From positions 1 to 41,528 of the forward strand of contig JAHEJC010000011.1 of NCBI GenBank assembly GCA_024639065.1: 41,528 bases of DNA. The letters are read 5' to 3'. Each line of letters begins with the position of its first letter. Positions within the stretch are counted from its first letter, which is position 1. The notes under the pieces were generated by a model. That model was not told the DNA's origin, searched no databases, and worked only from the letters and a program-made list of their open reading frames with translations. Both the position numbers and the translations under genes were made by a program. Origin of the DNA: Lewinellaceae bacterium (GTDB lineage: Bacteria; Bacteroidota; Bacteroidia; Chitinophagales; Saprospiraceae). This document shows positions 1 through 41,528 of this stretch, one piece after another.

Positions 1-138
1 GGAATCATTTCAATTGGATTAAAGAGCATTGTGGTGAGTTTCTATTTTTATAAATATCGAAGGATATTTCCCTTGATTTTATCGCATGCATTATATGACG
101 GAATTCAGTTTGCATATTTTATCACTCAGCTTCGATAA
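1..138 (+). CDS. CPBP (CAAX-type) intramembrane protease, C-terminal fragment
   Basis: The first 45 codons are open from base 1 to a TAA at 136-138, so the gene begins outside the window. The fragment is hydrophobic with a basic turn (YKYRRIFP) followed by LILSHALYDGIQFA. A His in a membrane segment followed by an Asp four residues later (HALYD) is the pattern of the last conserved motif of CPBP family metalloproteases (Abi/Rce1-like). These act within the membrane on prenylated or other peptides. Only this last motif is visible, so the glutamate motif and full topology cannot be checked. Family assignment is by motif only. Confidence 0.6.
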   Translation, partial: GIISIGLKSIVVSFYFYKYRRIFPLILSHALYDGIQFAYFITQLR

Positions 139-187
139 TATTTTAGTTTATTTTGGGGTTAAGGAATTAACATCAATGGTGAATTCG

Positions 188-210
188 CCAATTTTAATTG
201 GTTTTATTTG
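188..210 (+). terminator. Possible weak terminator after the CPBP gene
   Basis: Arms CCAATT and AATTGG separated by TT (188-201) are followed by a T-rich stretch. The stem is AT-rich and short, so this is only a candidate end for the transcript of the protease gene that stops at 138. Nothing else is apparent between 139 and 290. Confidence 0.2.
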
Positions 211-290
211 ATGTTCACATATTAAACTGCTCATTACATGTGACCGATAGGAAGATATTCATAGGCCTTTAAAAGTGAAACCATATCATT

Positions 291-752
291 ATGAAATTTA
301 TCTTAATAACCGCAATACTTTTTCTATACTTATCCTGTCAACATCAGCTACCAATAAAAGATCAGTTGAACTTACAAACCAAACTTGAGGGTAAATGGAA
401 GGCACCTGCGTTTGATGGTGAATTGAGGGAATCCTGGTCCCTTGATGATAATGGATGGATGCATCAACAGGGCTATTATATTGAGCAGAATGATACAATG
501 TATGCAGCGATGACTAAAATAGAAAAAGTAGGGAATGAGATCATACTTTTAAGTGTCATCAAAAACTCAGCACCGAAAATATTTCAAGCTATAAAACAGA
601 ATGATAAGGAACTCCTCTTTGAAAACAAAGATTATCAAAACCCATTCCGAGTAAAATATGAGTTTTTAGATCATTCCAACTACCGTAGAACCATTAGTGG
701 TTACGAACAAGATAGTTTAGTGGTCTATGAATTTAACTTCGAAAAATATTAA
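291..752 (+). CDS. Small lipoprotein, DUF6265-like
   Basis: This 153-residue protein starts with a signal peptide ending in a lipobox-like LYLSC, with the acylated Cys at residue 16, so it should be a lipoprotein. The mature part has the rhythm LEGKWK...ELRESWSLDDNGWMHQQGYY, followed by several short beta-strand-like stretches. That resembles the small lipocalin-like DUF6265 family, which has a conserved G-W near the start and an E-x-W strand. No catalytic residues can be named and the function is unknown. The gene converges with the GH53 gene with only 13 bp between their stop codons, so it is not part of that operon. Assignment to DUF6265 is from memory of the pattern and is tentative. Confidence 0.7.
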   Translation: MKFILITAILFLYLSCQHQLPIKDQLNLQTKLEGKWKAPAFDGELRESWSLDDNGWMHQQGYYIEQNDTMYAAMTKIEKVGNEIILLSVIKNSAPKIFQAIKQNDKELLFENKDYQNPFRVKYEFLDHSNYRRTISGYEQDSLVVYEFNFEKY

Positions 753-765
753 AACAGGTGGTAAC

Positions 766-2175
766 TTATTTTAACATGAGCTTTTCGGCATAAACAGTTT
801 TACCTTGACGTGTAATTTGAAGCACATAGATGCCCAAGGGAAGTTCAACCAAATCTAGATAGGTTATATTGTTATTTAACGAGTCGGACATCAGCGACTG
901 ACCGATATAGTTTAGAATATCGATTCGAAAATTTTGGTTGAACTGGTTTGAAGGGTAATCAATCTCCAGGCGTTTACTATCACTTTTCCATTGAATGGAA
1001 AAATCATTTTTATTGAAATTTTTAGTATTTGTAGAAATGGAGTATGTATGTTCCATCCATTCAATACCCCCAGGAAGGAGCAGGTTGTGATCAAAGTCAA
1101 AAAAGGTGGCATGTTCCTGGTGACTGCCTTGATCCCATTGATTCCAGCAAGGTGTTGAAACCCAGCTAGGTTCCCAATAGATTACCCCTCGACCACCTTG
1201 ATCGATCACTTCTTGCGTGAGATCGATCAACCACTTTTTTTGATTCAGAGGCGAAGCGGGTTCATAGTCCGGATGAGTTTCTGAAATAATATTATTGGCA
1301 TTGTCAAAATTATCTGTAGTCCAGATGTAACCGGTCTCAACAATAATAACTTCTTTATCAGGATAAGCTGTTCTTAATCTTCGGATTACTTGTCCGGTTT
1401 CAGGAATGGTGGTTGGCTTATGCCAGGCCCAATAATAAGACATACCGATCAAATCAAAATCTGAAACTCCATTTTGTATGAATTCATTGATCCACCATTC
1501 GGATTTTGAAGGGTCAGCCACATGCAGCATAACTTGGATGGGAATTGCCGATTCTTGCGATACTGTTCTTACCGCTTGGATGGCGCGATTAAACAAGTGA
1601 GCATTTCGTGACCATTCTAAGGTCCAGGTCTGATTATCTTCAGGTGAAAGTAAAATACCCCGATTGGTCTCATTGCCTATTTGGACCATTTCAGGAAGTA
1701 AATCATTTTGGTATAGATGAGTGAGTGTTTTGTAAATGTATTGATAAAGCGAATCACCCAGCAAATCAACCTCCTCGACTACTGATAACCAGGCAGACGG
1801 TACTAACTGTTTGGATGGATCCGCCCAATTGTCGGAGAGGTGGAAATCGAGTAAGACTTGCATACCTGCATTCTTGGAACGACGAATGCTCTTCATGACA
1901 TCTTCAAGATCACTGTACCGATTTCCTTCGTTCAATTGATCATACCAAGAAGGTGTGTGCCACAATCTCAATCGAGTGAGATTACAACCATGATCTTGGT
2001 AAATTGAATAAACATCTTTCTCAATCCCATTTTCTTTATATTGAGCACTACAATCCTCCATTTCATTGACATAGGATTGATCGGCGCCAAAAAAGAAATC
2101 TTGTCCATTGACACCAGTATAACTAATAACAAAGAGGATGCAAAGCGTATATTGAATAATCGATCGACTCTGCAT
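766..2175 (-). CDS. GH53 arabinogalactan endo-beta-1,4-galactanase, T9SS-exported
   Basis: The 469-residue protein has a signal peptide (about 1-24) followed by the typical GH53 opening FFFGADQSYVNEME and NLTRLRLWHTPSW. The TIM barrel covers about 26-390. The acid/base Glu is E169 in VQIGNETNRG and the nucleophile is E280 in VIIVETGY, both in the normal GH53 contexts. GH53 enzymes cut internal beta-1,4-galactosyl bonds of pectic galactan and type I arabinogalactan. The last ~75 residues form a T9SS type A sorting domain (LPLGIYVLQI...YAEKLMLK), so the enzyme is predicted to cross the outer membrane through T9SS and be cell-attached or released. It is the third gene of a susC-susD-gh53 run, 9 bp after susD, which makes galactan the likely target of the locus. 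Confidence 0.93.
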   Translation of the reverse strand: MQSRSIIQYTLCILFVISYTGVNGQDFFFGADQSYVNEMEDCSAQYKENGIEKDVYSIYQDHGCNLTRLRLWHTPSWYDQLNEGNRYSDLEDVMKSIRRSKNAGMQVLLDFHLSDNWADPSKQLVPSAWLSVVEEVDLLGDSLYQYIYKTLTHLYQNDLLPEMVQIGNETNRGILLSPEDNQTWTLEWSRNAHLFNRAIQAVRTVSQESAIPIQVMLHVADPSKSEWWINEFIQNGVSDFDLIGMSYYWAWHKPTTIPETGQVIRRLRTAYPDKEVIIVETGYIWTTDNFDNANNIISETHPDYEPASPLNQKKWLIDLTQEVIDQGGRGVIYWEPSWVSTPCWNQWDQGSHQEHATFFDFDHNLLLPGGIEWMEHTYSISTNTKNFNKNDFSIQWKSDSKRLEIDYPSNQFNQNFRIDILNYIGQSLMSDSLNNNITYLDLVELPLGIYVLQITRQGKTVYAEKLMLK

Positions 2176-2184
2176 GGTATTGAT

Positions 2185-4380
2185 TTAATAACCTGAATTC
2201 TGTTTTAGGTTAGGATTAGCACCTAGATCTGGGGAAGGAATAGGATATACATCTCGGAAACTTTCTACAGATCTTCCTTCCATAACACCGCCCTTCCAGG
2301 CCCATAGATAATCGGTTTGACTAAATTTATCAAAACGTACTAAGTCCGTCCTGCGGTGACATTCCCAATATAACTCTCTTGCCCGTTCTTCGATTAAAAG
2401 GTTTAAATTAAGATCTTCTGGTTTGATATTACCTCCGGATCCTTTATACGCCCGTTGTCTTACCACGTTAAAATAATCAGCAGCCTGAGTCATATCACCA
2501 CCACTTCGGACAATGGCTTCAGCCGCCATTAAATAAAAGTCTGCTAATCTAAACATGGGAAAATCAGTATCCGGGAAATCAGTATCAGATCCTTGTGTTC
2601 CATCTGAAGTCACATTTTTAAATTTTTGAATGGCATATCCTTCGGTAAATATGGTTACATCAGTAATATCTAAAGTTTGACCAGCACTATAGAAAATGCC
2701 CCGGTTGTCAAAACTGGTGCTATTGATCGCAAACGTATAATCTGGTTGATTCAGGTATAAAAGGATTTCAACAGAACCTCCTTCCGCCAGGATAATATCA
2801 TCTCCACCGATGTCCAAGATTCCATCAGCACCATTATCACCCAGGTTGATATCCCAGGAGTCATTGGCTCTAAACTTGATAGGCCCGGGTTGAACATCCA
2901 AGTTGGCAACTAAAGCGTTTTTCTCTGAGTCCCATTCCATATCAATATCCGTTTCCCAGCCATTTGCAGTGGCATCACCCAAAACACCCCACGAAGCAGG
3001 TGTCAAAGTGTACGTACTATTGGACAAGTTTACCTCAATCTTATATAATCCTGCTGAAGGAACACGGATAGTATCGCCATTCATTTCTAGTGTCCCGTCT
3101 CCTCCGTTGTCACCGAACCGGAGAGCAAAAGAAGGAATCTGGGTAATTAAGAAGCCCAGCTGATTTTCAGGAAAATATCGATATCCTTCAAAGATCCGGT
3201 TACTGGTCGGTGAAGAGATGGTATTGGTCTCCACACTAACATCCCAGCCTTGATAGGCTCCAGGTACATATAGTTTGGGGTATTTTCGGGTATTTCCTTC
3301 AACGCGTTCAAGTATTACTCCACCGAGTTCACCAAATAATTCCACTATTTGCTTAGTGGTGCGAACACCCCCCCAACCGCTCACTACTCCAGATTCGGAT
3401 GGATCCATGCTGCCTCCGATACCTGCTCTGATGATAAAAGTCATTCCACCCCAAGTACGTGTGTTTACCCCATCGAAAGTTACTGGGAATATCATTTCGT
3501 TTGAATTATGGTTATCAGCAAGAAATAGATTTTGATATTCCGGTTCCATACTATAACCGGCGTTAATAATTTTTTCACAGTATTCAAGACACTCTCCGAA
3601 TTTGCTGCTACCTGTATAGGCTTCAGCGTTGAGGTATAATTTTGCCAGTAGCGCCCATACTGCACCCTGATCCGCCCGACCATATTCATTCGATCTGGCG
3701 GATTGAATGGTACCTTCAATTTCCTTCAGTTCAGCTTCTAAATAATTGAATAAATCAGGTGCTTGAATTTGTTCTGGGAAAAACGATCCTACCACATCAT
3801 TTTCAGTTACAAATGGAACATTTCTGAACAGGTCCAAGGCATGCCAATAACTTAATGCCCTCAGAAATCTGGCTTCAGCACGAAAACCCGCGATATCATT
3901 GGCTAAGTTTTGGTCTACTCCCCGGGCATCCAATTTATCCTGAGTCGTTTCACGGATAAATTCATTACATAAAGCAATTTGATAAAAAATACGGCTGTAA
4001 AAAGCAAATATGAAACCATCTTCAGCACTCCAGTCTTGTTCATGGAAATCTTTAATCGTTTGATCATTCCATCCCACCAGTGCCTCATCGGTGGAGAGTT
4101 CCTGATGATACCAAAAGCCTCTCAAGTATTGACCAAATCCTTCGTCAATACCTTCAATATCTGATTGCCCAGCAGGTCCCTGTTGGCCACTCACTGCAAG
4201 TCCGGCATATAGCTTTGCGAGCACGGCACGATAAGCACTCGGATCGTCATACACAACCCCTGAAGTAACTACATCTTCATCCAGTGGAATGGTGTCAAGA
4301 TCCTTGACACATGAATATTGAAATGTAAGAAAGAGTGCGAAGCAAATAAATTGAATACTGAATTTAATATATTTTTTCAT
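2185..4380 (-). CDS. SusD/RagB glycan-binding lipoprotein with two embedded SusE/SusF-like modules
   Basis: This 731-residue protein is well above the usual 500-600 for SusD. The N-terminal half is normal SusD: a lipoprotein signal with Cys at residue 24, a helical body (AGFRAEARFLRALSYWHALDLFRNVPF at about 164-190) and RADQGAVWALLAKLYLNAEAY. The C-terminal part is also normal (FRLADFYLMAAEAIVRSGG at about 610-628, LIEERARELYWECHRRTDLVRF, YPIPSPDLGANPNLKQNSGY). Between them, about residues 366-553, lie two modules of SusE/SusF type: one starting YVPGAYQGWD with GDNGGDGTL, and one starting WGVLGDATANGWETD with IKFRANDSWDINLGDNGADG. They match the repeats of the secreted protein at 7649-9481. 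The gene lies 10 bp after susC. SusD proteins cap the SusC pore and hand over oligosaccharides; the embedded modules probably add binding surface. Confidence 0.9.
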   Translation of the reverse strand: MKKYIKFSIQFICFALFLTFQYSCVKDLDTIPLDEDVVTSGVVYDDPSAYRAVLAKLYAGLAVSGQQGPAGQSDIEGIDEGFGQYLRGFWYHQELSTDEALVGWNDQTIKDFHEQDWSAEDGFIFAFYSRIFYQIALCNEFIRETTQDKLDARGVDQNLANDIAGFRAEARFLRALSYWHALDLFRNVPFVTENDVVGSFFPEQIQAPDLFNYLEAELKEIEGTIQSARSNEYGRADQGAVWALLAKLYLNAEAYTGSSKFGECLEYCEKIINAGYSMEPEYQNLFLADNHNSNEMIFPVTFDGVNTRTWGGMTFIIRAGIGGSMDPSESGVVSGWGGVRTTKQIVELFGELGGVILERVEGNTRKYPKLYVPGAYQGWDVSVETNTISSPTSNRIFEGYRYFPENQLGFLITQIPSFALRFGDNGGDGTLEMNGDTIRVPSAGLYKIEVNLSNSTYTLTPASWGVLGDATANGWETDIDMEWDSEKNALVANLDVQPGPIKFRANDSWDINLGDNGADGILDIGGDDIILAEGGSVEILLYLNQPDYTFAINSTSFDNRGIFYSAGQTLDITDVTIFTEGYAIQKFKNVTSDGTQGSDTDFPDTDFPMFRLADFYLMAAEAIVRSGGDMTQAADYFNVVRQRAYKGSGGNIKPEDLNLNLLIEERARELYWECHRRTDLVRFDKFSQTDYLWAWKGGVMEGRSVESFRDVYPIPSPDLGANPNLKQNSGY

Positions 4381-4390
4381 GGCTTATTTC

Positions 4391-7339
4391 TTAGAATTCT
4401 ACATTTAAACCAAATAGTATAGTTCTTGGTCTTGGATAAATATTATTATCGATGCCTCCAAATATTTCCGGATCTAACCCATCATATTTTGTAATTAAAA
4501 ATGGATTTTGCACAGTAGCATAAATGCGGGTAAATTTACCAATCAGGTTATCAAAATTGTATCCTGCTGTGATATGATCAAATCTTAAGAAATCCGCTTT
4601 TTTTACATAATGATCGCTGAAAGTAAGGTTTCCTTGTTCAACCACATTATTATCAACAGCTGCCTGGTTGATGTTCCATAAAACACCGGTCGTTCCATAA
4701 ATTCGATTCAACCAACCCATATCTGTCTGCACATTGTTGTATACATAATTACCTACATTGGCTCTACCGGCGAAGGTTATATCAAAGTTCGAAATTTCTA
4801 CTCGGCCAGACAATCCAAATACCAAGTCCGCTGCAGGTTTTTCAAAACGATATTTATCTTCACCATTTACCATACCATCTGCATTCCGATCTACAAATTC
4901 GCCTTCAATGATGTTGCCTGCTTCATCATAAACTTGTTCAAATACATAAAATGATCTGGGTGCAAATCCAACACTGTGGATTTGAATATTACTACCTACA
5001 CCTCCCGCAATTCCACCGGTCAAAATACCTTCGTAGGTAGGATCATCTATCGCCGTAAGTTTGGTGATTTCATTTTTATTATAAGCTACATTAGCTCCAA
5101 GTTCAACCGCCACCTTAGCAGTCTTAACGGGTGTTCCAAAAAGAGCAAGCTCGACGCCTTGATTTTCCATGTTACCAATATTGGTTGTAATGAAATTGGT
5201 CAGATTAGTACCAGCCGGAACAGGAATCCGGTTGAGTAGATCTTTGGTGTCTCGCTGATAAAAGTCTAATGACCCGTTCAGTCTATCTTGGATAATTGAA
5301 AAATCCAAGCCTACATTTATAGTGGCGGTTTCTTCCCAGCGAATATTTCCATCGTATCCATTGGGACGTAAGGTCGTAACAAACTCATCTCCAAATTGGT
5401 AACGGGCATTTTCGAAACCCAACTGATATCTTGCCAGGTAGGCATAAAAATCTCCGATATCTTGTTGGCCGGTGATTCCCCAGCCAGCCCGTAATTTTAA
5501 TTTGTTTAAATAGTCTTTTTCGTTATCAATCAATTTAATGGCTAAAGCAGCAGCTGGGAACAGTCCCCAGCGGTTATCTGGCGAGAACCTGGAAGTACCA
5601 TCGCGTCTAAGTGTCAAAGTCAATAAATATCGTTCACTAAACGTATAATTGATTCGCCCATAGGTAGATAGGAGATAGTATTCCGCGGGGTCCGAGCCGA
5701 CAGTCGTTTCCGAAGGTGTACCTGCAGCATCGGAATTTCTGAAAGTATTGTCTACTTCAAAATGTTGCCAGGAATAACCAGCCATCAAATCCAAATCATG
5801 GTCTCCAAAAGTCTTTTTATAGTTGAGATAAAACTCAAGTAAGGTATTTTTTTTGGTCTGACTATATTCGTTGTTGACTCCCCCTCCATTAATCAGATCA
5901 AAAGCGAAAGAAGCTGTGGTTGGAACTACCACTGTTCCCTCTCCTTTGGAATAATCATAAGCAAGATTTAGATTTAATCGGAGTGCAGGGATGAAGCTCA
6001 AGCGATAATCAGCGGATGCATTAGCAATGTACCGATTCACTGTGCTATTGTCCTCCCGTAGATCAATCAGTGCCAAAGGATTGGTGGGAGCCAGCGCATT
6101 GGGATTTCCATTGGGAATGGTCCAGGTCCAATAACCTCCATAAGGATTACCCGGATCTAAAACAGGATGGGTAGGATCAAAACTCAGTGAATTACCTATT
6201 GCTCCTCGATCTGCAAAATGATTTTTAGTACGCATAGCTTTTAGACCTAGATTGACTTGAAGGGTGTTGTCAATAAATCCTGGATTTACATTGATACCAG
6301 CGGTAAGCCGATTAAAATTATCGGTCATCAGAATTCCACTTTTGTCAGAGAATCCCAAAGAGGCTCTAAATGGAATTTCTTTAAGTGCGCCTGCAACATA
6401 CAGGTTATGATCATGACCAATGGCAGTTTCATATATTTCATCCTGCCAATCGGTATTGGCATCGCCTACTACCTCTCGTGCAGGGTGATCTTCAGCATAT
6501 TGTTGATTTAGGGCTTCTCTGAATTCTGCAGCTGATAGGACATCCACTCGATTATATGGCGTGCCAAAAGATATATTTCCATTGTAACCCACACTTACTC
6601 GATCACCTACGCTACCTTTTTTTGTGGTGATCAAGATTACTCCGCCAGCCGCTCGATTGCCATAAATCGCTGATGCCGATGCATCTTTGAGTACGGTGAA
6701 AGACTCGATATCATTCGGATTAATGATGTTCAAGGGATTTCTGCTTCCGGAGATACCTCCATTATCGATGGGAACACCATCAATAACGATCAGTGGATCA
6801 TTGGATGCACCCAGCGACGATTCTCCCCGAATCCTGATAGCAGATCCGGCACCAGGACTTCCATCCGTAGTTATGGATACCCCGGGTACTTTGCCTGCCA
6901 ATAATTCCTGAGCGCCCGTAATGGCTCCTTTATTAAAATCTTCGCTGGTTACTGACTGAATGGAACCAGTGGCATCTTCCCTTTCAATTGTACCATATCC
7001 AACCACAATCACTTCCTCTAATATTTGACCAGCCCTTAAAACGAGGTTATATTCATTACTTTCGGTAAGCTGAACTTCCTGGGTATTATAACCAGTATAA
7101 CTTATAACGATGGTAGCTGCTTCTGCTGGGATATCCAAGGAAAAGGTTCCATCTATATCCGTGGCAGTCCCCGCATCAGACCCTTTAATGAGCACATAAG
7201 CACCAATTAAAGGTTCGTTGGTTTCAGCGTCGGAAATAACACCAGAAATCGTTCTTTGTGAAAACGTGATGACTATGGAAAGGAAAAGAAACAAAAGGGT
7301 CAGTGTTTTCTTTCTGCTTATAATTTTAAAATATCTCAT
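4391..7339 (-). CDS. SusC/RagA-family TonB-dependent outer-membrane transporter
   Basis: The 982-residue protein has a signal peptide (cleavage near residue 27), a carboxypeptidase-regulatory-like beta-sandwich (about 29-103, ISGVISDAETNEPLIGAYVLIKG), the SusC signature and TonB-box segment EEVIVVGYGTIER (108-120), and a plug domain (about 121-240, with GVPIDNGG and VLKDASASAIYGNRAAGG). A 22-strand-type barrel follows to the C-terminal NNIYPRPRTILFGLNVEF. It imports oligosaccharides across the outer membrane using TonB energy. It heads the minus-strand operon with susD and GH53, so the predicted cargo is galacto-oligosaccharide from beta-1,4-galactan. The coding region looks intact. The start is taken at the ATG that gives a complete signal peptide. 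Confidence 0.95.
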   Translation of the reverse strand: MRYFKIISRKKTLTLLFLFLSIVITFSQRTISGVISDAETNEPLIGAYVLIKGSDAGTATDIDGTFSLDIPAEAATIVISYTGYNTQEVQLTESNEYNLVLRAGQILEEVIVVGYGTIEREDATGSIQSVTSEDFNKGAITGAQELLAGKVPGVSITTDGSPGAGSAIRIRGESSLGASNDPLIVIDGVPIDNGGISGSRNPLNIINPNDIESFTVLKDASASAIYGNRAAGGVILITTKKGSVGDRVSVGYNGNISFGTPYNRVDVLSAAEFREALNQQYAEDHPAREVVGDANTDWQDEIYETAIGHDHNLYVAGALKEIPFRASLGFSDKSGILMTDNFNRLTAGINVNPGFIDNTLQVNLGLKAMRTKNHFADRGAIGNSLSFDPTHPVLDPGNPYGGYWTWTIPNGNPNALAPTNPLALIDLREDNSTVNRYIANASADYRLSFIPALRLNLNLAYDYSKGEGTVVVPTTASFAFDLINGGGVNNEYSQTKKNTLLEFYLNYKKTFGDHDLDLMAGYSWQHFEVDNTFRNSDAAGTPSETTVGSDPAEYYLLSTYGRINYTFSERYLLTLTLRRDGTSRFSPDNRWGLFPAAALAIKLIDNEKDYLNKLKLRAGWGITGQQDIGDFYAYLARYQLGFENARYQFGDEFVTTLRPNGYDGNIRWEETATINVGLDFSIIQDRLNGSLDFYQRDTKDLLNRIPVPAGTNLTNFITTNIGNMENQGVELALFGTPVKTAKVAVELGANVAYNKNEITKLTAIDDPTYEGILTGGIAGGVGSNIQIHSVGFAPRSFYVFEQVYDEAGNIIEGEFVDRNADGMVNGEDKYRFEKPAADLVFGLSGRVEISNFDITFAGRANVGNYVYNNVQTDMGWLNRIYGTTGVLWNINQAAVDNNVVEQGNLTFSDHYVKKADFLRFDHITAGYNFDNLIGKFTRIYATVQNPFLITKYDGLDPEIFGGIDNNIYPRPRTILFGLNVEF

Positions 7340-7648
7340 TGGTTAGGATAAAGTTTCTGAATTAGAATTAACTAAAAAATCGTCCATAAAAATTACTTAA
7401 ATTATCTGTCTGCTTTAATCACTATGCTTTTTGGCATCAATCGGTATGTCTAAATTTATTAATTAATATTTAATATAATATGTAAAGCTATGTAAATCAA
7501 TAATGTATTTAGATGGAAAACTTATTGTATATTTAACACTAAATTACAACAAATTTAATTAATAATAATTTAAAATTAGAATAATAATCTCTACCTTGGT
7601 AGGCCTATTTTACTCATTTTTATAACGAAATAAAAAACTATTTGTCAG
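7340..7648. promoter_or_regulatory. Divergent control region between susC and the SusE/F-module gene
   Basis: This 309-bp AT-rich stretch must hold promoters for both directions. On the minus strand TAAATTTG (7550-7557) fits the Bacteroidota -7 consensus TAnnTTTG for susC, but I see no convincing -33 element. Near the plus-strand gene there is a dyad CTACC-TT-GGTAG (7591-7602) overlapping an 8-bp perfect palindrome TAGGCCTA (7600-7607), a possible operator. No SusR-like or hybrid two-component regulator gene is seen in this window, so the controlling protein is unknown. No other coding sequence is apparent here. Confidence 0.3.
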
Positions 7649-9481
7649 ATGAATTCAAGGATTTTTTCTTACTTATTTTTCAGCTTATTTACAGTTACCG
7701 TGTTCGGACAAATTGAATCGGTAGGTTTAATTGGTTCAGCTACACCGTTTGGTTGGGATGCAGATACTAATATGATCAAAGTCGATACGATTCCACATAT
7801 GTGGACTATGACGATTACATTGACTGATGGTGCCGCAAAGTTCAGAGCTAATGGCAATTGGGACGTAAACTGGGGAGCTACTGATTTTCCTTCCGGAATA
7901 GGTACTCAGGGAGGTCCGGATATTCCTGTTTTTGCCGGAGATTACATTATAACGTTTAATGATTCTACTGGTGCATATAATTTTGCGGTCCAATCTCCTA
8001 TGGGTATTATTGGAGATGCCACCGCTAATGGTTGGGATGAAGATACCAATATGTGGGAAGACTCCAATGGTGTATTCTTCATAACTATTGATTTAACCAA
8101 CAATAAAGTGAAATTCAGATTGAATGATATGTGGAATGTACAGGATTCTGCTGGAAATGAAATTTCCACCAATTGGGGAGGTGAAATGTTTCCCATGGAC
8201 ACGGCTACGCTTAATGGTCCTGATATTGGAATACCTAAAGCAGGCACCTATTTTGTTACATTCGATACATCGTCTTTGATCTACAATTTTAAAGAAATCA
8301 TCGCATTTGATTCAGTAATGATTATAGGTGATGCTACTGCAGGTGGCTGGGAAATGGGTACGCTCATGACCCAAGATGCCAGTAATCCAGATATATGGAA
8401 ACTATCGACTTCCTTGATTGAAGGAGGTGCTCAGTTCACGGCAAACGGGGGATCGCTGATTTGGGGTGGTTCAGATTTTCCAGAAGGAACTGCAGTTGTG
8501 GATGGGGATACGATACCTGTGGCTGCCGGCGATTATCAAATCGAATTGAATACCGAATCCGGGGAGTACAAGTTTTTGAAAATCGAGATTTATGAATCGA
8601 TTGGTATAATTGGATCGGCTACAGTTAATGGATGGGAAGGAGATGACATTGACCTAGAACGAGATGCTGCGGATTCTTCTAGCTGGAGTTTGCGTATTGA
8701 ATTATTGGATGGAGAAGCAAAATTCAGAGCTAATAATGATTGGGAAGTAGCAAACTGGGGAGGAGGCGATTTTCCAACTGGGGTAGCTACTTTAAATGGA
8801 CCAAACATACCCATAACTGCCGGTGAATACCTGATAAGTTTTAATAGTATTACTGGGGCATATAATTTTGAATTAATTGTAGAATATGATGCCATTTCGC
8901 TGGTAGGTAGATCAGGACCTTTTGGTGACTGGCCCGGTGATGATTCTTCAAGAGACCTATTTATGAGTGTTAGTCCCGATGATCCACAATCCTGGTCCGC
9001 CGAAGAAGTTACCTTGACCACATGGAGTGACTTCAGTGACGGAGGTGTTAAATTTAGAGCTGATACCTCCTGGACTATTAATTGGGGAGCCGCTGATTTT
9101 CCAGCTGGAACAGGAACACAAGATGGTGCTAACATTGAATGCATTGGCGGAACCTATAGTGTTTCTTTTAATTCTGCAACCGGTGAATATCTTTTTGGTG
9201 CACCTAGTTCCACTCATGAAATTCTTAGACCGTCTGCTATCAAATTATTTCCTAATCCGGCATATACCAGAATCAACCTGGATATATCTGAGTTAGGAGA
9301 CCTCAGTGGAGATGTGCAACTCAATGTTATGGATATGAATGGGAAACTAGTTAAGAGAGAAAAACGAACGGCTCAGTCCATTATGAGTATAAATGTTTCT
9401 CAACTGGAAACAGGTAATTATCTAATACAAGTCATAGGAGATGGGTATCTATTTGGAAAGAAATTTAGTATTGTAAGATAA
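7649..9481 (+). CDS. T9SS-exported protein with five tandem SusE/SusF-like modules
   Basis: This 610-residue protein has a signal peptide (about 1-20, no lipobox) followed by five repeats at about residues 22-113, 117-215, 221-311, 317-409 and 414-517. Each opens with a version of IIGDATANGWDEDT, has a central VKFRANDDW..NWG..DFP strand pair, then GP(D/N)IP, and closes with AG(D/E)Y.ISFN..TGAYNF. This is the SusE/SusF starch-binding-protein pattern, also found twice inside the neighbouring SusD. A T9SS type A sorting domain (about 528-610, LFPNPAYTRINLDI...LETGNYLIQV) ends the protein. SusE and SusF are normally outer-membrane lipoproteins, so export by T9SS is a different route to the surface. 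It diverges from susC across a shared control region and is probably co-regulated as a multivalent glycan binder. The ligand is not known; galactan is an inference from GH53. Confidence 0.88.
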   Translation: MNSRIFSYLFFSLFTVTVFGQIESVGLIGSATPFGWDADTNMIKVDTIPHMWTMTITLTDGAAKFRANGNWDVNWGATDFPSGIGTQGGPDIPVFAGDYIITFNDSTGAYNFAVQSPMGIIGDATANGWDEDTNMWEDSNGVFFITIDLTNNKVKFRLNDMWNVQDSAGNEISTNWGGEMFPMDTATLNGPDIGIPKAGTYFVTFDTSSLIYNFKEIIAFDSVMIIGDATAGGWEMGTLMTQDASNPDIWKLSTSLIEGGAQFTANGGSLIWGGSDFPEGTAVVDGDTIPVAAGDYQIELNTESGEYKFLKIEIYESIGIIGSATVNGWEGDDIDLERDAADSSSWSLRIELLDGEAKFRANNDWEVANWGGGDFPTGVATLNGPNIPITAGEYLISFNSITGAYNFELIVEYDAISLVGRSGPFGDWPGDDSSRDLFMSVSPDDPQSWSAEEVTLTTWSDFSDGGVKFRADTSWTINWGAADFPAGTGTQDGANIECIGGTYSVSFNSATGEYLFGAPSSTHEILRPSAIKLFPNPAYTRINLDISELGDLSGDVQLNVMDMNGKLVKREKRTAQSIMSINVSQLETGNYLIQVIGDGYLFGKKFSIVR

Positions 9482-9504
9482 ATTGAAGAAAACGAAAATC
9501 TAGG

Positions 9505-9534
9505 AAGGGTGATCTTTACAGGTCACCCTTTTTT
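9505..9534 (+). terminator. Rho-independent terminator after the SusE/F-module gene
   Basis: Arms AAGGGTGA (9505-9512) and TCACCCTT (9523-9530) form an 8-bp stem that can extend by a T-G and a C-G pair, followed by a T run. It lies 24 bp after the stop at 9481 and separates this gene from the aminotransferase cassette. Confidence 0.8.
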
Positions 9535-9594
9535 AATTAATGGTTAAAGATTCAAATTTGATCCGGTTAGTTTATTTTTACTACTTTTAATTAT

Positions 9595-10917
9595 ATGGGA
9601 AACAGGTCGGTTTCAAAGCGAGGAGAAAAAGCTGCTAAGTCGGTAATGCGAGTAGATCTCGATGTTTATTTTGAAGCCATTGAAAATCGTTATGATCGAT
9701 TTGATAATCCCCAGGGCACTTTTCCTTTAAATGTTGCCGAGAACAAATTGTCTTGGCCTTTATTGAAAAAAAAATTACAAGACATTCAGTCGAATCAGGA
9801 AATACCCCCATGGGTTAGTGGTTACACGTCTACTTTAGGTGCCCCTACATTTAGAAAGGCTGTAGCAATGTTTATGTCTGATCATCTATGTCACATCCAT
9901 ATACCTGAAGAGCAACTTGGGATTTCTGCAGGTGCTACCAGTGTGATCGAAGTGTCATCTTTTATCCTGGGGGACCCTGGAGATGTTGCGGTTTTCCCGG
10001 CTCCATGCTATCCGGTTTATCGCCAAGATATTGGCAATGTGAGCGCACTGGAACGTTATGACTTAATAACCCACACCTCCTTAAGTCAACTACAGAATGG
10101 CACATTATTATCCATTGACCATTTGGATAGGGCTTTGAACGAAATTGAGGATAGTGGTAAACAGTTCCGAATGTTGGTATTAACCAATCCGGATAATCCC
10201 ACGGGTTTGATTTATCCAAAATCACTGCTAGAAAATATTGTCCATTGGTGTATTGATCATGAGATTCATTGTGTGGTAAATGAGTTGTATGGATTGTCCT
10301 TAATTGACACAAATGATGCTTCCGTTCAAAATGATTATAAAGAAGCTATGCCTTATTATTCATTTGCCAACATTATCCAAAAAAAGCAAAGCGATTACCT
10401 TCATTTATGGTATGCTTTTTCTAAAGATTTTGGGATCTCAGGGTTGCGAGTAGGGGTAGTCTACACATTGAATGAAACTTTCCTAGATGCCTTTCAAAAT
10501 CTTAATTTGTCTCATTGTGTAAGTAATCATACTCAATGGATATTGGAGGAAGTATTGAAAGATGAAGCCTTTGTATCTTTATATATAAAAACGAATCAAC
10601 AAAAGTTGACCGAATCTTACATAGTGGTGATTGATACGTTAAGAAAACTACACATTCCTTATGTACCTGCCAGGGGTAGTTTATTTGTATGGATGGATTT
10701 GTCACAATATATAAATGATAATACTGAGGAATCAGAAAATGCGCTTTGGATGGACCTATATAGCGAAACCGGAATTCTACTTACGCCGGGTCAAGGATTT
10801 GGTCATAAGGGTTATGGATTTTTCAGGATGGTATATCCTTTTATACCTAAAGCGGATTTAATTGTAGCCATGGATCGTTTTTTTGGTTTTATTTTGAGAA
10901 AATCTTTAAATATTTAG
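9595..10917 (+). CDS. Class I/II PLP-dependent aminotransferase-like enzyme (ACC-synthase-like branch)
   Basis: A 440-residue fold type I PLP enzyme. Visible motifs are LNVAENKLSWPLL (45-57), GYTSTLGAPTFRKAV (76-90), ISAGATSVIEV (110-120), TNPDNPTG (197-204) and YAFSKDFGISGLRVG (273-287) with the Schiff-base lysine K277. The AENKL, GAT and GAPTFRKA segments resemble the branch containing 1-aminocyclopropane-1-carboxylate synthase more than ordinary aspartate aminotransferase. In the usual D-E-x-Y motif the aspartate that contacts the pyridine nitrogen of PLP is replaced: the sequence reads VVNELYG with N229. That should alter the electronics of catalysis. The gene is followed after 11 bp by a kinase-fold gene and then a phosphatase-like gene, so it probably belongs to a short pathway with phosphorylated intermediates. 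The substrate is unknown. Confidence 0.85.
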   Translation: MGNRSVSKRGEKAAKSVMRVDLDVYFEAIENRYDRFDNPQGTFPLNVAENKLSWPLLKKKLQDIQSNQEIPPWVSGYTSTLGAPTFRKAVAMFMSDHLCHIHIPEEQLGISAGATSVIEVSSFILGDPGDVAVFPAPCYPVYRQDIGNVSALERYDLITHTSLSQLQNGTLLSIDHLDRALNEIEDSGKQFRMLVLTNPDNPTGLIYPKSLLENIVHWCIDHEIHCVVNELYGLSLIDTNDASVQNDYKEAMPYYSFANIIQKKQSDYLHLWYAFSKDFGISGLRVGVVYTLNETFLDAFQNLNLSHCVSNHTQWILEEVLKDEAFVSLYIKTNQQKLTESYIVVIDTLRKLHIPYVPARGSLFVWMDLSQYINDNTEESENALWMDLYSETGILLTPGQGFGHKGYGFFRMVYPFIPKADLIVAMDRFFGFILRKSLNI

Positions 10918-10928
10918 ACTAAACTACT

Positions 10929-11969
10929 ATGCAGCCTGATTTTGATCAAATAGTCAAAGAAGCCTGGAGGGCCTACGATCCATCGCGGGAAGCTATAAAA
11001 ATTAGCGATATAAGTGCCAAAGTGTCTACCAATCACGTGTATTGGATGGAGTTTGAAAGTGGATACTTTATTGTTGCCAAACTTTCCTTTTTCGGGACTT
11101 TCCAAAATTTTACGGAAGACCATTCCATCATTAATTCTCTATCCAACAACTTGCCTGCTCCTTTTGAAAACTTTTTAGCTCGATCTTTAATGAAAGGAGA
11201 CCGGTTATTTGTCTATCGTCATGAAAAAGAAGACCAAGATATTTGGGTGGTGTTTTACCGTCCAATAAAAATAAAAAGAAAATTACCTAAACGATTAAAT
11301 GAAGAACACATCCTAAAACTTGGCGCTCAAGCAGCCTTATTTCATCAAGCTTGTTTTAAGGTTAAAGGGACATTACTCAGGTCTACAAAGACCATGAAAA
11401 TAGATATTATTCATCTCCAAAAACTTTTGGAGGATGAATCCGATCCGTTAGGTCTTGTTGATTATGCAAATTATTTATTGGAAGAGTGCAGCATATTTTT
11501 AGATTTTTATCCGCATTATCGCCAAGTAAAGCTACCAAAGATTCCAGTGTTCTTAGATTGGAATATTGGAAACTTCTCGGTCACTTCTGAATTGGAATTA
11601 TACTCTAGATGGGACTATGACTGGTTCAGGGTGAGTACGCGAATGTTGGACTTTTATTTTTTCAGCCGGGTCGTTTCGGATATAGGCGACCGAACTGTCT
11701 TTAGTTATAACGCAAGCACTTTAATGGAAGATCGATTTGTACTTTTCTTAAAAGCTTACCATGAAGTATATCCCTTAACTCCGTTTGAAATTGATATTAT
11801 TCCTCATGTATATCGTTTTTTTCTATTGAATTATGTTATCAAATACGGAAACTATTTCTTTCATGAGAAGTATGCCAAAAAACTACAACAGGAAGCGCTT
11901 GCTAAACATTTGCCTTCCATCAATTCAACCATAAATCCAGATTATTTAAAAAATAAACTTGGCCTATGA
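10929..11969 (+). CDS. APH/choline-kinase-fold phosphotransferase-like protein
   Basis: This 346-residue protein has the layout of aminoglycoside/choline/homoserine-type kinases. An N-lobe strand YFIVAKLS supplies the candidate ATP lysine K51; a helical central part contains EEHILKLGAQAALFHQ. The catalytic loop VFLDWNIGN has D210 and N215, and the metal-binding segment is SRWDYDWFRVSTRMLDFYFF (D229 or D231). The usual Brenner motif is H-x-D-x-x-x-x-N; here the His position is Phe, while catalytic Asp and Asn are kept. No signal peptide, so cytoplasmic. It overlaps the following HAD gene by 4 bp (ATGA) and lies 11 bp after the aminotransferase, indicating one transcript. The phosphorylated metabolite cannot be read from the sequence. 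It is unlikely to be a resistance gene given its context. Confidence 0.75.
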   Translation: MQPDFDQIVKEAWRAYDPSREAIKISDISAKVSTNHVYWMEFESGYFIVAKLSFFGTFQNFTEDHSIINSLSNNLPAPFENFLARSLMKGDRLFVYRHEKEDQDIWVVFYRPIKIKRKLPKRLNEEHILKLGAQAALFHQACFKVKGTLLRSTKTMKIDIIHLQKLLEDESDPLGLVDYANYLLEECSIFLDFYPHYRQVKLPKIPVFLDWNIGNFSVTSELELYSRWDYDWFRVSTRMLDFYFFSRVVSDIGDRTVFSYNASTLMEDRFVLFLKAYHEVYPLTPFEIDIIPHVYRFFLLNYVIKYGNYFFHEKYAKKLQQEALAKHLPSINSTINPDYLKNKLGL

Positions 11970-12808
11970 AATATGAATCCTTCCATAACCTGATTCCAAA
12001 ATATAAGGTCATATTCTTTGACTCATATGGCGTTCTAAAAACGTACAGGGGAATGATTGATGGAGCTAATGATACGCTGAAAAGTGTTAAAGATCAGGGT
12101 ATTTTATTTAAGGTATTGACCAATGATGCATCCAGAAGTCCAGAACAAATGGTTGAATCATTACGTGACATTGGGTTGGATCAAGTCAGTCCATCAGATA
12201 TTGTGACTTCGGGCATGATGGCAAAAGATTTTTTGGATAATAAACGGCTAAATGGAAAATCAATCTATTTGGGCACCAAGAATTCTGCCGAGTACATTTT
12301 TAATGAACCCGGCAGTGGTATTTCGATACGAGATTATAATGTTGAGGATTTTGATCAAATTGGGTCGGTGGTTTTTCTGGACGATGAAGGTTATGAATGG
12401 GAGGTAGGTGTCAATAAAATAGTCAATCTTTTACGGCGAAAAGTAGTTCCAGCAATTGTAGCTAACTCAGATCTGATCTACCCGGTTTCCAAAATGGATG
12501 TGTCTATTGCTACCGGATCGATTGCATTGTTAGTAGAGCATATTCTGAATAGACGTTTTATTCACTTTGGGAAACCGGATTCGCCTATGTATCACTATGC
12601 TTTCCAAAATTTACTGGAGAGCGGGTCTTATAGTAAAAAGGATGTCCTCATGGTTGGAGATACCTTGCATACTGATATTCTGGGAGGTATAAAATTTGGA
12701 GTTGACACCGCTTTAGTTTGTACGGGTAACACTACCCAGGAGAACGTACACGTGGCGGTAGAGTCTACCGGTATTAAACCCGATTATATTTGTGACTCTA
12801 TAGGATAA
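11966..12808 (+). CDS. HAD-IIA family hydrolase (NagD/LHPP-like)
   Basis: This 280-residue protein shows the HAD motifs in order: motif I FFDSYGVLK with nucleophile D19; motif II LTNDASRS (T52-N53) in the HAD-IIA context; motif III HFGKPDSPMY with K203; and motif IV MVGDTLHTDILGG with D232 and D237. The C2-type cap lies between motifs II and III, as in the IIA class. The second aspartate of DxD, normally the acid/base for phosphatase turnover, is Tyr (Y21). Some HAD-IIA subfamilies carry an aromatic residue there, so this may be a subfamily trait rather than decay. The start overlaps the kinase stop by 4 bp, so translation is probably coupled. A phosphatase beside a kinase and an aminotransferase suggests action on a phosphorylated amino-compound, which is inference. 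Confidence 0.8.
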   Translation: MKYESFHNLIPKYKVIFFDSYGVLKTYRGMIDGANDTLKSVKDQGILFKVLTNDASRSPEQMVESLRDIGLDQVSPSDIVTSGMMAKDFLDNKRLNGKSIYLGTKNSAEYIFNEPGSGISIRDYNVEDFDQIGSVVFLDDEGYEWEVGVNKIVNLLRRKVVPAIVANSDLIYPVSKMDVSIATGSIALLVEHILNRRFIHFGKPDSPMYHYAFQNLLESGSYSKKDVLMVGDTLHTDILGGIKFGVDTALVCTGNTTQENVHVAVESTGIKPDYICDSIG

Positions 12809-12843
12809 CCAGAGTTTAGGTTTGATAAGTGTAGAGGTTTAGA

Positions 12844-15800
12844 TCACCTCCTGGTCACAATTCCGGTTACACCTTCATCCACTAATAACTGCCTAAATGC
12901 TTTTAGCTCATTATGGATAACTGATGAATAATCTCGGCTATATTGATCCAATTGACCTTTAAGTATTTCGTAGACTTCTATATAAGCATCCGGAGGTCTA
13001 AAATCGGATCCAGCTACATTAGTTGCTAGATAATTCATTCGGCTGGCCAACATGGCCGGAAACCGGATCTGATCTTGTCCGGTACCAGTAACCTTTAATT
13101 GAATCATTTTCCCTTCAACTTGAATGAGTATTGTATCCAAATTTCTGAGCGCTTTGGTGACATTTTGTTTTACATCCAATCCGGAAAGTGTTTCCTCTAA
13201 ATCATATAACTGTCTCCTTATACTTTCGATCTCATTGATCATACTCACTAGCGAATCCAAATCCGTATGCAGGTTCATCAGGAAATCGGTCTGTAGTCGA
13301 ATATCCTCCAATGTTCCATCAGAATTAGGATCTTTATTGATTTTAACGATTTGAGATGATTCATAACCTCCTGCTTGTAAATGGATTGTATAAGTTCCAG
13401 GCGGGACCAAGACATTGAAGGGGGCAATTAAAGATTTTCTTGTTCTTTTTTTGTCTAAGGCTACCCAGTCTGCATATAATGGAGGCGTACGCATCACGAT
13501 TTGTTCTGTCGAGTCAGTTCGCAAATCCCACCATAAACGATTGATTCCCGGCTTACCTTTTGTACTTAACGTTCTAATTACTTCACCGGCTTCATTTGCT
13601 ATCTGGATCTTTACGGAATCATTGGATGCTTTTAACCAATAATTGATCGTTGTTCCGTATGGAGGGTCTTTACCCCAATGGGGTTCAGGGAAAAACTGCA
13701 TCAGCATGGTGGTCGGTTGCAAACGATACGTTGATTTTGGTTTGAATAGATGTGCATCCGAAAGCATTATTTCCGAAGTCATTTGCTGAATTGGGCTGAG
13801 ATCGTCCAATATCCAAATACCCCTGCCGTAAGTACCTACAACCAGGTCATTAAAATCCTCTTGGATCTCCAACCAATACATAGGGGTGTGTGGCAAGTTG
13901 CTCATAAAAGATTGCCATTGTTCACCATCATTAAATGATGTATACAACTTGTTCTCGGTCCCTAAATAAAGCAAACCTGGTCGAGTGGGATCTTCGCGGA
14001 TACAACGGGTGTAGCTGAGAATCCCTTCATCTATGCCATTGGTGATTTTCTTCCAGGTACGTCCATAATTTTCAGTTTTATAAACATAAGGTTTAAAGTT
14101 GCCTACTTGATGAAACTCAATGGTCATATACGCTTTCCCGGCCTCCCACTTTGAAGCATCAATGTTTCTGACCACTCCAAGTTCTGGAAGGTCTGGGATA
14201 TTTTTAGTTACCTCATTCCAGGTTTGACCGCCATCTCTACTTATATGCACCAAGCCATCATTGGTTCCTACCCAAAATAATCCTTCTTGTATGGGGGATT
14301 CTTCGAAGGCATAGATTACATTCATATATTCTACTGATATGTTATCGCCAGTAAGACCTCCTGAAAATTTCTGTTTGCTCTTATCGTTCATAGTGAGATC
14401 CGGGCTGATTACTTCCCAGCTTTGTCCATTATTGCGGGTTCGATGTACATACTGGCTGGTCACATACACTGTATTATGATCGTGTGGTGATATTAATAAG
14501 GGGAAAGTCCATTGAAAACGATATTTCAAATTTTCAGCGGGATGTCCGGAGGTTTGTTCTGGCCATACTTCGGTTTGTCTGAATTGGTGATTCTTTTCGT
14601 TGTATCTGGTCACAATACCACCTACTGGGCCGTACCCTGAAGCACTACTCCAAACGATATCCGGATCAACAGGATCGGCAGTGGCAAAACCACTTTCTCC
14701 TCCACCAACATCTCGCCACATCCCATTGGTTATAAATCCTGCTCCAAATAATCCATTGACTCCACTACGGCTGGGTCCCTTCATAGCTGGGCCATCTTGC
14801 CGATTGGTCAGCACATTATATGGAACTTTCGTATCCGTGGTTACGTGATATAACTGAGCATTGGGTAAATGAACTCTTAGCCAGGAACTACCTCTGTTTT
14901 GAGAGATTGATAGTCCTCCATCACCCACCACTATTTGCCGGTTGCCGTCAGCAGGGTCAATCCACATTTCATGATGATCCCAATTCGGGCCTTGCAGAAA
15001 GGAAGCAGCTTTGGTGGTAACACCTCCATCAATACTGGTTGAATAAGCAGCAGCCATAAAATAGATCTCATTAGGGTTATCTGGAGATGCTGCACACCGG
15101 GTGTAATAAGCTTGTCTCCCGCCAAGATCACGATTGGAATTGATCAGCTTCCAGGATTTTCCTTTATCATCAGATCGCCATAATTCACCATATTCAGTAG
15201 GTTGGTCATTAAAAGGGACACCATCACCGGTCTCAATTAATGCGTAGACCCTATCTGGCTTAGCTGCGGTCATGGCTAACGCGATCTTGCCCATGGTGGT
15301 TTTAGGCAATCCCTTTTCCAACCTGGTCCACGTTTCACCTGCATCATTGGACATATATACGCCACTTCCAGGACCGCCACTTACCCTAGTCCAGGTTTTT
15401 AACTCTAATTGCCACATGCCCGCAAATAAGATCCGAGGATTAGCCGGGTCCATTACGATATCAGAGGTGCCCGTATTTTCATCAACAAACAGTACATGCT
15501 TCCAGGTATTGCCTCCATCCATTGATTTAAATACGCCTCTGGTCTTCTGAGGAGTATATGCATGACCAACGGCTGCTGCGTATACGATATCGGGATTAGT
15601 TGGATGGATTACAATTCTACTAATTCTTCCGGATTCATCCAAACCTTTATGGGTCCAGTTTTCCCCTCCATCGGTGGATTTCCATACCCCATTTCCAATT
15701 GACACATTAGAGCGTATGAATGGCTCTCCGGTTCCGGCATATATGACTTGATGGTCTGATGTAGCCACTGCTAATGCACCAATGGCATGAATCGGCTGGT

Positions 15801-16047
15801 CATCAAAAATAGGTTGCCAGTTAAGTCCGCCATCTACCGTTTTCCAAATTCCCCCTGATGCAGATCCGACGTAATATACCATAGGATTACCGGGTATTCC
15901 CGCAACAGAAATAACTCGATTTCCAACAGGTCCGATATGTCGAAACTTAAGTTGTCCAATAGTGTCTTTTGAGATGATCTGAGCCTGTATGGGAATAAAT
16001 AGAATACTGGATATTAAGGCAAAGAGTAAAGTTATTCGTCTTTTCAT
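12844..16047 (-). CDS. Secreted Asp-box (BNR/VPS10-sortilin-like) beta-propeller protein
   Basis: The 1067-residue protein has a signal peptide (1-23, ending in QAQ) and about ten Asp-box motifs of the form S/T-x-D-x-G-x-x-W, for example WKTVDGGLNW (from 68), WKSTDGGENW (from 122), FKSMDGGNTW, YMSNDAGETW, WRSDDKGKSW, HISRDGGQTW and YTSFNDGEQW. They form one or two beta-propellers over about residues 35-750, as in sortilin and GH74-type folds. The remaining ~300 residues contain an extended beta domain and a helical region (about 930-1050). Database names for such proteins range from glycosyl hydrolase to VPS10 domain protein. I see no established catalytic pair, so I do not claim an enzyme activity. 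No T9SS sorting domain is visible, so a periplasmic location is likely. It converges with the HAD gene, 35 bp apart. Confidence 0.8.
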   Translation of the reverse strand: MKRRITLLFALISSILFIPIQAQIISKDTIGQLKFRHIGPVGNRVISVAGIPGNPMVYYVGSASGGIWKTVDGGLNWQPIFDDQPIHAIGALAVATSDHQVIYAGTGEPFIRSNVSIGNGVWKSTDGGENWTHKGLDESGRISRIVIHPTNPDIVYAAAVGHAYTPQKTRGVFKSMDGGNTWKHVLFVDENTGTSDIVMDPANPRILFAGMWQLELKTWTRVSGGPGSGVYMSNDAGETWTRLEKGLPKTTMGKIALAMTAAKPDRVYALIETGDGVPFNDQPTEYGELWRSDDKGKSWKLINSNRDLGGRQAYYTRCAASPDNPNEIYFMAAAYSTSIDGGVTTKAASFLQGPNWDHHEMWIDPADGNRQIVVGDGGLSISQNRGSSWLRVHLPNAQLYHVTTDTKVPYNVLTNRQDGPAMKGPSRSGVNGLFGAGFITNGMWRDVGGGESGFATADPVDPDIVWSSASGYGPVGGIVTRYNEKNHQFRQTEVWPEQTSGHPAENLKYRFQWTFPLLISPHDHNTVYVTSQYVHRTRNNGQSWEVISPDLTMNDKSKQKFSGGLTGDNISVEYMNVIYAFEESPIQEGLFWVGTNDGLVHISRDGGQTWNEVTKNIPDLPELGVVRNIDASKWEAGKAYMTIEFHQVGNFKPYVYKTENYGRTWKKITNGIDEGILSYTRCIREDPTRPGLLYLGTENKLYTSFNDGEQWQSFMSNLPHTPMYWLEIQEDFNDLVVGTYGRGIWILDDLSPIQQMTSEIMLSDAHLFKPKSTYRLQPTTMLMQFFPEPHWGKDPPYGTTINYWLKASNDSVKIQIANEAGEVIRTLSTKGKPGINRLWWDLRTDSTEQIVMRTPPLYADWVALDKKRTRKSLIAPFNVLVPPGTYTIHLQAGGYESSQIVKINKDPNSDGTLEDIRLQTDFLMNLHTDLDSLVSMINEIESIRRQLYDLEETLSGLDVKQNVTKALRNLDTILIQVEGKMIQLKVTGTGQDQIRFPAMLASRMNYLATNVAGSDFRPPDAYIEVYEILKGQLDQYSRDYSSVIHNELKAFRQLLVDEGVTGIVTRR

Positions 16048-16146
16048 TTGGAAAGAAATTGGTCTTTAAAATTAATTCAAACAAAAATTAAAATACGAAA
16101 TAATTATAGAAATTGACAGATCTGATTATTGATCATATCGAAGATA

Positions 16147-16183
16147 GTCTCTTCGTCTCCCTGTCTCTGGGTCTCTTCGTCTC
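16147..16183. repeat. Short direct repeat GTCTCTTCGTCTC x2
   Basis: Two identical 13-bp copies (16147-16159 and 16171-16183) are separated by an 11-bp spacer that also contains GTCTC. They sit between the 3' end of the SLC13 gene and the start of the Asp-box gene, inside a ~140-bp spacer. Function unknown. Confidence 0.6.
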
Positions 16184-16185
16184 AT

Positions 16186-17631
16186 TCAAATTATTTTGAT
16201 TACAAAGAAAACCCATATTGACACTAGCAGAGGCCCTAAAATGCCCATCGAAATACCGCCTAATCTAAATTCGGTTTGATCGATTAGGCCGGTACTATAT
16301 GCGATCGCATTGGGTGGAGTGGAAACTGGAAGAAAGAGAGCACAACTGGCACTTAACCCAATAATCAATGGAAGAATAACCGGATCGATTGTTCCCCATA
16401 GGCCTGCTGCTGGAATTAAGATAGCGGCTGCCGCCGTATTGCTCATCATGTTGGATGAGACTACAGTAATCAAGGCAAAGACCAGGATCAACAAACTCAG
16501 CGGTAATTTAAGGTTTTGAAGGTTTAACAAAAAGTAATCCATAAGACCTGTCTGTTGGATAGCTAAACCTAGCGATAACCCACCGGCAACTAACATAAGG
16601 GTATCCCATGGCAACGAGCGCACATCTTCAGCATTAATGATGTTAACCATCGTAAGGGAAATGATCGGTATGCCTGAGACGGCAGCCATGGGTATCGGGT
16701 GTAAACCATCCGTTAACCATAAAAATACGGTTATGCCCAACACATAAAGCATCACGCGCTGTGGACTCCAGTTGCCCATATATTGAAATTCTTGGATCTC
16801 GTTGTTTTCTGGCTTATTTAATGAGCTGGTATCAACTGATTCAGGTATTTCATACTTTCTTCTCAAGATAATCCACAAGAAATATATTAGGATTAAAGCA
16901 ATAGGTAGACCAATAATCATCCAATCCAAGAAACCTATTTTGCTAGTTATTCCTGGAAGTCGGTTGATCATGTCTACAGCGATCGCATTAGGTGGTGAAC
17001 CAATGATTGTACCCATTCCTCCTATCGACGCTGCTGCCGGAATACCAAGTAAAATACATTTGGTGTATCCATTTTCTTTACCAAGCGAATTAATTAGTGG
17101 CATAAGAGCAGCTAGCATCATAGCTGTGGTAGCGGTATTGGACATGATCATTGATACGATGGCAGTCGCTAGCATCAATACCAATAACATCCTGGATGGA
17201 TTATGTTGAAACTTGGCAGTAACCAAATGGAAAACTTTTAAATCCAATCCAGTTTTCTTCATCCCCTCGGCGAGAAAAAAGCCACCCAATAGCAACCAGA
17301 TCACACTGTCCGACCAGGTATTGACAAAACTGGTGACATCAATATTATAATTATTCAGACTGGGTTGGCCAAGAAAGAAAACTAAAAATCCAACAATCAT
17401 TATACCCACTGCAAAAGGAGGAATAGCTTCCGTTATCCATAGACCAATTGAGAAGAATAAGAGAAATAAAACGTATAGCTGTGGACTGTTTAAAGAATTA
17501 TCTTTTAATAGTTGAGTGAGTAAAAGAGAAACCAATATACAACCCATGAACTGAATCAACCTGGTCTGGCTTCGCACAACCTGTTTTACCTGACTGTATT
17601 TGGATAATGAGGCTCTTCTGGAATCTGCCAT
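16186..17631 (-). CDS. SLC13/DASS-family sodium-coupled anion (dicarboxylate) transporter
   Basis: This 481-residue inner-membrane protein has around a dozen hydrophobic segments and the two-fold internal repeat of the DASS family. Each half carries an S-N-T signature: SNTATTAMM (164-172) and SNTAAAAIL (397-405). Each is followed by a P-P-N-A-I loop, GSPPNAIA (211-218) and STPPNAIA (437-444). These SNT and PPNA elements form the sodium and substrate sites in characterised homologues such as VcINDY. Substrates in the family are C4-dicarboxylates, citrate, sulfate or related anions; the sequence alone does not decide. It stands alone on the minus strand with its own putative promoter just upstream. 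Confidence 0.9.
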   Translation of the reverse strand: MADSRRASLSKYSQVKQVVRSQTRLIQFMGCILVSLLLTQLLKDNSLNSPQLYVLFLLFFSIGLWITEAIPPFAVGIMIVGFLVFFLGQPSLNNYNIDVTSFVNTWSDSVIWLLLGGFFLAEGMKKTGLDLKVFHLVTAKFQHNPSRMLLVLMLATAIVSMIMSNTATTAMMLAALMPLINSLGKENGYTKCILLGIPAAASIGGMGTIIGSPPNAIAVDMINRLPGITSKIGFLDWMIIGLPIALILIYFLWIILRRKYEIPESVDTSSLNKPENNEIQEFQYMGNWSPQRVMLYVLGITVFLWLTDGLHPIPMAAVSGIPIISLTMVNIINAEDVRSLPWDTLMLVAGGLSLGLAIQQTGLMDYFLLNLQNLKLPLSLLILVFALITVVSSNMMSNTAAAAILIPAAGLWGTIDPVILPLIIGLSASCALFLPVSTPPNAIAYSTGLIDQTEFRLGGISMGILGPLLVSIWVFFVIKII

Positions 17632-17656
17632 TAAGTGTTTTCAATTTTTGAAGCCG

Positions 17657-17664
17657 CAAAAGTA
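17657..17664 (-). promoter_or_regulatory. Candidate -7 element for the SLC13 gene
   Basis: On the minus strand TACTTTTG matches the Bacteroidota -7 consensus TAnnTTTG and lies 25 bp before the ATG at 17631. I do not find a matching TTG at the expected -33 distance, so the call is tentative. Apart from this and a REP-like hairpin at 17788-17811, I see nothing in 17632-17938. Confidence 0.35.
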
Positions 17665-17787
17665 CCAAATAATGCGGCTAATATGTGAGCCTGGGAAGAA
17701 ATTAGTTCTTAATTCAAATTTCTTGATTTTGTTATGGTCAAGGGACGTGTGCTTATTTAGAAAAACTTTGGTCATTTTTACTGCCAT

Positions 17788-17811
17788 CCGCAGATTAAAA
17801 GAATCTGCTGT
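17788..17811. repeat. Solitary diverged REP-like hairpin
   Basis: Arms GCAGATT (17790-17796) and AATCTGC (17802-17808) enclose AAAAG, preceded by TCC and followed shortly by TGTCTT. The layout (TCC, arm, A-rich loop with G, arm, then TGTCTT-like) parallels the type A hairpins of the array at 22750-23957, whose arms are CCGCAGGTT and AACCTG(T/C)GG with CTATCTT after them. It is probably an old single copy of the same element, about 5 kb from the array. Confidence 0.4.
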
Positions 17812-17938
17812 CTTGGGTGATCAATCAAAACAACAGCAATGGTGCCTTATTTCTACTTTTATTGCTTTCGATGATTAGCGCTAATAATCTTGTCAATTTA
17901 GTTGCTATAGGAATCTCGAGTCAATTTATACACTCTTA

Positions 17939-19351
17939 TTAATTACACTGATCTTCCTGAATCGTAATTAGACCGGTATTAGCTGGTATATCCACAGAAG
18001 GATCAATCACGATGGTAGGGGCGATCAAGGTGAGTTGTGCTAAATTTTTTAAATTGAGATTGATGATATTGATTTCAGAAGATGCCCGTAAGGTCATTGG
18101 CGTATAAATATTGAGCCCATCTAGCGTTTCCAAGGTATTGCAATCATTTTCGGTTGGTGGATAGGCATAATCAACGCATTGTATATCCAGCGCAGTGATG
18201 GATCCTTGTTTTCCCGTATTCATATTGGCAGCACCCGATCCGTTAGCAATATGTCCAAATCCAAGCGCGTGGGTCATTTCATGGGTCAATAAATTGATAT
18301 ATTTTGAATCTGTAAGACAGGCACAAACACCATTGTTAATTAAAACAGTTCCGTATGCCGCATCTCGCCACAATTTACCATGCTCAGTATGTACCGTATT
18401 TGTAATTAATAAACCACCCCGAGCTAGTATGCCAGAACATCCAGATAAATCAGGGATTTCGTTGCAAGGGTCATTATATTGCAATAACATATGACGACTT
18501 TCTCCATAATTCGCATCAATCCAATCAATGTATTCATTTCCAATAGCTGAACCACCAGCGCAACTTGGATTATAATTATGGGTTCCAGCTGAATCTAATT
18601 GAATACCACCATAATTATTATTCATATTTGCCATTGCCGTTGGTAGTAAGTGAGAGCAGCCGGGGTCGCCATTCACGTGTGACCACACTGGAAGTGGGAG
18701 GCTTGGAAAATTGGACCAATGAGGTATGGTATCGCTATTTAAGAAAGTGCAATGAGCAGGAGCGGTTCGTATAGTGGTATTATAAAAAGCCTGTGAATAT
18801 TCATACTTAATAGAGCTACCATTCCATATTTGTTTTCCGTTGATTGCGTCTTTGAGTTTAGGTATAAGGGTATTAGACCTGTAGATGTAGAGAGGTTCAT
18901 AAGGAGTTGAAGATGCAATGTTGGCTTCAAATTCGATCGGGGTCAATATCTTATTTTTTAAATGGACGGTTTGGATATACACGCCATAGGAAGCTAAAAT
19001 CGGTTGATAGGTGAAATTTTCATTTTCGACTAAAAATAATAAATACGTTTTTCCAAGAATATAATCAATATCGCCAAAAAGAAGTCTTTCATATTGAGGC
19101 GTTTTTATTCGATCGTGTTGGACAATAATCCCATTGGACAACCTACCACTGATATTGTCCAATAATTCAAAATGGGTATAAAAACGAGTTACTCCATGCT
19201 CTGTAATCTGTTTGTGTTCGATAGCACGGACCAGCACCACCCGGTCACTGGCTTTGGCCATTTCTGCGAGATTAGCAAAGGGTAAAATCGTGGTTGCTTT
19301 ACTGGAACTAAATACCCATAAAAGTATGAGCAGCAAAAATGTAGTTTTCAT
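17939..19351 (-). CDS. Secreted metzincin-type zinc metalloprotease
   Basis: The protein carries a perfect metzincin zinc signature, HEMTHALGFGH, preceded by INLLT and followed by IANGSGAANMNTGK, which could supply the Met-turn. The three His are the zinc ligands and the Glu is the catalytic base. A signal peptide (MKTTFLLLILLWVFSSSKA) leads. Cys-rich stretches around the active site (GVCACLTDSKY, GCSGIL) suggest disulfides and an extracytoplasmic location. The C-terminal ~60 residues form regular short strands (IVIDPSVDIPANTGLITI) like those ending many Bacteroidota surface proteins, but no canonical T9SS domain is seen. The open frame extends to an ATG at 19360. I choose the ATG at 19351 because the promoter places the transcript start at about 19359-19360 and this ATG gives the better signal peptide. 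Substrate unknown. Confidence 0.82.
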   Translation of the reverse strand: MKTTFLLLILLWVFSSSKATTILPFANLAEMAKASDRVVLVRAIEHKQITEHGVTRFYTHFELLDNISGRLSNGIIVQHDRIKTPQYERLLFGDIDYILGKTYLLFLVENENFTYQPILASYGVYIQTVHLKNKILTPIEFEANIASSTPYEPLYIYRSNTLIPKLKDAINGKQIWNGSSIKYEYSQAFYNTTIRTAPAHCTFLNSDTIPHWSNFPSLPLPVWSHVNGDPGCSHLLPTAMANMNNNYGGIQLDSAGTHNYNPSCAGGSAIGNEYIDWIDANYGESRHMLLQYNDPCNEIPDLSGCSGILARGGLLITNTVHTEHGKLWRDAAYGTVLINNGVCACLTDSKYINLLTHEMTHALGFGHIANGSGAANMNTGKQGSITALDIQCVDYAYPPTENDCNTLETLDGLNIYTPMTLRASSEINIINLNLKNLAQLTLIAPTIVIDPSVDIPANTGLITIQEDQCN

Positions 19352-19365
19352 ACGCACCATGAATC

Positions 19366-19394
19366 AAAGATAGGGAGATTTAAGGAATCCACAA
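19366..19394 (-). promoter_or_regulatory. Bacteroidota-type promoter for the metzincin gene
   Basis: On the minus strand the element TTG (19394-19392), an 18-bp spacer, then TATCTTTG (19373-19366) matches the Bacteroidota housekeeping consensus TTG / TAnnTTTG in sequence and spacing. Transcription should begin about 6-7 bp downstream, near 19359-19360. The 5' leader would then be about 8-9 nt if translation starts at 19351, or absent if it starts at 19360. Confidence 0.6.
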
Positions 19395-19544
19395 CCGCTC
19401 AATTTCATTCATCAAGGTTTAAGGTTATAATAATTTTAAACGATCTCTTTCAAGTTTTTGGTCTTGATGAGCTTTTTATTAATAGGATAATTACAAATTT
19501 GATTCCTAAATTAACAAGAGCATTTATATAAATCATAAAATTTG

Positions 19545-19552
19545 TATCTTTC
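19545..19552 (+). promoter_or_regulatory. Candidate -7 element for the amidohydrolase gene
   Basis: TATCTTTC differs by the last base from the Bacteroidota -7 consensus TATCTTTG and lies 20 bp before the ATG at 19573. No clear -33 TTG is at the right distance. Together with the element at 19366-19394 it would make 19361-19572 a divergent promoter region. Confidence 0.35.
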
Positions 19553-19572
19553 TATTCATAAACTAACCAACC

Positions 19573-21318
19573 ATGCCCACCTCACTATCCAATGAAAAGG
19601 ACCCTATCATTAATTGCCACACTCATATTTTTACAGGGAAATATGTGCCACCTTATCTAGCTAAGACCTTTTTACCAGCGCCATTTTATCGATTGTTTAA
19701 GGTTTCATGGATTGTCAGGTTGTTACAATATTGGTATCGAGGACCCTATCGTGAGCAGTTTGGATTCAAAGCAAAACAAAAAGCCAAAAAGAAAAATAGT
19801 CGTTATCGGTGGTTAAAGAAAACAAGAATTGGCTATCTAGTTTATCGTTTAATTTTTTGGATTTTTTTCATTCATGTATTTATTTATTTGTATCGTTGGC
19901 TTACATTTTCGTTTCCATCCCTTTCGATATCCTGGATAGAAGAAAGTATTGAATGGCTGTATTTTAAGCGTTTTATTCTTTTAAATATACCTGTTTGGAC
20001 ACAGCAAGCTATTGTTGTGTTAGCGATTCTATACTTTAAATCTATTCGTAATGGTCTTTTTTGGATCAGTAAAAAACTTTGGGGTTTTTTATCGTCTTTA
20101 CCAGGGAAAGAAACTAAAGAACTGGCCGACCGGTATCTGCTACTTGGTCGATTTGCACTTTATGAAAAGCAAACCAAAGTATTTTCCAGATTGGTCCAGC
20201 AGTTCTCGATGGGTACACACTTTGTCATTTTACCTATGGATATGGAATATATGGGTGCAGGGTCACTTCCTGATGAAGCGACTTATGACCATCAAATGGA
20301 TGAGATTCTTGAAGTTATGGCGGGGTCCAATGGCTTTGCAGCGATTCCTTTTATTTTTATAGATCCAAGACGTATTAAGTCAGATCCGGACTTCTTCCGA
20401 TATTATCCTACCGGCCATCAAGTAAGACTGCAGGACTGTAAGGTTAAACGATGGCTGGATCAAGGGTTCCGCGGGTTTAAAATCTACCCGGCTCTTGGAT
20501 ATTATCCTTTTGATGAAGCTCTACTTCCGCTCTGGAAGTATGCCGCAGAACATCAGATTCCTATTATGACCCATTGTATTCGAGGTACAATATATTACCG
20601 GGGAAAGAAAGAACCATCCTGGGACTTTCATCCAGTCATTGAACAGGCTAAGACAGAAATGGATTACGAGCCATTAGGTCTTTTCCAACGAAAAAATAGT
20701 GAGTTTACCTTGAATTTTACACATCCGCTTAATTATCTATGTTTGGTAGAAGAACCTTTACTTCGAAAAGTCATTGCCAAATCAAAAGATGAAAAACTCA
20801 GGGCCTTGTTTGGGTTTACTAATGAAAAAACCGCATTGAAAGAAAACTTAAAGGATCTCAAAATATGTTTGGCCCACTTTGGGGGAGAGGAGCAATGGGA
20901 GGATTTTCTAGAATCAGATCGGGATAATTACAGCCATCAATTAATTAAAAACCCACACAGAGGTATTGATTTTTTTAAGAATGAGCGGGGCGACGATCGA
21001 CCCGGTAAACTTGAACAACTTTGGAGAACCTGTGATTGGTATTCCATTATTGTTAGTTTGATTTTGCAATATCCAAATATCTATGCAGACTTGAGTTACA
21101 TATTACATAATGAATCGATTCTTCCTTTGTTGATTGAAAACTTACAACCTCAGCATGATAAATTGAGATCCAGAATTTTATTTGGTACAGATTTTTATGT
21201 AGTAAGAAATCATAAGACGGAAAAGAATTTATGGATTGATATCCAAAGTGCTTTGGGCGTGGAAGCTTTTGATTTAATCGCTCGAGAGAACCCAAAGCGT
21301 TATTTGAATAGAACCTAG
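19573..21318 (+). CDS. Amidohydrolase-superfamily (amidohydrolase 2-like) hydrolase with inserted membrane segments
   Basis: A 581-residue TIM-barrel metal hydrolase. The metal motif INCHTHIF (H16, H18) opens the barrel. Later strands supply H334 (IPIMTHCIRG), H383 (NFTHPLNY), H435 (ICLAHFGGEE) and the catalytic-type Asp D540 (ILFGTDFYVV), in the order seen in amidohydrolase 2 (TIM-barrel decarboxylase/hydrolase) proteins. Between the HxH motif and the next strand lies a ~150-residue insert with a basic stretch (KAKQKAKKKNSRYRWLKKTR) and two hydrophobic segments, about 88-110 and 141-158. The enzyme is therefore probably anchored in the inner membrane, which is unusual for this family. Length is well above the usual 280-400. 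It stands alone between a divergent protease and a convergent T9SS gene. The substrate cannot be inferred. Confidence 0.78.
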   Translation: MPTSLSNEKDPIINCHTHIFTGKYVPPYLAKTFLPAPFYRLFKVSWIVRLLQYWYRGPYREQFGFKAKQKAKKKNSRYRWLKKTRIGYLVYRLIFWIFFIHVFIYLYRWLTFSFPSLSISWIEESIEWLYFKRFILLNIPVWTQQAIVVLAILYFKSIRNGLFWISKKLWGFLSSLPGKETKELADRYLLLGRFALYEKQTKVFSRLVQQFSMGTHFVILPMDMEYMGAGSLPDEATYDHQMDEILEVMAGSNGFAAIPFIFIDPRRIKSDPDFFRYYPTGHQVRLQDCKVKRWLDQGFRGFKIYPALGYYPFDEALLPLWKYAAEHQIPIMTHCIRGTIYYRGKKEPSWDFHPVIEQAKTEMDYEPLGLFQRKNSEFTLNFTHPLNYLCLVEEPLLRKVIAKSKDEKLRALFGFTNEKTALKENLKDLKICLAHFGGEEQWEDFLESDRDNYSHQLIKNPHRGIDFFKNERGDDRPGKLEQLWRTCDWYSIIVSLILQYPNIYADLSYILHNESILPLLIENLQPQHDKLRSRILFGTDFYVVRNHKTEKNLWIDIQSALGVEAFDLIARENPKRYLNRT

Positions 21319-21350
21319 CCAGAAAGATTCATGTCAATAATGGACTCAAA

Positions 21351-22688
21351 TCATTCAATGATTACAATTTTTGAATAACCTACTGCTGGTTTATTATTGA
21401 CTGTTTTTATCAAATAATTCCCTGGATTTATTTGCCCTGGTAATTCAATACGGTAATTCGAAATCGATCCTGAATATATCAATTTTCCATATAAATCAAA
21501 TAATTGATAATGATCGAAATTATTCAATTTTGTGTAAACAAATTGCCCAGCTTTTACAGGATTAGGAAATAATGCAATCTGAATAGATTCGAAATTCTGG
21601 AGGCTGGTTGTTGAAATATTCTTCTGCGCAACAAATATGTTTCCATTAGCATTCCCATAACCGTTATTGCCGGCAAAAGCAATGAAAGCAGTTCCTTCAC
21701 TATTATAAGCCAAGGACACGATCTGGCCAAAATTCTGTACGGATGCTTTAATCACCGTATCCAGGCTTATTCCATTCTCTGAAATGGTAGCAAACTTTAC
21801 GGCTTGCTTATCGCCATAGGCGATTCCAAACGTACTGCCAAACTTGGCGAGAGAAGTAAGATTTCGAGCACCTCCAAAACTGATTTCGATGTTATCGAGT
21901 TTATCAATTGTCTGAAATGACCAGCTATTATCTTTAAAACTGGCCAGCTTGATCACGCCTCCATCGGCAAGATAGCTTATAAAAATATCGTCATTTTCAT
22001 CAATCAATAATGAAGAAAATCTTCCTGCATTTGGACCTGGATCTACCGTTTCAATCTGCCAATTATTGTTAACCTTAGTGGCTAACTTTAAGAAACCAGC
22101 TTGATCATCAAAATAAGATATGTACACTTTTTGATTTGAGTTTAATGCAATTCTGGTCGTATTAGCATACATAATAGGTCCACTCCCAATAGGCTCCACG
22201 GTCCAGCCATTAAAACCATACTGACCATATTCAACTCCGGCACCTCCGAACCCGCTAGGATCTACCGAGCTGGTATGGATCACTCCATTGCTACCTACTA
22301 CTATCGAATTGTCCCAGCCATCATGTCCGGGGTGGTCTGTGTCTAGATTGATCCATTGACCATCTTCTAACTTTCTTACTGCTTGATTTTCCTGATTATG
22401 ATCGTGATAAGCGATTATGGGGTTGTCATTTTGATCACTGGCTATATCCAAAGGGCCATAGAAATAACCATTGCTCACCGTTTCAATGGCTTCGGTGCCT
22501 CCAGATAAGGTGGTGTATTTCACCCATCCGGAATTGTCCTCAAGCAGAAAGGCTATGTGTACGTTGTTTTGTTTATCAATCGTCAGAGATGGCTTTATCC
22601 CATCATTTGAGATCGTGTGAGTTTGCCAGCCCTGGGTATAAGCAGCTGAGATTGTCAAAAAGAAGATGAATATAATGGAATATTTCAT
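21351..22688 (-). CDS. Secreted propeller-like protein with T9SS sorting domain
   Basis: The 445-residue protein has a signal peptide (about 1-18) and a repeated beta pattern of the form 'N.V.IAF/ISY.......LKLAT...N.W...T' (for example NVHIAFLLEDNSGWVKYTT, KVYISYFDDQAGFLKLAT, DIFISYLADGGVIKLAS, TFGIAYGDKQAVKFAT). It looks like a five- to seven-bladed propeller over about residues 20-360. The C-terminal ~75 residues form a T9SS type A sorting domain (LFPNPVKAGQFVYTKL...GNYLIKTVNN). No catalytic residues can be identified, so a binding or structural surface role is most likely. It converges with the amidohydrolase gene (32 bp between stops), and its 5' side abuts the REP array at 22750. Confidence 0.75.
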   Translation of the reverse strand: MKYSIIFIFFLTISAAYTQGWQTHTISNDGIKPSLTIDKQNNVHIAFLLEDNSGWVKYTTLSGGTEAIETVSNGYFYGPLDIASDQNDNPIIAYHDHNQENQAVRKLEDGQWINLDTDHPGHDGWDNSIVVGSNGVIHTSSVDPSGFGGAGVEYGQYGFNGWTVEPIGSGPIMYANTTRIALNSNQKVYISYFDDQAGFLKLATKVNNNWQIETVDPGPNAGRFSSLLIDENDDIFISYLADGGVIKLASFKDNSWSFQTIDKLDNIEISFGGARNLTSLAKFGSTFGIAYGDKQAVKFATISENGISLDTVIKASVQNFGQIVSLAYNSEGTAFIAFAGNNGYGNANGNIFVAQKNISTTSLQNFESIQIALFPNPVKAGQFVYTKLNNFDHYQLFDLYGKLIYSGSISNYRIELPGQINPGNYLIKTVNNKPAVGYSKIVIIE

Positions 22689-22749
22689 AACGGTTATGGA
22701 CTTATTGGTTACAATAATAACGTCTTTTATTCATAGTTTGCATTTTAAT

Positions 22750-23008
22750 CCACAGGTTTAAGAACCTGTGGCCATCTTCGAAACGGTAATAGGCAGCGTA
22801 GAATCTATATCCTACGGTTGATTGTCAAAACATTAACTGATGGCCATGGGATCTACATCCTGGGATTGATGTAAAAGAACCGGTAAGATAAAAATGTGAC
22901 GATCTCGGATTATTTACGATATGGGTTAATCCACAGGTTAAAGAACCTGTGGCTATCTTCGACACAGTAACCCGCAGCGTAGCAATCCGCAGGTTAAAGA
23001 ACCTGTGG
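22750..23008. repeat. REP hairpin array, left of the RAYT gene
   Basis: Two hairpin types recur. Type A: arm CCACAGGTT, loop AAAG, arm AACCTGTGG, at 22750-22771 (loop TAAG), 22931-22952 and 22987-23008 (CCGCAGG variant). Type B: GTAGGATCTATATCCTAC-like, at 22798-22815 (one arm mismatch) and a degenerate core at 22848-22860. A conserved linker (CTATCTTCGAAACG, then TAAACGGCAGCG in good copies) follows type A. The pattern is that of REP/BIME elements mobilised by RAYT transposases. Confidence 0.85.
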
Positions 23009-23066
23009 CTATCTTCGAAACGTTAAACGGTTGATTTGTAAGGAACATTTATTAATATTAACGTGG

Positions 23067-23624
23067 ATGAAAAGAATATATGTTCCAAAAGCAGCATATT
23101 TAATTACGACAAACCCAAAATGGAGGATAAATTATTTCGATGAAGATGTTCTTGCTGCAATCTTCATTGAAACAACCAGAACTTCCATAAAATTGAAGCA
23201 GGGTTTTTTAATTGCATATAAAGTCAATCCAGAACATGTGCACCTGATTATTCAAGTAGGAATAGAATTTAATATTTCTCAGGTCATGCATTCAATAAAA
23301 CGAGTAAGTTCCGACAGAATAAATCAAATTCTTACATTTAATCGAGATCCTCATCTCTATACAAATTTTGAGTGGAGTAAAGATCTTCTTCTTTTTAAAA
23401 AGAGATTTTTATCCAAATACGGAGAGGAAAATCAACATGAATATCCGCACTTTCAATGGAATAGAAGTTTCCATGACCTATTAATCAGAACCAAACATGA
23501 TTTAATTGCCAGAATTAAATATTTGGAGAACCAACATATTAAACACGAGTTAACAGAAAACAAATGGTTATATGTTTGCAACCAATTACCGCATGATCTC
23601 AATTTTATTGGTGGGAAACGATAG
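23067..23624 (+). CDS. REP-associated tyrosine transposase (RAYT, Y1/IS200-like HUH enzyme)
   Basis: This 185-residue protein has the Y1 transposase fold. The HUH metal motif is HVHLII (H57, H59) after NPE, and a helical motif comes later: WNRSFHDLLIRTKHDL (131-146) and IKYLENQHIKHEL (150-162), in which Y152 is the likely nucleophilic tyrosine. RAYTs cut and join single-stranded DNA at REP hairpins and are usually present as one domesticated copy near such repeats. Here hairpins of two types lie immediately on both sides. The frame is open further upstream to a TTG at 23031, but that would run into the repeat region, so I prefer the ATG at 23067. No frameshift or stop is seen, and the key residues are present, so it may be active. 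It is not an insertion sequence with recognisable ends. Confidence 0.85.
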   Translation: MKRIYVPKAAYLITTNPKWRINYFDEDVLAAIFIETTRTSIKLKQGFLIAYKVNPEHVHLIIQVGIEFNISQVMHSIKRVSSDRINQILTFNRDPHLYTNFEWSKDLLLFKKRFLSKYGEENQHEYPHFQWNRSFHDLLIRTKHDLIARIKYLENQHIKHELTENKWLYVCNQLPHDLNFIGGKR

Positions 23625-23633
23625 GGTAGTAAT

Positions 23634-23957
23634 CCGCAGGTTAAAGAACCTTCGAAACCTTAAACGGCAGCGCTGCAATCCACAGGTTAAAGAACCTGCG
23701 ACTATCTTCGAAACGGTAAACGGCAGCGCAGCAATCCACAGGTTAAAGAACCTGTGGCTATCTTCGAAATGTTAAAAGGCAGCGTAGGATCTATATCCTA
23801 CGATTGATTTGTCGGAACCTTTTAATAGCAGTGTGGGATCTACATCCTACGGTTGATTTGGAATCGAAGCGTAAAACGATAGCGCAACAATCCACAGGTT
23901 AAAGAATCTGAGGCTATCTTCGAAACGTGAAACGACAGCGTAGGATCTATATCCTAC
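23634..23957. repeat. REP hairpin array, right of the RAYT gene
   Basis: Type A copies lie at 23634-23650 (truncated: the second arm and the start of the linker are deleted and TTCGAAACC follows directly), 23680-23701 (arm ends CTGCGA), 23736-23757 (perfect) and 23892-23913 (arm AATCTGAGG). Type B copies lie at 23784-23801 (perfect GTAGGATCTATATCCTAC), 23833-23850 (GTGGG variant) and 23940-23957 (perfect). A-linker-B order with AAACGGCAGCG-like linkers repeats. All copies share the orientation of the left array. The last copy ends 24 bp from the susD remnant. Confidence 0.85.
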
Positions 23958-23981
23958 CGTTGGTTAAAAAACCATTTACAA

Positions 23982-24404
23982 TCAATAACAAGGGTTCTGA
24001 ACCAAATTTGGATTAGCGAGAAGCTGATCTTCAGGATTGGCCATAATAAATTACAAGCCGGATCACTGGCTTCTTTTTCCCACCGCCGCATCGGAATATA
24101 CCCCAAACCGAATCAAATCATTGCGGCGATGTCCTTCCATATATAATTCACGCCCCCTTTCTGCTAGCAGTTCTTCCATAGATAATTCAGTCAGATTATC
24201 CAGGCCTGCCCGGGTCTTTATCTGATTGACTAATGTCAAGGCACTTTCTTCATCTCCTGTATGTAACAGTACTTCAGCTTTCATCAGTAAAACATCGGCG
24301 GATCTAACTATTGGAAAATCCTCACTGATATAGCAGTCGCTGCCATCGTGAATAAAATAGGATAACATAGCCTGAAATGAAGCAGCGATTAGAAATTCAA
24401 TCAA
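23982..24404 (-). pseudogene. Decayed susD C-terminal remnant
   Basis: On the minus strand, about 113 codons from 24404 encode an unmistakable SusD C-terminal part: SYFIHDGSDCYISEDFP, VRSADVLLMKAEVLLHTGDE, LLAERGRELYMEGHRRNDLIRFG. The frame is then broken twice. At a run of five T around 24073-24078 it must shift to continue as WEKEASDPA. Near 24035-24040 it must shift again to give PEDQLLANPNLVQNPCY and a stop at 23982-23984, which is the normal SusD ending. The N-terminal ~75% is missing and upstream frames are closed. No susC partner is present. It is the debris of a lost utilisation locus. Confidence 0.85.
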
Positions 24405-24564
24405 AATATTTTTTCAACACATGACCAAAATCATAGAAAATCCTGATGAAAGTCTTATTTTAAAGGTAAAATATGCACTAAACTAGTAGACTTATTTAAT
24501 AACCATTTTAATTAATCAATTTATTAATGATTCCTCATTTTAAGGGGAAATAAAATATCGCAAT

Positions 24565-25116
24565 ATGGAATGGAAGAGTAGCTATAATAAATGGCAACTT
24601 ACTATGCTTACAGTTCTAAGAATTATAATTGGTTGGCATTTTATGTATGAAGGAATCGTAAAGCTCTGGAATCCTGGATGGTCCGCTAAGGGTTACCTAA
24701 CGGATTCCGCAGGATTGTTTGCTGGCTTGTTTGAAGGCATGGCTGGTAATGCTTCAATCATGCAGGCAGTCGACTTTCTAAATGTATGGGGACTGGTCTT
24801 AATAGGAGCAGCCTTGATGTTAGGTGTTTTTACGCGATACGCCATAATCGCAGGAATGATTTTATTAGGTTTTTATTATTTGTCACATCCTCCTTTGATT
24901 GGGATCAAGTACGCATTGCCTAGTGAAGGAAGTTACTTGTGGGTGAACAAGAACTTGATTGAATTATTCGCATTAGGTGTGTTATTGGTATTTCCCACGA
25001 GCCGGATTATTGGATTGGATCGATTGATTTTTGGGAGGCAAGAACACTTATCTGATCAGGATACTTCAACACCAAATGTTTCCGAAAAAAGAAAAGAAGC
25101 AACCCATATCTCCTAA
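24565..25116 (+). CDS. DoxX-family membrane protein
   Basis: The 183-residue protein has four hydrophobic segments (about 12-32, 68-90, 92-112 and 128-150) and the DoxX signature near the N-terminus: LRIIIGWHFMYEGIVKLWNPGW. Later segments FLNVWGLVLIGAALMLGVFTRYA and NLIELFALGVLLVFPTSRIIGLDRL are also typical. DoxX proteins are small inner-membrane proteins; some are subunits of quinol oxidases or thiosulfate:quinone oxidoreductases, but most have no assigned role. The next gene, 18 bp downstream, is a Tat-exported oxidoreductase, so the pair is probably co-transcribed. DoxX might link that enzyme to the quinone pool, which is inference. Confidence 0.88.
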   Translation: MEWKSSYNKWQLTMLTVLRIIIGWHFMYEGIVKLWNPGWSAKGYLTDSAGLFAGLFEGMAGNASIMQAVDFLNVWGLVLIGAALMLGVFTRYAIIAGMILLGFYYLSHPPLIGIKYALPSEGSYLWVNKNLIELFALGVLLVFPTSRIIGLDRLIFGRQEHLSDQDTSTPNVSEKRKEATHIS

Positions 25117-25134
25117 TAATAAAATAAGAACGAA

Positions 25135-26754
25135 ATGGAAAATAATGAAAACAATCATCTTCCAAATGAAGATCGTAAAATAAATCGAAGGGATGTGGTA
25201 CGTGGATTAGCTGCTCTCCCAGTCTTAGGTGCCTTTTTTGTTGGAACAGGTGTAAAGAAAAGTCGTGATGGTAAAATTCGAGATAGCATTTTAGATAAAC
25301 TGAATGTAGATGCGGCTGCACCTCCACCAGTAGGCTCTATGGAAGGAGATCCTATTCGATTGGGGATTATTGGATTTGGTATTAGAGGGGAGCAATTAAT
25401 ACGAGCCTTGGGATTCGCTACGCCGGCATGGAAAGAGAATATGAAAAAATCGGCTATGAAGAATCCGAACGACACCAGGCTTAAAGACCTGATGGAACAA
25501 GAAAATCTGAATGTAAAGGTAACTGGAGTATGTGAGTTATTTGACGTACGGGCTGAATCGGCTTTAGCGACTGTAACCACGGATCAAAATAAACCCAAAC
25601 GATATCGTACCTATCAGGAAATGTTGGATAGTCCGGATATTGATGCGGTGGTGATTGCTTCTCCTGATCACTGGCATGCACCCATGGCCATAGATGCTGC
25701 AAAAGCAGGAAAACATGTATATGTAGAGAAATGCATGACCCACAAATGGCATGAAACTTTTGAGTTGTATGATACTATAAAAAGTACGGGGGCTGTATTC
25801 CAGGTAGGGCACCAGCATCGACAAACTCAAAGTTTTTTGACCGCTCAAGACATTATCAAAAAGAATGTGTTAGGCCATGTGTCTTTAATCCAAACCAATA
25901 CGAATCGGAATTCCGACAATGGTGCCTGGCAATATAATATCCATGAGAAAGCCAGTCCTCAAACCATCGATTGGGATCAATTCTTGGGTAACGCTCCTAA
26001 AATTCCGTTTAACAAAGAACATTTCTTTCGCTGGAGAAAATGGTGGGAATATGGTTCTGGTCTATCTGGGGATTTACTCACTCATGATTATGATCGAATC
26101 AATTGTCTCCTCAATATGGGTATTCCAAAAACGGTGGTTGCTTCCGGTGGTGTTTATACCCACCGCGATGGTAGAACCGTTCCTGATGTTTTCCAGATAA
26201 TCATGGAATATCCTGATTACATAACCGGTACCAGCCAGGAAGCCGGTAAAGAAAAAGGCATGACCTTCATATACAGTGCCACTTTAGGAAATCAATTCAA
26301 TCGATCCACCTTGCTAATGGGTCACGATGCTACTATGGAGTTAGGAGCTTCTTTATTTGTATATCCAGATCCTCGATCTACCCGATATCAAGAGATGATA
26401 GAGGAGGGAATAATTAATACGGATGATCCTATGTATTCTTATAATCCGGCCGCCAAAGGCGTAGATGCTGTGACAGGTGCAACAGCAAAATATTTTGCTA
26501 ATAAAGGATTAATGTACACGTATCGTGATGGAAAACGGGTGGACTCTACCTTCTTGCATTTGAAAGAGTGGTTGAGTTGTATACGACATGGAGGCAAACC
26601 AAGCTGTGGTATAGAAGAAGGTTTTCAAGAAGCCATTTCTGCTCACATGGGAACCATCTCCCTGAGAACTGGTCAACGTGTGGAGTGGGATCCGGTTACC
26701 AGAACGATTAAGGGACTTGAAAATATAGCACTAGATGAAATAAACATGGTATAA
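25135..26754 (+). CDS. Tat-exported Gfo/Idh/MocA-family oxidoreductase
   Basis: This 539-residue protein begins with a twin-arginine signal, NRRDVVRGLAALPVLGAFFVG (RR at 18-19), so it is exported folded, with its cofactor, to the periplasm. A Rossmann dinucleotide fold follows: RLGIIGFGIRG (75-85), VVIASPDHWHAPMAIDAAKAGKHVYVEK (about 172-199). The family EKP motif reads EKC (198-200), so Pro is Cys. The C-terminal alpha/beta substrate domain includes GDLLTHDYDRINCLLNMG, a likely catalytic D/H pair. Gfo/Idh/MocA enzymes oxidise sugars or related compounds, and some act as glycosidases (GH109). I do not see enough to choose. Neighbours are DoxX upstream and a gene-free region downstream. Confidence 0.88.
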   Translation: MENNENNHLPNEDRKINRRDVVRGLAALPVLGAFFVGTGVKKSRDGKIRDSILDKLNVDAAAPPPVGSMEGDPIRLGIIGFGIRGEQLIRALGFATPAWKENMKKSAMKNPNDTRLKDLMEQENLNVKVTGVCELFDVRAESALATVTTDQNKPKRYRTYQEMLDSPDIDAVVIASPDHWHAPMAIDAAKAGKHVYVEKCMTHKWHETFELYDTIKSTGAVFQVGHQHRQTQSFLTAQDIIKKNVLGHVSLIQTNTNRNSDNGAWQYNIHEKASPQTIDWDQFLGNAPKIPFNKEHFFRWRKWWEYGSGLSGDLLTHDYDRINCLLNMGIPKTVVASGGVYTHRDGRTVPDVFQIIMEYPDYITGTSQEAGKEKGMTFIYSATLGNQFNRSTLLMGHDATMELGASLFVYPDPRSTRYQEMIEEGIINTDDPMYSYNPAAKGVDAVTGATAKYFANKGLMYTYRDGKRVDSTFLHLKEWLSCIRHGGKPSCGIEEGFQEAISAHMGTISLRTGQRVEWDPVTRTIKGLENIALDEINMV

Positions 26755-26848
26755 GATAATACCGTGTTATCCGAACGGGAAAGTAGGTAGACCATTCTAT
26801 TGGATTCAGGGCATAATCTAAGTTCTAATGTAATTCATTGATCAAATA

Positions 26849-26912
26849 AATCAGATTATTAGAGAGGAAGACCTTCTGCTTATGTATGAAATAAGATTTA
26901 TGAATTGTCTGA
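26849..26912. repeat. 64-bp direct repeat, copy 1
   Basis: This copy matches 27516-27579 at 61 of 64 positions, both in the same orientation. Weaker similarity continues about 10 bp upstream (with a 4-bp indel) and about 18 bp downstream. The two copies bracket about 600 bp of non-coding DNA that includes the hairpin element. Confidence 0.85.
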
Positions 26913-27083
26913 CTTTTGATTTGGGGACGACCTCAATTGAATTTAGTATTTGTCTGAGACATTGTTGTAGTTTAGATAATGACTATAGGTTTATAGTATA
27001 AGAGGCAGCGTACAAGTAGCCAAATCATATATTAAACCTACTATTGCAAACCGTAATTGTATTAGCCTCAATATTTTTTCTTC

Positions 27084-27125
27084 GTCCTTTTTGCCTTGAT
27101 GCAAAAGGACCAAAAAATCAAGGGC
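27084..27125 (+). ncRNA. Hairpin with pseudoknot potential (dispersed-element-like)
   Basis: GTCCTTTT-T-GC (27084-27094) pairs with GCAAAAGGAC (27101-27110) with one bulged T. The loop region CCTTGAT (27094-27100) is complementary to ATCAAGG (27117-27123), which follows an A-rich linker. The RNA could form an H-type pseudoknot or switch between two hairpins. From memory, closely similar 'CCTTGATGCAAAA ... ATCAAGG' intergenic elements occur in other Bacteroidota, but this was not searched. It may act as a DNA repeat rather than an RNA. Confidence 0.4.
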
Positions 27126-27515
27126 TATATTATTTTCTTAACTCGAATAAAGCACTAAAATCCTAAACTAAAAAAACTCGCCTTAGTCCTTTGTTGGTTG
27201 TGAAGTCATTTTTTGGTTATATCATTTCCTTGTCTTGGTTTTGGCCTCATCCTCAGCTCAAACACTTTTTAGTTCTTAACGGATTTAAGTATTTTATTCG
27301 CTAAAAATAATAATGCCCGGTTTTCTAAACATTAAAAGGGACCGTTATTCTATGAGAGAAATGGGCTAAAATAATCTAACCGAATTAATTTTTTTCCAAT
27401 CTTTTAGTTACAAATAAATTAAGCTTACACGAAATTTTTTACAAAATTGAACATTATCAAATTCACCTTAGTTTAAAAGTTTGCTAATAAAACAATCTTT
27501 TACAACCATTTATCA

Positions 27516-27579
27516 AATCAGGTTATTAGCGAGGAAGACCTTCAGCTTATGTATGAAATAAGATTTATGAATTGTCTGA
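27516..27579. repeat. 64-bp direct repeat, copy 2
   Basis: Second copy of the repeat at 26849-26912. The three differences are single substitutions (A/G, A/C, T/A), so the duplication is fairly recent or conserved. It lies about 50 bp before the tandem-repeat block. Confidence 0.85.
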
Positions 27580-27627
27580 TCTATGATTAAGGGATTAACC
27601 CGTGCTAACAAGTGATTCATTTCAAAC

Positions 27628-27957
27628 CAATGCCAAATCCGATTAGAACTTAAGGAACTTAATCAACTCAATCAACTTAATAACCTACAAGTAGGCTACG
27701 CAATGTATTTTACGGCACGGACTATTTACTACTTTCTAGTCTCTGTGCCAACAAACGAATAATTACATATGAATGCTAAGTTCGATTAGAACTTAATAAA
27801 CTCAACCAACTTAATAAACTACCGGTAGGTGACGCAATGTATTTTACGGTACAGATCTATTTACTATTTACTAATTTCTAGTTCTTATGCAAACAAATGT
27901 TTTACTTAACACGAATGCTATGTCCGATTAGAACTTAATCAACTTAATAAACTAGTT
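27628..27957. repeat. ~142-bp tandem repeat, about 2.3 copies
   Basis: Units begin at 27628, 27771 and 27913, a period of 143 and 142 bp. Each opens with AATGC(C/T)A then CGATTAGAACTTAA, followed by runs of AACTTAAT/AACTCAAT microrepeats. A small dyad (CTACAAGTAG in unit 1, CTACCGGTAG in unit 2) and ACGCAATGTATTTTACGG come next. The third unit is cut after about 45 bp, just before the stop codon of the gene ending at 27960. Confidence 0.8.
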
Positions 27958-27959
27958 TT

Positions 27960-29564
27960 CTATTTAGTTTCAATCTGAATATCCGCAACCAGTTTCTTTA
28001 TTTTACCAGTATTTTTATCAATTTTCATTAATGAAACCTCTTGGCCGATCATTTCATGTTTTGAAGAGTTGATAAAATAGTTTGGCGTGGTTAACGAAAA
28101 GATGAGCTCGTCTCCTTTACAGGTCATTTTTGAAATTTCGGATTTCTTATCCGCTGGAATATATGCCTCAGATACTGAAAAATCTACTATTTTGGATTGT
28201 TCGTTATAAACTATAAAACCAAACCAAGTCTTGAAATAGTCTTTTTTATCTTTTTGTTCATGGTGAATTTCGGTCATTTCTTCCATTTCATATACCACAC
28301 ACCTAAGCTTATTAAGAAGTTCGAAGGATCCTTTATGCTTTACATCAAAGATTGGATCATCTTTAAAGACAGGATCCATCTCTATTGTAATACTTTTTGA
28401 CTCAGATCCCATCAACCTATTTTGACCAAACCAGTGAAAGTTACCGGTTACCTGATGGACTCTGCCAGTGAGCTTTAATTGAAACTCGGACAAAAGGAGT
28501 TGTTCATCTTCTATTGATACAGCCATACTATAATCTTTATGATGGATTAGTTCTGAAGTAAAAGGAATGGATAGTAGTTGGTTTCCATTTTTATCAATAT
28601 TTAAGGTGTGGTAAGCGTGTTTCTTCGGTGATGGTTTGGTGGTATTGGCTGATTGCTCTCTCAAAAGGTACATGACCGATTCAGCATCCTGAGTAAAATC
28701 ATATAATCCGGCTGATTTATAAACTTTGATTGCATTGCTCACGATCATAGGATTATCCCAGGTAAGATCACTGCTTTGAGATTGGTATCCATCACGATCA
28801 TAAACGACGACTTGTTGGTTAAGGTACCTGCTCATTTTTTGAGTTTTATCTTCTTTGTTTATTAAATGATGGTAGCCTATAACCGTACCGTTATAAAATG
28901 AAACGGATTCGTAGCTCTTTTCCCAAAAAATGCTGCTTGTATTTTCATCCACATAATCCATTGGTTGTATGTAGAGATCTTCTTCATAATAAAAGCTGTC
29001 TATTTGGTCACCAGAGGATGCTACCTCATAAGCGATGTATTCATTCCGTTCAAAAGCGTCAGCTAGCCCTTGTTTATAAATGATTGTATTTTCAAAGTGA
29101 TCAAAGTAGGTTTTTTTGGTTGATTTCAAAATGGAATCCATATGCGCTTTCCCATCTACCACACTGTGGTGATCCGCTATAATCGTATTGGGAATGGGGT
29201 CATTTTCCGGGGTAACAAAAATAAATCGATCCGGTGCATTTAAGATCTTGAACATATAAAAACGTGATTTGGTTACCTCCATATTTTGATTTAATTCAAT
29301 TTTCCCATGTCCATATATTTTTCGCAGCGATTGATAATCTGAGATTAAATCAATAAAATTCAGGTCTTTCGCAATAAGACAGGATACGATGACACTGGAA
29401 TCCAGAGTCTCTACTTGAACAATATTTTCTATGGAAAAAGTAACTCCATTAAACGTATTGGGAAGTTCTACAATATTGGTTGTGGTTGGATTCCCAAGAC
29501 TGAGGTAGCTTACACTAGCGATTAGAAGTAATAATTTCTGCATTAGTAATATTATCTTAGTCAA
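27960..29564 (-). CDS. Secreted protein of unknown function
   Basis: I do not recognise this 534-residue protein. It starts with a hydrophobic signal-like segment (MTKIILLMQKLLLLIASVSYLSLG); translation could instead start at the second Met (ATG at 29541-29543). The body is rich in charged and aromatic residues and alternates beta-strand stretches such as SRFYMFKILNAPDRFIFVTPENDP, SFYNGTVIGYHHLI and FELLNKLRCVVYEMEEMTEI, without repeats, a lipobox or a T9SS tail. No catalytic motif is evident. It is probably periplasmic. The C-terminal segment TGKIKKLVADIQIETK ends a beta-rich domain. It stands alone: a repeat-rich non-coding region lies downstream and a degenerate region upstream. Confidence 0.7.
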   Translation of the reverse strand: MTKIILLMQKLLLLIASVSYLSLGNPTTTNIVELPNTFNGVTFSIENIVQVETLDSSVIVSCLIAKDLNFIDLISDYQSLRKIYGHGKIELNQNMEVTKSRFYMFKILNAPDRFIFVTPENDPIPNTIIADHHSVVDGKAHMDSILKSTKKTYFDHFENTIIYKQGLADAFERNEYIAYEVASSGDQIDSFYYEEDLYIQPMDYVDENTSSIFWEKSYESVSFYNGTVIGYHHLINKEDKTQKMSRYLNQQVVVYDRDGYQSQSSDLTWDNPMIVSNAIKVYKSAGLYDFTQDAESVMYLLREQSANTTKPSPKKHAYHTLNIDKNGNQLLSIPFTSELIHHKDYSMAVSIEDEQLLLSEFQLKLTGRVHQVTGNFHWFGQNRLMGSESKSITIEMDPVFKDDPIFDVKHKGSFELLNKLRCVVYEMEEMTEIHHEQKDKKDYFKTWFGFIVYNEQSKIVDFSVSEAYIPADKKSEISKMTCKGDELIFSLTTPNYFINSSKHEMIGQEVSLMKIDKNTGKIKKLVADIQIETK

Positions 29565-29932
29565 ATCTTATTAAAGAAGGCTTCTTTCACTTCAATTTAA
29601 ATACGATCGTTCATAAAAATTAATCAATAAGAATATTGGACGGAAGAAACCGCGATAAGGACCTTATCGATTGCTTTTTAATAAGACGTAAGCAAAACAG
29701 ACAGCCACAGCAAAAATGGAATATTTTTATGATTAAGAAGCTGGTAATCAGCTCAGTGGCTAACGGCCTCTGATGAGTATGGTCACCTATCCCATGATGA
29801 ATTACCACTAAAAGCCACTACAGCTCTAGATGAACTTTGTGAAGCATCATATTCACCATTATTACTTGTAGAGGAAGAATATTGTAAGTAATTTCACAAG
29901 CTGCTGGTAGCAGTATACTGAAGTATAAACGA
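29565..29932. other. Intergenic region with a possible coding remnant and small hairpins
   Basis: A 47-codon open stretch on the plus strand (29748-29891) reads like real protein (WLTASDEYGHLSHDELP, ALDELCEASYSPLLLVEEEY) but has no start and closed frames upstream, so it may be a gene remnant. I do not recognise it. Just before the next gene are two abutting hairpins: CTGCT-GGT-AGCAG (29901-29913) and TATAC-TGAA-GTATA (29914-29927). Nothing else is apparent. Confidence 0.35.
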
Positions 29933-30260
29933 ATGAAGATTCTTGTAAAGTCAATTTTGTTGCTTCTGGTAACAATCTTCTGTCAGTGTAAATCTGAATT
30001 ATTTTTTACACAAGAAAAAATTAATGAAATAGATAAGTTTATTAAACAACAAGTAAACGAAATTGGATTTTCAGGTTATATTTTGATAAGTGAAAAGAAC
30101 AAAATTTTATTAGCTAAAGGAAATGGACTGGCAATATAAAACACCAGAATATGTTTGGGGGGATAATGGACCCAGTGGGATACTAACTTACGTGAATGAT
30201 TTGCATAAGTTTGTAAGAGGATCAGACGCTAGAGAAATACTAAAGGATAAATTTGCATAG
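29933..30260 (+). pseudogene. Internally deleted serine hydrolase (beta-lactamase-family) lipoprotein gene
   Basis: The first 68 codons (29933-30139) give a lipoprotein signal (MKILVKSILLLLVTIFCQC) and the start of a class C beta-lactamase/penicillin-binding-like serine hydrolase, EIDKFIKQQVNEIGFSGYILISEKNKILLAKGNG, then a TAA. In another frame, 30123-30260 encodes WGDNGPSGILTYVNDLHKFV, which resembles the GGPGGI-ST-x-x-DL-x-K-W segment normally found some 200 residues later. The S-x-x-K and Y-x-N catalytic parts are missing. A large internal deletion plus a frame change fits best. The following 200 bp to 30460 hold only degenerate sequence. Confidence 0.7.
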
Positions 30261-30427
30261 AAGATGTATTCTCGAACTCGTAAACCTTTATGGGACGGAA
30301 TAGAAGAAATACTTTTTACAACTCATGCCTAATAGACCAAGATTCACGGTCTTCCGGACCGCAATTATATCTATTGTGGACATAATCAATTCAATAATAC
30401 CAGGAGATTTTATCATAAAACGGAAAA

Positions 30428-30443
30428 ATGACTAATGAGTCAT
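30428..30443. promoter_or_regulatory. Dyad upstream of the sugar porter
   Basis: Perfect inverted repeat ATGACT-AATG-AGTCAT, 17 bp before the ATG at 30461. It could be an operator or a leader hairpin controlling the sugar-use genes. No regulator gene is nearby. Confidence 0.3.
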
Positions 30444-30460
30444 CGAGAAAATAACTAAAA

Positions 30461-31861
30461 ATGGAGGTTCCAAAATTTAATTTTAAATATATTTCTTTCT
30501 TAGCGCTGGTCTCTGCAATGGGAGGCTTTCTTTTCGGATACGACTGGGTAGTCATAGGTGGAGCCAAACCATTTTACGAGTTATATTTTGAAATTGATGA
30601 TCTTCCATCCTTACAAGGCTGGGCAATGAGCAGTGCTCTGATTGGCTGTATCATCGGGGCAGTGTTATCCGGATTTATAGCCGATCGATATGGTCGTAAA
30701 ATTCCATTAATTTTAGCTGCAGCCCTATTCATTTTATCTGCTTTTGGGACTGGGGCCATAAATAACTTTACGCTCTTCATTTTTTTTAGATTAATCGGTG
30801 GAATTGGTATAGGACTCGCCTCCACCTTGTCTCCCATGTATATCGCTGAAATTTCTCCGGCGAAATACCGAGGTCAGTTTGTATCAATTAATCAACTGAC
30901 TATTGTGATCGGTATTCTGGCCGCTCAGATTGTTAATTATTTGGTTGCGGAACCTATCCCTGAAGATTTATCGCCTTCTGGGATTTTAGAATCCTGGAAT
31001 GGACAGATTGGGTGGCGATGGATGTTTTGGGCAGAATTAATTCCGGCATTGGCATTTTTTCTTTTAATGTTTTTGGTGCCAAAAAGCCCGAGGTTTTTGG
31101 TGAAAATTTACCAGGATGAAAAGGCCAGAAGTATCCTTAATAAAATAGGAGGGATGAATTTTGCAACCACCGAACTGAAGAGCATCCAAGAAACTTTAGA
31201 GGATAATAAGCAACAGAAAATCAATATCTCTGCGTTTAAAAATTCGGGCGTAAAATCGATCCTGATTATTGGAATTGTTCTAGCTGTATTTCAACAATGG
31301 TGTGGGATCAATATTATTTTTAATTATGCGGAAGAGATATTTGCAGCTGCAGGTTATAGCGTTGGAGATATGCTTTTCAATATTGTGATCACGGGTAGTG
31401 TAAACCTGGTTTTCACTTTGGTGGCCATGGGTACGGTGGATAGGTGGGGTAGAAGAAAACTCATGTTAATGGGCTCTATCGGATTGGCAATTGTGTACGC
31501 TGTTCTGGGAGTTGCCTATTATAATAATTTTGCCGGATGGCCCATACTTCTTTTAGTGATTATTGCTATTGGTATTTACGCGATGTCATTAGCTCCCATT
31601 ACTTGGGTAGTGCTTTCTGAAATTTTTCCGAATCGTCTGCGAGGCATGGCGATGTCTATTGCCACTTTTTCGCTCTGGGTTGCATCCTTTGTGCTGACAT
31701 TTACTTTCCCAATATTAAACAATACGTTAACGGCCTCAGGTACCTTTTGGCTTTATAGTGTGATTTGCGTATTAGGGTTTATCTTTATTAAGCAAAAATT
31801 GCCAGAAACTAAAGGTAAAAGTCTAGAAGATATTGAATTAGAATTAACTGGTAAAAAATAG
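30461..31861 (+). CDS. Sugar porter (MFS, SP family) sugar:proton symporter
   Basis: The 466-residue, 12-helix transporter has all SP-family signatures: GGFLFGYDWVVIGGA (21-35), DRYGRK (75-80), RLIGGIGIGLASTLSPMYIAEISPAKYRG (110-138), PKSPRFL (207-213), QQWCGINIIFNYAEEIF, DRWGRRKLM, PITWVVLSEIFPNRLRG and PETKGKSLEDIE at the C-terminus. The Q-Q-x-x-G-I-N helix and the W-x-x-x-SEIFP helix line the sugar site in XylE/GLUT homologues. It imports a monosaccharide or small sugar across the inner membrane. It opens a plus-strand run followed by a DUF5107-TPR protein and two GH2-like enzymes, so its cargo is probably the sugar those enzymes release. Confidence 0.93.
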   Translation: MEVPKFNFKYISFLALVSAMGGFLFGYDWVVIGGAKPFYELYFEIDDLPSLQGWAMSSALIGCIIGAVLSGFIADRYGRKIPLILAAALFILSAFGTGAINNFTLFIFFRLIGGIGIGLASTLSPMYIAEISPAKYRGQFVSINQLTIVIGILAAQIVNYLVAEPIPEDLSPSGILESWNGQIGWRWMFWAELIPALAFFLLMFLVPKSPRFLVKIYQDEKARSILNKIGGMNFATTELKSIQETLEDNKQQKINISAFKNSGVKSILIIGIVLAVFQQWCGINIIFNYAEEIFAAAGYSVGDMLFNIVITGSVNLVFTLVAMGTVDRWGRRKLMLMGSIGLAIVYAVLGVAYYNNFAGWPILLLVIIAIGIYAMSLAPITWVVLSEIFPNRLRGMAMSIATFSLWVASFVLTFTFPILNNTLTASGTFWLYSVICVLGFIFIKQKLPETKGKSLEDIELELTGKK

Positions 31862-32019
31862 CTGTGTCCAGGACCAAGATTATATTGAGCATTTTCACTC
31901 TGGGCGCACTGATTACTGAAGGCGTCCAAGGGAGGCCTTTAGGATTTTAGGGCACGCGTCAAGGACATGGTCCACAGTTTAGCACCAAACGTAAAAATGA
32001 GGTAGAAAAAACTCAGAAT

Positions 32020-35000
32020 ATGAATGTTGTAAAAGCCTGGAAAGAAAGTATAAATATTCCCACCTATGAAATAGGTGAGCCAGAAAAATACCCGGTATTT
32101 TTAGAAAAACGCGTTTATCAAGCTAGTAGTGGAGTCGTCTATCCACATCCTGTGGTAGAGCAAATAAGCGACAAAAAAACGGACAAGGAATGGGAGGTAA
32201 TCTTTATCGAGAACGCTTTCATCAAGATTATGGTGCTACCAGCACTGGGAGGTAGGATACAGATGGCCTATGATAAGTTAAGAAAACGGCATTTTGTCTA
32301 TTACAACCAAGTTATCAAACCGGCTTTAGTAGGCCTGACCGGACCTTGGATTTCCGGAGGTATTGAATTCAACTGGCCACAGCACCATCGACCGAGTACT
32401 TATAATCCTGTCGATTATTGTATCGAAGAAAACCAGGATGGTAGCAAGACCGTTTGGGTGAGTGAAGTGGAACGCATGTTCCGAACCAAAGGGATGGCTG
32501 GTTTTACTCTTTATCCTGACAAAGCTTACCTTGAAATAAAGGTACATTTATATAATCGCACACCCCATCCGCAGACATTTTTGTGGTGGGCGAATCCGGC
32601 GGTTGCTGTAGATGATCATTATCAGTCCGTCTTCCCCCCAGATGTAAATGCGGTTTTTGACCACGGAAAAAGAGATGTTTCGGAATTTCCAATTGCCAAG
32701 GGCGAGTATTATAAAGTGAATTACGCTCCTGGAACTGATATTTCTCGATATAAGAATATTCCAGTTCCTACCTCATATATGGCGATTAATTCTAAATATG
32801 ATTTTGTGGGTGGATATGAAAACGATACCAAAGGAGGACTTCTGCATGTAGCTGATCATCATATTTCCCCAGGTAAAAAGCAATGGACCTGGGGCAATGG
32901 AGATTTCGGAAAAGCCTGGGATAGGAATTTAACCGATGAAGACGGCCCTTACATTGAACTGATGTGCGGTGTATATACGGATAATCAACCCGATTTTTCA
33001 TGGATGCATCCATACGAAGAAAAAAGCTTTAAACAATACTTCATGCCTTATTATAATGTGGGTGTAGTTAAAAATGCAACTAAGGAGGCATTGATAAATC
33101 TGGAATTGGAGAATGATCAGGCTACAGTTAAAATCCATGTTACCTCCTTATACCCGAATTGTAGGCTACTCTTATTAAATGGGAAAAAAATGATTTTCGA
33201 ACAAAAGGTAAGTCTCAGCCCTCAGGAGGGATTTGAAAAAACCGTTTTCGTTGAGAATGCTGTTTACGAAGACCTTACGGCCACCTTGAAAGATGTTAAT
33301 GGAAATATTCTTATTTCTTGGTCCCCCGAAAATTATACAGACCAAGAAATCCCTGAACCGGCCAGAGCAGCCAAACAACCGGAAGAGATAGAAACCGTGG
33401 AGCAACTTTATCTCCGTGGATTACATCTCGAACAGTACCGTCATGCTACTTATGATCCCGTTGCTTATTATTTAGAAGCTCTTTCTCGTGATCCCCAAGA
33501 TGTTAGAAATAACAATGCCATGGGATTGTGGTATTTAAGAAAAGGAATATTCGATGAAGCTATTTCTTATTTTGATATGGCTATAGAAACACTCACCCAG
33601 CATAACTCAAATCCATATGATGGTGAACCTTTTTTTTACAAGGGATTAACGCTAAAATACATTGGTAAATGGCAGGAGGCTTACGAAGCATTTTTTAAGG
33701 CCTGCTGGAATGGTTCATGGCAAGACCCAGGATATTTTCATCTAGCACAAATTGATTGTTCTCAGAAAAAATATGAGCAGGCCATTGCACTGATTGATCA
33801 ATCTCTTTTGAGAAACTGGCATAATCATAAAGCCAGACATTTGAAAATATCTTTGCTCCGCAAAGCGAACCGTCTCGATCAAGCTATGAAGTTAATTGGA
33901 GAATCTATCCAAATCGACCTGTTCAATTTTGGAGCTTTGTATGAAAAATATCTGTTGTCCAAAAAGTCAGAAGATCTAAATTACTTAAAAAACCTGTTGA
34001 GGGAGAATCCACATAATTATATTGAATTCTCTTTAGACTATGCCCAGGCAGGCCTTTATGAAGAAGCAATAAGTCTATTAGAGGTTTATGCAGATGGGAA
34101 AGATCAGCTTTACCCTATGGTTGCTTATTTTCTGGGGTATTTTCATCAACAAGTAGAAAACGAATCAGCTGCGAAAATATGGTTCAAAAAGGCCCAGAAA
34201 ATGCCAATGGACTATTGCTTTCCCAATCGAGTTGAAGAGGTAATTGTACTCAAAGCTGCCATGGATTTCAATAAGGATGATGCCTCTGCCGCCTATTATT
34301 TGGGCAATTTCTGGTATGCGGTCAGGCAATATGAAAATGCCAGAATATGTTGGGAAATGGCCATTAGGAATGATGGAACTAACCCGATCTGCTATAGAAA
34401 TTTAGGCTTGTTGTACTATAATAAAATGGATCAAAAAGCGCTGGCCAAAGAATTCATGGAGCATGCCTTTACTTTAGATAAAGACAGTGCGCGATTGTTG
34501 ATGGAATTGGATCAGCTTTACAAAAAGATGAACGCTCCGGTGGATCAAAGACTCCAACTACTTGAAGATAAGCTGTACTTAACTGAATCCCGCGATGATC
34601 TATATTTAGAACGAATAGCATTATTTAATCACCAGGGAAAATTTGAAAAAGCCTTAGGTTTGATGGAAAATCATGTATTCCATCCATGGGAAGGAGGTGA
34701 GGGCAAGGTTCCATTTCAGCACATAAGCATTCATATTGAACTTGCCAAAAAGCATTTATATAGCGGGGAATATCAATCTGCGATCGATCATCTGGAAGCT
34801 GCGCAAGACTATCCACCTAATTTAGGTGAAGGCAAATTATTTGGCGCCCAGGAGAATGATCTATTTTATTGGTTAGGTTGTGCCTATTCAGGACTGAAAA
34901 ATAAAAAAATGGCTAAAGCTTATTGGGAAAAGGCTTCTGAAGGGCTGAGTGACCCAAGCCCCGCAATATTTTACAACGATCAACAGCCAGATAAGATTTT

Positions 35001-35352
35001 CTACCAAGGGCTTGCCTTGTTGAAATTAGGAAAAATGGAAGATGCCAATCATCGTTTCAACAATCTTATCACATACGGAAATGAGCATATGAATGATATG
35101 GTCAAAATAGATTATTTCGCTATTTCTTTACCCGATCTTTTGATATGGGAAGAAGACCTGAATATCAGGAACAGGATTCATTGCCATTATCTTATCGGTT
35201 TAGGCGAACTTGGGCTTAAGAATTTGCAAGCATCTCGTCAAGCCTTTCGCGAAGTCTTGAAGCACGACCTTTATCACTTTTCAGCCCACTTGCATTTGGA
35301 CATGGTCAATGAAAGCGGTTGGAAAAAATCTAATTCTGCATTATCAACATAA
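32020..35352 (+). CDS. DUF5107-TPR protein, cytoplasmic
   Basis: The 1110-residue protein has no signal peptide. The N-terminal ~450 residues look like a DUF5107 beta-sandwich related to carbohydrate-active 'supersandwich' folds: FIENAFIKIMVLPALGGRIQMAYDKL, GPWISGGIEFNWPQHHRPSTYNPV, FLWWANPAVAVDDHYQSVFPPD and KQWTWGNGDFGKAWDRNLTDEDGPYIELMCG. Conserved acids (E in GGIEFNWP, D/E in DEDGPYIEL) and His residues could form an active site. From about 455 to the end the protein is built of TPR-like helix pairs (DPQDVRNNNAMGLWYLRKGIFDEAISYFDMAI, DGTNPICYRNLGLLYYNKMD). The gene lies between a sugar porter and a GH2-SGNH enzyme (15 bp downstream), which suggests a role in handling the imported sugar. 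The reaction is not known to me. Confidence 0.85.
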   Translation: MNVVKAWKESINIPTYEIGEPEKYPVFLEKRVYQASSGVVYPHPVVEQISDKKTDKEWEVIFIENAFIKIMVLPALGGRIQMAYDKLRKRHFVYYNQVIKPALVGLTGPWISGGIEFNWPQHHRPSTYNPVDYCIEENQDGSKTVWVSEVERMFRTKGMAGFTLYPDKAYLEIKVHLYNRTPHPQTFLWWANPAVAVDDHYQSVFPPDVNAVFDHGKRDVSEFPIAKGEYYKVNYAPGTDISRYKNIPVPTSYMAINSKYDFVGGYENDTKGGLLHVADHHISPGKKQWTWGNGDFGKAWDRNLTDEDGPYIELMCGVYTDNQPDFSWMHPYEEKSFKQYFMPYYNVGVVKNATKEALINLELENDQATVKIHVTSLYPNCRLLLLNGKKMIFEQKVSLSPQEGFEKTVFVENAVYEDLTATLKDVNGNILISWSPENYTDQEIPEPARAAKQPEEIETVEQLYLRGLHLEQYRHATYDPVAYYLEALSRDPQDVRNNNAMGLWYLRKGIFDEAISYFDMAIETLTQHNSNPYDGEPFFYKGLTLKYIGKWQEAYEAFFKACWNGSWQDPGYFHLAQIDCSQKKYEQAIALIDQSLLRNWHNHKARHLKISLLRKANRLDQAMKLIGESIQIDLFNFGALYEKYLLSKKSEDLNYLKNLLRENPHNYIEFSLDYAQAGLYEEAISLLEVYADGKDQLYPMVAYFLGYFHQQVENESAAKIWFKKAQKMPMDYCFPNRVEEVIVLKAAMDFNKDDASAAYYLGNFWYAVRQYENARICWEMAIRNDGTNPICYRNLGLLYYNKMDQKALAKEFMEHAFTLDKDSARLLMELDQLYKKMNAPVDQRLQLLEDKLYLTESRDDLYLERIALFNHQGKFEKALGLMENHVFHPWEGGEGKVPFQHISIHIELAKKHLYSGEYQSAIDHLEAAQDYPPNLGEGKLFGAQENDLFYWLGCAYSGLKNKKMAKAYWEKASEGLSDPSPAIFYNDQQPDKIFYQGLALLKLGKMEDANHRFNNLITYGNEHMNDMVKIDYFAISLPDLLIWEEDLNIRNRIHCHYLIGLGELGLKNLQASRQAFREVLKHDLYHFSAHLHLDMVNESGWKKSNSALST

Positions 35353-35367
35353 AGTTTTGTTAATCCA

Positions 35368-38300
35368 ATGGATAGAACTAAAATAATTAGTCACCCTCTT
35401 TTTCTATTTACCGTGATTCTATCTGTTTTCTGCTGGGGCTGTGTACAGGCTCAATATAAAATATCATTGGCCGGTGAATGGACAGTAAAATTGGATTCCC
35501 TAGATGCAGGGGAAGCTGAACAATGGCAATTTGATAATCTAGCAGGTACACTTATCGAGTTACCAGCCACCTTAGACGATTTGGGGATCGGTTATCCAAG
35601 CACCTTGAAACCTGCATTGAATAATAATGTTTTGTCAAGTCTAAGCCGGAAACGGGAGTATTACGGAAAAGCATGGTACCAGAAAACCATTTCCATTCCA
35701 GATAATTGGGCGGACAAAGAAATACACCTAAAAATCGAAAGAGTATTATGGCAGTCAAAAGTTTATATTAACGAAAAATTTGCAGGGAGCAGAGAAAGCC
35801 TGATTGGTAGTCATGACTATAATCTTACTGAATTACTTAATCCCGGAGATCATCAGATTACGATAGTCATCGATAATTCAAATAGATATCCATTTATTAA
35901 CGTTTTAGGAAATCGCTATCCTGATGATGAGGACAAAGAAATGGCTCATGCTTACACCAATCATACCCAGATCAAGTGGAATGGAATGCTTGGTGAAATT
36001 TCATTAACAGCAAAGAATGAAAATATTCCGTCAGATCTGCAAATCTTTCCAAATCTTAATACCAAAACAATTGAAATTCAGTTCACTCAGGATCATCCGC
36101 AAACAAAAAGCATAGAATTTCAACTATTGGAAAAGGGTAAGGTATTACATGCTCAAAGAATCGATAACGCAAAAGCGAATGAGGAGCATGTTACTTTTCA
36201 GATTGACCAGCCTGAAAATCTAGAAAACTGGGATGAGTTCAATCCTGTGGTTTATGAAGCACGGCTAATAATTGGAAAAGACACCATCCGTTCTGATTTT
36301 GGTAATCGAAAAATTTCTTATCGACATGGGCAGTTACTAATCAATGGACATCGAATTTATTTAAGAGGAAATTTGGAATGCGTTATATTTCCCTTGAGGG
36401 GAACTCCGCCGATGGAAAAAGAAGGTTGGCAAAAAATATTTAGACAAGCAAAAAATTATGGCTTTAATCACATTCGTTTTCATTCTTGGTGCCCACCAAA
36501 ATCCGCTTTCCAAGTTGCTGATGAAATGGGTGTTTACCTTCAGGTCGAATTACCACATTGGAGTTTAAAGGTGGGTGAAGATGAAGAAACTATAGAATTT
36601 CTTAATAGTGAAGCCGATAAGATTTTAAAAGATTATGGCAATCATCCCTCATTTGTTTTAATGTCTATGGGAAATGAATTGCAGGGAGACATCAATGCTT
36701 TAAATGAAATGGTAGCCAAATTAAAATCGCAGGATAATCGTCACTTATATACAACCACTACTTTTTCATTTCAAGAACCAACGGGCTTAAGACCAGAACC
36801 GGAAGATGAATTTTTTGTAACTCAAAGGACAGAGAAAGGCTGGATTCGCGGACAAGGAATATTTAATGATAAGACCCCTCGTTTTGATGAGGATTATTCG
36901 CAAAATATAGACCATATTGATCTTCCATTGGTCTCTCATGAAATAGGGCAATATTCAGTGTATCCTGATCTTTCCGAAATCCCCAAATATACCGGAGTAC
37001 TTGAACCATTAAATTTTATTGCTATTAAAAATGATTTGCAAAATAAAGGCCTATTGGACCTTGCAGACGATTTTACAAATGCGTCTGGCAAGCTTGCTGC
37101 GATACTGTATAAAGAAGAAATTGAAAGAGCCCTGAAAACACCTGGATTTGATGGTTTCCAGTTGCTGCAGTTGCAGGATTTTCCAGGTCAAGGAACAGCG
37201 CTCGTTGGTTTACTAAATGCATTTTGGGAAACTAAAGGAATAATATCGGGTAAAGCATTCAAGCAATTCAATTCAGAAGTTGTTCCATTAATTCGATTCA
37301 AAAAAGCAGTTTACTCATCTGGTGAATATTTTAGAGCGAAGGTGGAAATCGCCAATTTTTACAAGGATTTTAAGGATAAGAAAGTAATTTGGTTGATTAA
37401 AGATGGTAAGGGAGCCGTCTTGAAAAAAGATTCTGTTTTGGTGAATCTTCCTATTGGGAACAATACAGAAATTGCGTCTATTGATCTACTACTTCAAGTG
37501 GAAAAAGCGGATCAATTGGAAGTGACCGTAATAATCGAAGATACGGATTATAAGAATTCATGGTCCATCTGGGTTTATCCCAAATTGCCAATTGTAGAGC
37601 CAGAAGGGATACTTATAACCACCTCTTTTGAAGAGGCTAACCAGGCGCTGGAGAAAGGAAAAAAGGTCTTGTTAAATCCCAATATTGATGAAATTTCGGG
37701 AGTCAAGGGTAGATTTGTTCCGGTTTTCTGGAGTCCGGTCCATTTTCCTGATCAACCAGGCACGATGGGTTTATTGATAGACAAGGAACATTTAGCGCTG
37801 AAAGATTTTCCCACTTCAAAACATGCTGAATGGAATTGGTGGGATTTATGTATTCATTCAAAATCAGTCATTCTGGATGGTACAGGGATTACGCCTATTG
37901 TCAGGGTGATTGATAATTTTGTAACTAATCGCCGTCTTGCCAATGTTTTTGAAGCCAAAGTAAGCAAGGGATCTTTGTTATTTACGAGTATAGATCTTCA
38001 AAATAATTTGGAGAAAAGGCCGGTTGCCAAACAACTTCTTTTCAGTTTACTTAAGTATATGTCGTCCAATTCTTTCCATCCCTCAAATGAAATGTCGCTT
38101 GAGTTTTTAACGAAATTAAAGACCATCAAGAAGAAGGAATCAGCAGTCATTGGACCAGGAGTCGATTATTTAGCTGATTTCAAACAACAGTTAAATCTGA
38201 AATGGCCGAATAACAAAACAATGAATGTTGTGTTTCATGGGCATAGCGTTCCGGCAGGTTATTTTAAAACTCCCATGGTGAATACACTAGAGGCTTACCC

Positions 38301-38796
38301 TCATTTGTTTCTTCAGTTTCTCAAGAAAAACTATCGTAATGCTGTAATCAATTGCATCATCACAGCCATTGGAGGTGAGCAGTCTGAACAGGGAGTACAA
38401 CGTTTTAAGCAGGATGTACTTAACCTAAAACCAGATTTGCTTTTTATTGATTATGCCTTGAACGATCGGCGCATAGGACTTAAACGGGCTGAGGTTTCCT
38501 GGAGGTCAATGATTAATCAAGCGCTTGCTGCCGAAGTAAAAATTGTTCTTCTTACGCCTACACCTGATTTAAAAGAAAATATATTAAATGAAACTGCTAA
38601 TCTAGCGGGATATGCTGATATGATTCGTAGGCTTGGCAGCGAGTATCAAGTTCCAGTGGTGGATGTATACGACCAATTTAAGGCATTGAAAAGTTCCGGA
38701 ACTGATTTGTTAAAATATATGAGCCAGGAAAATCATCCCAATGAGTTGGGTCATCAAGTTGTTTTATCAGAAATTGTAAGTACGCTTTTTAACTAA
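35368..38796 (+). CDS. GH2-like glycosidase fused to a C-terminal SGNH/GDSL hydrolase domain
   Basis: The 1142-residue protein has a signal peptide (cleavage near VQA-QY, residue 28). A GH2 sugar-binding jelly roll (about 30-215, WYQKTISIPDNW...KVYINEKFAG) and Ig-like domain (about 220-320) precede a TIM barrel (about 321-640). Candidate catalytic glutamates are E437 in MSMGNELQGD (acid/base) and E525 in LVSHEIGQYS (nucleophile). After a linker domain, residues ~945-1142 form an SGNH hydrolase: FHGHSVPAG (S960), AIGGEQS, YALNDRR (N1032) and ENHPNELGH (H1123). The Asp three residues before the catalytic His, usual in this family, is Gln. The SGNH part could deacetylate the same glycan the GH2 part cuts. 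It is 15 bp after the DUF5107 gene and is a paralogue of the next gene, which is incomplete here. Substrate unknown. Confidence 0.85.
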   Translation: MDRTKIISHPLFLFTVILSVFCWGCVQAQYKISLAGEWTVKLDSLDAGEAEQWQFDNLAGTLIELPATLDDLGIGYPSTLKPALNNNVLSSLSRKREYYGKAWYQKTISIPDNWADKEIHLKIERVLWQSKVYINEKFAGSRESLIGSHDYNLTELLNPGDHQITIVIDNSNRYPFINVLGNRYPDDEDKEMAHAYTNHTQIKWNGMLGEISLTAKNENIPSDLQIFPNLNTKTIEIQFTQDHPQTKSIEFQLLEKGKVLHAQRIDNAKANEEHVTFQIDQPENLENWDEFNPVVYEARLIIGKDTIRSDFGNRKISYRHGQLLINGHRIYLRGNLECVIFPLRGTPPMEKEGWQKIFRQAKNYGFNHIRFHSWCPPKSAFQVADEMGVYLQVELPHWSLKVGEDEETIEFLNSEADKILKDYGNHPSFVLMSMGNELQGDINALNEMVAKLKSQDNRHLYTTTTFSFQEPTGLRPEPEDEFFVTQRTEKGWIRGQGIFNDKTPRFDEDYSQNIDHIDLPLVSHEIGQYSVYPDLSEIPKYTGVLEPLNFIAIKNDLQNKGLLDLADDFTNASGKLAAILYKEEIERALKTPGFDGFQLLQLQDFPGQGTALVGLLNAFWETKGIISGKAFKQFNSEVVPLIRFKKAVYSSGEYFRAKVEIANFYKDFKDKKVIWLIKDGKGAVLKKDSVLVNLPIGNNTEIASIDLLLQVEKADQLEVTVIIEDTDYKNSWSIWVYPKLPIVEPEGILITTSFEEANQALEKGKKVLLNPNIDEISGVKGRFVPVFWSPVHFPDQPGTMGLLIDKEHLALKDFPTSKHAEWNWWDLCIHSKSVILDGTGITPIVRVIDNFVTNRRLANVFEAKVSKGSLLFTSIDLQNNLEKRPVAKQLLFSLLKYMSSNSFHPSNEMSLEFLTKLKTIKKKESAVIGPGVDYLADFKQQLNLKWPNNKTMNVVFHGHSVPAGYFKTPMVNTLEAYPHLFLQFLKKNYRNAVINCIITAIGGEQSEQGVQRFKQDVLNLKPDLLFIDYALNDRRIGLKRAEVSWRSMINQALAAEVKIVLLTPTPDLKENILNETANLAGYADMIRRLGSEYQVPVVDVYDQFKALKSSGTDLLKYMSQENHPNELGHQVVLSEIVSTLFN

Positions 38797-38928
38797 TAAA
38801 AATGAGAAAAAAAGGGACCGGAAAAGGTAGAAGGGTAATAGCACTTACGGACATTTTTGCTATTTGCAGAATGGAGGTGAAGGAGTCCTTAAATCAACGA
38901 AATTGATCTCGCTATAAACGAAAAAATT

Positions 38929-41528
38929 ATGAGAAATTTCAGTTCATTTATAATGTTGAGAAAAATATGCTTTGCACTTACTATTGCTATTGCAATAGGG
39001 GGTTGTACTGGTCAATATGTGGAGCAAAACGAAATAAACCTGGCCGGTGTTTGGAAATTTAAAACAGATGAAACTGATGTTGGAATTAGCGCAAATTGGT
39101 TTGCAGAGGATTTGGCCGAAACAATCGAATTACCTGGTTCGATGACCATAAACGGCAAAGGGGATCCTGTTGGAGCCGATACCAAGTGGACTGGGAATAC
39201 CTGGCTGAACTATGACGAAGGTAAATCTTGGATGGATGATGATAATTATAGACCTTATTTGAGTGAAGAGGAGTTTTTATATCCGTTTTGGCTAATCGCA
39301 GATGATTATTACAACGGTGCTGCCTGGTATCAAAGAGAAGTTGATATTCCTGAAAATTGGGCGGGCAAAAACATTGAATTATTTTTGGAACGCTGCCATT
39401 GGGAAACTCAGGTTTGGATTAACGAACAATACCTGGGACTACAAAATGGCTTGGGTGTTCCACACCGTTATAATGTCAGTAAATTTCTTCCTCCCGGGAA
39501 AAGCAAAATTACTATTTGTGTAGATAACCGGATAAAGGATATTCACGTAGGTGACGATGCACATAGCGTAACCGATAATACCCAAAGTAACTGGAATGGC
39601 ATTGTTGGTGATATAAAATTAATTCGGAAAGATGCTCTTTCCATCGCCGATGTGAAAATTTTTCCCGATGTGAAAAATGAGCTTGTGAAGATTGAAGTAG
39701 AAATAAAAAATAGTACGTCGAGAGCGCTAACTGGGAAACTTAGAATTACGGCTAAAAGTACCTCTGTAGAATCGCCACAAAAAATTGCTGCGAGCGAGTC
39801 TACATTCACTATTGATCAAAGTACAGATACCATTTTTGTTGAATATCCAATGGGAGCAGATGTTCGTTTATGGGATGAGTTCAATCCTAATTTGTATGAA
39901 CTTAACGTCGAGCTAGTTTCCGGCTCAACTAAGGATGAACATCGTGAAAAGTTTGGAATGCGCGATTTCCACGTTGAAGGCAAAAGTTTTGTAAATAATG
40001 GACGTCCAGTATTTCTCCGGGGTACGCTTGAATGTGCTATTTTCCCTAAAACAGGATTTCCTCCAACAGATGTGGAAGCCTGGGAACGGATAATAAAAGT
40101 CTGTAAGCAACATGGATTAAATCATATTCGCTTTCATTCGTGGTGTCCTCCAAAAGCTGCTTTTGAAGCAGCTGACAAGTTAGGTTTTTACTATCAGGTT
40201 GAAGCTTCGGCATGGGCAGCAGTTGGAGATGGAGAGCCCATTGATGAATGGATTTACAAGGAAAGTAAGGCTATTGTTGATGCCTATGGGAATCACCCAT
40301 CATTTATTTTGATGGCTTATGGAAATGAGCCAGGTGGAAAAAATCATGTGCCTTATTTGACTGAATTTGTTAATTATTGGAAGCAAAAGGATTCTCGCAG
40401 GCTTTATACAGCCGGTGCGGGGTGGCCAATTATTCCAGAGAATGAATTTCATAGCACGCATCGCGGAACCAGGATTCAAGGCTGGGGTCAAGGTTTGAAT
40501 AGTATTATCAATAGCCAACCTCCACGAAGCGATTATGACTGGAGAGAAAATATAAAAAATTTAGGAGCACCAATGGTAAGTCATGAAATAGGACAATGGT
40601 GTGTTTATCCAAACTTTAATGAAATTCAAAAATACGATGGAGTGCTAAAGCCCAAAAATTTTGAAATCTTCAGACGTAGTCTTGAAGCACATGGGATGCT
40701 TCCTTTAGCAGATAGCTTTTTGAAGGCATCGGGCAAATTACAGGCCTTGTGTTACAAAGCTGATGTTGAAGCTGCTCTAAGAACTCCGGGATATGGAGGT
40801 TTCCAATTGTTAGACCTGCATGATTTTCCCGGACAAGGCACCGCTTTGGTCGGTGTGCTTGACCCTTTTTGGGATGAAAAAGGATATATATCGCCAGAAG
40901 AATTTAGTAGCTTTTGCAGTGAAACGGTTCCGCTGGCACGTTTTAAAAAGCGAATTTTTACCGATAAGGAAAAAATTGAAGTGGAGGTGGAAGTTGCCCA
41001 TTACGGACCAAAAGAGTTGGAATCAATTGTTCCAAGTTGGAAGATGGTAGATATAGATAGTCAAATTATTCGTAAGGGCGAATTGACCGAGACGGACCTG
41101 CCCTGGGGAAATTGTTTTAAACTGGGAAGTATTAGTGAATCCATATCTGCAGAAAAGGCTGCAAAATATCAATTGCAAATTGAAGTAGCAGGTAATGTCA
41201 ATTATTGGGATTTCTGGGTATACCCTTCGCAACTTCCCACAACAGGTGAAGATATTCTGGTAGTAAATAAACTGAGCAATGCAGCAATTGAAGCTTTGAA
41301 CCAAGGTCAAAAAGTATTGCTATCTATTGAAAAAGGTACTATAAAAGATGAAATGGGGGGAGACATCGGGATTGGTTTTTCAAGTATTTTTTGGAACACA
41401 GCCTGGACGAACGGTCAAAAACCACACACCCTTGGACTTTTATGTGACCCACAACATCCAGCACTGGCTAATTTTCCAACAGAAGACCATTCAAACTGGC
41501 AATGGTGGGATGCCATGAGTCACTCCAA
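38929..41528 (+). CDS. GH2-like glycosidase lipoprotein, 3' end beyond the window
   Basis: An open frame from the ATG at 38929 runs without a stop to the window end (866 codons). A lipoprotein signal ends at IAIGGC (Cys 26). GH2 sugar-binding (AAWYQREVDIPENWAGK) and Ig-like domains lead into a TIM barrel with LRGTLECAIFP, LNHIRFHSWCPPKAAFEAAD, acid/base candidate E467 (LMAYGNEPGG) and nucleophile candidate E553 (MVSHEIGQWC). It is clearly a paralogue of the preceding gene, sharing the LEC-x-IFP, NHIRFHSWCPPK and SHEIGQ blocks. That gene has a secretory signal and a C-terminal SGNH domain; whether this one does lies outside the window. The spacer of 132 bp holds no gene. As an outer-membrane or periplasmic lipoprotein it would act before the sugar porter. 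Confidence 0.88.
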   Translation, partial: MRNFSSFIMLRKICFALTIAIAIGGCTGQYVEQNEINLAGVWKFKTDETDVGISANWFAEDLAETIELPGSMTINGKGDPVGADTKWTGNTWLNYDEGKSWMDDDNYRPYLSEEEFLYPFWLIADDYYNGAAWYQREVDIPENWAGKNIELFLERCHWETQVWINEQYLGLQNGLGVPHRYNVSKFLPPGKSKITICVDNRIKDIHVGDDAHSVTDNTQSNWNGIVGDIKLIRKDALSIADVKIFPDVKNELVKIEVEIKNSTSRALTGKLRITAKSTSVESPQKIAASESTFTIDQSTDTIFVEYPMGADVRLWDEFNPNLYELNVELVSGSTKDEHREKFGMRDFHVEGKSFVNNGRPVFLRGTLECAIFPKTGFPPTDVEAWERIIKVCKQHGLNHIRFHSWCPPKAAFEAADKLGFYYQVEASAWAAVGDGEPIDEWIYKESKAIVDAYGNHPSFILMAYGNEPGGKNHVPYLTEFVNYWKQKDSRRLYTAGAGWPIIPENEFHSTHRGTRIQGWGQGLNSIINSQPPRSDYDWRENIKNLGAPMVSHEIGQWCVYPNFNEIQKYDGVLKPKNFEIFRRSLEAHGMLPLADSFLKASGKLQALCYKADVEAALRTPGYGGFQLLDLHDFPGQGTALVGVLDPFWDEKGYISPEEFSSFCSETVPLARFKKRIFTDKEKIEVEVEVAHYGPKELESIVPSWKMVDIDSQIIRKGELTETDLPWGNCFKLGSISESISAEKAAKYQLQIEVAGNVNYWDFWVYPSQLPTTGEDILVVNKLSNAAIEALNQGQKVLLSIEKGTIKDEMGGDIGIGFSSIFWNTAWTNGQKPHTLGLLCDPQHPALANFPTEDHSNWQWWDAMSHS

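Follow-up and report, generated by a model that had tools for sequence, protein, structure and literature searches.

We describe a SusD-family lipoprotein in which two SusE/SusF-type beta-sandwich modules lie inside the SusD fold. It is encoded in a 41,528-nucleotide stretch of a Lewinellaceae bacterium genome (contig JAHEJC010000011.1, hereafter the window), and its inserted pair resembles the C-terminal half of the SusE proteins that many relatives encode directly after susD. Both protein families are known, and it is the domain architecture that is apparently new and undescribed: we found no description of SusE modules within a SusD in the accessible literature, a scope outside which most subscription papers fall. 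The explanation that we favor as probable is that a SusD lid gained the C-terminal module pair of SusE, that the modules hold glycan at the lid, and that free SusE was later lost in the clade to which the window belongs.

Two SusE-type modules within a SusD core

The features of the window that bear on this finding are as follows.

766..2175, minus strand: GH53 family glycoside hydrolase with a T9SS tail (PF07745 E 1.1e-92; TIGR04183 23.4 bits, cut-off 23)
2185..4380, minus strand: SusD-family surface lipoprotein of 731 amino acids with an internal insert and lipobox Cys24 (NCBIfam SusD, PF07980, Foldseek)
2188..2712, minus strand: C-terminal part of the SusD core, residues 557-731 (profile and alignment)
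2722..2997, minus strand: insert module B, residues 462-553, X25/SusE-type beta-sandwich with W475, W509, R504, N506 and N512 kept (SusE-derived profile E 7.1e-45, model, Foldseek)
2998..3285, minus strand: insert module A, residues 366-461, X25/SusE-type beta-sandwich with W379 kept and the second tryptophan lost (F418) (SusE-derived profile E 2.8e-39, model, Foldseek)
3331..4380, minus strand: N-terminal part of the SusD core, residues 1-350 (alignment to solved SusDs)
4391..7339, minus strand: SusC TonB-dependent transporter, partner of the SusD (TIGR04056 E 3.2e-214)
7649..9481, plus strand: divergently transcribed gene for a secreted protein that has a T9SS sorting tail and five X25/SusE modules of the module B type (profile matches; TIGR04183 E 1.6e-11)

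The susD gene is an intact, single open frame of 731 residues, placed between the SusC gene (10 bases upstream) and the GH53 gene (9 bases downstream). Its product matches the NCBIfam SusD model in two stretches (E 4.5e-124) and passes the cut-off of PF07980 SusD_RagB (E 1e-31; 111.2 bits against 23.1). With NF033071 it scores 414.7 bits and does not reach the exception cut-off of 725, so we call it SusD-like rather than the named protein itself. A Foldseek search with the whole AlphaFold2 model returned the TPR-type SusD fold, with a TMt of 0.90 for Bacteroides vulgatus 3jys and 0.84 for Bt SusD (3ck7). Cys24 follows a signal helix and is invariant in 90 sequences, which predicts lipidation.

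Alignment to 3ck7 and 3jys covers residues 26-349 and 557-731 of the window SusD. The flanks of the junction are almost contiguous in 3jys (305 to 318), so about 200 residues are extra in the window protein. The first-pass annotation had placed two SusE/SusF-type modules at residues 366-553 (2722-3285), and these boundaries proved almost exact, with the whole extra segment extending over approximately residues 351-556. Its reading of their identity was borne out as well. Residues 366-553 alone reach PF16411 SusF_SusE at E 3.5e-4 (21.4 bits, under the curated cut-off of 27.5), and profiles built from the two C-terminal modules of neighboring SusE proteins match the insert at E 2.8e-39 (module A) and 7.1e-45 (module B). 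Shuffled inserts gave no match to these module profiles. Both profiles also match all 62 distinct double inserts at E <= 6e-19, while PF16411 matches 33 of 51 inserts of the window and its relatives at E <= 0.01 (best E 7.5e-19) and the X25 pullulanase domain matches 13 of the 51. Three relatives (L047, with 51.6 bits, L110 and L139) pass the curated cut-offs of both SusD_RagB and SusF_SusE in a single protein. A PDB search with the single insert sequence gave nothing useful, and profiles were needed.

In the AlphaFold2 model of the full SusD (mean pLDDT 93.2, pTM 0.86), the insert is all-beta and set within the SusD fold, not part of the ordinary helical bundle. Modeled alone (pLDDT 96.3), it has Foldseek PDB matches at E <= 0.001 only to Sca5 X25-2, SusE and SusF. 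The N-terminal domain of SusE (PF14292) was not found in the window SusD or its insert by Pfam search.

Putative ligand site and target glycan

Residues R87, D106, W310 and W336 of the window SusD align with R81, N101, Y296 and W320 of Bt SusD, whose ligand-site residues we take to be R81, W96, N101, Y296 and W320. R87, D106 and W336 are invariant in the 90 sequences and the W310 position is aromatic; the position of Bt W96 is valine in the window (valine or isoleucine across relatives). By profile the core is starch-type, and alpha-amylases occur among the neighboring genes of relatives L033, L035, L036, L048 and L052. The operon partner belongs to GH53, the endo-beta-1,4-galactanase family, which points to galactan as the target. 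Given the starch-type core and amylase neighbors on one side and the GH53 partner with the replacements of W96 by V and N101 by D on the other, the target glycan would be either alpha-glucan or galactan. A GH53 gene within a starch-type SusCD operon is not confined to the window (766-2175): GH53 likewise lies beside such a SusCD in L004, L031, L033, L086, L088, L143 and L144.

Origin and distribution of the double insert

Immediately downstream of susD, many relatives encode a SusE of about 350 amino acids with a PF14292 N-terminus followed by PF16411 (domains seen, for example, in L037). Over their last 186 residues, these downstream proteins share 35-47% identity with the insert of the window. 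When 62 inserts and 39 SusE halves are placed in one tree, a single branch separates the two sets, with a support of 79, which is not strong. Since SusE is the more widespread of the two and this branch has moderate support, the direction of transfer was probably from SusE to SusD, and the most parsimonious history would be a single event that copied the C-terminal half of SusE into susD. High within-genome identity in the susE-keeping clade, where the SusE C-terminal half of L037 is 63% identical to the insert of the same genome (the highest within-genome value), led us to consider gene conversion between the insert and the neighboring SusE. We ruled it unnecessary: inserts and SusE halves fall on opposite sides of one branch in the module tree, so no ongoing exchange needs to be assumed. 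On the tree of SusD cores, the double-insert form requires two changes, the second of which is the insert-free row L078 inside the group. A single clade of double-insert SusDs is compatible with the data (p-AU 0.28, from a test run on 48 rows of the 124-row set).

We count at least 62 distinct SusDs with the double insert, every one from the family of the window (Saprospiraceae where named). All 47 double-insert genomes listed, from a sample of 398 genomes of the order, belong to this family, and those with names are mostly Saprospiraceae/Lewinellaceae-type MAGs. Where computable, dN/dS is about 0.03-0.11 for the insert and 0.02-0.11 for the core, and the insert codons are under purifying selection. 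These results bear on whether the insert might be an artefact of assembly or of gene fusion, or else just an ordinary loop of SusD unrelated to SusE. Such a reading could appeal to the score of the window insert under the curated Pfam SusF_SusE cut-off and to the longer loop of Bt SusD at the same place, but the same architecture recurs in dozens of independent genomes, is constrained at the codon level, and has a confident all-beta model with matches to the SusE/SusF fold. We regard it as refuted by the AlphaFold2 model, the SusE-derived profile matches and the Foldseek search of the insert, and its probability as negligible.

In a Gemmatimonadota MAG, a 1003-residue frame (L066:9992-13003) encodes a SusD-enzyme fusion, with an alpha-amylase (GH13) domain behind the SusD part. 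Within the window itself, positions 23988-24344 hold the remnant of another SusD C-terminus (39% identity, two stop codons), near which an ORF at 23031-23624 resembles a REP-type (Y1) transposase, as judged by eye.

The loop after the ligand-site tryptophan

The insertion junction lies about 14 residues after W336, which corresponds to Bt W320. Other starch-type SusDs also bear inserts at the same junction: eight sequences of family f44 have a single module A-type insert (E about 1e-17 to 2e-27) and three sequences of family f25 have a single module B-type insert (E 1e-12 to 1e-30). On the tree, the single-module forms require five changes, and strong branches back four or more of them. Domains unrelated to SusE occupy the site in two further cases: a 137-residue domain without Pfam assignment in SusDs of 666 amino acids (L071:2157-4157 and L072:2216-4216), and an 83-residue insert in SusDs of 613 amino acids that keep susE (L132:2814-4655 and L133:1786-3627). 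With two other lineages bearing a single SusE-type module and two bearing unrelated inserts, the loop is a recurrent insertion site, and its repeated use suggests a place where binding domains can join SusD without breaking it.

A broader reading is that, in starch-type SusDs, this loop would serve as a general insertion port at which different lineages repeatedly took up extra glycan-binding modules, be it module A or B alone, the two together or unrelated domains, and that in the clade of the window the captured pair became an internal SusE, letting free susE be lost. We consider this possible, while leaning against it as a whole.

Retention and loss of susE

The first-pass annotation had noted that the operon lacks a susE gene, and a separate SusE was found neither there nor in the rest of the genome (92.8% complete, 616 contigs). 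Where 900 or more bases downstream of a double-insert susD were available, susE is adjacent in 27 cases and lacking there in 32; one of the 27 genes, which shares 91 bases with susD, was added to the count manually. All 32 SusDs without susE beside them (0/32) fall in one insert clade of 35 rows with a support of 99, that of the window. In the other insert clade, susE is present in 27/27, fully or partly sequenced, and single-module SusDs have it beside susD in 11/11, one of them with slightly under 900 bases of flank.

The window also encodes other SusE-type modules outside susD. The inserted modules had been likened earlier to the repeats of the adjacent secreted protein at 7649-9481(+), and indeed all five repeats match the profile of the second module (E 2e-8 to 5e-23), with the GW motif and the F-R-x-x-x-x-W motif each in four of the five. 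A T9SS-tailed multi-module protein occurs in 7/7 members of the susE-less clade with at least 7 kb of upstream flank and in three members with less. Because some members of the susE-keeping clade (L039, L041 and L057) have one too, this protein probably predates the loss of susE. Further multi-module or very long proteins were observed near susD in other records: a 527-amino-acid protein with SusE-type modules right after SusE in a Chlorobiota record (L070:12614-14197), and very long proteins with FG-GAP/ASPIC repeats and a GH13 domain right after insert-bearing susD genes (L035:12207-16403 and L036:10580-14035).

In SusE and SusF the tandem modules are of the X25 type, and the X25 modules of SusE, SusF and Sca5 bind alpha-glucan; the Sca5 pair does so via tryptophans of both modules, with paired tryptophan and asparagine in the site (PMC9112005). 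At the SusE positions W171 and W210 (module A) and W267 and W301 (module B), tryptophan is present in 100, 100, 88 and 80% of the SusEs of the family and in 92, 74, 92 and 96% of inserts that are accompanied by susE. In inserts without susE the corresponding values are 14, about 0, 45 and 45%. The window insert keeps W379, W475 and W509 and has F418 at the W210 position, so that module B has both tryptophans of the two-Trp motif and module A one. The presumed binding sites of the insert therefore appear mostly decayed where SusE is gone, less so in the window than in most of its clade, and glycan binding by inserts of the susE-less clade may have been lost or altered.

These observations decide the fate of the interpretation first placed on the fusion, namely an all-in-one capture lid whose insert does the glycan-binding job of SusE and makes SusE dispensable. 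What stands is the coincidence of insert and missing SusE, in the window genome and, beside susD, throughout its clade. The dispensability does not stand: with susE kept across the other insert clade and the single-module SusDs, the insert alone does not make SusE dispensable. A simple take-over of SusE glycan binding is likewise doubtful because most inserts of the susE-less clade have lost their paired tryptophans, and that clade also has a T9SS multi-module protein whose motifs are intact. We accordingly rate this interpretation as quite improbable.

Since binding sites decay where SusE is gone, a different substitution is worth stating, and it is the main rival to a glycan-holding surface at the lid. 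The inserted modules may have taken over a binding-independent role of SusE in holding or assembling SusCD, and thus be kept as an internal scaffold while their glycan-binding residues decay after the loss of susE. SusE has been described as essential in establishing the SusCD complex (PMC11093988), and by its title Foley 2018 (cited in PMC10316084 and PMC10826348) reports a role of SusE in uptake that does not depend on starch binding. Consistent with a scaffold, susE was lost exactly in the clade where the tryptophan pairs of the insert decay, and the insert is nevertheless retained and constrained there (dN/dS about 0.11). Yet module B of the window insert keeps its full tryptophan pair, the SusE N-terminal domain, which could itself be the scaffold, is missing from the insert, and susE was lost only once in the sample, which makes the association one data point. 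On balance we find a scaffold role unlikely, if less so than the all-in-one lid.

Proposed role of the inserted modules

Under the favored explanation of glycan holding at the lid, the loop just after the ligand-site tryptophan W336 of a Saprospiraceae SusCD importer would have gained a copy of the two C-terminal X25-type modules of SusE. Judging from sequence, these modules would hang on the cell-surface side of the mobile lid and keep glycan chains close to both the SusD site and the mouth of SusC. If they do, closure of the lid would be physically linked to capture and presentation. Module B would be the main binder in the window, because only one of the two tryptophans is left in module A. 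Free SusE would have been lost later in this clade, where the T9SS-tailed five-module protein may supply much of the glycan tethering. The natural fusion fixes SusE-type modules to SusD one to one, and as versions with and without free SusE exist, it provides a ready-made test of the role of SusE and SusF.

Comparison with known systems

The window SusD has family and fold in common with Bt SusD (3ck7) and B. vulgatus 3jys, and the positions of R81, W98 and W320 are conserved. In contrast to the window protein, neither solved structure has the two modules; at the same place Bt SusD has about 45 extra residues and 3jys about 12. A variable loop near the ligand site is also known from the looped and open alpha-glucan SusDs of marine Flavobacteriia, where it is tied to PUL content including SusE; that loop is about 17 residues long without an inserted module (PMC11093988).

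SusE and SusF (4fem, 4fe9; PF16411/PF14292) have the same tandem beta-sandwich fold as the insert and share the two-Trp motif with module B. Unlike the insert, they are free-standing lipoproteins that include an N-terminal domain of their own, whereas the window has only the C-terminal pair, placed inside SusD. By E-value, the best Foldseek match to the insert is the tandem X25 pair Sca5 X25-2/Sas20d2 of Ruminococcus bromii (7rpy), which belongs to a scaffoldin/amylosome context and forms a four-Trp clamshell, while the window insert has three tryptophans at the four SusE tryptophan positions. BT3088 SGBPdex of the dextran utilisome (9sje, 9sji) gives profile matches at E 1e-4 with the inserts and 1e-6 with the SusE halves, but it is a free surface glycan-binding protein located beside SusCD and not within SusD. 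For SusE/SusF-type binding proteins and the SusCD pedal-bin importer, a stable utilisome and a transient assembly are both under debate (PMC7618045).

Follow-up and report, generated by a model that had tools for sequence, protein, structure and literature searches.

In SusC/D systems, the proteins that bind glycans at the cell surface are described as membrane lipoproteins located together with the transporter. In Bacteroides thetaiotaomicron, SusF and SusE (4FE9, 4FEM, 4FCH) consist of tandem starch-binding modules and are accessory to SusC/D. The protein considered here, which we call the array protein, is encoded in a stretch of 41,528 nucleotides (the window) from a Lewinellaceae bacterium. 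Its modules have the same fold as those of SusF and SusE, and its predicted binding would give it a comparable accessory role. Unlike those proteins, however, it lacks both the lipid anchor and the N-terminal SusE Ig domain, carries five modules followed by a T9SS tail, and is encoded by a divergent gene. The array would work like SusE/SusF but is not a lipoprotein, and so it is not classed as a member of that group. We consider it probable that a SusF-like array for capturing alpha-glucan has moved from a lipid anchor to T9SS export and has replaced SusE. Among open-licence PMC papers, no description was found of a T9SS-exported SusE/F-type array or of a SusD with inserted SusE modules. The features of the array gene are as follows.

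7649 to 9481, plus strand: predicted T9SS-exported array protein with five modules, 610 amino acids (Pfam, module profile, AlphaFold)
7649 to 7711, plus strand: signal peptide region, cysteine-free, assigned by eye, with cleavage near ...VFG/Q
7718 to 7984, plus strand: array module 1, W-K-W triad intact (residues 24-112, profile)
8000 to 8293, plus strand: array module 2, W-K-W triad intact (residues 118-215, profile)
8315 to 8575, plus strand: array module 3, triad lost (W-Q-S; residues 223-309, profile)
8597 to 8872, plus strand: array module 4, W-K-W triad intact (residues 317-408, profile)
8894 to 9196, plus strand: array module 5, the last and longer, triad intact (residues 416-516, profile)
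9245 to 9469, plus strand: T9SS type A sorting domain (PF18962, residues 533-607)

This open reading frame had been predicted to hold five repeats, and a profile built from the modules indeed finds five copies of about 90 amino acids each (per-module E about 1e-24 to 1e-35), all five of which are folded in the AlphaFold model. A signal peptide without a lipobox had also been proposed. The signal region is free of cysteine, and because the sole cysteine of the protein is residue 498, there is no possible lipobox and the protein cannot be a lipoprotein. The expected C-terminal T9SS domain was recovered above cut-off with both PF18962 (E 8.8e-13, 48.8 bits versus a Pfam cut-off of 27) and TIGR04183 (44 bits versus 23). 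In Pfam, the array protein has no match at E up to 0.1 to the N-terminal SusE domain (PF14292) or to PF16411, and the SusF_SusE entry likewise does not reach E 0.1; among the comparison proteins, one matches both PF14292 and PF16411 (L041) and another matches PF16411 (L036).

On the other side of a short intergenic region lie genes transcribed in the opposite direction, including susC (4391-7339), from which the array gene is divergent as originally stated.

7340 to 7648, no strand: intergenic region common to the array gene and susC, with one susC-ward TAnnTTTG box
4391 to 7339, minus strand: susC, TonB-linked outer membrane transporter (TIGR04056)
2185 to 4380, minus strand: susD, lipoprotein of 731 amino acids with two SusE-type modules inserted (NF033071, E 4.5e-124)
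3004 to 3258, minus strand: inserted module D1 of SusD, triad lost (SusD residues about 375-459)
2731 to 2994, minus strand: inserted module D2 of SusD, triad intact (SusD residues 463-550)
766 to 2175, minus strand: GH53 gene (PF07745, E 1.1e-92)

The GH53 protein has a borderline tail (PF18962 26.4 bits versus a cut-off of 27; TIGR04183 23.4 versus 23). PDB relatives align to SusD in two stretches, one to about residue 349 and the other from about 557; the modules lie between the two and start 13 residues past the position aligned with W320 of starch SusD. In the predicted SusD structure only the insert (about 385-555) is well modeled, and the overall pLDDT is 50; this low-confidence model still matches SusD folds (3jys, Z 16.3; SusD, Z 16.1). 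The window genome has no second close SusD, the next best scoring 78 bits versus 1330.

The array was modeled by AlphaFold from an alignment of 21 arrays, with a mean pLDDT of 88.1 and a pTM of 0.44, as would suit modules strung like beads. The best Foldseek match of the model is SusF (4fe9, E 7.7e-9). When the modules were compared by VIA-align, SusF also scored highest (Z 12.8, rmsd 3.2, 185 residues), followed by the Sca5-X25 structure 7rpy (Z 10.2, rmsd 12.8, 171 residues), SusE (Z 9.8), and an amylase N/F domain (Z 8.9). Searching the PDB with the whole array by phmmer returned nothing useful. With the module profile, the best PDB match by sequence is SGBPdex BT3088 (9SJI, E 5.4e-10), whose deposited name marks it as the surface binder for dextran, an alpha-glucan. 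The same profile matches 7rpy only weakly (E 0.03), which counts against our preferred explanation.

The Sca5 X25-2/Sas20 modules of Ruminococcus bromii (7RPY) touch maltotriose through a W, a K, and a second W that match residues of the array modules. The published description names W620, K654, and W661 of Sca5-X25 as these contacts (PMC9112005). In the weak 7rpy alignment (E 0.03), the GW, KF, and DxW residues of the array modules align with these three positions. Unlike the array, the R. bromii proteins belong to a Gram-positive amylosome assembled via cohesin and dockerin, and there module pairs share one site. Of the 147 modules in 28 arrays, three of which are duplicates, 139 retain the full W-K-W triad; the window array keeps it in modules 1, 2, 4, and 5.

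The setting of the array was examined across loci gathered from 60 relatives, 19 longer stretches, and 80 loci found via SusD alignment; with the window, 100 were classified. SusD was compared in 96 loci, 91 of them distinct after duplicates (L067, L073, L085, L116, L124) were dropped. T9SS tails of other arrays were recognized by a profile that was itself built up from this set of loci, and lipoproteins by sequence patterns. Four arrangements were found. In the first, a SusD without insert occurs with a SusE or a SusF-like lipoprotein; in the second, an insert-bearing SusD occurs with SusE; in the third, an insert-bearing SusD is accompanied by both SusE and an array (L063, L072, L076, L081); and in the fourth, represented by 21 distinct loci including the window, an insert-bearing SusD is accompanied by an array only. 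Seven loci, mostly on short contigs, have neither array nor SusE. The array arrangement is recurrent, and in the 21 array-only loci a T9SS array of five or eight modules takes the place that a SusE lipoprotein has elsewhere.

Those SusE lipoproteins, encoded downstream of insert-bearing susD genes (as in L041, L044, and L059), belong to the same module family, accompany the same SusD type, and hold the same locus position in function as the array. They differ from it in having two modules and a SusE domain, in being lipoproteins, and in the lineage of their modules. Arrays have five modules each, except for one of six (L063) and one of eight (L031, with its duplicate L073). Among the array-only loci, more than 2 kb beyond susD is available in 20 of the 21 and only 477 bp in the remaining one (L064). 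Six array genomes (G000, G002, G007, G013, G017, G031) were searched in full with the module profile; in all six, the array and SusD are the only places where modules were detected, and no SusE was found. The same search of comparison genomes G014, G024, and G034 finds modules also in a SusE-sized frame.

SusD lids with two inserted SusE-type modules (2731-3258 in the window) are common among MAGs of Saprospiraceae and Bacteroidales (L050-L129), often next to a free-standing SusE that bears the same pair of modules. The insert is present in 82 of the 91 distinct SusDs, but sampling favors such proteins: the 80 loci were found with an insert-containing query and give no estimate of insert frequency. 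Among 100 relatives, this SusD occurs in 44 genomes, of which 16 have the insert at full length. Modules of this kind also occur in other T9SS proteins. At 7764-12411 of L063, a T9SS alpha-amylase with one module is followed by the six-module T9SS array, and SusE is kept, so that the locus looks like an intermediate state. At 9649-12951 of L039, a T9SS protein of 1100 amino acids combines six related modules with a CBM9-like domain and adjoins another SusC/D along with GH13 genes.

It had been claimed that the SusD bears the same modules as the array. Two modules are indeed present in SusD, but a module tree places them elsewhere. This tree rests on few columns, with 79 of its 157 inner branches unresolved. 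SusD module 1 groups with SusE module 1, and SusD module 2 with most SusE module 2 sequences, as if a SusE pair had been copied into SusD. The array modules instead cluster with the final three modules of five-module lipoproteins (L036-L038) and with the T9SS modules of L039 and L040, a SusF-type grouping whose support of 90 is below the 95 mark. The array and SusD modules would therefore be cousins, and the shared GDATANGW and KFRAN.W signatures appear to mark a common superfamily rather than the same modules.

The state of the triad in the SusD insert differs among the arrangements. In loci with SusE only, it is intact in 49 of 50 first modules and 48 of 50 second modules, whereas in array-only loci the corresponding counts are 0 of 21 and 8 of 21. 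Loci with both SusE and array retain it in 3 of 4 and 4 of 4, and loci with neither visible in 3 of 7 and 5 of 7. The window SusD has lost the triad in D1 and retained it in D2. This pattern suggests that the array took over from an absent SusE and that the SusD-fused modules may have lost their sites in step.

In a SusD tree from which the insert was left out, made by a quick search with SH-aLRT support only, all 21 array-only loci fall in a single clade together with four loci in which neither gene was seen (support 99); the loci that have SusE as well as an array form a separate clade (support 93). SusE loss and SusD-module decay are therefore to be counted as one event rather than as independent replicates. 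An independent-contrast test of the two had no power, with only one or two independent pairs. A change confined to one clade could be a one-branch coincidence, in which the SusD modules decayed independently, after a shift in substrate or in the geometry of SusC/D, and the array is a secreted carbohydrate-binding protein of the usual kind that happens to lie there. We regard this as improbable, because the SusD modules remain intact in the clade with SusE plus array (3/4 and 4/4), as if decay follows SusE loss.

Replacement of SusE by the array, the account we prefer, calls for a route to the cell surface. From its signal peptide, the array protein would cross the inner membrane by Sec. Given its tail and the T9SS machinery found in the window genome (PorU, 1152 bits; SprA, 2348 bits), it would then pass the SprA translocon, after which PorU would remove the C-terminal tail and the array would be fixed to a surface glycolipid or released. 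The tail resembles those of known T9SS type A cargo in both sequence and fold, with VIA-align matches to mirolase (Z 11.5), NucA (Z 10.8), and the RemA C-terminal domain (Z 8.8), as well as to the C-terminal domains of PorZ and PorU. Unlike these cargo proteins, the array carries predicted glycan-binding modules and no enzyme. On the basis of residues and fold, the four W-K-W modules may bind starch or glycogen chains multivalently. The array could thereby raise the local concentration of substrate, and of the products that secreted GH13 enzymes make, close to SusC/SusD with its starch-type cradle in the lid.

The resemblance to RemA, a cargo of gliding and adhesion, also raises the prospect that the array is mainly an adhesin, one that attaches cells to particles of starch or glycogen or to the alpha-glucan of other cells and does not feed SusC/D. 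Variation in repeat number (5, 6, or 8) would suit such a role, as would the want of a membrane anchor to hold the array in the SusC/D complex. Two observations make this interpretation quite unlikely. susCD lies alongside the array in 25 of 25 distinct loci, although SusD was the starting point for most of the search, and array presence tracks SusE loss and SusD-module decay, which points to a function in uptake. The original prediction of a multivalent SusE/F-type binder, exported by T9SS and tied to SusC/D, is supported by the conservation of the arrangement in these 25 loci.

Alpha-1,4-glucan is the likeliest ligand of the array, in preference to galactan, and in this the original interpretation needs to be amended. 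It is favored by the triad, the structural neighbors, the modules fused to amylases, the GH13 and GH65 genes nearby, and the SusD cradle. Modules are fused to an alpha-amylase in two loci (L063, with a T9SS tail, and L040). GH13 or GH65 is found near 8 of the 21 array-only loci, and several array loci have both GH53 and GH13 (L050, L052, L053); these GH labels rest on BLAST against few references. Against the alpha-glucan reading, no GH13, GH65, or GH97 was detected in the window open reading frames scanned with Pfam. The window genome does encode GH65 and two GH13 proteins, one with a T9SS tail, on a separate 9.8-kb contig (C209).

For the cradle, we take the sugar contacts of starch SusD (BT3701) to be D73, R81, W98, an aromatic residue at 296 (Y296), and W320, with numbering fixed by alignment to 3ck7 (chain offset 24). 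The window SusD has D79, R87, W104, W310, and W336 at these positions. D73, R81, and W98 are kept in 91 of 91 distinct loci, the window included, and an aromatic residue occupies the Y296 and W320 positions in 90 of 90 scored SusDs. Conserved SusD contacts have been used likewise for marine alpha-glucan loci (PMC11093988).

Complicating this assignment, GH53 is the sole glycoside hydrolase adjoining susCD in the window, which counts against the explanation we favor, and is the only GH53 of the genome. The array might accordingly bind beta-1,4-galactan, as in side chains of pectic galactan or arabinogalactan, and serve GH53, with a SusC/D of the starch subfamily importing galacto-oligosaccharides. 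The association is not confined to the window: this SusD type occurs in 24 of 25 relatives with GH53 (over cut-off) versus 20 of 75 without, and the two are neighbors in 7 of the 25. Twenty GH53 regions from the wider class yielded galactan-type loci, among them GH2-GH53-SusE-SusD-SusC loci from other Bacteroidia (L144, L149), with SusC/D of this same subfamily, and GH2-GH53 fusions (L146, 6963-10322; L160, 7399-10872). Beta-1,4-galactan and alpha-1,4-glucan share a coiled shape, which offers one idea for the co-occurrence of GH53 with a starch-type SusD. The B. thetaiotaomicron galactan locus (PMC5238430) resembles the GH2-GH53-SusE-SusD-SusC loci.

D73 is missing from three of the four galactan-type SusDs (L144, L149, and L160; L146 keeps it) but is present in the window SusD, and for this reason galactan was lowered from main ligand to rival. 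Cradle residues are alike in GH53-only (10) and GH13/65-only (32) loci, and the susC operon of the window has no GH2 among its susCD neighbors. On the SusD tree, GH53 comes and goes (12 changes) and the SusE label changes once, with the array stable; moreover, the structural relatives of known ligand bind alpha-glucans. Because the SusE-like modules of GH53/GH2 galactan-type loci retain some W-K-W residues too, the triad does not strictly separate the two ligands. We judge the galactan alternative unlikely overall, although GH53 is a real and recurrent neighbor.

A further expectation is that the array and susC are expressed together, as would fit their conserved divergence and intergenic regions. 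Among the 25 distinct array loci, 20 have the array divergent from susC and five on the same strand (four with SusE, and L057). Gaps in the 20 divergent loci range from 30 to 429 bp, some of them under-estimated because mechanical ORF starts were used. Of these 20 regions, 8 contain an array-ward TAnnTTTG box and 11 a susC-ward one, compared with 2.3 expected in each direction from base shuffles. No array-ward box is present in the window intergenic region, which counts against our preferred explanation. A shared operator or palindrome was also sought in these regions, but no common palindrome emerged beyond the TAnnTTTG excess.

Several other features of the window were noted. At 22754-23755, six copies of AGGTTWAAGAACCT lie in palindrome-like repeats that flank, on both sides, a Y1_Tnp transposase open reading frame (23031-23624; PF01797, E 1.5e-11), an arrangement resembling a REP/RAYT element. 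A degraded C-terminal remnant of another susD (23985-24404, minus strand; 2.1e-21), its frame broken by TGA and TAA, adjoins an IS200-like transposase gene. Farther along, at 35368-38796, a GH2 N-terminal domain and a GDSL lipase/esterase domain are joined in one protein in a sugar-transporter neighborhood.

A fuller history can be offered tentatively, although we hold it to be less than likely as a whole. The clade may have rebuilt its starch uptake by first copying SusE modules into the SusD lid, after which a T9SS array displaced SusE and the lid modules lost their sugar sites but were kept as structure, perhaps as a docking surface for the array. If true, glycan capture would here be a secreted and extendable net of five to eight modules rather than a fixed part of a membrane complex. 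Such a lineage would offer a natural experiment on what SusE and SusF contribute and on whether tethering is needed. Because one array host, Portibacter marinus 10MBP4-2-1 (L053, array at 5117-6892), is listed as a strain and not as a MAG, these ideas may be testable in culture.
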